Assembly: GCF_000325665.1 (NCBI RefSeq)
Contig: NC_019908.1
Span: forward strand, 310,001 to 374,000
Source: Brachyspira pilosicoli P43/6/78
GTDB lineage: Bacteria > Spirochaetota > Brachyspiria > Brachyspirales > Brachyspiraceae
Direction of reading: 5' to 3'
Length of the DNA stretch: 64,000 nucleotides
This document shows, piece after piece, positions 1 through 64,000 of the stretch. The position numbers and the translations under genes were made by a program. Each line of letters opens with the position of its first letter. Position 1 is the first letter of the stretch. The notes beneath the pieces are model-generated. The model saw only the letters and a list, made by a program, of their open reading frames with translations, was not told the DNA's origin and did no database searches.

Positions 1-1630
1 ACCAGACTATGCTCAGCATGGTTTAGACGGCGAAAAACTTAATATAAGATTAGAAGTAAAACTTATAGCCGATATTGGTCTTGTAGGCATGCCCAATGCT
101 GGTAAATCAAGCTTACTTGCAAGACTTACAAGAGCAAATCCAAAAATAGCATCATATCCGTTTACTACACTTACTCCAAATTTGGGTGTTTGTTATTTAG
201 ACTATGAAAGAAGTTTTGTTATTGCAGATATTCCTGGTATTATAGAAGGAGCTAGTGAAGGTGCTGGGCTTGGGCTTACTTTTTTAAGACATATTGAAAG
301 AACGGGAGCATTATGCTTTGTTATAGATTTAACTGATGAAGATGTTGTTGATACTTATAAAAAACTTAGAAACGAATTAAAACAATATAGCAAAGAATTG
401 ATAAAGAAAAAGTCTATAATAGTATTAAATAAAACTGATATGCTTGAAGAAGATGAAATAAAAGAAAAAGTAAAAGCTATAGAAAAGATTATAAAAAAAG
501 AATATAAAAACAATAAAGAAACTCATTATGAAGAGCCTGAAATATTTGCTTTATCAGTATTTAGTTTAGACGGGGAGCTTCTTGATAATGTTACAAATGC
601 ATTCTATAAGGCAAATGAAGATAGATACGACAACGCTAAAAAAGAAACTAAAGAGCCTTTGCTTCTTAATCAAAATAAAACTAAATCAAAATTAAAAACA
701 AAAAGAGTATTTGGACCAGTAGTATCAAAAAGGCTTGGCAATTCTTTGGGAATAGATGTTATACCTCATAAAACCTGCTCTTATAATTGTATATATTGTC
801 AGTTGGGTTCTGAAGAAAATACTAAAACTAGTCTTGCTAATTATTACTCTGTTGATGAGATAATATACGAATTAAAAGAGGCTTTGCTTAATAATAAAAA
901 CATTGACTATATAACATTTGCTGGTTCTGGAGAGCCTACTTTATATAAAGATTTAAAAAAGTTAATTTATGAAATCAAACAAATAACAGATATTCCTGTG
1001 TGCATTATAACAAATGGTTCTTTGCTTTATAAACAAGAGATGCGTTCTAATTTGCTTATGGCTGATTTAATTATACCTTCTCTTGATGCCGGCAATATGG
1101 ATACTTTTAAGCTAATAGACCAGCCAAATAAAGAAATTGATTTTGATAAAATGGTTAATGGACTTATAGAGTTTAGAAGAGTTTTTGAGGGGGAGTATTG
1201 GCTTGAGGTATTTTTACTTAAAGGAATTAATGACAGCGAAGAAGAGCTTGATGATATAATAAAAATAGTAAATAAAATAAAACCTGATAAAGTTCAGCTT
1301 GTTACGGCAACTAGAAGAACGGCTAATGAAAAGGCTAAGGCATTAAGTGATGAAGAGATGGAAAAAGTAAAAAAATATTTTAATGCTCATTCTAGTATTG
1401 AAATAGATATACCAAGTGTATCAGATAAAGCAAAAGGAAACACTAAAAAAATTACTGAAGAAGATATAGTAAACTTTTTAATGAGGCAGCCTGATACTGT
1501 TCATATGATAGCTATTAGTTTTAATGAAGATGAAAAAAGGGTAGGCGAGTTATTAAAAAAATTAGTTGAAAGCGGAAAGGTGAGAGAGGAGATAGTTAAT
1601 GGAGTACTTTCTTACGCTGTAAATATTTAA
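1..1630 (+). CDS. obg: Obg-family GTPase fused to radical SAM enzyme (5' end outside window)
   Basis: The frame is already open at base 2, encoding the end of the Obg glycine-rich fold (PDYAQHGLDGEK), so the start lies to the left. Counting from the Met at 89, the GTPase shows G1 GMPNAGKSS, G3 DIPG (47-50), G4 NKTD (114-117), typical of Obg, a GTPase of ribosome assembly and stress control. Instead of stopping, the frame runs through a Lys-rich linker (about 180-207) into a second enzyme: FGPVVSKRLGNSLG, then CSYNCIYC (Cys230, 234, 237), the 4Fe-4S cluster motif of radical SAM proteins of the COG0731 type, ending in a winged-helix-like tail. No start codon or ribosome site precedes the second domain, so it is read as a true fusion. 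The radical SAM substrate is unknown. The Obg and radical SAM identities are secure; the functional link is not. Confidence 0.88.
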   Translation, partial: PDYAQHGLDGEKLNIRLEVKLIADIGLVGMPNAGKSSLLARLTRANPKIASYPFTTLTPNLGVCYLDYERSFVIADIPGIIEGASEGAGLGLTFLRHIERTGALCFVIDLTDEDVVDTYKKLRNELKQYSKELIKKKSIIVLNKTDMLEEDEIKEKVKAIEKIIKKEYKNNKETHYEEPEIFALSVFSLDGELLDNVTNAFYKANEDRYDNAKKETKEPLLLNQNKTKSKLKTKRVFGPVVSKRLGNSLGIDVIPHKTCSYNCIYCQLGSEENTKTSLANYYSVDEIIYELKEALLNNKNIDYITFAGSGEPTLYKDLKKLIYEIKQITDIPVCIITNGSLLYKQEMRSNLLMADLIIPSLDAGNMDTFKLIDQPNKEIDFDKMVNGLIEFRRVFEGEYWLEVFLLKGINDSEEELDDIIKIVNKIKPDKVQLVTATRRTANEKAKALSDEEMEKVKKYFNAHSSIEIDIPSVSDKAKGNTKKITEEDIVNFLMRQPDTVHMIAISFNEDEKRVGELLKKLVESGKVREEIVNGVLSYAVNI

Positions 1631-1641
1631 TTTAAAAAAAC

Positions 1642-1685
1642 AAAGGGCTACTAAAATAATAGTAACCCTTTATTTTTGCTTTTTT
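1642..1685 (+). terminator. Rho-independent terminator
   Basis: AAAGGGCTACT (1642-1652) pairs with AGTAACCCTTT (1661-1671) with one wobble, followed by a T-rich tract. It lies between the converging fusion gene and the minus-strand YjfB-like gene, so it may serve both. Confidence 0.75.
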
Positions 1686-1687
1686 AT

Positions 1688-1879
1688 TTAAGCATATACA
1701 TTCAATCTTTCGCCCACACCAGGTCTCATAGGCTCTGATATAGCTTGAGGCTGAATTGCACTAGACATAATTTTGTCTATAGCTTGAGCTTGCATATCTG
1801 TAGATTTTCTTATCATGCTTAAAGAAACATCTTGTTTTAATGCAGCTGTAGAATAAGAATTGTAAGCAGAAACGTCCAT
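1688..1879 (-). CDS. YjfB-like putative motility protein
   Basis: This 63-residue protein begins MDVSAYNSYSTAALKQDVS and carries the stretch SMIRKSTDMQAQAIDKIM, which fits the small YjfB family (putative motility protein) found in flagellated bacteria. The family has no known biochemical activity. It has no signal peptide, no membrane segment and is probably alpha-helical. The ribosome binding site is very strong: GGAGGTGAT sits just upstream of the ATG, suggesting high expression. It stands alone, facing a shared terminator with the upstream plus-strand gene. Family assignment is from pattern recognition, so function is only suggestive. Confidence 0.7.
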   Translation of the reverse strand: MDVSAYNSYSTAALKQDVSLSMIRKSTDMQAQAIDKIMSSAIQPQAISEPMRPGVGERLNVYA

Positions 1880-2121
1880 GAAATCACCTCCATTTTTTTA
1901 TATTATATATAAGTAAAACCTATATATAGTAATAATTGTAAATAAAGAATTATTTTTATCAATATGATTTTTATGAAATTAAGAAAAATAAAACATTATG
2001 GAATATATTATGTTTTTTATTTCTAGTTTTTTTATACATATAAAACTTTTTAATAAAAATTAAAACTTATATATATAATAAAAAATAATCAATAATTAAA
2101 ACCTATTTATTGTAAAATTAA

Positions 2122-2149
2122 TTGACTTTTTGTTTACTTATGTTAACAT
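2122..2149 (+). promoter_or_regulatory. Candidate sigma70 promoter of the beta-barrel gene
   Basis: TTGACT (2122-2127) and TAACAT (2144-2149) with 16 bp between them, 28 bp before the ATG at 2178. The rest of the gap from 1880 is very AT-rich and shows no gene. Confidence 0.45.
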
Positions 2150-2177
2150 TATCAAAAATACTTTTTGGAGTTATTTT

Positions 2178-2939
2178 ATGAAAAAGCTGATTATAGCTTT
2201 AATGATGATTGCATCATTAAGCGGAGGTTTATTTGCACAAAACATTGGAGAGAAAACAGGAAATGCATTTTTAGATTATATGCATGGCAGAAGTTTATTT
2301 GGTATTAACTTTGGTCCTACATTATATGCAGGAATTTTTGATAATCTTATAGGTGTTTTAGATATAGCTAACTTAGTTATACAGAGTGGAGGAGATACTA
2401 CTGGAAGAAATTTAAATTCAAAAAATTATGCTTTTGGTTTGGGTTTCAGTTATGATTTTGCACCTGTTAATTTTATGACAGTTGGTCTTGATATTGGTTT
2501 TTCTGTTGGAGAGATTAGTGCTGGAGAAGATAGAATAACTTTCAGTACTATTCCTTGGTCTTTAAATGTTAAGTTTTTCTTTTGGAAGAATGCTCCTTTT
2601 GGATTTTTCTTATCTCCAAGAATTGGCGGTACAGCTTTAAGGGCTAATGGTTATGGTCCAAATATAGAGGCTAATGGTATTACTAGTTTATATTCTCATG
2701 GAGGTTTTTATTTGTCTCTTGAATTGGGTTGGAGAATACAATTATTCCCTAAAACTGGTGCTAATTGGCCTGTACAGGTTGGTATAGATATTTCTTTATT
2801 TGATTTTGGTTACTATGTTGCTCCTTGGGCTTCTCCTATATTTGATGTTCCTCAATTCTCTGGTTTTTTAGGGTATAAAGTATTTTCTAATATAAGAGCC
2901 TTAATACTTCCTCGTATAGGTATTACTTTGAGATTCTAA
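2178..2939 (+). CDS. Predicted outer-membrane beta-barrel protein
   Basis: Start chosen at 2178, not the upstream in-frame codon at 2130, because GGAG precedes it at normal distance and it gives a clean signal peptide (MKKLIIALMMIASLSGGLFAQ region, cut after the Ala-Gln). The mature part, about 230 residues, alternates hydrophobic and polar residues, is rich in Gly, Phe and Tyr, and ends in the aromatic pattern RIGITLRF, which resembles the C-terminal strand recognised by the BAM complex. These features point to a porin-like or structural outer-membrane protein. No specific family was recognised. A GC-containing terminator follows directly, so it is monocistronic. Confidence 0.65.
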   Translation: MKKLIIALMMIASLSGGLFAQNIGEKTGNAFLDYMHGRSLFGINFGPTLYAGIFDNLIGVLDIANLVIQSGGDTTGRNLNSKNYAFGLGFSYDFAPVNFMTVGLDIGFSVGEISAGEDRITFSTIPWSLNVKFFFWKNAPFGFFLSPRIGGTALRANGYGPNIEANGITSLYSHGGFYLSLELGWRIQLFPKTGANWPVQVGIDISLFDFGYYVAPWASPIFDVPQFSGFLGYKVFSNIRALILPRIGITLRF

Positions 2940-2956
2940 TTTTATATTAAATAATA

Positions 2957-2996
2957 AAAAGCCTGTATGCATATTTTTATGTGTGCGGGCTTTTTT
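2957..2996 (+). terminator. Rho-independent terminator
   Basis: AAAGCCTGTATGCAT pairs with ATGTGTGCGGGCTTT through G-U wobbles, then a T6 run. It closes the beta-barrel gene. Confidence 0.8.
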
Positions 2997-3062
2997 ATGC
3001 CGAAAATTATTATATAAAAATATTTATTAAAAAATTATAAAAACTCATATTTAAAATTAATT

Positions 3063-4154
3063 ATGAATAAACAAATTTTATATTGCAATAAAAATGAATA
3101 TCCTGCATTTCCTTCTATAGTGAAATTAGAAAAAGATAAATATTTAGTAAGTTTTAGGCTTGCTCCAAAAAACAAAAAAAATTATTCTCATCTGCATTCT
3201 TTAAGTAAAGCCATTGTTTTAACATATTACAAAAACAAAATAATTAATACTACTGAAATAGCTAAAGAAGATGATGCTGCAAAACAAGATGTACAGCTTT
3301 TTAGAGTTGATGATAAAACTATAATTGCCTACTATTTTAGATATACTTTTCACCCGCAAAGTGAAATTGATTTATTAAAAGAAAATACTTTTTTGGAATA
3401 TAATAATACAATAGCATTATTAAGCGGTATAGGATACTGTATTAGTTATGATAATGGAAAAACTTTTTCAAAGGCTAATACTATTGTATTAAAAAATGGA
3501 ATGAAGAACTTTGCGGCGAGAGGAAGCATGGTAAAAGTAAATAATGAAATACTTATGCCTATATATGCCTATAAAAAATATATAAACAAAAATAATTCTA
3601 AGTATCAATGTTATGTTATATATACTAAAGATTTGATTAATTGGGATATAAAGAGTTTTTTGTGCGAAACTGAATACAGAAAAATTGAGAATAAAAAAAG
3701 TAAAGTAGAATATGTTGAGCCTTCGCTTATATATCATAATAATATATTATGGGCATTTATAAGGACGCATGTTAATGATGAATATGCTTTTACTTCTTTA
3801 AGTTATTCTCTAGACAATGGAAAGAGTTTTACTAAGCCTTGTTTTACGAATATTAAAGGCTATCCTCTAAATCCTTTAAAGATTGATGAGAGTAGAGTTT
3901 TATTAAGTTATGGCTACAGATTAAAGCCTTATGGGGTTAGAGCAATTTTAGTAAATGACTTGAATGATTTAAAAAATTACTCTGATTATGATATACAAAA
4001 AAAAGAGATAATTATAGAAGATAAAATGAAAAGTAGCGATTGCGGTTATCCTTGGTGTGTTAATAACAACAACAGCATATATTGCGTTTATTATGGTTAT
4101 GACAATAAAGATAAAATAAGAAAAATATTTTTAAGTGTATTTACTTTAGATTAA
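3063..4154 (+). CDS. Sialidase-like (BNR/Asp-box) beta-propeller protein
   Basis: The 363-residue protein contains two clear Asp boxes, SYDNGKTFSK (near 125) and SLDNGKSFTK (near 258), the loop motif of sialidase-type six-bladed propellers. Candidate Arg residues of the carboxylate-binding triad occur in SFRLAP, ARGSM and FIRTHV. No signal peptide or anchor is visible, so if active it would work inside the cell on imported sugars, unless exported by another route. Exo-alpha-sialidase is a reasonable guess for a gut bacterium living in mucus, but the substrate is not proven by sequence. There is no good Shine-Dalgarno before the ATG. A small hypothetical gene follows after about 40 bp. Confidence 0.6.
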   Translation: MNKQILYCNKNEYPAFPSIVKLEKDKYLVSFRLAPKNKKNYSHLHSLSKAIVLTYYKNKIINTTEIAKEDDAAKQDVQLFRVDDKTIIAYYFRYTFHPQSEIDLLKENTFLEYNNTIALLSGIGYCISYDNGKTFSKANTIVLKNGMKNFAARGSMVKVNNEILMPIYAYKKYINKNNSKYQCYVIYTKDLINWDIKSFLCETEYRKIENKKSKVEYVEPSLIYHNNILWAFIRTHVNDEYAFTSLSYSLDNGKSFTKPCFTNIKGYPLNPLKIDESRVLLSYGYRLKPYGVRAILVNDLNDLKNYSDYDIQKKEIIIEDKMKSSDCGYPWCVNNNNSIYCVYYGYDNKDKIRKIFLSVFTLD

Positions 4155-4192
4155 AAATATAGTAGACTTTGTTTATTGGGAGAGAGATGTTT

Positions 4193-4621
4193 ATGGACGA
4201 TAAAGATATAATGAATCCTGAAATCTATGAGATAAAACCAGATGAATGGGAAGTTGTAGAAGATGATAAGAATATTGGTTATAGGCTTCTTGCTTATAAA
4301 TTATCATCTTGGAGTGAGGATACTCATTTAATAGTAAATATTAATAAAGAGAGTAAAAATAAAACTATTATAATTAATTGGAATAGTAAAGACTTTGTGT
4401 TTCCTTCTCATAAGGCTTTTTTTAGATTTGATGATGATTTGCCTGATAATTTAGATTGTAAGGCTACTGAAGATAAACTTTCTTCTATTGTGTTAGACAG
4501 CGATTATGTTTATGATAGCTTGCTTAATCATAAACTTCTTATAGTTAGAGCGTCACTTGAAAAAAGCAAAACAACAAGGGTATTTAATATTTCAAAGTTT
4601 GCAGAAGTTGTAAGAAAGTAA
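4193..4621 (+). CDS. Hypothetical protein, acidic, 142 aa
   Basis: Not recognised. Start placed at 4193 because GGGAGAGAG (4178-4186) lies at the right distance; 4187 is also possible and the in-frame TTG at 4169 is unlikely. The protein is acidic (MDDKDIMNPEIYEIKPDEWEVVEDD), soluble, with no signal peptide or membrane segment, and looks like a compact mixed alpha/beta domain. It lies 38 bp after the sialidase-like gene and may be co-transcribed with it. A double hairpin follows. Confidence 0.55.
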   Translation: MDDKDIMNPEIYEIKPDEWEVVEDDKNIGYRLLAYKLSSWSEDTHLIVNINKESKNKTIIINWNSKDFVFPSHKAFFRFDDDLPDNLDCKATEDKLSSIVLDSDYVYDSLLNHKLLIVRASLEKSKTTRVFNISKFAEVVRK

Positions 4622-4630
4622 ATAACAAAA

Positions 4631-4690
4631 GTACTAAAATTAGTACATAAAAAAGGTATTAAATTTATATAAAAATTAATACCTTTTATA
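4631..4690. terminator. Two hairpins between converging genes
   Basis: GTACTAAAATTAGTAC (4631-4646) folds on itself, and AAAAGGTATTAA (4651-4662) pairs perfectly with TTAATACCTTTT (4676-4687). A-rich and T-rich flanks allow termination on both strands. Confidence 0.65.
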
Positions 4691-4706
4691 AATTGTTTAT
4701 AAAAAA

Positions 4707-5774
4707 TTAAAACTCTTTTATTTTGTTTCTGTCTAAAGTTTTTATTAATGCTTTAGCTATCTCTATAGAAGCAACTACATCATCATAAGAAGCATAACAA
4801 TAATGACTATGAGCATATCTTGTGGCAACACCTAAAACAACGCTAGGGCTTCCTAAATTAGTTTTATGATATATAGCACCATTGGTAGAGCCTTTTTCAC
4901 GTACTATTACTTGATGGGCAATATTATTTTCTTTCGCTATATTTATAGTATATTTATTTAATCTAGGGTTTGTAATCATGCCTCCGTCTATTACTCTAAG
5001 CTGAGAACCTCTTCCAATAGCTCCATGTGCTCTATCTCCATAATAAAAAGTATCATCAGCAGGAGATCCCTCAAAAACTATAACTAAATCAGGCTTTACT
5101 TTATTAGCAGCAACAGAAGCTCCTCTTGCTCCAACCTCTTCTTGCGATGTCATCATACCAACTAAATTAACATTTAATTTTTCATCTTTTAATGCCTTTA
5201 GAGTCTCTATTACGCACACAGCACCAACTCTATTATCTATAGCTTTAGCACAAAAACTTTTAGTTCTCTCATCATATCTAAAATCAACATCAGGCACAAC
5301 AGGGTCGCCTATGCATATTCCAAATATATCCTCAGTCTCTTTTTTGCTTCTAGTACCCACATCAATATACATATCTTTTAATGTAGGTAATTTTTTTCTA
5401 TCTTCATCAGTCATAAAATGAGGCGGCTTTGAACCTATAACACCTTTAACATATTCTCCATTTGATGATTTTATCACCACAGAATTTGATACAATGTTTG
5501 GTATATGCCAACCTCCAAGAGGTATAAAAGATAATGTGCCATTTTCATTTATATGCTCTACCATAAAACCAATTTCATCTATATGGCAGTCTAAGGCTAC
5601 TATTGGTTTATTTTTATCTATTTTTTCTAAACCTAAATACAAATTATTAATAGAGTCTCTTTCACTGTCTATAAAATTTGCTTTTTCCTTTATAATATTT
5701 ATTACATCATCTTCAAAACCTGATGGTCCGAATGCATTAGTTAAATCTTTTAATAATGTTAGTGTATTATTCAT
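4707..5774 (-). CDS. M42 family metallo-aminopeptidase
   Basis: The 355-residue protein matches the M42 (TET/FrvX/PepA-like) peptidases, cytosolic two-metal enzymes that trim N-terminal residues from peptides and form large self-compartmentalised oligomers. Metal and catalytic motifs are visible in order: DCHIDEIGFMV (His and Asp), AKAIDNRVGA (bridging Asp), TSQEEVGARGA (catalytic Glu pair), FEGSPADD, and a late His in YAHSHYCY. Length fits the family. It is transcribed alone toward the double hairpin at 4631-4690. A role in peptide catabolism is expected from the family; the exact specificity cannot be told from sequence. Confidence 0.88.
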   Translation of the reverse strand: MNNTLTLLKDLTNAFGPSGFEDDVINIIKEKANFIDSERDSINNLYLGLEKIDKNKPIVALDCHIDEIGFMVEHINENGTLSFIPLGGWHIPNIVSNSVVIKSSNGEYVKGVIGSKPPHFMTDEDRKKLPTLKDMYIDVGTRSKKETEDIFGICIGDPVVPDVDFRYDERTKSFCAKAIDNRVGAVCVIETLKALKDEKLNVNLVGMMTSQEEVGARGASVAANKVKPDLVIVFEGSPADDTFYYGDRAHGAIGRGSQLRVIDGGMITNPRLNKYTINIAKENNIAHQVIVREKGSTNGAIYHKTNLGSPSVVLGVATRYAHSHYCYASYDDVVASIEIAKALIKTLDRNKIKEF

Positions 5775-5915
5775 TAAAAAATCCTAAAATAAATTTCATA
5801 TCAATAATAAATCATTTAAATAAAATATCAATAATATACTATTAAAATAATAAAGATTTAGATTGTTTTTATTGTTATTATACTATAATATAAATCTCAA
5901 AAATTAGGTGTTTGT

Positions 5916-7307
5916 ATGCTGAGTTTAAAAGAGATTAATAAGATAGTAGATAAAAATTACAAATCAAAATATGATAAAACAACTTCATTTATAGATAACA
6001 AAATTATTTCTAAAATTTTTATTAAAGATAAAAGCAGTTTGGTTTGCGTGAAAGCTATAAGATTTATTATTGGTGCGTATTTAGAATTAAAAGAACCTTG
6101 TAGGCTAGATATTCCTGATGATATAGGCTATTCTTTAGATGAAGAGAGTTTTAGAGAGGCATTAGAAAATATATATATTAATTTTGCTGAAGACAATAAA
6201 ACTAAAAATGTTCTATATCCATATTGCATATTTGCTTCTAATAATCAAATTAATAAACTTTACAAAAATGCAAAAAATATTGCAAGCAAAAGATTTAAAT
6301 ATGCTTCTTTTATAATGGAAGCTATATTTTTATCTTCAAAGAATATTGGTTTTTATTTAATTTATGAAGCTTCAAAAAAGTTTAAGCAAGTTAGTGTTAG
6401 AAATAAATGCCGTGATATGTTTTATACTATTTCTCATAAAATGAATATGACAGAAGAAGAGTTTGCTGATATTATTATGCCTAATTTTGGATTTGATAGA
6501 GAGGGGATTCGCATTGTTAAAACAGATGATAGAATATTTAGAATAATTTTAAAGGATAATTTTTCTATTGATATTTTTGATGAGTCTAAAAATAAAGCGT
6601 TCAAAACTTTACCAAAAGATTTTCCTCTTGATATAAAAACTGAATTAACTACATTAAAAACTGAAGCTAAAAAACTTATTAAAATGCAAACAGAAAGATT
6701 AATTTATGTTTGCATGAATGGTAGAAAATGGCAGTTTAATAATTGGAGAGATTTATTTTTATATAATCCATTTATGAAGATTTTTGCTGTTAATTTAGTT
6801 TGGGGTATATATGATAAAAAATATATTTTATTAAAGAGTTTTAGATATATGGAAGATGGGACATTTAATGATATAAATGATGAAGAGATTTTTATTAAAG
6901 ATGATGATATTATAGGTTTATTAAGCCCAATAGAAGTAAAAAAATCTATTATAGAAAAATGGCAAAAACAAATTTTAGACTATGAAATAGAACAGCCTTT
7001 TAATCAACTTTCTACAAAAACAAAAACTGCTTTAATAAAAGAAATACCTAAACTTGTAACTGTCGGCACTGTTAGAAATATTGCTAATAGGTTTTCTATG
7101 ATTAGAGATGATGTTAATGGAATTGTTACTAGAGGATATGTTTTTTATGATGATTATAATGATGCTTCTATTTATATAAAATTATCTAATGTTTATTATG
7201 CTTCTAATAATAATGATGAAACTGAAATAGAGATAAAATTCAATGAATATGTTGATGAAAGATTTAAATATGGTTTTTATTTAATATTATCTTCTTTGCT
7301 AAAATGA
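5916..7307 (+). CDS. DUF4132 (MolR-like) domain protein
   Basis: The 463-residue protein ends in a region typical of DUF4132: KKLIKMQTERLIYVCMNGRKW, then NWRDLFLYNPFMKIFAVNLVWG and a GYVFYDDYNDASIYIKLSN-like tail. This domain is common in tandem paralogues in gut bacteria and is related to the E. coli MolR/WGR group, whose role is unclear. No signal peptide or membrane segment. The first 200 residues look helical, without a recognised domain. An ATG at 5916 with TTAGGTG ahead was used. It ends in TGA, showing that TGA is a normal stop in this organism. Confidence 0.65.
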   Translation: MLSLKEINKIVDKNYKSKYDKTTSFIDNKIISKIFIKDKSSLVCVKAIRFIIGAYLELKEPCRLDIPDDIGYSLDEESFREALENIYINFAEDNKTKNVLYPYCIFASNNQINKLYKNAKNIASKRFKYASFIMEAIFLSSKNIGFYLIYEASKKFKQVSVRNKCRDMFYTISHKMNMTEEEFADIIMPNFGFDREGIRIVKTDDRIFRIILKDNFSIDIFDESKNKAFKTLPKDFPLDIKTELTTLKTEAKKLIKMQTERLIYVCMNGRKWQFNNWRDLFLYNPFMKIFAVNLVWGIYDKKYILLKSFRYMEDGTFNDINDEEIFIKDDDIIGLLSPIEVKKSIIEKWQKQILDYEIEQPFNQLSTKTKTALIKEIPKLVTVGTVRNIANRFSMIRDDVNGIVTRGYVFYDDYNDASIYIKLSNVYYASNNNDETEIEIKFNEYVDERFKYGFYLILSSLLK

Positions 7308-7432
7308 GTGCAAATAATGTGATTTAAAAGTAAAAAAGCTATTTATTTTTATCTAAATATTGTTTTAAATGTCGATATCTTAATTGACAAAAAATATTGC
7401 ATATTATATTATATAGAGAAAGGTAACATAAT

Positions 7433-8392
7433 ATGGTAAGCGTTATAATACCAGTCTATAATACTGATAAATATTTATCCTATTGTTTGGATAGTTTAAT
7501 TAAACAAACTATTAAGAAAATAGAGATAATATGTGTTAATGATTGCAGCAGTGATAAAAGCAGAGAAATAATAAAAGAATATTCTCTAAAAGATAAAAGA
7601 ATAATATTAATAGACAATAAAATAAAACATGGTGCCGGAATATCTAGAAATATTGGTTTAAATATTGCTAGAGGAGAATATGTTTTTTTTATGGATTCTG
7701 ATGATTATATTTCTAGTAATTTTTTGGAAGAATTATATAATACAGCAAAAAAATATGATTCTGATTATGTAAGCAGTTTAAATATATATGATGTTATAGA
7801 TTCAAAAGAATATGTATCTCATCTAAATAAAGTAAGTTTTTTAAGTGATGATAATTTAGAAGGAATATCAAGTGCTAATATTAAAAACTTATCTCCTACA
7901 GATAAAGAAACTATTGAAGAGTCAACTTGGTCAAAACTATGGAGAAGAGAGTTTTTAATAAATAATAATATTTACTATTCTTCTATACTTTGCTATCAAG
8001 ATACAGAGCAGTTTTTTAAATCTCTTATTCATAACCCAAAAATATCTTTTAATCATAAGCCGATATATTATTACAGACAACATATTCATACTATTTCTAC
8101 TAAAAAAAATACTGATATAAATTATTTTAAAACATTATTTGTATTATTAAAAAATTGTATGGATTATTATAATGAGGATTATGTTCCTTATCTTATGAAA
8201 AATTTTTTTGAGTTATCAAATAGGGCTATAGAAAAATTTGCAGATAAAAATCTAGCTTTAAATACATTTATAGAAGAGTTAAAAATATTAGATTTAGATG
8301 AGAGTTATTTTATTAATGAAAGAGAATATTTAAAAGATTTAATATCTGATTATTCTATATTAGTTTCTAAAGATTATGCTTATCAAGTGTAA
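7433..8392 (+). CDS. Family 2 glycosyltransferase
   Basis: The 319-residue protein opens with the GT-A fold signature SVIIPVYNTDKYLSYCLDSL, followed by EIICVNDCSSDKS (nucleotide-binding Asp) and FFMDSDDYIS, the DxD-type metal site. It lacks membrane segments and is expected to act on the cytosolic face of the inner membrane, adding a sugar to a lipid or glycan. The acceptor cannot be told. It has its own candidate -35 (TTGACA at 7384) and a GAGAAAGG site ahead of the ATG. Its neighbours (DUF4132 protein, TetR operon) give no pathway. Confidence 0.85.
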   Translation: MVSVIIPVYNTDKYLSYCLDSLIKQTIKKIEIICVNDCSSDKSREIIKEYSLKDKRIILIDNKIKHGAGISRNIGLNIARGEYVFFMDSDDYISSNFLEELYNTAKKYDSDYVSSLNIYDVIDSKEYVSHLNKVSFLSDDNLEGISSANIKNLSPTDKETIEESTWSKLWRREFLINNNIYYSSILCYQDTEQFFKSLIHNPKISFNHKPIYYYRQHIHTISTKKNTDINYFKTLFVLLKNCMDYYNEDYVPYLMKNFFELSNRAIEKFADKNLALNTFIEELKILDLDESYFINEREYLKDLISDYSILVSKDYAYQV

Positions 8393-8412
8393 ATTTATTA
8401 TTTAAATTTTAT

Positions 8413-8440
8413 TTGACAAATAAATGTTTTGTGTTATAGT
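8413..8440 (+). promoter_or_regulatory. Sigma70 promoter of the tetR-ABC operon
   Basis: TTGACA (8413-8418) and TATAGT (8435-8440), 16 bp spacer, directly followed by the palindromic operator at 8449-8467. Confidence 0.75.
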
Positions 8441-8448
8441 TTTAACTA

Positions 8449-8467
8449 ACTGACTAACTTAGTCAGT
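8449..8467 (+). promoter_or_regulatory. Perfect 19-bp palindromic operator
   Basis: ACTGACTAA and TTAGTCAGT flank a single central C. The site sits at about +1 to +20 of the promoter, just before the TetR-family gene, where a bound dimer would block transcription. Autoregulation is the natural reading. Confidence 0.8.
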
Positions 8468-8479
8468 AAAAGAGTTCTA

Positions 8480-9097
8480 ATGATGAATAAAACTATAAAT
8501 ATACCAGAAGAAAAAAAAGAAGCTGTCATAAACGCATCAATAGAAGAGTTTGCTAAACATGAGTATAAACATGCCATTTTAGAAAATATTGCTAGTAATG
8601 CAAATATATCTAAATCTTTACTTTTATATCATTTTAAAACTAAGAAAAAATTGTATGAATATGTTTATAATTATGTATATGAGTATATAGAAAAAATAAT
8701 TGCAGATTCTAACTTTTACAAAATAAAAGATTTTTTTGATCTTATGGAATATTCCTTTTATAAAAAGTTAGAAATGATGGAGAAGCATAAATCTATATTT
8801 GATTTTTTAATACATGGATATTTTGATGAGAGTGAAGATGTAAAAGAAATTGTTAATAATTATAAGAATAAAAAGCAAATTGATATAAATAGTTATTTTA
8901 AAAATATTGATAAAACTAAGTTTAGAGATGATGTTGATATAAAAGATATTATAGAAATGATAACATACACATCTGAAGGTTATTTACAAAGCAGAAAGAA
9001 AATGACTAACAAAATAGATAAAGAGGATATGATAAAACAGTATTCTAAGTGGATGAAAATGTTTAAGCAGATTGCATACAAGAAAAAATATTTATAA
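8480..9097 (+). CDS. TetR/AcrR family transcriptional repressor
   Basis: The N-terminal 60 residues form a TetR-type helix-turn-helix: EAVINASIEEFAKHEYKHA, ENIASNANISKSLLLYHFKTKKKLYEYV. The rest is a helical ligand-binding and dimerisation domain of normal size (205 residues in total). An alternative Met lies one codon later. A perfect palindrome covers its own transcription start, so it probably represses itself and the ABC exporter genes that follow 20 bp later. The inducer is unknown; exporters of this layout often handle drugs or membrane-active compounds. Confidence 0.88.
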   Translation: MMNKTINIPEEKKEAVINASIEEFAKHEYKHAILENIASNANISKSLLLYHFKTKKKLYEYVYNYVYEYIEKIIADSNFYKIKDFFDLMEYSFYKKLEMMEKHKSIFDFLIHGYFDESEDVKEIVNNYKNKKQIDINSYFKNIDKTKFRDDVDIKDIIEMITYTSEGYLQSRKKMTNKIDKEDMIKQYSKWMKMFKQIAYKKKYL

Positions 9098-9117
9098 GGC
9101 ATAAGGAGGAATTATTT

Positions 9118-9998
9118 ATGTCTGTAATAAAAGTAGATAATATTAGCAAAGATTATGGAAGCAAAAGAGGAGTATTTAATTTATCTTTTGAAGTGAATAG
9201 AGGAGAAATATTTGGAATGCTTGGTCCTAATGGAGCAGGTAAGACAACAACTATAAGGCAATTAATGGGTTTTATAAAGTCTGATAAAGGAAGTGCCAAA
9301 ATATTAGATATGGACTGTTTTGTAAATAGAGAGAATATACAATTGAAGTTAGGATATTTGCCTGGAGAGATTGCTTTTATGGACGAGATGAAGGGTAGTG
9401 ATTTTATAAGATTTATTGCTGAGATGAAATCAATAAAGAGTAAAAAAAGAATTAATGAGCTTACAGATTTATTTGAACTTGATGCTAATAGAAAAATAAA
9501 AAGTATGTCAAAAGGTACAAAACAAAAAATAGCTATAGTATGTGCTTTTATGAATGAGCCTGAAGTTGTTATACTAGATGAGCCTACGAGCGGACTTGAC
9601 CCTTTGATGCAAAAAAAGTTTATTGAATTGATTTTAGAAGAGAAAAAAAAGGTACTACTATTTTTATGTCATCGCATATATTTGAAGAAGTTGAAAAAAC
9701 ATGCGACAGAACTGCTATATTAAAAGACGGCAAACTTATAGCTATAGAGAATATGGAAGAATTAAAATCTAAAAAGAATAAAAATTTTGAAGTGGTTTTT
9801 AAAACAAATGAAGAAGCGTTAAATTTTAAAAATAAAATTAGTTTTAAATCAGAGCTAAATAATAATATTGTAAAGCTTTCTATTATCAATAATGAAATTA
9901 ATAATTTTATAAAAGAACTTAGCAATTATGATATATTAGATATTAATTCTTCAACTCAGACATTGGAGGAGTTATTTTTGCATTTTTACAGTAATTGA
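9118..9998 (+). CDS. ABC transporter ATP-binding protein, frameshifted in an A8 tract
   Basis: Two frames together encode one 293-residue ABC-2-type ATPase. The first (9118-9723) has Walker A GPNGAGKTT, signature region SMSKGTKQK and Walker B VVILDEPTSGLDP. After an A8 run at 9643-9650 it derails. The second frame (9666-9998, really entered at the run) carries GTTIFMSSHIFEEVEKTCDR, including the switch His, and a C-terminal regulatory tail. The run contains A_AAA_AAG in the zero frame, a classic -1 ribosomal slippery heptamer, and slipping there gives exactly the correct continuation. Loss of one A from an A9 run, phase variation or a sequence error are equally possible. Strong ribosome site (AAGGAGG). 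It would energise the permease next door. Confidence 0.82.
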
Positions 9999-10021
9999 TT
10001 TTTATTATAATAGGAGTTTGT

Positions 10022-10822
10022 ATGTTTAATTTAGTTTTATTAAAAAAAGAATTCAAATCAAATTTTCAAATATTATTAATATTTGCTTTGGTATTAACTA
10101 TGTATGGAGCAATTATAGTTTCTATGTTTGACCCTAAACTTGTTGATAGTTTAAACTCTATGGTTGAGAGTATGCCTCAGATGTTTGCTTTATTTGGAAT
10201 GAATAATTTTTCTAGTAATTTAACTGACTTTTTAATTGATTATTTATATTCTTTTTTGCTTATTATTTTTCCATTAGTTTTTATTGTTTTGCTTGTTAAT
10301 AGACTTGTTATAAGATACATTGATAAAGGAAGCATTGCATATTTATTTGCAACACCTAATTCAAGAATAAAGATAATATCTACACAAATATTAAGTGCTG
10401 TTTTAGAAATATTTATATTAAACCTATATATCACTATACTCCTTATAATTACAAGTGAGATGATGTTTAAAGGAGAACTTGATATAACAAAACTTATTAT
10501 TATAAATATTGCTCTTTATGGTTTATGGCTTTCTTTTTTGGGAATATGTTTTTTAAGCTCCGTTAGTTTTTCTTCCACATCAATTTCTCTTTGGGCGGGT
10601 GCTGGACTTTGTATATTATTCATGCTTTTTCAAATGATATCAAGGGTAGGAGAGAAGGCAGAGTTTTTTAAATATTTAAGTATTATAACATTATTTGCAC
10701 CATCTAAATATAGTAGTGATTTTAATACATTTTTAATATGTGCTATATGTTTATTTATTATTGGAATAGTTACTAATATACTAGCTATAATTATTTTTAA
10801 TAAGAGAGATATAAGAGCATAA
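10022..10822 (+). CDS. ABC-2 type transporter permease
   Basis: Start at 10022 is chosen because TAGGAG precedes it; the in-frame TTG at 9995 overlaps the ATPase stop. The 266-residue protein opens with MFNLVLLKKEFKSNFQ, then about six membrane helices in the pattern of ABC-2 exporters of the NatB/bacteriocin-immunity kind. It follows the ATPase by 23 bp, so TetR regulator, ATPase and permease form one operon. Export of a toxic or signalling molecule is inferred from context only. Confidence 0.82.
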   Translation: MFNLVLLKKEFKSNFQILLIFALVLTMYGAIIVSMFDPKLVDSLNSMVESMPQMFALFGMNNFSSNLTDFLIDYLYSFLLIIFPLVFIVLLVNRLVIRYIDKGSIAYLFATPNSRIKIISTQILSAVLEIFILNLYITILLIITSEMMFKGELDITKLIIINIALYGLWLSFLGICFLSSVSFSSTSISLWAGAGLCILFMLFQMISRVGEKAEFFKYLSIITLFAPSKYSSDFNTFLICAICLFIIGIVTNILAIIIFNKRDIRA

Positions 10823-10888
10823 TTTTTTATGATATACTTAAACATCTATATTTTGTCAACATAAATTTATATTTTTGTTTTTATATTT

Positions 10889-10969
10889 GGGGCTTTGCCC
10901 CATACCCCAGTTCTTTTACGACCGAAGGAAGTGCCTGTGGTATTGGTATAAAAGAACCAAAAGAACTGC
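10889..10969 (+). repeat. Intergenic palindromic repeat, copy 1
   Basis: GGGGCTTTGCCCC (10889-10901) folds into a short hairpin, followed by CAGTTCTTTT (10908-10917) pairing perfectly with AAAAGAACTG (10959-10968). The last 25 bases before 10968 are identical to those at 27594-27618, where the same two-hairpin plan occurs. The stretch 10823-11205 has no gene; it holds this repeat, a second repeat-like stretch at 11034-11095 and the argD hairpin. Confidence 0.75.
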
Positions 10970-11033
10970 ATTTTTATAGGTTATACCCTATATTTAATAG
11001 CATGTTTTTAATATAAAGTTCTAGCAATTGCAT

Positions 11034-11095
11034 TTTCGCGAAGCGTGCCTGTGGCATCTATTTTGACTAAGTCCGCAGAGCGTGTGCACAAAAAA
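11034..11095 (+). repeat. Repeat-like intergenic sequence
   Basis: Much richer in GC than its surroundings (CGCGAAGCGTGCCTGTGG, then GTCCGCAGAGCGTGTGCAC). It shares GTGCCTGTGG followed by T/C-AT with the element at 10930, and ATCTATTTT near its centre can pair with AAAAAAGTAGAT at its end. It looks like a second type of dispersed intergenic element. Confidence 0.45.
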
Positions 11096-11159
11096 GTAGA
11101 TAACATTTACATAAAGTCCATTAGTTGACAAAGTTAAAAAAATCCAGTATATATAAACC

Positions 11160-11193
11160 TGCTTCATAATGTAAAAAATATCATTATGAAGCA
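11160..11193 (-). terminator. Hairpin at the 3' end of the arg operon
   Basis: TGCTTCATAATG (11160-11171) and CATTATGAAGCA (11182-11193) form a perfect 12-bp stem with a 10-base loop, 12 bp after the argD stop. The U tract after it on the minus strand is interrupted, so it may also work as an mRNA-end stabiliser. Confidence 0.65.
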
Positions 11194-11205
11194 AATCTAT
11201 TATCT

Positions 11206-12438
11206 TTATCCTATACACTCAGAAAGTATTGAAACGGCTTTTTCTAATTCTTTATCAGTTATTGTGAGAGGAGGAAGAAGTCTTATTTTATTTTTAGCAG
11301 TCAAAGGAATTACTCCTTTTGATATACATTTTTCTACTATTTCTCTAGCATTTAATCCTTCTTTTAATCCTATTCCAAGCATTAAACCTATTCCGTCCAC
11401 ACTTACAACATTATTAAGTTTTGTTAATTTACTTTTTATATATTTAGATTTTTTTTCAACTTCTTTTAAAAGGCTTTTGTCTATAATGTTTAATACTTCC
11501 AAAGCTCCAGCAGCGACAACAGGATTAGCTCCAAATGTAGAAGCATGGTCTCCAGGAACAAATACATCAGAGCATTTTTTATTCATAAGTATAGCCCCTA
11601 TAGGAAGCCCGCCTCCTAAACCTTTTGCTAATGTAGTGATGTCTGGTTTAATTCCAAAATGTTCAGAGCATAAAAACTTTCCTGTTCTTCCAACACCAGT
11701 TTGAACTTCATCTACTATAAAGAGTATGTCATTTTCTTCGCAGTATTTTTTTATCTTTTGTACATATTCTTTATCAAGAGGTATTACTCCTCCTTCACCC
11801 TGTATAAGTTCCATCATTATAGCACATGCATTGTCTTTTAATTTTTCTATAGTGTCTTCATAATTATTAGCTTCTGCAAATGAAAAGCCTTCCAAAAATG
11901 GAAAAAAGTAATTGTGAAAAACTTCCTGACCTGTAGCTGAAATTGTACAGATAGTTCTTCCATGAAAAGAGTTTTTTAATGTTACAATTTTGTTTCTTTT
12001 ATAATTTTTATCATTATTGGCATATTTATTAAAAGAATACTTTCTTGCACATTTAATAGCAGCTTCATTTGATTCGGCACCAGAGTTGCAGAAAAATACT
12101 TTATCATATTTTGTTATAGAGCATAATTTTTTTGCCAAATCAATATAAGGTTTTGTGTAGAAAAGATTTGAAGTATGCTGAAGTGTTTTTGCTTGATTTA
12201 CTACAGCATTAATCCAATTTTTATTTCCATAACCAATGCTATTAACTCCAATACCGCTTCCTAAATCAATATACTCTTTTCCTTCTATATCTTTTAATTT
12301 AGTATCTTTAGCAGACTCTAAAACTAAATCGAATCTTGCATAAGTGTTAGCAACATATTTTTTGCTGTTATTAATATATTCTTTTTTTAACTTTGATTTT
12401 TCATTATTTTGATTATTATTATTTTTTTTGCATGCCAT
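11206..12438 (-). CDS. argD: Acetylornithine aminotransferase
   Basis: This 410-residue class III PLP aminotransferase converts N-acetylglutamate semialdehyde to N-acetylornithine with glutamate as amino donor. Visible motifs: FCNSGAESNEAAIKCAR (cofactor phosphate binding), SFHGRT, ELIQGEGG, FIVDEVQTGVGRTG, and TTLAKGLGGGLPIGA with the PLP-binding Lys. Ahead of the usual start is an extra Asn/Lys-rich tail (CKKNNNNQNNEKSKLKK), unusual for the family. It is the last gene of the argC-argJ-argB-argD operon and is followed by a hairpin. A GAGGGT site precedes the ATG. Confidence 0.92.
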   Translation of the reverse strand: MACKKNNNNQNNEKSKLKKEYINNSKKYVANTYARFDLVLESAKDTKLKDIEGKEYIDLGSGIGVNSIGYGNKNWINAVVNQAKTLQHTSNLFYTKPYIDLAKKLCSITKYDKVFFCNSGAESNEAAIKCARKYSFNKYANNDKNYKRNKIVTLKNSFHGRTICTISATGQEVFHNYFFPFLEGFSFAEANNYEDTIEKLKDNACAIMMELIQGEGGVIPLDKEYVQKIKKYCEENDILFIVDEVQTGVGRTGKFLCSEHFGIKPDITTLAKGLGGGLPIGAILMNKKCSDVFVPGDHASTFGANPVVAAGALEVLNIIDKSLLKEVEKKSKYIKSKLTKLNNVVSVDGIGLMLGIGLKEGLNAREIVEKCISKGVIPLTAKNKIRLLPPLTITDKELEKAVSILSECIG

Positions 12439-12469
12439 GTTTTTACCCTCATTATTTAATTTATATTTA

Positions 12470-13336
12470 TTAATCTTTATAAAACATTGTTCCTATACCT
12501 TCATCAGTAAACATCTCTATCAATAATGAATGGCATAGTCTTCCGTCTATTATAAATACTTTTGATACTCCATTTTGTACTGCATTAATACAGTGCTGAA
12601 CTTTAGGTATCATTCCTCCAGATATAGTACCGTCTTTTATAAGATTATCTATCTCTTTAATATTTATTTTGCTTATTAAAGTGCTTTCATCATCTTTATC
12701 TTTTAAAAGCCCTGGTGTGTCTGTCATATATATTAATGTTTCAGCCTTTAAACTTTCTGCTATTTTGGCAGCAGCAGTATCAGCATTAATATTATAAACA
12801 TTTCCTTCTTTATCACAGCCTATAGTAGCAACTATTGGAATATATTCGTTTGTTATTATAGTATTAAGCAAATGAGTATCAACATCATCTACATCTCCAA
12901 CAAATCCTAAATCAATATCCCCTTTATATTTGCTCACTTTAAACATGTTGCCGTCAATACCGCATATACCTAAACATTTACCTCCAGAGTTTTCAAGAGA
13001 AGCCACCAACTCTTTATTAACTTTTCCAGCAAGAACCATTTTTACTATTTCAGCAGTTTCGCTGTCAGTGTATCTTAAGCCATTTATAAACTTTGATTCT
13101 TTTCCTATTTTGTTAAGCATAGCAGTAATATCTTTTCCTCCGCCATGAACCACTATAACATTTATTCCCACAGTAGAAAGCAAAGCAACATCGCTCATCA
13201 CTTTCTTTTTTAACTCAGGATTTTCCATAGCACTTCCGCCATATTTTATTACAACGGTTTTCCCTGTGTATTTTTGTATATATGGAAGTGCCTGATTAAG
13301 TATTAGTGCCTTATCTCTATTTGAAATATTTTCCAT
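12470..13336 (-). CDS. argB: Acetylglutamate kinase
   Basis: The 288-residue amino-acid kinase phosphorylates N-acetylglutamate. Motifs: VVIKYGGSAMENPELK (ATP site), VVHGGGKDI, a substrate region FINGLRYTD, and INADTAAAKIAESLKAETLIYMTDTPG. The presence of an N-terminal helix (NRDKALILNQALPYIQKYTGK) is typical of arginine-sensitive hexameric ArgB, so feedback inhibition by arginine is plausible. It lies between argJ and argD with 30-40 bp gaps. Confidence 0.93.
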   Translation of the reverse strand: MENISNRDKALILNQALPYIQKYTGKTVVIKYGGSAMENPELKKKVMSDVALLSTVGINVIVVHGGGKDITAMLNKIGKESKFINGLRYTDSETAEIVKMVLAGKVNKELVASLENSGGKCLGICGIDGNMFKVSKYKGDIDLGFVGDVDDVDTHLLNTIITNEYIPIVATIGCDKEGNVYNINADTAAAKIAESLKAETLIYMTDTPGLLKDKDDESTLISKINIKEIDNLIKDGTISGGMIPKVQHCINAVQNGVSKVFIIDGRLCHSLLIEMFTDEGIGTMFYKD

Positions 13337-13374
13337 TTTTATTTCCTTGTATCTATATTGCTTTATATAAGATT

Positions 13375-14604
13375 TTAGCTTCTGTATGAGCCGTTAATTT
13401 TTACATAATCATAAGTTAAATCACAGCCCCAAGCTACAGCTTTACTATTGCCAGAGTTCATATCTATTGTAATTTTTATCTCATCTTCTTTTAATATTTT
13501 TAAAGCTTCATCTTCATTAAACTCCACACCATATCCCTCTTTATAAACATTCATCTCTCCATATTTTGAACCAACATTTATAGAAACTTTATTTATATCA
13601 AAGTCAGCATCAGTATAACCTATAGCACATGAAATTCTTCCCCAGTTCATATCACACCCAAACATAGCAGCCTTAACTAAATTTGATGTTATTACAGATT
13701 TTGCTATTTTTCTTGCTAATTTTATATCACTAGCATTCATTACTTCGCATTCAATTAACTTTGTAGCTCCTTCTCCGTCTTTAGCTATTGCTTTGGATAA
13801 ATAAGTATTAGTCATATTTAATGCCTTGCAAAATATTTTATAATTATCATCTTCTTTATCTATCAAAGTATTTTTAGCTTCACCATTAGCAAGAACAACA
13901 CACATATCGTTTGTAGAAGTATCTCCATCAACACTAACCATATTATATGTAGATTTTGTATCTTCACTTAAAGCCTTCTGAAGCATTTCGCTTGATATAT
14001 TGCAGTCTGTTGTGATAAATGCAAGCATTGTAGCCATATTAGGGTGAATCATTCCGCTTCCTTTTGCAGTACCTCCAATATGCACTTTTTTACCATCAAT
14101 TTCAAACTCATATGCTATTTCTTTCATAAATGTGTCAGTTGTCATTATTGCACTTGCTGCATTTTTAGCATGCTCATGAGAGTGGTTGGCATTGTCTATA
14201 AGCTCTTTTATATTTTTTTCTATAGGCTCAATTGGAAGAGGTACTCCTATAACTCCAGTAGAAGCAACAGCTACTTCTTTTTCATCAATACCAAGTACAT
14301 CAGCAGTAAGTTTGCACATCTCTTTTGCTACTTCCACTCCGTTTTTATTACAAGTATTAGCATTGCCAGAATTGCATATAATAGCTTTTGCTTTTCCATC
14401 TTTTAAATGTTCTTTACTTACTGTGATGTTTGCTCCGCATGCTTTGTTTTGAGTATATACTGCAGCAGCAGAACATTGACTTTTACTATAAATTATTGCT
14501 AAATCTTTTTTTTCTTTATTTTTCTTTATTCCAGCATGTATTCCATTTGCGAAGAAACCTTCAGAAGCACATACACCGCCTTCAATTTGTTTAATATCTA
14601 TCAT
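13375..14604 (-). CDS. argJ: Glutamate N-acetyltransferase (ornithine acetyltransferase)
   Basis: The 409-residue ArgJ transfers acetyl from N-acetylornithine to glutamate, giving the cyclic (recycling) form of ornithine synthesis. It contains the autoproteolysis site in HPNMATMLAFITTD, where the Thr of the ATML sequence becomes the nucleophile of the beta chain, and GGTAKGSGMI before it. Its presence explains why argA is not needed nearby. Whether it also uses acetyl-CoA cannot be told. Second gene of the operon. Confidence 0.93.
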   Translation of the reverse strand: MIDIKQIEGGVCASEGFFANGIHAGIKKNKEKKDLAIIYSKSQCSAAAVYTQNKACGANITVSKEHLKDGKAKAIICNSGNANTCNKNGVEVAKEMCKLTADVLGIDEKEVAVASTGVIGVPLPIEPIEKNIKELIDNANHSHEHAKNAASAIMTTDTFMKEIAYEFEIDGKKVHIGGTAKGSGMIHPNMATMLAFITTDCNISSEMLQKALSEDTKSTYNMVSVDGDTSTNDMCVVLANGEAKNTLIDKEDDNYKIFCKALNMTNTYLSKAIAKDGEGATKLIECEVMNASDIKLARKIAKSVITSNLVKAAMFGCDMNWGRISCAIGYTDADFDINKVSINVGSKYGEMNVYKEGYGVEFNEDEALKILKEDEIKITIDMNSGNSKAVAWGCDLTYDYVKINGSYRS

Positions 14605-14660
14605 TTTATTCTCCTATTGTTGTTTAATAAAAATTGTGTAAAAATATATATTTATAATTA

Positions 14661-15719
14661 TTAAAAAGCTGGAGGTATTATATTTAACCCTTCATCTTCT
14701 TTAAAGCCTAAAGCTATATTCATGTTTTGTATTGCCTGTCCTGCTGCTCCTTTTACCATATTGTCTATTGTTGATACTATTATTAATTTGTTTGTTCTCT
14801 CGTCCATATGCAAAGATATATCACAATAATTTGAGTATTTAACATATTTTAAATTTGCTATCTCTCCAATATTTAATACTCTTACAAATGCTGAATCTTT
14901 ATAAAACTCTTTGTAAATGTTATGTATATCTTCTAATTTAAGATTTTTATTTTCTAATTTAGCATATATTGTTGAAACTATTCCTCTGTTTAATGGAAGC
15001 AAATGAGGAACAAAAGTAACTTTTATATCTTCACCGTATATGTTTGATAATGTTTGCTCTATTTCTGGGGTATGTCTATGTTCAGCAATTTTGTATGGAG
15101 CAAATGCTTCATTACATTCAGTATAATGAGTATTTAATTTTAATTCTCTTCCTGCACCAGTAGCTCCAGATTTTGAATCAATTATAATATCATCTTTTTG
15201 TATTAATTTGTTTACTAAAGATGGTGCTAATGCCAAACCTATAGAAGTAGGGTAGCAGCCTGGGTTTCCTATAATTTTTGCATTCTTTAATTGTTTTTTA
15301 CCATATACATTATCATACTTAATTATTTCAGGTATTGAATAAATAGCCTCTTTATGAAGATTTTTATATTTATATTCTTTGCCGTACCAATTTTTATAAT
15401 CTTCTTCATCGTCCAATCTAAAATCAGCACCCAAATCTATAAATAAAATATTTTTTTCAAAGCATTTATTTGCAATCTCATCGCTTAAACCAGCAGGAAG
15501 TGATGCAAATACAACATCAGAGTTTTCAAATATTTCATTTTCATCTATTAATAATTTATCTAAGTTTTTATTTAAGTTAGGATATATTTCGTTTATATTT
15601 TTCCCAACAAAACTTTTTGAAGAAATGTTATTTAATTCTACTTTAGTATGAGATAATAGCAGTCTAATTAATTCTGCACCTGCATATCCTGTTGCACCTA
15701 TAACGGATACTTTTATCAT
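14661..15719 (-). CDS. argC: N-acetyl-gamma-glutamyl-phosphate reductase
   Basis: The 352-residue enzyme reduces acetylglutamyl phosphate to the semialdehyde with NADPH. It begins SVIGATGYAGAELIRLLLSH (dinucleotide fold) and has the catalytic Cys in IGNPGCYPTSIGLALAPS, plus SGATGAGRE and HRHTPEIEQ. It is first in argCJBD. GGAG precedes the ATG. Its leader of about 180 nt contains a short ORF with tandem Arg codons (see 15821-15868), so expression may respond to charged tRNA-Arg. Confidence 0.93.
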   Translation of the reverse strand: MIKVSVIGATGYAGAELIRLLLSHTKVELNNISSKSFVGKNINEIYPNLNKNLDKLLIDENEIFENSDVVFASLPAGLSDEIANKCFEKNILFIDLGADFRLDDEEDYKNWYGKEYKYKNLHKEAIYSIPEIIKYDNVYGKKQLKNAKIIGNPGCYPTSIGLALAPSLVNKLIQKDDIIIDSKSGATGAGRELKLNTHYTECNEAFAPYKIAEHRHTPEIEQTLSNIYGEDIKVTFVPHLLPLNRGIVSTIYAKLENKNLKLEDIHNIYKEFYKDSAFVRVLNIGEIANLKYVKYSNYCDISLHMDERTNKLIIVSTIDNMVKGAAGQAIQNMNIALGFKEDEGLNIIPPAF

Positions 15720-15816
15720 ATAAAACGCTCCTATAATGATTTAAAATAATATTATAAAGAATAATATTTAATTGTTTTTAAAAAAATTTATTTTTAGATT
15801 AGAAGAAATAAAATAG

Positions 15817-15829
15817 AGGCTTAACGCCT
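15817..15829 (-). promoter_or_regulatory. Small hairpin overlapping leader-peptide stop
   Basis: AGGC and GCCT pair around GTTAA on the minus strand, covering the two Arg codons and stop of the leader ORF, followed by CTATTTTATTT. The stem is only 4 bp, so as a terminator it would be weak on its own. Confidence 0.35.
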
Positions 15830-15868
15830 TGAGAAATTATTTTTGATGTAAGAGATTATATTATACAT
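15821..15868 (-). CDS. Candidate arginine leader peptide of argCJBD
   Basis: A 15-codon ORF in the argC leader reads MYNIISYIKNNFSRR and stops at TAA. Its last two codons are AGG CGT, both Arg. It has a plausible ribosome site (AGGA, 9 bases before ATG) and starts about 30 nt after the predicted transcription start. Such an arrangement is that of amino-acid-sensing leader peptides, in which ribosome stalling at scarce tRNA-Arg changes RNA folding or Rho access. This is inferred from layout; two Arg codons in a short ORF could arise by chance. Confidence 0.5.
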   Translation of the reverse strand: MYNIISYIKNNFSRR

Positions 15869-15906
15869 TTTTATTTTTCCTAAAAACTGTTTAATATTTG
15901 CCTTTA

Positions 15907-15934
15907 ATTATACTATTAATAACATAAAAGTCAA
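15907..15934 (-). promoter_or_regulatory. Promoter of the argCJBD operon
   Basis: On the minus strand TTGACT (15934-15929) and a perfect TATAAT (15912-15907) are 16 bp apart. Transcription would begin near 15900. The remaining gap up to 16147 is AT-rich with nothing recognised. Confidence 0.75.
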
Positions 15935-16162
15935 GTATTTATAACAATTTTATGATTAAAATATTAATTATTTTATAGCCATAAATATTTGGCAATAAAA
16001 AATATTAAGATATTTTAATAAAAAATTATCAATATGGCTTGAAAAATGATATTTGTATTGTAGAATATGTTCGATTTGTTGTGTATAATTTAATATAGTT
16101 TTGAATAATGATGCTTTGCTATTTTTTTAATTATCAAAAATATATTTATGGTTTCTATTTTT

Positions 16163-17890
16163 ATGAAAAAGAAATTTAATAAAAAACTATACTTAATATT
16201 TGTTTTATTAATTCTTGTTATAGTGTTAATTATATCTTGCGAAAAGTTTAATATATTAGGTCCAACCTATATACCGCCTGAAACAGATTTTAGATTTCCG
16301 GAAGAAACAATACCCGGACATATTGATGTTAATCCAGTGCCTGCCAAAGATGGTGAAGTATTTGGAGCCTTTAGAAGGAAGTTTAGATATCAAGGCAAAT
16401 GGTATATATTAGCTGATTATATGTATGAGTATAAACCTGAAACTAAAACATTAACTCAAATAGATAGACGTGTAATTTTACAAATAGATGATAATGCAAA
16501 TATAATGATTTATGATAAAAACAGTAAAGGCTACAGTGATTGTTATTATATGAATGTAATAGAAGAAGATAGAGTTTTGTATGAATATTATGATTATGGA
16601 ACTTATTCGTATTCTTCACGTTCCTTTACTACTACAGACTGTAAAGGCGAAGAAGATTATCATTCATTTATTACAGGAATAACTTTTGATAATAGGATAA
16701 GAACATCATCAGATTTAATAAATTGGAAATTTGAAGGGGCTAGCAATAATATTTATAAAACTTTTCCTTCAGTAAGTACAGACCCTAATGCTAGTTTTCA
16801 AGGAAGATTCGGAGCCAGTGGCTATAGAACTGTTGAGTTTAAAGATTATATATATTTAATAGGTTTAAAAGAAGATTTTTCTGAGCAAAATCCAAGCGGA
16901 TGCAGAAGTACAGATTTAGGATCATTTACAGTAAGTAAGGATGTATATTATAGAGTATATAAAAATAAAGATACCTCGGTTGGGGCTAATTGGGAAAAAA
17001 TAACTACACCTTGGGGACAAAGAAGCAGTCTTACTATTCGCTATGATAAAAATAAAATATATATTACAAAAGGTTTAAGAGCATATTATAAATGGATAAA
17101 ATCACCTTATTGGGATTATGAAATTGAATCTTTTGAAAATGATAATACTATATGGTCAACTACCGATGGCGTAACTTGGCAGAAAGAGCCTAATTCTTCA
17201 GCTTATGACAAGGCAAATGAAATAGATTCTTATTTATCACTTGGCGGAAATTTACCTTATATACAAAATAGAATAAAAACGCCTGAAGAGCCTAATTGGA
17301 TAAAGCTAAATAACGGCAGATATTATAAATCAGACAATTCTTATGAAACTTATATAATAAATAAGAAAACTTATTATGTGCCTATACCTCCTTATGAAGA
17401 AATAAAAGCAGCTTATGACAGCGGGCAGGAATATTTTACTATTACAGAAGAACATATAAAAACAGCGGGGCTTAATCAATTTTTAACCAAAGATAAAGAG
17501 CCGAATAAAGATGAATATTGGACAGTCATCACTCCTATAGATTATACAGATAAATTAATGGTATGGCAAAGCGGAGGCAAGAAAGTGATGCTTAATATTA
17601 ATAATAAAGCAGTTCAGCTTGTGGATTATCAACAAATAGAATATATGTATAATACTATTAAAGATTATTCTATTGTAATAAATGATTTGAGAAAGACAGC
17701 AAAAGAATTGAGAGATGGAACTCATTGGAGTGATATTGTCAATAATGGACAAGGAGGATATGTAAAAGATGTACTTCTTGGTATGCATTATGATGCTAGG
17801 GCTGATATGCTTGAGCTTATGAAAAGTAACAGAGACTACATTATGCCTCATGATGCTATTACGCATTATACTGTGGAGTTTAAATATTAA
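16163..17890 (+). CDS. Large lipoprotein of unknown function
   Basis: Not recognised as a family. The start at 16163 (MKKKFNKK) gives a classical lipoprotein signal: basic end, hydrophobic core, then lipobox IISC with the acylated Cys near residue 26; the in-frame ATG at 16148 is the alternative. The mature protein of about 550 residues is rich in Tyr and Trp and has motifs such as TSSDLINWKFEG and STTDGVTWQKE, which resemble Asp-box-type turns of beta-propellers. It should be anchored to a membrane, facing periplasm or surface. It precedes another lipoprotein gene by 73 bp. Confidence 0.6.
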   Translation: MKKKFNKKLYLIFVLLILVIVLIISCEKFNILGPTYIPPETDFRFPEETIPGHIDVNPVPAKDGEVFGAFRRKFRYQGKWYILADYMYEYKPETKTLTQIDRRVILQIDDNANIMIYDKNSKGYSDCYYMNVIEEDRVLYEYYDYGTYSYSSRSFTTTDCKGEEDYHSFITGITFDNRIRTSSDLINWKFEGASNNIYKTFPSVSTDPNASFQGRFGASGYRTVEFKDYIYLIGLKEDFSEQNPSGCRSTDLGSFTVSKDVYYRVYKNKDTSVGANWEKITTPWGQRSSLTIRYDKNKIYITKGLRAYYKWIKSPYWDYEIESFENDNTIWSTTDGVTWQKEPNSSAYDKANEIDSYLSLGGNLPYIQNRIKTPEEPNWIKLNNGRYYKSDNSYETYIINKKTYYVPIPPYEEIKAAYDSGQEYFTITEEHIKTAGLNQFLTKDKEPNKDEYWTVITPIDYTDKLMVWQSGGKKVMLNINNKAVQLVDYQQIEYMYNTIKDYSIVINDLRKTAKELRDGTHWSDIVNNGQGGYVKDVLLGMHYDARADMLELMKSNRDYIMPHDAITHYTVEFKY

Positions 17891-17963
17891 TTTCTTTTCA
17901 ATTATTTTACAAGCTAAAATATGTTTTGTTTTTATATAGAAAATTATATTAAGGATAAAAAAA

Positions 17964-19103
17964 ATGAAAGCAATTTTTTTAACAGCATTATGTACTTTAT
18001 TTATTTTTGTTTCATGCGGTAATTCAAATAATACCAAACAAGAAACAGTAACAGATAATAATACAGCAGAAATCACACCATTACAACTTAGCGAAAATGA
18101 AAAAGCTAATAATTATGATGTTGTATATTTGGTTTCTGATACAGGAGAATATATTAACTCTGAGATAGCACAAAATGAAAACGGTAATTTTGGAGTTATA
18201 TATTACAGAGATATTAATCAAAACTTAAACACATTTAATGTTACAAAAGCAGGCGAGCTTGATGAAGGAAATATTTCAGCTGTTTCTTATGACAATAAAA
18301 CATTAGAAGGAAATTTTCCAAGCATAGCATATCCATTTGTTGCCAAAATAGATGGTAAAGAAATGACTTTCAAAGCACCAAAAACTCCTGTAACAGGTGC
18401 TAAAATAATAGAATATACTTATTCAAATGTTTCTCCTGAATCATCAACTAATGGTCAAAGAGTTTTTCAATTCAAAACAGCAATATTTGCTCTAAACAAT
18501 GACAGCAAATCTGCAAACATAGATAAAATTAATTTAGACATAAATAAAGATTTTGGCATTACTGATGTAAGCACTTTCAATGACCCAACAAAATTATTAA
18601 CAGCTCAAAGTTTAATAAGCAACAAAATGACTCCTATATATGATGAATGGGTAAAATCTGATTATATATCACATATAGAAAATTATTCTTCACAATTTGG
18701 CATAGATTATTTGAGTGAAAAAGTTGTATCTATTAATCAATTAGTTTATGAATATACAGGCGGAGCACATGGAAACTATGCTACAGTAAATAGCGTGTAT
18801 TCATTAGAAAATGGAAACAAGTTAAAAATAGAAGATTTAATAATAGACTTAAAAAGTGCTGACTTAATTAAATTAATAGTAGATAAACTAGTAAAAATAG
18901 AAGGCAGAGATGCTAATTCATATTTCGGATTAGATGAGATTTCATTAGAAAACAACAATTTCTATTTGACATCAAAAGGTTTAGTATTTACTTGGGGAAT
19001 ATATGAAATAGGACCTTATGCAATAGGTGAGACTAGGGTATTAATACCAACAGAAGAAATCAAACCTTATTTGAAAGACGAATACAAAACTATATTTGAG
19101 TAA
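17964..19103 (+). CDS. Lipoprotein with DUF4163/DUF3298 domains
   Basis: Signal peptide MKAIFLTALCTLFIFVSC with lipobox FVSC, then a low-complexity Asn/Thr stretch. The middle shows IENYSSQFGIDYLSEKVVSINQLVYEYTGGAHGNYATVNSVYSL, typical of DUF4163, and the end KGLVFTWGIYEIGPYAIGE fits DUF3298 (RsiV C-terminal type). In Firmicutes the related RsiV binds lysozyme and controls a sigma factor; here there is no transmembrane anti-sigma part, so it is probably a surface or periplasmic binding protein. A clean terminator follows. Confidence 0.72.
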   Translation: MKAIFLTALCTLFIFVSCGNSNNTKQETVTDNNTAEITPLQLSENEKANNYDVVYLVSDTGEYINSEIAQNENGNFGVIYYRDINQNLNTFNVTKAGELDEGNISAVSYDNKTLEGNFPSIAYPFVAKIDGKEMTFKAPKTPVTGAKIIEYTYSNVSPESSTNGQRVFQFKTAIFALNNDSKSANIDKINLDINKDFGITDVSTFNDPTKLLTAQSLISNKMTPIYDEWVKSDYISHIENYSSQFGIDYLSEKVVSINQLVYEYTGGAHGNYATVNSVYSLENGNKLKIEDLIIDLKSADLIKLIVDKLVKIEGRDANSYFGLDEISLENNNFYLTSKGLVFTWGIYEIGPYAIGETRVLIPTEEIKPYLKDEYKTIFE

Positions 19104-19127
19104 TAAAAATATTTGTGTAATTTTAAT

Positions 19128-19166
19128 AAGAGGGTAGTTATTAATTTAACTATCCTCTTTATTTTT
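19128..19166. terminator. Bidirectional terminator
   Basis: AAGAGGGTAGTTA pairs with TAACTATCCTCTT, with one wobble, then ATTTTTTAT. It separates the lipoprotein gene from the converging uvrA. Confidence 0.75.
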
Positions 19167-19203
19167 TATATAGTATTTGTTTACATGATTTAAAATTTAT
19201 TAA

Positions 19204-22200
19204 TTAAATATATTTCCAAGTGTAGCCTTTTTTCATCTCCAGAATTTCTTCAACAGTACCTTTTGCAATGATTTCTCCTCCATTAGTGCCGCCTTCTAAA
19301 CCTAAATCGATTATATAGTCGGCAGCTTTTATAACATCAGGATTATGCTCTATTATTATAACGCTATGTCCTTTCTCTACTAATTTATTTAAAGCTATGA
19401 GAAGTTTATTAACATCATCAAAATGAAGCCCTGTAGTAGGTTCATCTAAAATGTATACTATATGCTCATCACCTTGTTTTTTAGCTAACTCTGTTGCAAG
19501 TTTCAAACGCTGTAATTCACCGCCTGAGAAAGTATCAAGCCTTTGAGAGAGTTTTATATAACCAAGCCCAACCTCACTCATTATAGAAAGTGTTTTAGTA
19601 ATTGATTTGTCAAAGTCAAAAAACTCTATTGCCTCATCAACTGTAAGTTCTAATACTTCTGCTATGTTTAGAGATTTGAATCTTACAGACAAAGTTTCAT
19701 CGTTATATCTTTTACCACCGCAAGCCTCACAAACTATTTCCATATCGGATAAGAAGTGCATTGCAATTTTTCTTATTCCTTTACCTTCACATATATTGCA
19801 TCTTCCTTCTTTGCCGTTGTATGAGAAACGTCCTGCTGCAAATGCCTTTGCTTTTGCTGTAGGAGTTTTAGCAAATATATTTCTTATTTTATCAAATACT
19901 TTACTATAGCTTACCAATGTACTTCTAATAGAGCCCACTATTGAAATTTGATCAACTAATATAGTATCCGAAATAATCTCAGGTATTTCAACACTTTCAA
20001 ATTTTGAGTATTGATTGAGTCTGCGTTTTTTTAGAGCAGGGTAGAGAGTGTCTATTATTAATGATGACTTACCGCTTCCAGATACTCCTGTAACTACTAC
20101 TATTTTTTTAAGCGGTATATCAACATCAATATTTTTTAAATTGTTTGTTGAAACATTTTTTAATTTTATGCATTCAGTCTCTTCATTTCTTACAGCAGTT
20201 TTTTCAAATACTTTTTTTCTCTCGCTTAAATAATTTCCTGTAAGTGAATCATTATCTTTTAATATATCATCATATTTACCTTGGAAAACTACTTCACCTC
20301 CAAAAGCACCGGCATAAGGTCCCATATCTACAATATTGTCAGCTGCCTTCATAGTATCTCTGTCATGCTCTACTATTACAAGAGTATTTTTTAAATCTCT
20401 TAATTCTTTTAAAGTATCAAGCAAATGGTTGGTATCTCTTGGGTGAAGTCCTACAGTAGGCTCATCTAATACATAAAGCACCCCTGTAAGTTTAGAACCT
20501 AATTGACTGGCAAGCCTTATTCTCTGTGCCTCACCGCCTGAAAGAGTTGCATATTTCCTGCTTAAAAATAAATATCCAAGTCCTACTTTATCTAAGAAAC
20601 TTAATCTTGTTCTAATTTCTTTTATTGCTTCTTTTGATATAGTATTTTCTCTTTCAGTTAAAAGAGTTGGAAGTTCATCAAAAAAGTTAATGGCTTCTTC
20701 AACTGTCATTGCACATACTTGGCTTATGTTTTTATTTTGTATAGTGTATGACCTTATTATCTCGTTTAATCTCTCTCCATGACAAGAGCTACATTCCTCA
20801 TCAATAAAGAATTTACCAAGTGATTTATCTTTCCATTCTGAATAGTCTTCACTTGTAACATCGTTGTTAGAATGCCACTCAGTAATAACATTTCCTACAG
20901 AATAATCGCCTCCAAAGAAAAATGTATCAATAACTTTTTTGTCAAGTTCATTAAAAGGAGTTTCATACAAATCCTTTTTTGTTATGCCGTTTCTTTTTAA
21001 AAATCTCATTAAAGAATCTGTATAATATTTTCCTGGAGTAGAAAACATATTATGAATAGCAGTATCTAATGCCCCGTCAAATAAGGGTTTTGTGCTGTCT
21101 TTTATAGCTAAATCTATACTAAATGTAGGTTTGCTTCCAAGCCCTTTACATTCCTCACAATATCCCCAATGCGAGTTAAATGAAAAATGTCTTGGTGTCA
21201 CTTCAAAATCAAATAAAATTCCATGAAGTAAACAAGCTGGGAATTTTGTGTGGAAACTTTCTTTTACAATTATTCCTTGAGTGGCTTTTATATGTGCTAC
21301 TCCGTTTGATAAATCCATTGCTTTTTCAAGAGCATCTGCAATTCTTGCCCTTTTATCTTTTCCAACAACAACTCTATCAATTACAATACCAACAGAATAT
21401 ATTTCTTCTTTTGATAATTCTTTAATATCTTCTTCTGTAATATCATCTATAACATAGTCATTATTGTTAATCTGCATTCTCACATATCCAGCTTCTCTTG
21501 TTTTCTCTATAATCTTTTTAATATCTTTTGCATCATTGTCATTAAAAGTAAATCTATGATTAAATGAGCTATGATATAGAGGAGAAATTATTACAAGTTT
21601 ATTCTGCTCCATAGTGTCAACAATTTCAGTAGCAAGTATTGAAGGAGTTTCGGCTTTTAGAGTATCTTTATCAGAACAATGCGGGCAATGAGGTTTAGCA
21701 AGCCTTGCAAAAATTAATCTGAAATAGTCATAAATCTCTGTAACAGTAGCCACAGTTGAGCGAGGATTTCTGCTTACATTTTTTTGGTCTATTGCAATTG
21801 CTGGTGCTAAGCCTTCAATTTTTTCAACATTAGCATCTTCAAATCTTCCTAAAAATCTTCTTGCATAAGTAGAAAGCGATTCAACAAATCTTCTTTGACC
21901 TTCTTTAAATATAGTGTCGAATGCAAGAGAAGTTTTTCCGCTTCCTGATACTCCTGTAATAACGTTGATTTGGTTTTTTGGGAGTGTCAAGCTTATATTT
22001 TTAAGATTATGTTTATTAGCTCCTTTTATGATGAGAGATGTATTTTCTTCTTTTTTTGTTTGTTCTGTTTTGATATTTTCTTTTTTCTTTTTTGAAGGCT
22101 TTAATATTTCTTTAAGTTCCTTTGCTGTGAGAGATTCTTTTACTTTTATTATATCTTCAGGCTTACCCTCAGCAACAACTCTTCCGCCTTTATCTCCGCT

Positions 22201-25021
22201 TAAAGGCCCCATATCTATAATATAATCAGCACATTTAATAACGTCTAAATTATGCTCTACAACTAAAACAGTATTTCCTTTTTCAACAAGTCCGTCTAAT
22301 GCTTTTAATAATTTCTTTATATCCTCAAAATGAAGTCCTGTAGTAGGCTCATCTAATATATATAAAGTGTTTCCTGTAGATACTTTATGAAGCTCGCTTG
22401 CTAATTTTATTCTTTGAGCTTCTCCTCCTGAAAGTGTAGTTGAAGGCTGACCTAATTTTATATATCCAAGTCCTATATCTTCCATTATTTTTAATATTCT
22501 TGTAATAGAAGTGATGCCATCAAAAAATTCTATTGCTTCAGATACACTCATTTCAAGAACATCATAAATAGTTTTGTCTTTATATTTAACGTCTAGAGTT
22601 TCTGCATTAAATCTCTTTCCACCGCATTCTTCGCAAGGCACTAACACATTTGAAAGAAATTGCATTTCAAGTTCTATAACTCCAGCACCTTCACAAGTAG
22701 GACATCTTCCTATTTTTACATTGAATGAAAATCTGCCTTTATCATATCCTCTCATTTTAGCAAGTTTAGTAGCTGCAAATAAATCTCTTATAGGCGATAA
22801 AACTTTTGTATAAGTTGCCGGGTTGCTTCTCGGTGTTCTTCCTATAGGTGACTGATCAACTTCTATAACCTTGTCAATATTTTCAAGCCCTTCTATTTTT
22901 TTATGGCTTCCAGGATTTAAACTCTTACCATAAAAATGATTATGCAATGCACGCATTAAAATATTTTCAACTAAAGTAGATTTACCGCTTCCAGAAAGTC
23001 CTGTAACTACAATAAATAAACCCAAAGGAAACTCAACATCTATGTTTTTAAGATTAAATTGATTAGCTCCAATTACTTTTAAAAATTTTCCGTTTCCTTC
23101 ACGTCTTTGTTTAGGAATCTCTATATCATCATCGCCGCGTAAATATTTGGCAGTATATGATTTATCAGATTTTATAAACTCTTCATAATCACCAATGCCA
23201 ACAACTTCACCGCCATTAACTCCAGCATTAGGACCTATATCGATTAAATAATCCGACTCTTCCATTGTCTCTTTATCATGCTCTACAACTATGACGGTAT
23301 TATTTTTATCTCTTAATGTTTTTAATGATTCAATTAATTTTTTATTGTCTGATTGATGAAGTCCTATTGAAGGCTCGTCAAGTACATATAATACACCTTC
23401 AAGTCCGCTTCCTATTTGTGATGCTAATCTTATCCTTTGAGATTCTCCGCCTGAAAGAGTAGGGGAAGAACGTTCTACTGTTAAATAAGTAAGTCCAACT
23501 TTCACCAAAAATGTTAATCTATAAATAATTTCTTTTACTATAGGAGCACCAATTACTTCTTCATTTGGTTTTAATTTTAATTTAGTGAAATAATCATATA
23601 AATCTTCTATAGTCATTGAAGAGAAATCTGCTATAGTTTTGCCGTTAAACTTTACTGACAAAGCATCTTCATTAATTCTCTTACCCTTACATTTAGGGCA
23701 TTCAACTTCGTCCATAAAATTAGCATAATAACTATTTTTATAAGTTTCATAATCGTATTTTAATCTGTCTAAAATTCCAGGAACTCTCTCTTCTACCATT
23801 TTGCTATGATACCAAAATCTTTTTCTCCATTTTACTTCTTTATCAGTACCATAAAGTAAATATTTCTTTTCTGTTTTAGTTAAATCTTTCCAAGGCTTTT
23901 TTAAATCTATTTTGTAAGTTTTGGCAATAACTTCTAGTTCATCAGTACCATACTCCATATCAAAACCTATATGGTCATCTACAAAACAAGATAAAGCCCC
24001 TTCATAAATATTTAAATTCTCATCTTTTACAATATGTTTTTCAGTGAATACATGTTCAACTCCAAGTCCACCGCAAACAGTGCATGCTCCCATAGGGTTA
24101 TTAAATGAAAATAAATTAGGCTCAATATCAGCAATAGAGTGCCCGCAGTTTGCACAAGACCTTTCAGTTGTATAGAGTTTATAATACTTATCTATCTCAA
24201 ACTGCTTGCTCATTTTTTATTTTTTTCTTTTTTGTTTTTGTATCTTCTTCAGCATTTTCTGGAGTTTCTGTTTCTAATACTTCTTCACTTTTTTCATGTT
24301 CTTCATAGAATGCTACTAAGCCTTTTGTTATTCTTATGGCTCTCTCAATATCATCAGTGATTCTTGACAAGTATTTATCTTCTACTTTTATCCTGTCAAT
24401 AACTATTTCTAATGTATGCTTCTCATATCTTTTAAGTTCTGGTATTTCATCTTCATCAAATTTATAAACTATATTATCTATTCTTATTCTAGGATATCCT
24501 GCAAGTTTTACTTCTTCAATTTCTTTTCTATACTCTCCCTTTCTATCTCTTACAATAGGGGCGAGAACTAAAATTCTTTTTTGAGCAAACTCTCTCAAAA
24601 CACTTTGTGCAATTTGGTCTTCACTTTGCTTAGAGATTTTATGTCCGCATTTAGAGCAATATGGTACTCCAAGCCTTGCAAAAAGAAGCCTAAAAAAGTC
24701 ATAGATTTCTGTAACAGTGCCAACAGTAGAACGAGGATTTTTATTTACGCTTTTTTGGTCTATAGAAATAGTAGGAGATAATCCTTCAATATGTTCAACA
24801 TCAGCCTTAGCCATAACACCCAAAAACTGTCTTGCATAAGCTGACAATGATTCTAAATATCTTCTCTGTCCCTCTTTAAAAATAGTATCGAATGCAAGAG
24901 AGCTTTTCCCGCTTCCTGATACTCCTGTCAAAGTAGTGAGGGTTTTATGAGGTATTGAAAGTGATATATTTTTAAGGTTATGCTCTTTAGCACCTCTTAT
25001 TTCTATAGAATTATTAGCCAT
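19204..25021 (-). CDS. uvrA: Double-length UvrA excinuclease subunit, frameshifted
   Basis: One reading unit of about 1,940 residues made of two complete UvrA copies. Part 1 (24197-25021) carries the first Walker A GVSGSGKSS; part 2 (19204-24213) continues at the zinc module CANCGHS and adds three more Walker A motifs near its residues 408, 754 and 1381 and four signature motifs (LSGGE three times, FSGGE once), plus CxxC zinc modules. A Lys-rich linker near residue 710 joins the copies. UvrA finds bulky DNA lesions and loads UvrB; it normally works as a dimer of about 940-residue chains, so this is a covalent dimer, a form also known from Chlamydia. The parts are out of frame by one base in A runs at 24213-24233. 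ATG at 25021 has AAGGAT ahead. Confidence 0.88.
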
Positions 25022-25120
25022 TAATTTATCCTTATAAAAAAGTTAAACCATTATAACATAATTTCTATATAAAAAAAGCCTTTATTGATATTAAATATTA
25101 ATAAATAATTTTTATTACAT

Positions 25121-25459
25121 TCCCCGCCCTTTTATATTTATTGCTTAAATTTGAACATAAAATTTTATTATTCTTCAAAATCACAAAAGAAAAAGCATAC
25201 CCGCCCAAGCTGTTTTTTAATTTAGAATTTTTACTATAAAACTAAATTTAAAATTTATCTATCGCACGCTGAATAAACTCAAAAAATATAGTTAGTTTAT
25301 AATTCAAATTTTATAAAGTTATAATAATAAACTAACCGTGCGTTAATATAGATTATAAATTTGATTAACACTAGGGTGGGGGTGCTTTTTCTAATTAAAC
25401 AGTAAGAAATAGTTAAGTAAAAAATTCAAAATAAAACAATAAATATAATAGGGCGGGGT
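25121..25459. repeat. Nested inverted-repeat element, about 340 bp
   Basis: Successive blocks pair across a centre near 25313: CCCCGCCC (25122-25129) with GGGCGGGG (25451-25458), together with adjacent TATATTTATTG and CAATAAATATA; AGAAAAAGCA next to ACCCGCCC (about 25189-25207) with GGGTGGGGGTGCTTTTTCT (about 25374-25392); CGCACG (25263-25268) with CGTGCG (25337-25342); GTTAGTTTAT (25291-25300) with ATAAACTAAC (25327-25336). There is no ORF inside. The whole gap 25022-25532 between uvrA and the reductase gene is taken up by this structure. Confidence 0.75.
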
Positions 25460-25532
25460 GTGTGAATAAAGTTAAAAAAGGCTTTATAATATATTTCTAT
25501 ACTATAAAGCCAATAGGGAATTATGAATTGTA

Positions 25533-27479
25533 TTATATGTCTAAAGCAGCATGATAGCCCCAATAAACCGCATTTGTTATTGTAGCAACTTTTGCAGCAT
25601 CACCAATCACTCTTACAAATGGAGCTGTGTCTCTTAATTTTTCAACAGTATCAGTACAAGATTTCTGCCCTAATGCACATATCACACTAGTTCCTTTAAC
25701 CAATACTTCTTTATTGTCTTTATCTACGCATAATATTCCATCTTTTCTCACTTCTATTCCTTTGTATCCAGTATGAACTGTAACATATTTGTCAACTTCT
25801 TTTAAAAGTAAAGGTCTGTGTCTTACATTGGCATCAGGTGCAAGTTCATCTCTCATTTCTACAAGATGTACTTTTTTGCCTTCCATTCCTAAATGTATAG
25901 CACATTCACAGCCTGCTAAACCGCCTCCAAATACAACAACATTATCAGTTACTTTATCTTTTTCTTTGTAGTAGTTATTTACTATTACAACATTGTCTCC
26001 ATCTAAACCTTTTATAGGAGGAACTAAAGGAGTAGAACCTACTGCGATTATTAATGCATAAGGATTTTCTTTTTCAACTAACTCTTTTGTTACTTCTGTA
26101 TTAGTACGAATTTCTACACCAGCTTTTTTTGCAAGTAATTCATAAGTATGAGATAAATCATACATTTCTTTTTTGAAAGGAAGAGCCTGTTCGCTTTTTA
26201 ATATACCGCCAACTTCTGATTCTTTTTCACATAATATAACTTTATGTCCTCTTCTAGCAGCAGTGTAAGCCGCATATAATCCTCCGGGACCAGCACCTGC
26301 AACTAACACTTTTTTGCTTTCTCTAGCAGGCATAATCTCAACTCCGTCAAGCTCTCTTCCTATTAGAGGATTAACAGTACATCTTCTTGTAGCAGTAGCA
26401 GCACGTTCAGCCATACAAGTAAAACATCTTAAACAATGTACTATCTCTTCATCTCTATTTTCCATTACTTTTCTAGGAAGTTCATGGTCAGCAAGCAAAG
26501 CACGAGCCATATAAACAATATCAGCCTTTCCAGAAGCAATAATCTCTTCCATTTGTTCAGGACTATTTAAAGCTCCTATAGTTGATACAGGTACAGAAAC
26601 ATGTTTTTTTATAGCCTCTGCTAAATATACATTACAACCATGTTCTTTAAACATAGAAGGGTGAGTGTCTCCAAAACCTCTTTGATAAGTACCAGCAGAA
26701 ACATGAAGTAAGTCCACATAAGGAGATATCTGTTTAGCTATCTCTATTCCTTCGTCTAAATCATAACCGCCGTCAAATAATTCTGAGCCGCTGAACCTAA
26801 ACTCTATTGGGAATTTTTCTCCAACAGCTTTACGTACAGATTGTAATACTTCTATTGCTAAACGGCATCTATTTTCTAAACTTCCGCCGTATTCGTCTTT
26901 TCTTTTATTGAAATAAGGAGAGAAAAATTGATTTAATAACCAGCCATGTCCGCCATGTATTAAAAGCATTTCAAAACCAGCTCTCTTAGCAAGTGAAGCA
27001 ACATTACCGTAAGCATCAACAATATCTTTAATCATTTCTTTTGTTAAAGATTTTACTTCTATACCGTCAGGACGAACAGTGTCAGAAGGACCCCATTGAG
27101 CCATACTTTGTTTTTTGCTTTTGTCTGTCATATATGTACCAGCATACATACCAGAGTGAGATAATTCTAAACTTGCTATTGAACCATGTCTGCGTATAGC
27201 GTCAGCAGTATAAGTAGCGGCAGCAAGTGAGTTTAATATTTTTGTATCTAAATGATAAGCATGAGAACCGTCTGTGTCAGGATGCACCATACATTCACTC
27301 ACTGTAACAGCACCAGCACCGCCTCTTGCTCTTAATTCATAAAATGCAGTAGATTTAGGTCCTATACAGCCATCATTAGTTATATCAGTTCCGCCCATTG
27401 GAGCTGAAAACATTCTATTTTGAAAAGTAACGCCTGCTATTGTTATAGGTTTACATAGATTAGGATATTTATGTTTCAT
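25533..27479 (-). CDS. Old-yellow-enzyme-type NADH:flavin oxidoreductase (BaiCD/dienoyl-CoA reductase family)
   Basis: The 648-residue protein has the three-part layout of 2,4-dienoyl-CoA reductase and bile-acid BaiCD/BaiH: an FMN TIM barrel (1 to about 340, with HGGHGWLLNQFFSPYFNKRKD), a 4Fe-4S module CLRCFTCMAE with a fourth Cys at RRCTVNP, and a flavin/NAD domain with VLVAGAGPGGLYAA and VVVFGGGLAGCECA. Such enzymes reduce C=C bonds conjugated to carbonyls, in the cytosol. Substrate unknown; unsaturated acids, enoate xenobiotics or steroids are options. It is probably co-regulated with the MFS transporter just upstream on the same strand. Confidence 0.85.
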   Translation of the reverse strand: MKHKYPNLCKPITIAGVTFQNRMFSAPMGGTDITNDGCIGPKSTAFYELRARGGAGAVTVSECMVHPDTDGSHAYHLDTKILNSLAAATYTADAIRRHGSIASLELSHSGMYAGTYMTDKSKKQSMAQWGPSDTVRPDGIEVKSLTKEMIKDIVDAYGNVASLAKRAGFEMLLIHGGHGWLLNQFFSPYFNKRKDEYGGSLENRCRLAIEVLQSVRKAVGEKFPIEFRFSGSELFDGGYDLDEGIEIAKQISPYVDLLHVSAGTYQRGFGDTHPSMFKEHGCNVYLAEAIKKHVSVPVSTIGALNSPEQMEEIIASGKADIVYMARALLADHELPRKVMENRDEEIVHCLRCFTCMAERAATATRRCTVNPLIGRELDGVEIMPARESKKVLVAGAGPGGLYAAYTAARRGHKVILCEKESEVGGILKSEQALPFKKEMYDLSHTYELLAKKAGVEIRTNTEVTKELVEKENPYALIIAVGSTPLVPPIKGLDGDNVVIVNNYYKEKDKVTDNVVVFGGGLAGCECAIHLGMEGKKVHLVEMRDELAPDANVRHRPLLLKEVDKYVTVHTGYKGIEVRKDGILCVDKDNKEVLVKGTSVICALGQKSCTDTVEKLRDTAPFVRVIGDAAKVATITNAVYWGYHAALDI

Positions 27480-27559
27480 ATTTTACACTCCTTAGATTTA
27501 TTTAATTTCATTATTATTAATATGTTTTGTAAAAAATAGTTTTTTAATTTTAGTTATTT

Positions 27560-27620
27560 GCGGGGACTAGCCCCCGCACCCCCAGTTCTTTTATTGGTAT
27601 AAAAGAACCAAAAGAACTAA
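27560..27620 (+). repeat. Intergenic palindromic repeat, copy 2
   Basis: GCGGGGACTAGCCCCCGC-type hairpin (27560-27577) followed by AGTTCTTTT (27584-27592) and AAAAGAACT (27610-27618). The final 25 bases match copy 1 (10943-10967) exactly, although the first hairpin differs in sequence while keeping its shape. It lies between the MFS gene and the reductase gene. Confidence 0.75.
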
Positions 27621-27667
27621 ATTTTTGATACTATATTAAGCTAAATTAAAATATAATTATTTATTAA

Positions 27668-28915
27668 TTAAGAATTAGCTCTCTTCTCTCTTTTATCTAA
27701 AATTGAATATATTATTGTTAATACTATTCCAAAAATATTCAAAGCACATGCCACCAAAAATGCATTCTGATAAGTACCGTATTGACGATATATGCTTCCC
27801 ATAACAGTTGGTCCAAAATATCCAGCTATAGCAACACCAATAAACATTATTCCATAATTAACACTGTTATTTAATGTTCCAAATTTTGAAGCTGTAAATC
27901 CAGGGAAAACTCCCATAAATGAACCAAAACAAAGACCTACTATTGATATGGCAATATAGAATATCACATTAGTGCCTTCTCCTGATTTGTAAAGGCATAA
28001 TAAACCTATTGCTCCAAGTACGCATGAAAAAGCTAATGTTAATATTCTTCCTATTTTGTCTGAAGAATAACCAGCTAAAATCCTTCCAAATACATTAAAT
28101 AATGCTAATACAGATACTGCAGTACTAGCAGCAATAGCACTCATACCAACTAAATTCCTTGCAACTGCTGAAGCCTGAGAAGTAATCATCATTCCAGTAA
28201 AAGCTCCGCAAGTAAATAAAAGTATCATCACATAAAAGGCAGGAGTTTGAAGCATTCCTTTCCAATCTTTATTTACAGGAGCAGAATTTGATTTTTTCTT
28301 TTCTCTAGGAGTCCAACCATCTGGTATAAAGTTTGGAGGACATTTTTCTATAGTAAAAGAACAAAAAGCAAGTATAATACAAAAAGCTATACCAACAATT
28401 TTGAAAGCAGTAGGAGCATCAAATTTATTAACTATCGCAGTAACTATAGGAGGAAGAGCTACAGAACCAAAACCATATACTGCAGTGATAATACCGCCTA
28501 CCAATCCGCTTTTATCTGGGAAGAATTTTATGCAGCTGCTTATTGCCGTACCATATGCCATTCCTAAACCAAGACCGCCTATTAATGCATAAGATACAAT
28601 TAAAAATCCTACACTTGTAGCAAAACCAGAAAGAAGCATTCCAAGTCCCCACATCATTCCGCCTACAAACAAAACTTTTTTAGGTCCAAATTTATCATTA
28701 ACCCAACCGCCGCTTATCATTGTGATAGGTCCTACACTATTAGCTATTGTATATACTATGGCTAAATCTGCAGAAGTTAATGTTTTTCCTAATATTCCAG
28801 ATAAATATTCTGCCATAGGTGCTGCAAATACACTCCAAGTATAAATTGAGCCTAAACATAAATTGGCTAAACATACCACAAAAAGTATAAACCATCTCTT
28901 TTTTGTGTAATTCAT
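27668..28915 (-). CDS. OFA-family (oxalate/formate antiporter-like) MFS transporter
   Basis: The 415-residue protein has 12 predicted membrane helices and the start MNYTKKRWFILFVVCLANLCLGSIYTWSVFAAPMAEYL, a hallmark of the OFA branch of the major facilitator superfamily, plus the MFS loop WVNDKFGPKKV between helices 2 and 3. Family members exchange carboxylates, but many have unknown substrates. It is divergent from a PadR regulator and upstream of a flavoenzyme on the same strand, which suggests uptake of the compound that the enzyme reduces. Confidence 0.82.
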   Translation of the reverse strand: MNYTKKRWFILFVVCLANLCLGSIYTWSVFAAPMAEYLSGILGKTLTSADLAIVYTIANSVGPITMISGGWVNDKFGPKKVLFVGGMMWGLGMLLSGFATSVGFLIVSYALIGGLGLGMAYGTAISSCIKFFPDKSGLVGGIITAVYGFGSVALPPIVTAIVNKFDAPTAFKIVGIAFCIILAFCSFTIEKCPPNFIPDGWTPREKKKSNSAPVNKDWKGMLQTPAFYVMILLFTCGAFTGMMITSQASAVARNLVGMSAIAASTAVSVLALFNVFGRILAGYSSDKIGRILTLAFSCVLGAIGLLCLYKSGEGTNVIFYIAISIVGLCFGSFMGVFPGFTASKFGTLNNSVNYGIMFIGVAIAGYFGPTVMGSIYRQYGTYQNAFLVACALNIFGIVLTIIYSILDKREKRANS

Positions 28916-29013
28916 AATTATACTCCTGTAAATTATTATTTATATAAAAACATTTATAAAATGTTATTCTTTTACTCTTTATAGTAAATTATTAATCTTT
29001 TTAATGTATACGA

Positions 29014-29042
29014 ATGATAACATATATAATTAAACATGTCAA
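29014..29042 (-). promoter_or_regulatory. Promoter of the MFS/reductase genes
   Basis: On the minus strand TTGACA (29042-29037) and TATCAT (29019-29014), 17 bp apart. Just upstream, 29043-29068 is an AT-rich imperfect palindrome (ACATACATAT and TTGTATATGT), a candidate PadR operator between the divergent genes. A TATAAT for padR lies at 29100-29105. Confidence 0.6.
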
Positions 29043-29144
29043 TACATACATATAAGTTTGTATATGTTGCTTGATATGGATTTTTAGTTTTAATAGTGCT
29101 ATAATAAATGCAATAATAAAAAAATAATTATTGGAGCGGTTTTT

Positions 29145-37451: not shown

Positions 37452-38903
37452 ATGTCAGATAAAAAATTAACAACTGAATTTGGTGCCCCTGTAGAGAATA
37501 ATCAACATTCTATGACAGCAGGTGCAAGAGGACCTATGTTGCTTCAAGATGTATGGTTTATGGAAAAGATGGCACATTTTGATAGAGAAGTTATACCAGA
37601 AAGAAGAATGCACGCTAAAGGTTCTGGGGCTTATGGTACATTTACAGTTACTCATGATATAACAAAATATACTAAAGCAAAAATATTCTCTGAAGTTGGA
37701 AAGAAAACAGATTTATTTGTAAGATTTTCTACTGTAGCAGGTGAGAGGGGAGCTGCTGATGCTGAGAGAGATATAAGAGGATTTGCTATTAAGTTTTATA
37801 CTGAAGAAGGAAACTGGGACTTGGTAGGAAACAATACTCCTGTATTTTATTTTAGAGACCCTTTGAAATTCCCTGATTTAAACCATGCTGTAAAAAGAGA
37901 CCCAAAAACTAATATGAGAAGTGCTCAAAACAAATGGGATTTCTTAACTTCACTTCCTGAAGCTATTCACCAAATAACTATAGATATGAGCGATAGAGGT
38001 ATACCTTATAGTTATAGGCATATGCATGGATTTAGCAGTCATGCTTATAGCTTTATAAACAAAGAAGGCAAAAGATATTGGGTAAAATTCCATTTCAAAA
38101 CTCAGCAAGGAATTAAAAACCTTACAGATGAAGAAGCTGCAGCAATAATAGCAAAAGACAGAGAAAGCTCTCAAAAAGATTTGTTTGAAGCTATAGAAAG
38201 AGGTGACTTCCCTAAATGGGATATGAAAATTCAAATAATGACTGAAGAACAAGCAAATGCAAGCAAAAGAAATCCATTTGACTTAACTAAAACTTGGTCG
38301 CAAAAAGAATATCCTCTAATTGATGTTGGTGTTTTAGAATTAAATAGAAACCCTGAAAACTATTTCGCAGAAGTAGAACAATCAGCATTCAGCCCTTCTA
38401 CAATAGTGCCAGGTATTGGATTCTCACCAGACAGAATGCTTCAAGGAAGATTATTCTCATACACTGATACTCAAAGATATAGATTAGGTGTAAATTATGC
38501 TAGCATTCCAGTAAATGCTCCTAAGTTTAAAGCTAATACTTATCACAGAGACGGATACATGAGAGTAGAGTCTAATGGTTCTAAAGTAGAATATGAACCA
38601 AACTCACAAGGTGAATGGAAAGAGCAAAGAGAATATGCTGAACCGCCTTTGAAGATTTACGGTGATGCTTATAGATATGACCATAGAGAAGATGATGATG
38701 ATTATTATACAGATGCAAGAGCTTTATTTAATCTTATGACAGATGCACAAAAACAAGTGTTGTTTGAAAATACAGCAAGAGATATGAATGGTGTTACTAA
38801 AGAAGTACAATTAAGACATATTAAAAACTGTATGAATGTTGATAAAGCTTATGGACTTGGGGTTGCCAAAGCATTAGGTTTTGATGAGAAGGATATAAAA
38901 TAA
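37452..38903 (+). CDS. katA: Monofunctional haem catalase
   Basis: The 483-residue enzyme splits hydrogen peroxide. Motifs: [20 protein letters not shown] with the catalytic His, the Asn region in [16 protein letters not shown], and [14 protein letters not shown] with the haem-ligand Tyr. Size fits the small-subunit clade 3 catalases. No signal peptide, so it is cytosolic. It has a strong ribosome site (AAGGAG) and stands alone between a promoter and a terminator. In an anaerobe it would protect against oxygen at the gut mucosa. Confidence 0.95.
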
Positions 38904-38940
38904 AATAGATAACTAAATAACAATCTCCATAAATAATACG

Positions 38941-38985
38941 ATAATAGTCAATCGATTTGTTTCGGTTGGCTATTATTGTTTTAAA
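38941..38985 (+). terminator. Terminator of katA
   Basis: ATAATAGTCAATCGA (38941-38955) pairs with TCGGTTGGCTATTAT (38962-38976) with wobbles, then TGTTTT. Confidence 0.75.
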
Positions 38986-39140
38986 AATATATTTTATAGC
39001 ATTTTTATTCATTGTTTAAGTATATTAAAACTTTTTTGTATAAAAACAATAATAATAAGTTGACATAATGAGAACAGTTTTATATATTTTAGAAATATTA
39101 TAATTTTATTTATATCAATTTATTTTAAGAGTTATGTAAA

Positions 39141-41333
39141 ATGATTAGTATTATCGAAAATCATAAAAAAAGAAAACTATTCTTTTTAAACACTATCTCA
39201 TCATCTTTAGTATTAATGGTTCATGAAGATAATTATGTATTTATGCCTTATTGGGGGGCAAAAATAGAGGCAAACAATATAGATTATATTATTGATGAAA
39301 TAACTGAAGCTAATTATATGGCATATACTGATAATAGAAAAAAATTTCAGCTTGAAGTAATACCTCAAATATATCCTTCTTACGGTTACACAGATTTAAA
39401 AGAACCAGCATTTCATTTTCTACATAGAGACGGTTCAAGAATAACAGACTTGCGTTATAAATCACATAACATATATAAAACTAAAAAGAAATTAGAAGGA
39501 CTTCCTACAGTGTTATCAGATGAGCATAGTGAAGTATTAGAATTAGTTTTATTTGATGAGTTGAAAAAAATTGAAGTAACAATTACTTTAGCTGTATTTG
39601 AAAAATATAATGCAATAACAAAATCAGTAAAAGTAATAAATAAACATGAAACAGATTCTTTATACATAGAAAAAATAATGTCAGCAAATATAGACCTTCA
39701 GGAATCAAATTTTGAATTGCTTCATTTGTCTGGTGCTTGGGGAAGAGAATGTCATATTAAGAGAAGGAAATTAGAGCAGGGAATGCAGTCTATAGGAAGT
39801 GTGAGAGGTGCATCAGGACATGGTCAAAACCCCTTTGCTGCTTTAATATCTCCTAATGCTGATGAAAATAATGGGGAAGTATATGCTATGAATTTCGTAT
39901 ACAGCGGAAATTTTAAAGCAAGTGTTGAAGTGGACATGCATTTAAATACTAGATTTCAAATGGGAATAAATGATTTTGATTTTGGTTGGACATTAATGCC
40001 TAATGAAAAGTTTCAAACTCCTGAAGCTGTGCTTGTATATACAAACAAAGGTTTAGGTGATATGTCGAGAACTTTCCATAAACTTTATCAAGATTGTTTG
40101 ATGTCAAAAAAATATGCTTATAAAGAGCGTCCTATTTTGATAAACAGTTGGGAATCCAATTATTTTGATTTTAATAAAGAAAGTCTTTTAAAATTAGCTA
40201 AAGAGGCAAAAAATATAGGAGCTGAATTATTTGTATTAGATGATGGTTGGTTTGGTAAAAGAGATGATGATAAAAGTTCTTTGGGAGATTGGATACCTAA
40301 TGAAAAAAAACTTGGCGGAAGTTTGTCTGCTTTGATAGATGATATAAATAAAACTGGATTAAGTTTTGGATTATGGTTTGAACCTGAAATGGTATCTCCT
40401 GATAGTGATTTATTTAGAAAACACCCAGAGTGGGCTATTCAAGTTAAAGGCAGAAAAATAGAGACTTCAAGATATCAGTATGTATTAGATTTAAGTAATC
40501 CTGAAGTATGCGGCTATATAATAAACTTTATGACTGATATTTTATCAAAAAATAATATTTCTTATGTTAAATGGGATATGAATAGAAATATTACAAATTT
40601 AGGTTCATCTTATCTAAAACCTGAAAAGCAAAAGGAACAATCTCATAGATATATGTTAGGTCTTTACAGTGTATTAGAAAATATTGTTAATGCATTTCCT
40701 AATATATTATTTGAAAGCTGTGCAGGAGGCGGCGGAAGATGCGATGCTGGTATGCTTTATTATATGCCTCAGGTTTGGACAAGTGATGATACTGATGCTA
40801 TAGAAAGACTCGCTATACAATATGGAGCTTCTTTAATTTATCCTTCAATATCTTTAGCTTGCCATATTTCTGATATACCTAATCATCAAACACATAGGAA
40901 GGAAACTATAGAAACAAGAGCAAATGTTGCTATGTGGGGTAATTTGGGATTAGAATTAAACTTAAATAAAATAAGTAAAGAAGATAAAAAAATTATATCA
41001 GAAAAATTGGAAGTTTATAAACTCATAAGAAGTACTGTTCAGTTTGGAAGTCTTTACAGATTAAAAGGTTTAGATTATGGTAATGAATATGCTTGGCTTC
41101 ATAAGAGTATTGATGAAAAAACTATAGTTGTAAATTATGTGCAAATAAATATGGTTCCTAATTTATTAACAAAGCGTTTGCGTTTAGAGGCATTAGAGCC
41201 TAAAAGTAAATATAAAGTAAATGACTTTGATAAAATCTACACTGGAGAAGAGTTAATGAATATTGGGCTTGTGCTTGGAGAGATAGTGGAAGATGCTATA
41301 GCTATTCAATGGATAATAAAAAAGATTGATTAA
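39141..41333 (+). CDS. GH36 alpha-galactosidase
   Basis: The 730-residue enzyme has the full GH36 plan: N-terminal beta-sandwich (to about 320), catalytic barrel with LFVLDDGWFGKRDDD, LWFEPEMVSPDSDL, VKWDMNRNIT (nucleophile Asp) and WTSDDTDAIERL (acid/base Asp), and a C-terminal beta domain. It hydrolyses alpha-1,6-galactosides such as melibiose and raffinose. No signal peptide, so it acts on imported sugars; it could take products from a nearby uptake system, though no alpha-galactoside transporter is present here. ATG at 39141 with a weak AAGAG site. Confidence 0.92.
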   Translation: MISIIENHKKRKLFFLNTISSSLVLMVHEDNYVFMPYWGAKIEANNIDYIIDEITEANYMAYTDNRKKFQLEVIPQIYPSYGYTDLKEPAFHFLHRDGSRITDLRYKSHNIYKTKKKLEGLPTVLSDEHSEVLELVLFDELKKIEVTITLAVFEKYNAITKSVKVINKHETDSLYIEKIMSANIDLQESNFELLHLSGAWGRECHIKRRKLEQGMQSIGSVRGASGHGQNPFAALISPNADENNGEVYAMNFVYSGNFKASVEVDMHLNTRFQMGINDFDFGWTLMPNEKFQTPEAVLVYTNKGLGDMSRTFHKLYQDCLMSKKYAYKERPILINSWESNYFDFNKESLLKLAKEAKNIGAELFVLDDGWFGKRDDDKSSLGDWIPNEKKLGGSLSALIDDINKTGLSFGLWFEPEMVSPDSDLFRKHPEWAIQVKGRKIETSRYQYVLDLSNPEVCGYIINFMTDILSKNNISYVKWDMNRNITNLGSSYLKPEKQKEQSHRYMLGLYSVLENIVNAFPNILFESCAGGGGRCDAGMLYYMPQVWTSDDTDAIERLAIQYGASLIYPSISLACHISDIPNHQTHRKETIETRANVAMWGNLGLELNLNKISKEDKKIISEKLEVYKLIRSTVQFGSLYRLKGLDYGNEYAWLHKSIDEKTIVVNYVQINMVPNLLTKRLRLEALEPKSKYKVNDFDKIYTGEELMNIGLVLGEIVEDAIAIQWIIKKID

Positions 41334-41357
41334 TATTTAAAGAAGAGTATAAGATAA

Positions 41358-41413
41358 TTAACATAATTGAGTTTACATATTTTAAATAACATAATTTAGT
41401 TTACATAATTTAT
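41358..41413 (+). repeat. Four tandem 14-bp repeats upstream of pst operon
   Basis: Units start at 41358, 41372, 41386 and 41400: TTAACATAATTGAG, TTTACATATTTTAA, ATAACATAATTTAG, TTTACATAATTTAT. The shared core is T-A/T-ACATA. They lie about 180 bp upstream of the pstS -35. Such phased direct repeats suggest binding of an oligomeric regulator, perhaps PhoB/PhoP-like, although the known Pho boxes have an 11-bp period. The rest of the gap 41334-41688 holds only the promoter. Confidence 0.5.
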
Positions 41414-41590
41414 AATTCTATATTATTAATTAAAATAATATTTTATATAGAGATGTTTAATTTAATTTTGAAATAGAATTTTTTTATAAAATTATTTAAA
41501 AAACTTATTATTTAATAAAACTCTTCATTAATATATTTTAATCTAATAAAAAATAATTTTGAAAAAACAAAATAATTTTTCATTTCTGTA

Positions 41591-41619
41591 TTGACATAAT
41601 TTTGATTTTACTATATAAG
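41591..41619 (+). promoter_or_regulatory. Promoter of pstS
   Basis: TTGACA (41591-41596), 17 bp, TATAAG (41614-41619). TGTCAA at 41625-41630 is an inverted copy of the -35 hexamer. Confidence 0.65.
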
Positions 41620-41688
41620 ACTTGTGTCAATTTAAGAGCTACTATTTTTAATTTGGCAATTAAAACTATTTAGGAGTAAATCAATATT

Positions 41689-42495
41689 ATGAAAAAGATT
41701 TTGATTTTCTTAAGTCTCGTAAGTATGTTCATGCTTACTTCTTGCGGCGGCGGCGCCTCTAGTTCTACTGATATCGTTATAACAGGTTCTTCTTCAGTTT
41801 CCCCTCTAATGTTCAAATTAGCTGAAAAGTTTGAAGAAGTTAATTCCAACTATACTGTAACAGTAGAAACATCAGATTCAACTATTGGAGTTCAGGACAC
41901 TATAAACGGAAACAACAATATAGGTATGGCTTCAAGAAATTTGAAAGAAGATGAGTTACCAAGTTTAGATGCTTATTTATTGTGTCAAGATGGTATAGTA
42001 ATCATCGCTAATAAAGATGCTGACATTGCTCAGATAAGCGAAGAAGAATTATACAATCTTTACATGAATAATACTGCTATAGGAACTGTAACTAAATCTA
42101 TTTCAAGAGAAGACGGTTCTGGTACAAGAAGTGCTTTTACAGACTTAACTTCTATCGGCAAAGAAAATCCATTACCTGCAACTGTTGAAATATTAGATGG
42201 AACAGGAAAGGTTAAAACATCAGTAATGAGTGATGCTTCAAAGATTGGATATATTTCTTTGGGTTCTATTGATGATACAATAAAGCCTTTAGCATATAAA
42301 GCAAAAGGTCAAAATGAATATGTTCAAGCATCAGTAGAAAATATTAAAAGTGATGCCTACAAGCTATACCGTCCTTTCTATATATTCACTAAAAAGGGTG
42401 TTGAGCTCGATGAAGGAACTAAGGCATTCTTAGACTTCATTAATAGTGAAGCAGGGAAAGCGGTCATAAATGAAAACGGCTATGTAGCTAACTAA
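41689..42495 (+). CDS. pstS: Phosphate-binding lipoprotein of the Pst transporter
   Basis: Signal peptide with lipobox MLTSC, so it is membrane-anchored on the periplasmic side. The mature protein is a PstS-type binding protein: ITGSSSVSPLMFKLAEKFEE (phosphate-binding loop), NIGMASRNLKEDE, SREDGSGTRSAFTDL, and a C-terminal AFLDFINSEAGKAVINENGYV. It hands phosphate to the membrane channel. Its ATG has AGGAG ahead. A terminator lies between it and the permease gene, which probably sets a higher level of binding protein. Confidence 0.93.
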   Translation: MKKILIFLSLVSMFMLTSCGGGASSSTDIVITGSSSVSPLMFKLAEKFEEVNSNYTVTVETSDSTIGVQDTINGNNNIGMASRNLKEDELPSLDAYLLCQDGIVIIANKDADIAQISEEELYNLYMNNTAIGTVTKSISREDGSGTRSAFTDLTSIGKENPLPATVEILDGTGKVKTSVMSDASKIGYISLGSIDDTIKPLAYKAKGQNEYVQASVENIKSDAYKLYRPFYIFTKKGVELDEGTKAFLDFINSEAGKAVINENGYVAN

Positions 42496-42507
42496 TTTGA
42501 AATGAAT

Positions 42508-42547
42508 AAGTCGATGTACAATATTTTTTGTATATCGGCTTTTTTTA
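42508..42547 (+). terminator. Attenuating terminator between pstS and pstCA
   Basis: AAGTCGATGTAC (42508-42519) pairs with GTATATCGGCTT (42530-42541), then T7. Read-through would feed the permease genes. Confidence 0.8.
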
Positions 42548-42576
42548 TTTCTAAGTAATTTTTAAGGACATGTATT

Positions 42577-44367
42577 TTGAGTAAGAATATTAATAAATAT
42601 AAGTTTAATGAAATAATAGATAATATAATGAGATATGTATTTTTTATATGTTCTATATTTTCAGTTATAGTTGTATTTTCAATATGTATTTTTATATTTA
42701 TCTATAGTGTGCCAATATTTAAAGAGGTTGGATTTTTTAAATTTGTTTTTGGAATGAATTGGTCGCCTTCAACAAAGGACTTTGGAATATTGCCGATGAT
42801 TGTAGGCTCTTTATATATCACAATTCTTTCTGTATTTCTTGGAGGAGGATTTGGTTTTTTTACGGCAGTTTATATATCAATGTTTGCTCCAAAAAATATA
42901 AGAGTAATATTATCTCAGGTAATAGATTTGCTTGCGGGCATTCCTTCTATAGTTTATGGTTTTTTTGGAATGGTGGTATTAGTTCCTTTTCTAAAAAACT
43001 TATCTCCTAATGATGTAGGCGAAGGTGTGTTAGCTAGTTCTATAATACTTGCTATAATGATACTTCCTACTATAACATCAATTACAAGATACAATTTGGA
43101 AGCTGTTTACAAATATTATTATGACGGTGCTAGGGCTTTGGGTAACACTCATTCACAAGCTATTTTTGGTGTTATAGTAAAGGCAGCAAAGTCTGGAATA
43201 TTTTCTGCTATAGTGCTTGGTATGGGTAGGGCTATTGGGGAAACAATGGCTGTTATGATGGTGGCAGGTAATGCTCCTTTTATACCTAAAGATTTATTCT
43301 CATATTTTAGAACTATGACTATTAATATAGCATTAGAGATGGGTTATGCAACAGGTAATCATAGGTCCGCATTAATTGCAACTGCTTTTGTGCTTCTTAT
43401 ATTTATACTTATTATCAATATAGTACTTTCTATTCTAAAAAGAAATAATTTATATTTTTCATTTTCTTTTTCTAGTCTTTTTAGAAAAAACAAAGAGCTT
43501 AAAACAAATATAAATGATTTTTCTTTTAAGAAGTTTGACATGAAAATGAGTACTATAAAGGCTAGTATTTTAGAATATATTTCTGTGTTTGCTTCTATTG
43601 TATCTACATTGCTTTTAGTATTTATAGTATTATTTATACTTATTAGAGGGCTTCCTCATATAACATTAAATTTACTATTTGGTGAAAGCAACAATTCTCA
43701 AATGACGCTTTTGCCTGCAATAGTTTCTACTTCTATGATGCTTTTTATGTCTTTAATAATAGCTATTCCATTAGGAGTATTTGCTGCTATTTATTTAACA
43801 GAATATTCAAAAGCAAAGAGTCAATTAATATCTATAATAAGAATATTTACAGACAGTTTATCAGGAATACCTTCAATAGTGTTTGGGCTTTTTGGTATGT
43901 TGGTATTTGCTAATTTGTTTGGCATGGGAAGAAGCATATTAGCAGGTTCTCTCACATTGGTTTTAATAATACTTCCTTCTATAATAAGACAAACAGAAGA
44001 GACATTATTATCAATACCTGCAAGTTTAAGAGAGGGTAGTTTGGCATTAGGAGCTTCAAAGGTAAGAACAATATTTAAGATAGTTTTGCCTTGCGGTTTC
44101 TCTGGAATAATGACTTCTGTTATTTTAAGTATTGGTAGGATAGTTGGAGAGAGTGCTGCTTTAATATATACTGCAGGTGCTGTTAGATATATGCCTAAGG
44201 GTTATTTTAGTGCTGGAAGTTCTTTTTCTGTTATGATGTGGATGTTTTCAAGCGAGGGTCTTTACATTAATCAAACATTCGCTACTGCAAGCATTTTGCT
44301 TATAATGGTTATACTTCTTAATGCTTCATTATTTTTAGTGAATACAAAATTAAAAAAAGATTATTAA
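42577..44367 (+). CDS. pstCA: Fused PstC-PstA phosphate permease
   Basis: A single 596-residue chain with two permease halves. The first (to about 290) is PstC-like with DLLAGIPSIVYGFFGM and GRAIGETMAVMMVAGN; the second (about 325-596) is PstA-like with DSLSGIPSIVFGLFGM and GRIVGESAALIYTAG. Each has about six helices and an EAA-type loop contacting PstB. Usually these are separate genes; the fusion fixes 1:1 stoichiometry. Start is TTG at 42577 with AAGGA eight bases ahead; the ATG at 42570 is out of frame. Confidence 0.93.
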   Translation: MSKNINKYKFNEIIDNIMRYVFFICSIFSVIVVFSICIFIFIYSVPIFKEVGFFKFVFGMNWSPSTKDFGILPMIVGSLYITILSVFLGGGFGFFTAVYISMFAPKNIRVILSQVIDLLAGIPSIVYGFFGMVVLVPFLKNLSPNDVGEGVLASSIILAIMILPTITSITRYNLEAVYKYYYDGARALGNTHSQAIFGVIVKAAKSGIFSAIVLGMGRAIGETMAVMMVAGNAPFIPKDLFSYFRTMTINIALEMGYATGNHRSALIATAFVLLIFILIINIVLSILKRNNLYFSFSFSSLFRKNKELKTNINDFSFKKFDMKMSTIKASILEYISVFASIVSTLLLVFIVLFILIRGLPHITLNLLFGESNNSQMTLLPAIVSTSMMLFMSLIIAIPLGVFAAIYLTEYSKAKSQLISIIRIFTDSLSGIPSIVFGLFGMLVFANLFGMGRSILAGSLTLVLIILPSIIRQTEETLLSIPASLREGSLALGASKVRTIFKIVLPCGFSGIMTSVILSIGRIVGESAALIYTAGAVRYMPKGYFSAGSSFSVMMWMFSSEGLYINQTFATASILLIMVILLNASLFLVNTKLKKDY

Positions 44368-44390
44368 ATTTCTAAGAGGATTAAATATAT

Positions 44391-45188
44391 ATGGCTAATG
44401 AATTAAATAATACAGTAAACTTCAATTTTGATACTGATATAGCTATTAAAGTTAGAGATTTAGATTTATATTATGAATCTTTTCAGGCTTTAAAAAAGAT
44501 AAATATTGATATAAACAAAAACAGCGTAACAGCTTTTATAGGACCTTCTGGCTGCGGAAAATCTACTCTTTTAAAAACTTTTAATAGAATGAATGATTTA
44601 GTTCCAAACTGCAAAATAGAAGGGGATATAGAAATAGCTGGAGTTAATATATATAATAAAAATGTTAATGTATCGTATTTAAGAAAAAATGTAGGAATGG
44701 TTTTTCAGAAATCTAATCTTTTTGCTATGAGCGTTTATGATAATATTGCTTATGGACCAAGAACTTTTGGAATAAAAAAGAAATCAGAGCTAGATGAGAT
44801 AGTTGAATATAGTTTAACAAAGGCTGCTATTTGGGACGATATAAAAGACAGACTTAATAAAAATGCTTTAGGTCTTTCTGGAGGTCAGCAGCAGAGATTA
44901 TGTATTGCTAGGGCTTTATCTGTTAATCCAAAAATACTTCTTATGGACGAGCCTACAAGTGCATTAGACCCAATAAGTACTGGTAAAATAGAAGACCTTG
45001 TTGATGAGCTTAAAAATGAATACACTATAGTAATAGTTACGCATAATATGCAGCAGGCTATGAGAGTTTCTGATAAGACGGCTTTCTTTTTGTTTGGTGA
45101 GATTATAGAATATAGAGATACTGAAGAGATATTCTCTAAGCCTCAAGACCAAAGAACAGAGAGATACATTACTGGAAGATTTGGTTAA
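44391..45188 (+). CDS. pstB: Phosphate ABC transporter ATPase
   Basis: The 265-residue ATPase has Walker [13 protein letters not shown], the PstB-typical [11 protein letters not shown], signature [17 protein letters not shown] and Walker [17 protein letters not shown]. It powers phosphate import through the PstCA channel. Ribosome site AGAGGA. It follows the permease by 23 bp and is followed by phoU. Confidence 0.95.
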
Positions 45189-45230
45189 TTTTTATTGTTT
45201 ATAATTTATAATAAAAATGGAGTTAAAAAA

Positions 45231-45875
45231 ATGAAAAAATTTGAAGAAGAATTAAATAAATTAACAGAATATGTTGTTGAAGCAGGAGATATGATAATAG
45301 AGGCTTTAAGAAACTCTACAAAGGCTTTAACAAATGGAGATATTGAATTAGCAAATCAAGTTATAGAAAATGACAGAAATATAAATAGAATATCTTACAA
45401 AATAGAAAGCTCATCATTAAAAATGCTTTTATTAGAACACCCTGTTGCAACAGATTTAAGAATAGTTTCATCAGCATTAAAGATAGCTACAGATTTAGAG
45501 AGAATAGGTGACCAGGCTAAGGATATATGCGATTTGCTTAGATTTTTATTAGAAGGAAATGTGTATAAAAATAATATTGAAACTATAATAGAGATGTCTA
45601 ATATTATTGATGAGATGATTAATAATTGTCTTAAGGCATTTAAAGAGAAAAATGGAGAATTATCTAAGAGTGTTATAGAGAGAGATGATTATGTGGATAA
45701 ATTATTCTACAAGATGCGTGATGCTATGGTTAATTTAATAAAGAGCGGAACTGAGAATGCTGACCAGGCTATATATTTGATGATGATAGCTAAGTATTTT
45801 GAGAAGATGGGGGACCATGCTGAAAATATAGCTAAGTGGGTTTATTATTACAGCACAGGCGACAGGGTGAAATAA
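45231..45875 (+). CDS. phoU: Phosphate signalling protein PhoU
   Basis: Start at 45231 (MKKFEEELNKLTEYV) because GGAG stands eight bases ahead; the in-frame start at 45195 lacks such a site. The 214-residue protein consists of two three-helix bundles with the metal-binding repeats IATDLERIGDQAKDI and IAKYFEKMGDHAENIAKW, typical of PhoU. It limits Pst activity and, where a PhoR/PhoB pair exists, signals phosphate sufficiency. It ends the pst operon. Confidence 0.93.
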   Translation: MKKFEEELNKLTEYVVEAGDMIIEALRNSTKALTNGDIELANQVIENDRNINRISYKIESSSLKMLLLEHPVATDLRIVSSALKIATDLERIGDQAKDICDLLRFLLEGNVYKNNIETIIEMSNIIDEMINNCLKAFKEKNGELSKSVIERDDYVDKLFYKMRDAMVNLIKSGTENADQAIYLMMIAKYFEKMGDHAENIAKWVYYYSTGDRVK

Positions 45876-45914
45876 TTAAAAATACATAATTTTATAAATT
45901 TTATAATAGTAAAA

Positions 45915-45970
45915 ATTTTGCAGTGTAGTATTGACTATATTATGTTTTTATTATATACTAACTGCAAAAT
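45915..45970 (+). promoter_or_regulatory. rpmB promoter framed by inverted repeats
   Basis: TTGACT (45931-45936), 17 bp, TATACT (45954-45959). The promoter is flanked by perfect 10-base inverted repeats ATTTTGCAGT (45915-45924) and ACTGCAAAAT (45961-45970), 36 bp apart. Confidence 0.7.
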
Positions 45971-45997
45971 TATTGTTAACTTTTTTTGGAGGAAATG

Positions 45998-46189
45998 ATG
46001 GCAAGAGTATGTGAAATATGTGGCAAAGGTAAACAGAATGGACATAGCGTTAGCCACTCAAATATTAAAACTAAACGCTCATTCAATGCTAACTTGCAAA
46101 ATATAAAAATAGAACTTAATGGTTCTACTAAAAAAGCTTTGGTTTGCACTAAATGTATTAAAGGAAACAAAGTAGTAAAAGCTAAATAA
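45998..46189 (+). CDS. rpmB: 50S ribosomal protein L28
   Basis: Start at 45998 (MARVCEICG) is fixed by GGAGG nine bases ahead. The 63-residue protein is the Cys-containing (zinc-binding) type of L28: [18 protein letters not shown] at the start and [10 protein letters not shown] at the end, with [10 protein letters not shown] between. Its stop overlaps the ATG of ispH by one base, so the two are translationally coupled. Confidence 0.95.
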
Positions 46190-47922
46190 TGAAAGTAGAA
46201 ATTGGAAAATTCGCAGGTTTTTGTGACGGTGTTAAATATGCCGTTGAAAAAACTTTTTCTCAAGCCTCTAAAAGCAGTGAAGAGATTTATGTAGACGGTC
46301 ATCTTATACATAATCCTCAAACTTTAGATATGCTTGAAAAAACAGGCGTTAAAACCTACGAAGATACTGAAGATGATATGTCTGTGCTTGATGATAAAAC
46401 TGTAATTATAAGAGCACATGGCATATCACCAGAAAGAAGAGAAGCTTTATCTAGTCATGCAAAAAAAATAGTTAATCTTACTTGCAAATATGTCGCAAAA
46501 ATTCAGGCTCTAGTAAAAAAACATAGTTCATTAGGTTATAGGGTTATTGTTATAGGCAATCCTACTCACCCTGAAATTATCGGTGTATGCGGTTTTGCTA
46601 AAGATGTTTATGTTGTTTATAAAGACGAAGATATAGAAAAGCTTCCAGAAGATGATAAAAAAACTCTTATCGTAGCTCAAACAACCCTTCAAAAAGAAAC
46701 ATTTAACAAATTCGTTTCTCAAATACAAGATAAATACAAAAACTCTGAATTAATAATAAAAAATACAATATGCGAAGCTACCGAACAAAGACAAAATGAA
46801 ATATTGGATATAGCTAAAAGAAATGATGTAGTTCTTGTTATAGGCGGAAGTGAGAGTAGTAATACTAGAAACTTATACAAAATAGCTTCCAGTATAAAGC
46901 CTTCATTTTATGTAGAGTTTAAAGAAGATTTGGAGAAAATAGACCTTACCCCATACAAAAATGTAGGTATAATGGCAGGTGCTTCCACTCCTGATTGGTT
47001 AATAGAAGATATTGCCCAAACTATAAAAGATAATTATTCAAGCAGTTTTTATAGAGGTATTAATAAAATATTTGATTTTCTTAATTATGGTTATATATTT
47101 TTTTCTTTCGGTGCTTTTTTAATGTCTTATGCTATTTATGATATTTTAAATAAACCCTTTCAATATAGAATAGGGGTGATAGTGGCATTATATTATTTAT
47201 TTATGAGTTTGGGTAATGGATACAGCAATTATACTATTAAAATCAGCGACAAAAGACGATACCTTTTTTATCAAAAATATAAACCAGCATTTTTAACTAT
47301 TATTGTTGTAAGTGCATTGATTATGTTTTATCTTGCATACAATGTTGATATTGGTATATTAATGCTTACAATATTATCTACACTTTTAGGAACTGCATAC
47401 AATATTAGCTTTGAAAAAAATGATAGATTTAATCACTCTTTCTTCTTTAGATTATTTAAAAAATTAGTTCCATTTAAAGCTATAATTATATCTATTGCAG
47501 TTACAACGCTTTTAAATGGTTCTATACTGCTTCTTAATAGAAACATATTAAAAGAAAATACATTATCTTATTTATTTTCTGTGAGCATTGTTTTTATATT
47601 TATGTTTATAAGACAAGCTTTAATAGAAATAAAATTTTCACAAAGTGATAAAATAGCAGGAGCTGTTACTCTAACTACTTATATAGATTCAGATAAATTG
47701 GCAATAATTACAGCTATTATACCAATAATATTATTAATAGGTGTAATTATAGCAAATATATTTTTCTCAGACTTTAATAATATGAAATATTTTATACCTG
47801 TTTTATATAGCAGTATAATATCATTTATAGTAATGAAAAGAAGAGTGATAACAAGCAGACATTTATTTTCTATATTAATAGATTCTACATTATATGTATT
47901 ATTTTTAGCGGCATTAATTTGA
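46189..47922 (+). CDS. ispH: IspH (HMBPP reductase) fused to a polytopic membrane domain
   Basis: The first 280 residues are a complete IspH, the 4Fe-4S enzyme that makes IPP and DMAPP from HMBPP in the non-mevalonate pathway: GFCDGVKYAVEK, NLTCKYVAKIQ and NTICEATEQRQ supply the three Cys ligands, with GGSESSNTRNL for substrate. After about residue 285 comes a 290-residue domain with about eight membrane helices, vaguely reminiscent of UbiA-type prenyltransferases, but without a clear Asp-rich motif. IspH normally ends at 280-320 residues. The added part may tether the enzyme to the membrane or use its product. It is coupled to rpmB. Confidence 0.88.
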   Translation: MKVEIGKFAGFCDGVKYAVEKTFSQASKSSEEIYVDGHLIHNPQTLDMLEKTGVKTYEDTEDDMSVLDDKTVIIRAHGISPERREALSSHAKKIVNLTCKYVAKIQALVKKHSSLGYRVIVIGNPTHPEIIGVCGFAKDVYVVYKDEDIEKLPEDDKKTLIVAQTTLQKETFNKFVSQIQDKYKNSELIIKNTICEATEQRQNEILDIAKRNDVVLVIGGSESSNTRNLYKIASSIKPSFYVEFKEDLEKIDLTPYKNVGIMAGASTPDWLIEDIAQTIKDNYSSSFYRGINKIFDFLNYGYIFFSFGAFLMSYAIYDILNKPFQYRIGVIVALYYLFMSLGNGYSNYTIKISDKRRYLFYQKYKPAFLTIIVVSALIMFYLAYNVDIGILMLTILSTLLGTAYNISFEKNDRFNHSFFFRLFKKLVPFKAIIISIAVTTLLNGSILLLNRNILKENTLSYLFSVSIVFIFMFIRQALIEIKFSQSDKIAGAVTLTTYIDSDKLAIITAIIPIILLIGVIIANIFFSDFNNMKYFIPVLYSSIISFIVMKRRVITSRHLFSILIDSTLYVLFLAALI

Positions 47923-47971
47923 GTCTTTTTAACTAACAAATTTATTTACAAAAAATTAATACCGCTAATGA

Positions 47972-48912
47972 TTATTCCTTTCTTCTAAAGAGTGAAGAAG
48001 ATGATGATTGTAAATGATTTGCTCTTAAATCAATAAGTTCAAATATAGTAGCAGAAGATAAACTTTCTCTCAAAGCTTTAGGAGCTTTAAGTAATTTAAT
48101 AATCTCTTCATTAACCATCCATTCTTCATCATAATTACTGCTGATTGAATCTCTTGGAGCATATATCATATTGCTTCTAGCTAATACAATAAATCTGTTA
48201 TTCTCATCATAATAACCTAACTCAGCAATAAAATAAGCATGAGGCATAGCTAAGTTTATATATCTATCTCCATAAATAGCATTAACATCAATTTCTCTAT
48301 GTATTTCACCATTTGTAATATCATAACCAAATACATGAAATATTCTCACAGAAATTCTGCGATTTTTCAAAGAGTGATAAGATATATCATAATCAGATAT
48401 ATCCCAATAGAAAAAGCACCATTCAGGGTCTCTCATCATTAAAGTTAATTTAGTTTCATTATATCTATCAGGTAATTCTCTAACAATATCAACATCATCA
48501 GGTATATATTGAGGCTTTGTTTCTTCTTCTTCAATTTCTACTTTAATAACTATTTCTTCTTCTTTTTTACTTTTTTTAGCCAGTTTTTTTTGTGGTTGTT
48601 TTTTTAGCAGTTGTAGTTTTTTTAGCTGTTGTTTCTTTTTTTACAGCAGTTTTTTTAGTTGCAGCTGTTTTTTTAGCAGAAACTGATTCTTTTGCTGTAG
48701 TTGCCTTTTTAGATGTAGTTTTTTTTGCTGAAGCTGTAGTAGATTTTTTAACTGTTTCTTTTTTTACTGTGGACTTTTTAGGAGTAGATTCTTTTTTTAC
48801 TGTAGTTTTCTTAGCAGCAGTTTTCTTAGGAGCGGCAGCAACATTCTTTTTTTACGGCTGTTTTTTTTACAGCTGTTTCTTTTTGGGTTGTTGTTTTTTT
48901 GGTTGTAGCCAT
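47972..48912 (-). CDS. Histone-H1-like Lys/Ala/Thr-rich protein with DUF4912 domain, frameshifted twice
   Basis: ATG at 48912 has GGAG eight bases ahead. The first 130 residues are low-complexity repeats of KKTT, AKKT and VKKE, like the tails of histone H1 or HctB-type proteins, and should bind nucleic acid. Then an acidic stretch leads to DUF4912: MMRDPEWCFFYWDIS, GDRYINLAMPHAYFIAELGYYDENNRFIVLARSN. The frame breaks at an A7 run (48847-48853) and an A8 run (48584-48591); removing one A at each gives one protein of about 312 residues. Standard calling finds only 47972-48439. The role of DUF4912 is unknown. Confidence 0.72.
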
Positions 48913-49074
48913 AAATAATTCTCCATGGGTATAGGGTTATAAATATGTAATAACTAATGTGTAAATTATAGAATAAATAACTATATTGTCAATAACTTTT
49001 TTACTTTTTTATTTTTATATTATTTTTATATTTATTACGATAATTATTGCATATTATTACTTTAAGGGGTGAAC

Positions 49075-49611
49075 GTGAAAAGAAATATTATATTATTTTT
49101 TACTATTTTCAGTACTATTTTATTAGCTCAAGAAGATTTCTCTGTTCCTATGACACCTAGCAAAGATGAGCAATTAGATATAGTAGCAAAATATGGAAGT
49201 TCTTTAAGTAAATTTGACGGAAGTCCAAAGGCTTATGCTCAATTAAAATATTGTATTAGTGTATTGGATTCTAGAAATAAAAAAGAATTAAAAGAGCATC
49301 CTGCATATTCTAATTTGGGTGATGTTTATATGTATGGTGCTATATATTTACAAAAAGAATATAATGAAGAAAAAATTATAGAAATGTATAATAAGGCTTT
49401 AGAGTTGAGAGGGGATCCTAATTCTTATTATTCACTTGCTATTATATATAAAAATAAATATGATGAAGCTGTAAAAAATAATGATGCTGCTAAAGAAGTG
49501 GAATATGGTAAAAAAGTTTATGAGAATTTTGACAAGTTTGTTTTGTTATCTGGAAGCAGCAATGTAAAAAAATATAAAGATATTTTGGATTATTTTAGAA
49601 CTTATAAATAA
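49075..49611 (+). CDS. Exported TPR-like protein
   Basis: Start is GTG at 49075 with AAGGGG ahead; GTG at 49069 is the alternative. A signal peptide (KRNIILFFTIFSTILLAQ) leads to a 160-residue periplasmic protein. Its second half contains TPR-like helix pairs (NLGDVYMYGAIYLQKEYNEEKIIEMYNKALELRG, SYYSLAIIYKNKYDEAVKN). No specific family recognised. It ends 6 bp before the channel gene, so the two are probably one operon. Confidence 0.6.
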   Translation: MKRNIILFFTIFSTILLAQEDFSVPMTPSKDEQLDIVAKYGSSLSKFDGSPKAYAQLKYCISVLDSRNKKELKEHPAYSNLGDVYMYGAIYLQKEYNEEKIIEMYNKALELRGDPNSYYSLAIIYKNKYDEAVKNNDAAKEVEYGKKVYENFDKFVLLSGSSNVKKYKDILDYFRTYK

Positions 49612-49617
49612 TAAAAT

Positions 49618-51363
49618 ATGATTAAAGAAATATTTAAATACTTTAAGTATAGAATTGATAGAATGCTTAATAAAGGCTTATTCTATCAATTAATGCTTTT
49701 AGTTTGCGTTATAATAATTATTCTTTTAATAGTTTCTGCTTTTATAATACTAGTTTTTAATTATCCTATAAAAGATGCTTTTTGGGATAGTTTGATGCAA
49801 TTTATAGATACTGGTAATATATCATCTGTAGACGGAAGTTTTGGACTTGTTATTACTTTTTTAATGGTTACTTTTATAGGTGTATGCGGTTGGGGTTCTC
49901 TTATTGCTATGATTAATAAAGCATTGCAAGATAGAATAAACAATTTAAGTAAGGGTAATGCTTTCATTATGGAAAAGGGGCATTCTATAATACTTGGATA
50001 TGGAGAAGAGGCACTTACTATTATAGAAGAGTTCTTAATTGCAAAAATTAAAAATATAGTATTACTTTCTGAGCATAATGTTGATATTATTAGGAAGAGA
50101 GTTTCTTTTATTAAAGGTTATAGAAAATCTAATATTATTATAAGAGAAGGCTCTACTAGCAGAATAGAAAATATAAAACTTCTTAATATAAAAAAATGTT
50201 CTAGTATATCTATTATTAATAATGATGATACTGAGTCATTGAATATTTTACTTGCATTAAAAAAGATTTTAAATGAAGAGAGAGATGGCAGTAATGAGGA
50301 AAAAATAAATATATGCCTTTTGGTTCATAATGAAGATACTATAGAAATAATAAAATCTATGGAAGATGAAAATTTTACTGTGCATATACTTTATAAATAT
50401 GAATTATTATATAAACTTATTTCTCAAAGCATTATATATACAGGTCTTAGCAGCGTTTATGAAGATTTATTTTCTAATGATGGCAATGATTTTAAAATAG
50501 AAAGCAATCATAATTTTGAAGATGATATATTTGAAGAAGCTGCTTTAAAATATATGAATAAAGGAATAATACTTGTTGGTATAATAGAAAATGATATGGA
50601 GTTTTTAAAAGTACCTGACAGTAAATATATAATAAAGAAAAATGATAAATTAGTTACTCTCTATAAAAATAATGATAAAAACGATATCATAACTGCAAAT
50701 AAAAATGATAAATATAATAACAATAATATAATTCATAATATTTTGTTAATATCTGAAGAGAAAAACAATAATGATGTTGTAAGAGAGATAAAAGAATATA
50801 TAGAAAATGCAAACTTAGAATCTTTAAGTTATGATGCCATAAAAATGCATAAAAACAAATATCAATTCTTATTGGAGAAAATAAAAAGCTCTAATATAAC
50901 AAAAATAGTTTTAATATCTGAAGACAGCATAACAGATGCAAAAAGCATAAATATACTTCTTATCATAAGACAAATAATAAAAAAAGAAAATATACAATTA
51001 TCTATATTATCTTTATTAGACTCTATACAGAAAAGGAATTTAATATATTCTGATGATGTTAGAGATTTTATAGTAAGCGGTAAGTTAATAGGTATGCTTA
51101 TGGCTCAGGCTTCTATTGACTATAATATATTGTATTTGTTTTATGGGCTTTTAAGTAAAAATGGAAAAGACATAATAATATCATCATATTCAAAATATTT
51201 TAATGATAATAAAACTTTTAAAGATGCTTATTTTGATTTGCTTGATAGGGGAATTATTATAATAGGAATAAAAAGGTATGATGATATACTTTTAAATCCT
51301 ACTCAAGACTTTTTATTAGACAGCAAAGATGAAATAATCATAATAATAACAAGCTATATATAA
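49618..51363 (+). CDS. CASTOR/POLLUX-like ion channel with RCK domains
   Basis: The 581-residue protein begins with two membrane helices (LMLLVCVIIIILLIVSAFIILVF and FGLVITFLMVTFIGVCGWGSLIAMI) around a pore-like loop FWDSLMQFIDTGNIS. Then come nucleotide-binding-like RCK modules, the first with HSIILGYGEEALTIIEEF and NIIIREGSTSRIENIKLLNI, the second less conserved. The plan matches the CASTOR/POLLUX/SYM8-like channels known from plants and some bacteria, which conduct Ca2+ or K+. The filter sequence is unlike TVGYG. The bacterial role is unclear. The start overlaps nothing but is only 6 bp after the TPR protein. Confidence 0.72.
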   Translation: MIKEIFKYFKYRIDRMLNKGLFYQLMLLVCVIIIILLIVSAFIILVFNYPIKDAFWDSLMQFIDTGNISSVDGSFGLVITFLMVTFIGVCGWGSLIAMINKALQDRINNLSKGNAFIMEKGHSIILGYGEEALTIIEEFLIAKIKNIVLLSEHNVDIIRKRVSFIKGYRKSNIIIREGSTSRIENIKLLNIKKCSSISIINNDDTESLNILLALKKILNEERDGSNEEKINICLLVHNEDTIEIIKSMEDENFTVHILYKYELLYKLISQSIIYTGLSSVYEDLFSNDGNDFKIESNHNFEDDIFEEAALKYMNKGIILVGIIENDMEFLKVPDSKYIIKKNDKLVTLYKNNDKNDIITANKNDKYNNNNIIHNILLISEEKNNNDVVREIKEYIENANLESLSYDAIKMHKNKYQFLLEKIKSSNITKIVLISEDSITDAKSINILLIIRQIIKKENIQLSILSLLDSIQKRNLIYSDDVRDFIVSGKLIGMLMAQASIDYNILYLFYGLLSKNGKDIIISSYSKYFNDNKTFKDAYFDLLDRGIIIIGIKRYDDILLNPTQDFLLDSKDEIIIIITSYI

Positions 51364-51453
51364 AAAATTAAAAAATTATTTTTATATTTTGGGAACTTAT
51401 TATTATATATATTCGTCTAATAATAATATAAAATACTACTAAGGGGTATACCT

Positions 51454-51882
51454 ATGAAAAGAAATATTTTTATTATCTTGGCATTATTAATAACAACAAT
51501 TATTTCTAATGCCCAAACAACACAAACTAATGAGATTGTGTACGAGCTTGACAATGTGAAAGTTGTCAATAAAAATGGCTTAGCTGTTAAAGATTTTATA
51601 TCTTTATGGAAGTCTGATCCAAACATCGTATTAATTGATGTTAGAACACCAGAAGAGATAAAGCAAACAGGAACTATCAAAGGTGCTATTAATATTGACT
51701 ATAGAGCTAAAGGCTATGCTAAAAAAATATTGTCATTAGATAAAAATAAAAAATATATGTTTTATTGTAAAAGCGGCGGACGTTCAGGCAAAACAGTTCA
51801 ATATATGCTTGACAATGGATTTAAAAATGTGAATTATCTTAAAGACGGCGGATATACAGAATTGAATGCTGCTTTAAAATAA
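51454..51882 (+). CDS. Periplasmic rhodanese-like sulfurtransferase
   Basis: Signal peptide MKRNIFIILALLITTIISNAQ, then one rhodanese domain: VLIDVRTPEEIKQTGTIKGAINIDY, and active-site loop FYCKSGGRSGKTVQYML with the catalytic Cys. 142 residues. Such exported single-domain proteins carry sulfur or bind thiols in the periplasm. Ribosome site AAGGGG. Monocistronic, with a terminator at 51911-51941. Confidence 0.85.
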   Translation: MKRNIFIILALLITTIISNAQTTQTNEIVYELDNVKVVNKNGLAVKDFISLWKSDPNIVLIDVRTPEEIKQTGTIKGAINIDYRAKGYAKKILSLDKNKKYMFYCKSGGRSGKTVQYMLDNGFKNVNYLKDGGYTELNAALK

Positions 51883-51907
51883 AAAATAATTTTTAACTAA
51901 ACAAAAT

Positions 51908-51941
51908 AAAGGAGACTGTTTTATTACAGCCTCTTTTTTAT
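51908..51941 (+). terminator. Terminator after rhodanese gene
   Basis: GGAGACTGT pairs with ACAGCCTC around TTTATT with one mismatch, then T7. The same core recurs after the OLD-type gene at 54013. Confidence 0.65.
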
Positions 51942-52120
51942 TTGTATATAAATCACTTTCTTTTAATTTGTATTTAAAATAAATCATTAATATAAAAATA
52001 TTGAGATTTTTATAAATATGCTATACTATGAATATATCAAATATAAAATATTAAATTTAATTATGTTATGAGACTTACAAATAAAGATAAAAGCAAATAA
52101 AAAATTATAAGGGAGTATTT

Positions 52121-54007
52121 ATGAAAAGATACGTAACAATTAAAAATTTTAGAAATATTAACCCTGTAATAATAAATGAAGAAGCATCAGATAAAGAAAA
52201 AGAAGATGAAGTAAAGTATGGCAGATTATATCTTAATGGGGATATAGGTCAGGGTGGATTGATAAGCATTATAGGAGCAAATGGCACTGGTAAAAGCAAC
52301 ATACTCTCAGCGGTAGAAAAAGCATTTAAAGGCGGCATAGATGATAAAAGAGATAACCCTAAAATAGATGATTTTTTAGAATGCAAACCAGAGTTAGAAA
52401 TATTTATTGAAACAGATAGCGGAAATATATATATAGGGAAAATTGAAAATGATAAACTTGTATGGAAATTAGAAAAAATAAATGATTTAACTAATATAAT
52501 TTATAATATTTTAATTAAAAATAAAGAATTAGAAAAAATATATTCAGAAATGTTATTTGATGATGAAGAAATAAATAGATATATAATTAATTATTTAACA
52601 AAAATATATTATCAAAATGAATATACATATATTGATAAAGGTAAATTCTTAAAATGTTTGTTAGATAGTGACTACTATAATATAAATAATTTTTATAAAA
52701 AATACGAATTTAATATTCAAAAAGCTTATAGAGATATAGAAAACAATATTATTGATCCTAATGATGAGTTTATTAATAATATTATGAAATATGATTGTGA
52801 ATTAGAGATAACATCGGTATATGTTCATAATAAACTAAATATAAAAAATGAAGAGTTAACTATAAATAAAGATAATGTAAAAAACTCTTCTTTTTTATAC
52901 TCATTATTTAAATCTACTAGTAATATGGAAACATATAAATATTTAATAAATAATTATGATTATATAGTATCTGATGTATCTTTCTCAAAACAAAAAGAAA
53001 ATGAAATAAATAGGCTCTTTGAAGATACTATATCCAAAAGATTCAATGAGCTTTATAAATCTAATAATGACTATGTTTTCAAAATAATTTTAGAAACTAA
53101 CTATATAAGAATCTATTTTGAAACTAAAAATGGGCTTACAAATTTAGATAATGAATCTGATGGCTTTAATTGGTTTTTTAGCTTATTTTTCAATACAATA
53201 AATCCTAATGAATTAAAGAAAGGAGATATTATCATTATTGATGAGCCTGAACAACATTTGTCTGTACCTCTAATAAAAGAACTAAGAAAATTTTTAAAAC
53301 AGTTTGCAAAAGATAATGGTATTACCATAATTACATCTATACAAATTCCTTATTTTGCTGACATTAATTATTTAGATGAATTAAAAATAGTAGAAGTAAA
53401 ACAAAATGGAATAGGTGTAAAAATAGAAAATGATTTCTCTGCAACTTACGGCAAAGTAGATTCATTAGAAAAAATTATTAATGCATTCGGTGTTAAGCAT
53501 ATAGATATTACAAGAGACACAAGAATAATATATGTTGAAGGGATTACAGATTATAATTATCTTACAGCTTTCAAATTATTATTGGAGCATATAGAAAATA
53601 AAGAAATAAATATTGCTTTTATGCCTATTAATGGAGTTGGAAGACCTAATGATGAAAGACAGAAAAATGATATAATAAAATCTTTATCCCAATTATCAAA
53701 AAATCCAATTCTCTTAATTGACGGAGATAATTCTGCTGACCAATTTACTGAGTTAGCAAAAAATACAAATTTAAGAATAACTCAGCTTAAAGATATTAAT
53801 CCTAATTTCATTACAATAGAAGATTTGTTTGATTATAAGGACAAACAAACTTACAAAATAAATAAAAATAATAAAGATGCACTCGCTTCTGCTTTATTTA
53901 AAAATAATATAATAGATTACTATGAGAACAAGCTTATATCTCAAACTACTATTAATAATTTCTTTGGAGTTATAAATAAATATTCTCATATAGGAGATAA
54001 TCAATAA
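52121..54007 (+). CDS. OLD-family ATPase with TOPRIM domain
   Basis: The 628-residue protein starts with an SMC/ABC-like ATPase: IIGANGTGKSNILSAVEKAF (Walker A, near 50), a long helical insertion, and GDIIIIDEPEQHLSVPLIKELRKFL (Walker B and D-loop), followed by a TOPRIM nuclease domain with IIYVEGITDYNYL (Glu) and NPILLIDGDNSAD (DxD). This is the layout of OLD-type endonucleases, several of which act in phage defence (P2 Old, GajA). No GajB-type helicase or reverse transcriptase lies beside it, so it would be a class 1, single-gene type. Its codon use is as AT-rich as its neighbours. It has its own GGGAG site and terminator. Confidence 0.8.
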   Translation: MKRYVTIKNFRNINPVIINEEASDKEKEDEVKYGRLYLNGDIGQGGLISIIGANGTGKSNILSAVEKAFKGGIDDKRDNPKIDDFLECKPELEIFIETDSGNIYIGKIENDKLVWKLEKINDLTNIIYNILIKNKELEKIYSEMLFDDEEINRYIINYLTKIYYQNEYTYIDKGKFLKCLLDSDYYNINNFYKKYEFNIQKAYRDIENNIIDPNDEFINNIMKYDCELEITSVYVHNKLNIKNEELTINKDNVKNSSFLYSLFKSTSNMETYKYLINNYDYIVSDVSFSKQKENEINRLFEDTISKRFNELYKSNNDYVFKIILETNYIRIYFETKNGLTNLDNESDGFNWFFSLFFNTINPNELKKGDIIIIDEPEQHLSVPLIKELRKFLKQFAKDNGITIITSIQIPYFADINYLDELKIVEVKQNGIGVKIENDFSATYGKVDSLEKIINAFGVKHIDITRDTRIIYVEGITDYNYLTAFKLLLEHIENKEINIAFMPINGVGRPNDERQKNDIIKSLSQLSKNPILLIDGDNSADQFTELAKNTNLRITQLKDINPNFITIEDLFDYKDKQTYKINKNNKDALASALFKNNIIDYYENKLISQTTINNFFGVINKYSHIGDNQ

Positions 54008-54012
54008 AAATA

Positions 54013-54048
54013 AAAGGGACTGTTTATCACAGCCCCTTTATTTATTTT
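54013..54048. terminator. Bidirectional terminator
   Basis: AAAGGGACTGT (54013-54023) pairs with ACAGCCCCTTT (54029-54039) with one mismatch, flanked by A- and T-rich tracts. It serves the OLD-type gene and the converging aminotransferase. Confidence 0.75.
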
Positions 54049-54054
54049 AGAAAA

Positions 54055-55257
54055 TTATTTTTCTACTTCTTTTTTGTATTTAATTAAGCCCTGTTTCAAA
54101 ATCTCCATAGCTCTTTTTATGTCTCTTGCCTCTAATGCATAGCACATTCTCACTTCATCTTTACCTAAGCCGGCAGTTGCATAGAAACCTTCACCAGGAG
54201 CAAACATAACAGTTTCCCCATCAAGATTAAAGTCTTTAAGCAACCAAATAGCAAAATCTTCAGCATTTTTTACAGGAAGTTTAGCAAGTACATAGAAAGC
54301 TCCCTCAGGCTCTTTCATTACAACGCCGTCCATCTTTGTAAGCTCTTCAAACATGATTTTTCTTCTGTTATCATATTCTTTTCTAGCATCTTCAAAATAG
54401 TTATCAGGCAAGTCATACAAAGCAGCAGCGCCAACCATCTCAAGTGTAGGAGCAGATAATCTAGCCTGACATTCTCTAAATACAGCAGTGCTAAATGTTT
54501 TATTTTTGCTTATTACACATCCAATTCTAGCACCGCAAGCAGAGAATCTTTTTGATATAGAGTCAACTATAACAACATTTTCTGCTAAATCTTTGTAAGT
54601 ACCAAAACTTATAGCCTTTCTGTCGCCATAAACAAACTCTCTGTAAACTTCATCGCTTATAATAAACATATTGTGCTTTTTAGCAAGATAAGCAATATCA
54701 TCAAGCTCTTCTTTTGTAGATACAACCCCAGTAGGGTTAGAAGGATTTGAAAACATATATGCTTTGGTTTTTGGAGTAATATGCTTTTCTATCTCATCAC
54801 GATTTGGAAGGTGGAATCCTTGTTCTGCATAAGTACGAACGGCATTTCTTTTTATATCTAATACATCATAAAAACTATTGTAATTAGCATAATAAGGTTC
54901 TGCCACTAATATTTCATCACCTTCATCAAAAATAGCTAGTAAAGTAAATAATAATCCCTCACTGCCGCCATTAGTGATGTTAATTTCATCTTCTTCATAA
55001 TGTACGCCTATTTTTTTCTCATAGTATTCTTGTATTTTATTTATAAGCGGTTTCATACCTCTTGAATGTTCATATTTGAGGGTTTTACCGTTATATTTGC
55101 TGATAGCTTCCAAAAATACTTTAGGTGTTTCAATATCAGGCTGACCTATGTTAAGATGATAGATTTTTATGCCTTTTTTTACAGCTTCTTCGGCATAGGG
55201 GTTTAACTTTCTTACAGGCGAAGTTTTTAGCCTTTGAATTCTTTGCGATATTTCCAT
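54055..55257 (-). CDS. Class I/II PLP aminotransferase (aspartate aminotransferase-like)
   Basis: Start at 55257 (MEISQRIQRLK) because GGAG stands nine bases ahead; the TTG at 55269 is too close. The 400-residue fold type I enzyme has IYHLNIGQPDIETP at the start, FSNPSNPTGVVSTKEEL, FIISDEVYREFVYG and IVDSISKRFSACGARIG with the PLP Lys, plus a C-terminal Arg region (EVRMCYALEARDI). Family membership is secure; the amino donor and acceptor are not, with aspartate or aromatic amino acids most common. Confidence 0.85.
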   Translation of the reverse strand: MEISQRIQRLKTSPVRKLNPYAEEAVKKGIKIYHLNIGQPDIETPKVFLEAISKYNGKTLKYEHSRGMKPLINKIQEYYEKKIGVHYEEDEINITNGGSEGLLFTLLAIFDEGDEILVAEPYYANYNSFYDVLDIKRNAVRTYAEQGFHLPNRDEIEKHITPKTKAYMFSNPSNPTGVVSTKEELDDIAYLAKKHNMFIISDEVYREFVYGDRKAISFGTYKDLAENVVIVDSISKRFSACGARIGCVISKNKTFSTAVFRECQARLSAPTLEMVGAAALYDLPDNYFEDARKEYDNRRKIMFEELTKMDGVVMKEPEGAFYVLAKLPVKNAEDFAIWLLKDFNLDGETVMFAPGEGFYATAGLGKDEVRMCYALEARDIKRAMEILKQGLIKYKKEVEK

Positions 55258-55421
55258 TTTTATCTCCAAAAACTTTATTATATATAGTAATATTAGAGTA
55301 TATAATAAAAATTGTCAATATACAAATAATTACTTTTTATTATTAGATTTATTTGCTTTTAATGATGATTTATTTTTTTTATTAGTATATAATTAAAATA
55401 AATATATTTTTTGGTATTTTT

Positions 55422-64000: not shown

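Follow-up and report, generated by a model that had tools for sequence, protein, structure and literature searches.

The argCJBD operon of Brachyspira pilosicoli P43/6/78 is preceded by a 15-codon reading frame whose last two codons, AGG CGT, both specify arginine and stand directly before the stop, and this leader is probably the sensor of a ribosome-mediated attenuator that responds to arginyl-tRNA and carries its control codons at its very end. Arginine sensing by the leader is well supported by comparison of sequences within the genus, and from the same comparisons we infer the output step through which sensing would act on the operon. The window (i.e., the whole stretch of DNA that was analyzed) covers 64,000 nt of the 2,555,556-base genome, which forms one contig.

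A leader reading frame ending in two arginine codons precedes argC

The leader and the operon that it precedes lie on the minus strand of the window, with the following features:

15929..15934 (-), promoter -35 hexamer TTGACT; the other argC leaders long enough to include it align as TTGAC(A/T)
15907..15912 (-), promoter -10 hexamer TATAAT, 16 bp spacer from the -35 hexamer; aligned across the leaders of the genus
15878..15881 (-), leader-ORF Shine-Dalgarno (SD) sequence AGGA, 9 nt spacing to the ATG at 15868
15821..15868 (-), leader ORF MYNIISYIKNNFSRR stop, 15 codons plus TAA, ending AGG CGT TAA
15824..15829 (-), putative regulatory codons AGG CGT (Arg-Arg), immediately 5' of TAA
15817..15829 (-), hairpin AGGC-GTTAA-GCCT, which contains both Arg codons as well as the stop codon
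15732..15819 (-), G-free or G-poor stretch from the leader stop to the argC SD, about 85-88 nt with at most one G; candidate Rho-accessible region
15728..15732 (-), argC SD AGGAG; argC ATG at 15719
14661..15719 (-), argC, TIGR01850 over cut-off
13375..14604 (-), argJ, NCBIfam cut-off passed
12470..13336 (-), argB, NCBIfam cut-off passed
11206..12438 (-), argD (acetylornithine/succinylornithine family transaminase), NCBIfam cut-off passed

An earlier note on this DNA had described the TTGACT-16 bp-TATAAT promoter, the AGGA and the 15-codon ORF ending AGG CGT, along with a small hairpin covering exactly these two codons, and each of these elements was found again at the positions listed and is conserved in the genus. 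The promoter matches the consensus at 11 of 12 positions and is the top-scoring one of its region, where the number of promoter-like sites is not above that of shuffled sequence. Folding assigns the hairpin a pairing probability of 0.97 and an energy of -5.6 kcal/mol. The Arg-Arg (RR) ending is more than chance would give: the window contains 61 SD-led ORFs with a length of 8-30 codons, and only the argC leader ORF has it. Elsewhere in the window (19204-24213, minus strand), the C-terminal part of a 1669-residue ORF is a complete UvrA, and its N-terminal part contains additional sequence resembling UvrA; the predicted protein would be a double-length UvrA.

The terminal arginine codons are conserved in Brachyspira

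We compared 22 congeneric argC loci, 21 of which have a readable leader. Alignment of argC leaders from relatives had been set beforehand as a test of the arginine leader, and it upheld the ORF and its terminal Arg codons: an SD-led ORF ending AGG CGT TAA is present in 18 of the 21, including that of the divergent genome G021. These ORFs are 15, 16, 17, 18, 19 or 21 codons long and always keep the frame, and the distance from the leader stop to argC (79-108 nt) is spread over all three classes modulo three. Promoter, SD, ATG, Arg codons and hairpin are all conserved, and AAGGCGTTAAGCCTC is unchanged in 17 leaders, the eighteenth (G021) having AGGCGTTAATCGTCC. Because the leader peptide upstream of RR is poorly conserved among leaders, selection appears to act on the terminal codons.

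The three argC leaders that lack RR-stop belong to one monophyletic clade, the B. alvinipulli group. In the ArgC tree their proteins group together (98/96) beside that of RR-bearing G021 (87/78), for which reason RR-stop appears to be the ancestral state of the genus, with a single loss. One of the three genomes (G022) has an ORF ending AGG TAA. In the leaders of this group (L018, L019 and L020) AGGTAATTC is conserved, with an ATG in frame in L019 only, and the SD-led frame of L018 and L020 reads MYNSLLHYLFILGNSL(L/V); these sequences may represent either the remnant of the leader or a modified form of it.

Codon choice points in the same direction. The window contains 552 Arg codons, 81% of which are AGA (445), followed by AGG (57), CGT (37), CGC (10), CGA (3) and CGG (0), so that AGG and CGT are both minor codons; the RR-stop argC leaders nonetheless use AGG CGT every time and AGA never. 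The third base of CGT sits in the hairpin loop and is nonetheless invariant, which suggests selection on the Arg codons themselves, and not on the hairpin alone.

The hairpin is constrained in its turn. AGGC-GTTAA-GCCT is identical in 17 argC leaders and in five leaders of an ABC transporter operon (see below), and in G021, where it is shifted in register, GGCG still pairs with CGUC. In argC and ABC leaders its conservation exceeds what coding needs, GCCT being 3' of the stop. In G009, and in the symporter leaders with RR-stop from the window's own group, it is weak or missing altogether. The hairpin may serve to delay translation through the Arg codons, to pause RNA polymerase, or to report the release of the ribosome.

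Similar leaders precede two transport operons

The 13-mer AAGGCGTTAAGCC occurs as a single copy at argC in each of 17 genomes, with one extra copy in G018 that lies 5' of an amino-acid ABC transporter operon. One-mismatch forms are found at the same operon in four other genomes, the window's own among them, and all five sites form the 3' end of leader ORFs of the MINNFSNIKILSFFQVLIRR type; in all five genomes the ABC leader ends ...LIRR-stop and carries AGGCGTTAAGCCT. A search for the element that allowed two mismatches returned mostly background, the transporter site excepted. The operon encodes two substrate-binding proteins, one permease and one ATPase, and the best model for the binding proteins is the lysine/arginine/ornithine subfamily, at a score under its curated cut-off, from which the transporter is presumably of Lys/Arg/Orn type. 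In G009, which is without argC, the ABC leader (L103) has AGG CGT inside MKIYYNSYKSRRISLNNVQFKK, 10 codons before the stop, and is possibly an intermediate or a decayed form.

A search of the window's genome for AGGCGTTAA returned 18 sites, three of which end an SD-led short ORF, where the frequency at TAA sites within the window predicts 0.12 (Poisson P about 3e-4). The three are the leaders of argC, of the ABC operon, and of an operon for an SSF-family sodium symporter. The symporter leader, MLYASFN...KFRR-stop, lies 5' of a gene for a 41-residue protein and the symporter gene, and is shared by the window's genome and three relatives (four SSF leaders). Five other species have a symporter leader of different sequence that ends AGG TGA, in which AGG is the loop above a stem of 6-9 pairs and the hairpin includes the stop codon, and C-G/U-G and G-C/G-U changes preserve the pairing. 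A protein of about 40 residues (MTGSW..DYF.YGC...) is always encoded immediately 5' of the sodium symporter gene (L267 to L277, L291), and it has no match in Pfam or NCBIfam.

An SD-led ORF in frame with AGG is thus present at all three operons, and apart from RR their leader peptides are unrelated. Since the symporter gene of G021 lies inside an arginine deiminase cluster, flanked by arcC/arcB and arcA, the symporter is probably tied to arginine, its own family scores being below curated cut-offs. Upstream of argF, argG and argS, where RR leaders were also looked for, none was convincing.

Arginine supply and the absence of ArgR

None of the 26 Brachyspira genomes has a match to ArgR (PF01316), which was found in the control genomes. 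In the window's genome argG was not found, and there is no ornithine carbamoyltransferase (argF) or argH over cut-off; argCJBD can therefore supply only ornithine there, and the Arg-codon leader is retained despite the missing argF, argG and argH. On this gene content the arginine of the organism has to come from outside, a situation that the leaders of the transport operons would fit.

The ArgC of Brachyspira scores about 60% to clostridial ArgC and at most 46% to that of other spirochaetes; because it is closer to clostridia than to spirochaetes, argC was probably acquired horizontally. An origin of the leader from the clostridial argC, the closest outside the genus, was also considered and rejected: the clostridial sequences carry no comparable leader and match nothing in Rfam.

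A model for arginine-responsive control

Under a shortage of charged tRNA-Arg, a ribosome translating the leader would halt on AGG CGT at its extreme end, where it would melt the small hairpin and cover the first part of the G-poor RNA, and the operon would be expressed. With ample arginine, the ribosome would terminate and depart, the hairpin would re-form, and exposure of the 70-100 nt of untranslated, G-poor leader would cut off expression, most likely by Rho-dependent premature termination. The argC, ABC transporter and sodium symporter operons would in this way fall under one device, forming a small arginine regulon that replaces the missing ArgR. That the leader is translated, that ribosomes stall on it, and that scarcity raises expression we infer from sequence, the direction of the response from the target genes and from the 68-155 nt between the leader and the downstream start. 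The same distance makes direct occlusion of the ribosome binding site, in the manner of S. aureus rbfL, unlikely.

How the halted ribosome would be read out is the less settled part of the model, and for Rho-dependent termination our confidence is tentative. Rho itself is over cut-off in 26 of 26 Brachyspira genomes. Among 31 gene upstream regions in the window, the argC gap has the lowest G count and the largest excess of C over G, with C about average, and we favor Rho for this reason; the G-poverty is suggestive at most, as G-poor runs are not rare in the genome (12 G-free runs of at least 75 nt on both strands of the window together). A ribosome halted on the Arg codons would also leave most of the 70-100 nt gap open to Rho. 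Effects on mRNA stability or on translation are almost as probable an output. If the attenuator reading is right, it would explain how ornithine synthesis and amino-acid uptake are controlled in ArgR-less Brachyspira, and it would pose the question of how control codons right at the stop can work without a terminator.

Alternative explanations

The earlier note had likened the leader to the attenuators of trp, his and leu operons and had pointed to a T-rich stretch after the hairpin. Of that likeness, arginine sensing through terminal Arg codons is supported by their conservation and their recurrence at two more operons of the genome; the hairpin-plus-T-run type is not. Classical attenuation, with the hairpin and the T-rich stretch forming a terminator or part of a switch, would account for a leader ORF whose tandem regulatory codons are overlapped by a hairpin. 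However, a stem of at least five pairs followed by a U-run is present in none of 23 argC and ABC leaders, the T-rich stretch of the window included, and what follows the element in the transporter copy is AATTGTCTATTAAAA or a similar sequence that lacks a U-run. No mutually exclusive antiterminator was seen in single-sequence folds of the leaders, and neither a scan of the window nor a lax scan of the leader returned a credible T-box or other Rfam element. In classical trp, his and leu leaders, moreover, the control codons are internal to the leader peptide, whereas here they are the last two before the stop. Lacking an intrinsic terminator, a T-box and a supported SD-sequestering structure, the leader is not a standard trp/his-type attenuator, and classical attenuation is very improbable. 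An arrest peptide induced by arginine, in the manner of the fungal AAP, TnaC or SpeFL, in which free arginine and the nascent peptide together stall the ribosome at the stop, would also be consistent with the position of the expected stall, TnaC and AAP having their stall sites at the C-terminus or stop codon. Beyond RR, however, the peptides of different operons show no relation to each other, and even those of argC are poorly conserved among themselves, and arrest peptides require conserved residues in the tunnel, as described for TnaC (PMC8429421, PMC10941005); we regard this as very improbable.

Attenuation at the level of translation or mRNA stability, in which the stalled ribosome would free a downstream SD or shield the mRNA from RNase and no premature termination would occur, deserves more weight. 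Pausing at tandem Arg codons sets sensitivity to RNase G in Salmonella orf34-speF (PMC6386406), folding of the naked leader leaves the argC SD largely paired (mean free probability 0.27), and SD cores are complementary to the conserved CCT within the element. Masking the leader with a ribosome, however, barely changes the predicted accessibility of the argC SD (0.27 to 0.29), and for most leaders the predicted CCT:SD pairing is close to zero; sequestration of the SD by CCT was accordingly rejected, base-pair probabilities giving it no support in naked or in masked leaders. We consider this form of attenuation unlikely, though far from negligible. The palindrome AGGCGTTAAGCCT might instead be the DNA operator of some transcription factor, with the ORF incidental, as would befit a near-invariant inverted repeat common to two operons in a genus where no ArgR is available for the job. 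Yet all three operons have SD-led ORFs in frame with AGG, ORF length varies by multiples of three only, the symporter leaders retain AGGCGTTAA or AGG-stop and not the palindrome, and G021 keeps RR-stop and hairpin without it, all of which makes an operator very improbable. The reading that we prefer is the attenuator with arginine codons at the end of its leader.

Comparison with known systems

A literature search, with most subscription papers outside its reach, returned no attenuator for arginine biosynthesis or uptake and none in Brachyspira. Like trp, his and leu leaders, the leader of argC is a peptide with tandem cognate codons 5' of a biosynthetic operon; unlike them, it shows neither an intrinsic terminator nor, in single-sequence folds, an antiterminator, and has its control codons directly before the stop. 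Short polycysteine ORFs reportedly act as attenuators in mycobacteria, in work by Canestrari et al. in 2020, with clustered control codons and no obvious intrinsic terminator; they would resemble the Brachyspira leaders in both respects, and differ in being leaderless, in responding to cysteine and in belonging to Actinobacteria.

The bacterial Arg-codon leaders known from the searched literature control polyamine or biofilm genes. In Salmonella, orf34 (speFL) contains two consecutive Arg codons, AGG CGG, through which its translation rate reports arginine, and Rho-dependent termination, RNA structure and RNase G are involved in the control of speF (PMC6386406). It is likewise a short leader ORF that senses arginine through two adjacent Arg codons, but it controls ornithine decarboxylase, has a conserved peptide domain (DUF2618) and carries its Arg codons at positions 12-13 of 34, whereas the Brachyspira peptides are not conserved and their Arg codons are terminal. 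The S. aureus uORF rbfL senses arginine limitation through minor AGG/AGA codons near its end (PMC13009471), and is thus alike in being short and in placing minor Arg codons close to its end. Its stop, however, overlaps the SD of rbf, a biofilm regulator, so that pausing occludes the SD and represses; in Brachyspira the downstream start is 68-155 nt off and the genes that follow serve biosynthesis and uptake. In the cysS leader uORFC-8-2 of Rhodobacterales, Cys-Cys codons 14-15 lie in a stem, after which comes an intrinsic terminator that has a U-run (PMC8632094). Tandem control codons late in a short uORF and within a stem are common to both systems, and the terminator with its U-run is absent from the Brachyspira leaders.

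Cumulatively, the device would work like an attenuator, and its membership in the terminator-type family fails on the terminator. It could, as a tentative proposal, represent a distinct class of amino-acid attenuator, terminator-free, with the last codons and the stop held in a small hairpin, which would have arisen more than once in the genus (as RR-stop and as AGG-stop) and would serve an arginine regulon that has no repressor.

Follow-up and report, generated by a model that had tools for sequence, protein, structure and literature searches.

The stretch of Brachyspira pilosicoli DNA that we analysed (64,000 nucleotides; hereafter, the window) contains, between two genes, a whole copy of a repeat at positions 25108-25471. 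On one side lies uvrA (start at 25021, minus strand) and on the other a gene for an FAD/NADH oxidase (25533-27479, minus strand, with its 3′ end facing the repeat). The limits of the copy were taken from the end of the uvrA-side flank that it has in common with empty or rearranged relatives, and from the end of family similarity. The copy is two-armed (O-I-C / c-i-o, assigned to neither strand), and its six G/C-rich boxes form nested inverted pairs in AT-rich non-coding DNA.

The left terminal tract (25108-25121, plus strand; family consensus TTTATTTACATA) leads into the outer box O, CCCCGCCC (25122-25129, plus strand), which was found in 9 of 9 aligned orthologs, barring one G for C and one centre change from G to A. 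The inner box I, CCCGCCC followed by AAG (25200-25206, plus strand; O-I spacing 78), had its CCC-CCC letters invariant in the nine orthologs, and its centre was G, A or T. The core box C, CGCACG (25263-25268, plus strand), was invariant in all nine. The core spacer (25269-25336, plus strand), defined from sequence and ortholog comparison, gives a C-to-c start distance of 74. Within it lie GTTAGTTTAT at 25291-25300 and, at 25327-25336, its partner; some orthologs lack this pair. On the minus strand follow core box c, CGTGCG (25337-25342), identical in 7 of 9 orthologs and with one change in the remaining two; inner box i, GGGTGGG (25374-25380), with GGG-GGG invariant in 9 of 9 and a centre of T, C or A; outer box o, GGGCGGGG (25451-25458), at its family position 77 bp beyond i with small shifts in orthologs; and the right terminal tract (25459-25471; family consensus (A)TGTAAATAAA). 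The spacer between I and C (25207-25262, plus strand) is about 26 bp over its usual length, the I-C start distance being 63 instead of the usual 37-38. Since a long I-C distance (63-65 bp) is common to the uvrA orthologs that retain both boxes, this oddity of the window copy is old.

A preliminary description of this DNA, made from the sequence alone, had reported a 340-bp element of G/C-containing blocks with inverted partners. Every block that it named was present (O/o, I/i, CGCACG/CGTGCG, and GTTAGTTTAT with its partner): CCCCGCCC pairs with GGGCGGGG, ACCCGCCC (the CCCGCCC of 25200-25206) with GGGTGGG, and CGCACG with CGTGCG. The extent given there was 25121-25459; the element is slightly longer, about 25108-25471. 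The preliminary description had seen no coding capacity and no clear target duplication; no open reading frame (ORF) of at least 60 amino acids overlaps the copy, and there is no target duplication at the window site. The window has a single occurrence of the O..I pattern, and 100 shuffles had none. The proposed folding potential is also real. The inverted arms (67 nt, from a repeat search) are 73% complementary, and the strand has a predicted folding energy of -104.9 kcal/mol as compared with -54.7 (sd 4.9) for shuffles (z -10.2; opposite strand, z -8.0). The pairing is imperfect, though, with a G-T centre in the I pair and the roughly 26 extra base pairs in the left I-C spacer.

The neighbouring uvrA is broken at 24197-24213 of the window into ORFs of 274 and 1669 amino acids. 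Most other Brachyspira have it as one open frame of about 1,940 amino acids, a tandem UvrA-UvrA fusion. The fusion seems to be genus-wide, and the break could reflect a sequencing error or a frameshift in this strain.

BLASTN with the window copy gave some 40 partial matches in its own genome (one contig of 2,555,556 bp) and matches in all 26 Brachyspira genomes, so that the copy-number check proposed at the outset found many copies in the genome and across the genus. The matches in three genomes (G001, G003 and G019) were weak and short, and strict patterns did not confirm them. A strict pattern searched in 84,980 species genomes found 70 matching stretches, all 70 of them in Brachyspira. Within the order Brachyspirales, the O-I-C arm was present in 23 of the 26 Brachyspira genomes and in 0 of 5 genomes of four other genera; the reversed control was also 0. 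When a strict core was defined as CGCACG-N66-69-CGTGCG, the complete genomes contained 48 (window's genome), 115 (G004), 89 (G007), 123 (G009) and 38 (G010) such cores, and reversed-sequence controls contained none. We found no published description of the family in the literature searched. The repeat family is thus previously undescribed and found only in Brachyspira. A viral, plasmid or phage origin was rejected, since searches of viral contigs, of PLSDB and of INPHARED gave no match.

Copies throughout the family follow one grammar. Its box types are O (CCCCRCCC), I (CCCRCCCAA) and C (CGCACG), with c, i and o as inverted partners, in the order O-78-I-37-C-74-c-36-i-78-o; the next unit is joined at o-42-O, so that units recur every 345-347 bp. 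The spacings, measured over 332 distinct arms, were tightly distributed: 77.5 (SD 1.1) for O-I, 37.4 (SD 0.8) for I-C and 73.9 (SD 0.9) for C-c. Within this spacing the modules combine freely into one-armed copies, two-armed copies or tandem arrays with a 345-bp period. Of the 157 distinct cores in a partly arm-selected sample, 107 were flanked by boxes on a single side, 39 on both sides and 11 on neither. A permuted form, C-c-i-o-O-I-C-c, is also present in G009. The element is polar, one arm tending to CCCGCCCAAG and AACGCACGGTnA and the other to CCCACCC(T/A)A and ACCGCACGCAGA. In genome G000 (C1:2494037-2495625, L113), an array of one-armed units has a period of about 233 bp, as compared with the usual 345 bp, in the register O-I-C-c followed by 47 bp to the next O.

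The mean spacings are near half-integral numbers of helical turns (7.0, 3.5, 7.4 and 4.1, at 10.5 bp per turn). Helical phasing of the boxes is not proved, because neighbouring spacings fail to offset one another and A-tracts show no periodicity. Compensating spacer lengths were rejected when neighbouring spacings showed no correlation, as was A-tract curvature when a 10-11-bp periodicity proved to be absent.

The repeats are intergenic. A profile search of 400 kb of G009, an element-rich stretch with 33 of its 123 strict cores, detected 44 clusters, none of which was inside an ORF; extrapolation from this element-rich stretch places the whole-genome total nearer 150 sites. Only 4 of the 157 distinct cores overlapped an ORF of at least 70 amino acids. 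Copies were found between convergent genes in 56 of 137 cases in an arm-chosen sample, as compared with 81 of 422 gene pairs in general, and in 12 of 44 as compared with 53 of 360 in the G009 stretch, where the sites were not arm-chosen. By eye, one element directly adjoins the presumed rnpB promoter region (L077, 1508-1800) and another lies near the 3′ end of 16S rRNA (L097, 1508-1770).

Their distribution along the chromosome, from profiles that rest on samples, is uneven. In G004, a quarter of the chromosome (1.2-2.0 Mb) contained 83 of the 115 strict cores, and below 0.6 Mb there were none; in G009 and G007 the strict cores cluster in one half of the chromosome. The strict cores of G010 likewise cluster in one region. 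In the window's genome the positional bias was weak (Rayleigh p 0.05-0.13). A coarse skew sample placed the G004 cluster near a minus-to-plus switch, which is probably the origin side. Enrichment near the terminus relative to dnaA was considered and dropped, since oriC in Brachyspira is unlinked from dnaA (PMC3163572).

The copy upstream of uvrA has been inherited vertically in the genus. The same copy was found there in many species and was absent or replaced by other DNA in several. The uvrA-side flank is common up to AATAAATAAAT in loci with and without the element, and no species with both flanks of the locus but no element was found. It is as if the element marked a breakpoint-prone spot. 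By eye (L191-L214), the gene on its far side varies with the species: an oxidase, HPr, a methyl-accepting (chemotaxis-type) protein and others.

We compared 400 kb each of G004 and G006, in which the aligned DNA is about 87% identical and sampled gene flanks mostly 90-96% identical. About 30 element sites, which is most of them, were common to the two genomes at orthologous places. Several of these sites differed by approximately one or two 345-bp units (256/605, 813/467, 1029/694 and 754/441). One, perhaps two, sites were empty in one genome, leaving few clean empty sites to examine: no target duplication was visible at the apparent empty site, and at the second candidate the shorter genome still had a bare C-c core.

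The same orthologs were used to compare box and spacer evolution. Between G004 and G006, 37 of 1156 box G/C letters had changed (3%) as compared with 580 of 2245 spacer G/C letters in the same elements (26%; Fisher p 5.5e-73). For the window copy and its nine orthologs, boxes had changed in 12 of 318 cases, spacer G/C in 215 of 433 and the centres in 15 of 36. A crude count had put the C boxes at 11.6%, as if boxes evolved like spacers; this figure was reversed by filtered, box-by-box counts, because misaligned or gapped boxes and the free centre base had been included. The low rate of change in boxes relative to spacers means that selection maintains the boxes of individual copies while the spacer DNA drifts, and therefore the repeat is unlike an inserted relic. 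Constraint was not equal among copies, the box changes being 7 of 764 in two-sided copies and 30 of 392 in one-sided copies. Within CCCRCCC, the centre base had changed in 20 of 69 cases, which is the spacer rate, and 19 of the 20 changes were transitions.

This pattern of nearly fixed G positions around a single centre that changes at the spacer rate, almost only by transitions, might bring to mind a half G-quadruplex: the GGG-Y-GGG of i and o on one strand, and of O and I on the other, would be conserved for four-stranded structures with a free pyrimidine loop. Each box, however, has just two G-tracts, and the next box is about 70 nt away. Such structures would also leave the C boxes and the fixed C-c distance unexplained, and we consider this reading very improbable.

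A structured RNA or a DNA cruciform, as the preliminary description had suggested, would place the function in the long hairpin. The strong predicted fold (z -10.2) is in its favour. Two-sided copies, moreover, always carry inverted box pairs and are the most conserved, and an RNA would tolerate a G-U centre in the I pair. Conserved pairing should then appear as covariation between the arms of a copy. An unoriented covariation test is misleading because the two arms differ in type. In 44 oriented, non-redundant copies, two arms from the same copy did not complement each other better than arms drawn from separate copies did: the pairing was 0.552 as compared with 0.565 when permuted, and none of 500 permutations was lower. 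This slight deficit is likely explained by a strand-wide T/A skew, since within a copy the two arms agree in the T/A skew of a given strand (r 0.43, p 0.0009). Box centres combined without compensation. Arm lengths within copies showed no correlation for O-I and a weak one for I-C (p 0.05). One arm is missing from many copies, about two thirds of the sampled cores being boxed on one side only. Rfam gave no match in the window, and none up to E 1 over the element. The absence of covariation, the uncorrelated or weakly correlated arm lengths and the lack of an Rfam match together mean that the boxes, not the fold, are kept, and a function as a hairpin is therefore improbable. Of the refuting outcome that the preliminary description had named, a single copy without conservation of pairing in relatives, one half holds: the family is multicopy, yet no conserved pairing was found beyond the invariant boxes. 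The I-box centres of two-armed copies, read as CCCRCCC, are mostly one G and one A. These centres and the shared T/A skew may record strand-specific cytosine deamination.

A MITE or another remnant of a mobile element had also been proposed. In this case the repeat would be a non-autonomous element with long complex ends, its boxes serving as binding sites for a transposase that spread the copies and has since been lost or not been found. Part of the proposal holds: the family is dispersed, non-coding, multicopy and built of inverted repeats, it must have spread, and its arrays change in length. Copy numbers vary widely (three genomes without a strict match, and 38-123 strict cores in others), there are possible insertion differences between G004 and G006, and the same copy family is found beside different genes. 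Against this, individual copies at orthologous sites have kept their boxes, which are thus selected in place, and arrays begin and end at module borders. The one apparent empty site lacked a target duplication, and clean empty sites were few. There was no larger version with an internal gene among the loci examined, and no Y1/RAYT transposase partner in the 26 genomes. MITE ancestry of the family is possible; that the present copies are such elements we regard as doubtful.

The explanation that we prefer, with a probability of roughly one half, is a lattice of putative protein-binding sites on DNA that would resemble BIMEs in its working without being a REP or BIME. The Brachyspira-specific interspersed mosaic repeat would act as double-stranded DNA, presenting short G/C-rich recognition sites at fixed distances, with O and I in each arm and with C and c flanking a 68-bp core. 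We infer that the boxes are bound by a Brachyspira protein, which may be a nucleoid or topology factor, and that one multi-protein complex could form in intergenic DNA across the core and both inverted arms. The copies would have spread by a duplicative mechanism early in the genus and would now mostly stay put, and arrays would grow and shrink in 345-bp units by recombination between neighbouring units. One-armed copies, which are common and have less conserved boxes, speak against this DNA lattice, and some copies may thus have no function. The tighter constraint on two-sided copies would be expected, too, if the function (box-to-box pairing, for example) depended on the presence of the inverted partner. 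A stronger form of the lattice is rather unlikely in our estimate: a dedicated chromosome-organising system new to bacteria, in which a protein restricted to Brachyspira would recognise three distinct G/C boxes, at fixed distances, at up to about 150 sites, mostly in one region, and build symmetric DNA complexes whose units could be multiplied in 345-bp steps.

Brachyspira genomes are AT-rich, with an intergenic G+C content of 20.4% in B. intermedia (PMC3163572). Exact G/C boxes kept against this mutational tide in dozens to more than 100 intergenic places must do something. The family offers a defined target in a genus with poor genetic tools, namely the question of which protein binds CCCRCCC and CGCACG. 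In addition, its natural length-variable arrays could serve strain typing.

Several known repeat systems invite comparison. Integron attC sites were suggested by the arrays and by the change of neighbours at uvrA, and were set aside when inspection by eye recognised no attC-like R-boxes. ERIC sequences and the pneumococcal BOX elements also lie between genes, as imperfect palindromes or modular repeats 100-300 bp long, and by description the Brachyspira repeat resembles them. By description it is also set apart from them, as we know of no ERIC or BOX element with the O-78-I-37-C-74-c-36-i-78-o grammar. Like MITEs (e.g. PMC10969869), it is short, non-coding, dispersed and multicopy with inverted ends; unlike them, it has no target duplication seen and no parent transposase found in the Y1 family that was searched, and its boxes are selected in place in arrays of a fixed 345-bp period. 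REP units are stem-loops of 20-40 bp that carry a GTAG or CGTC tag and go together with RAYT transposases (PMC2817692). The unit consensus of the Brachyspira repeat lacks a short stem-loop of 20-40 bp with either tag, and a RAYT (Y1_Tnp, PF01797) was found in 0 of 26 Brachyspira genomes although control genomes were positive; a REP/RAYT origin was therefore rejected. REPs and BIMEs are known protein-binding sites, and a role in chromosome organisation has been suggested for them (Nunvar et al. 2010, PMC2817692); gyrase and IHF are examples of proteins that bind such elements. Like them, the Brachyspira repeat is a high-copy, lineage-specific mosaic in intergenic DNA, composed of short inverted modules whose orientation alternates. 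It differs from REPs in its unit of approximately 300 bp, in which boxes of 6-8 bp are separated by long spacers that drift.
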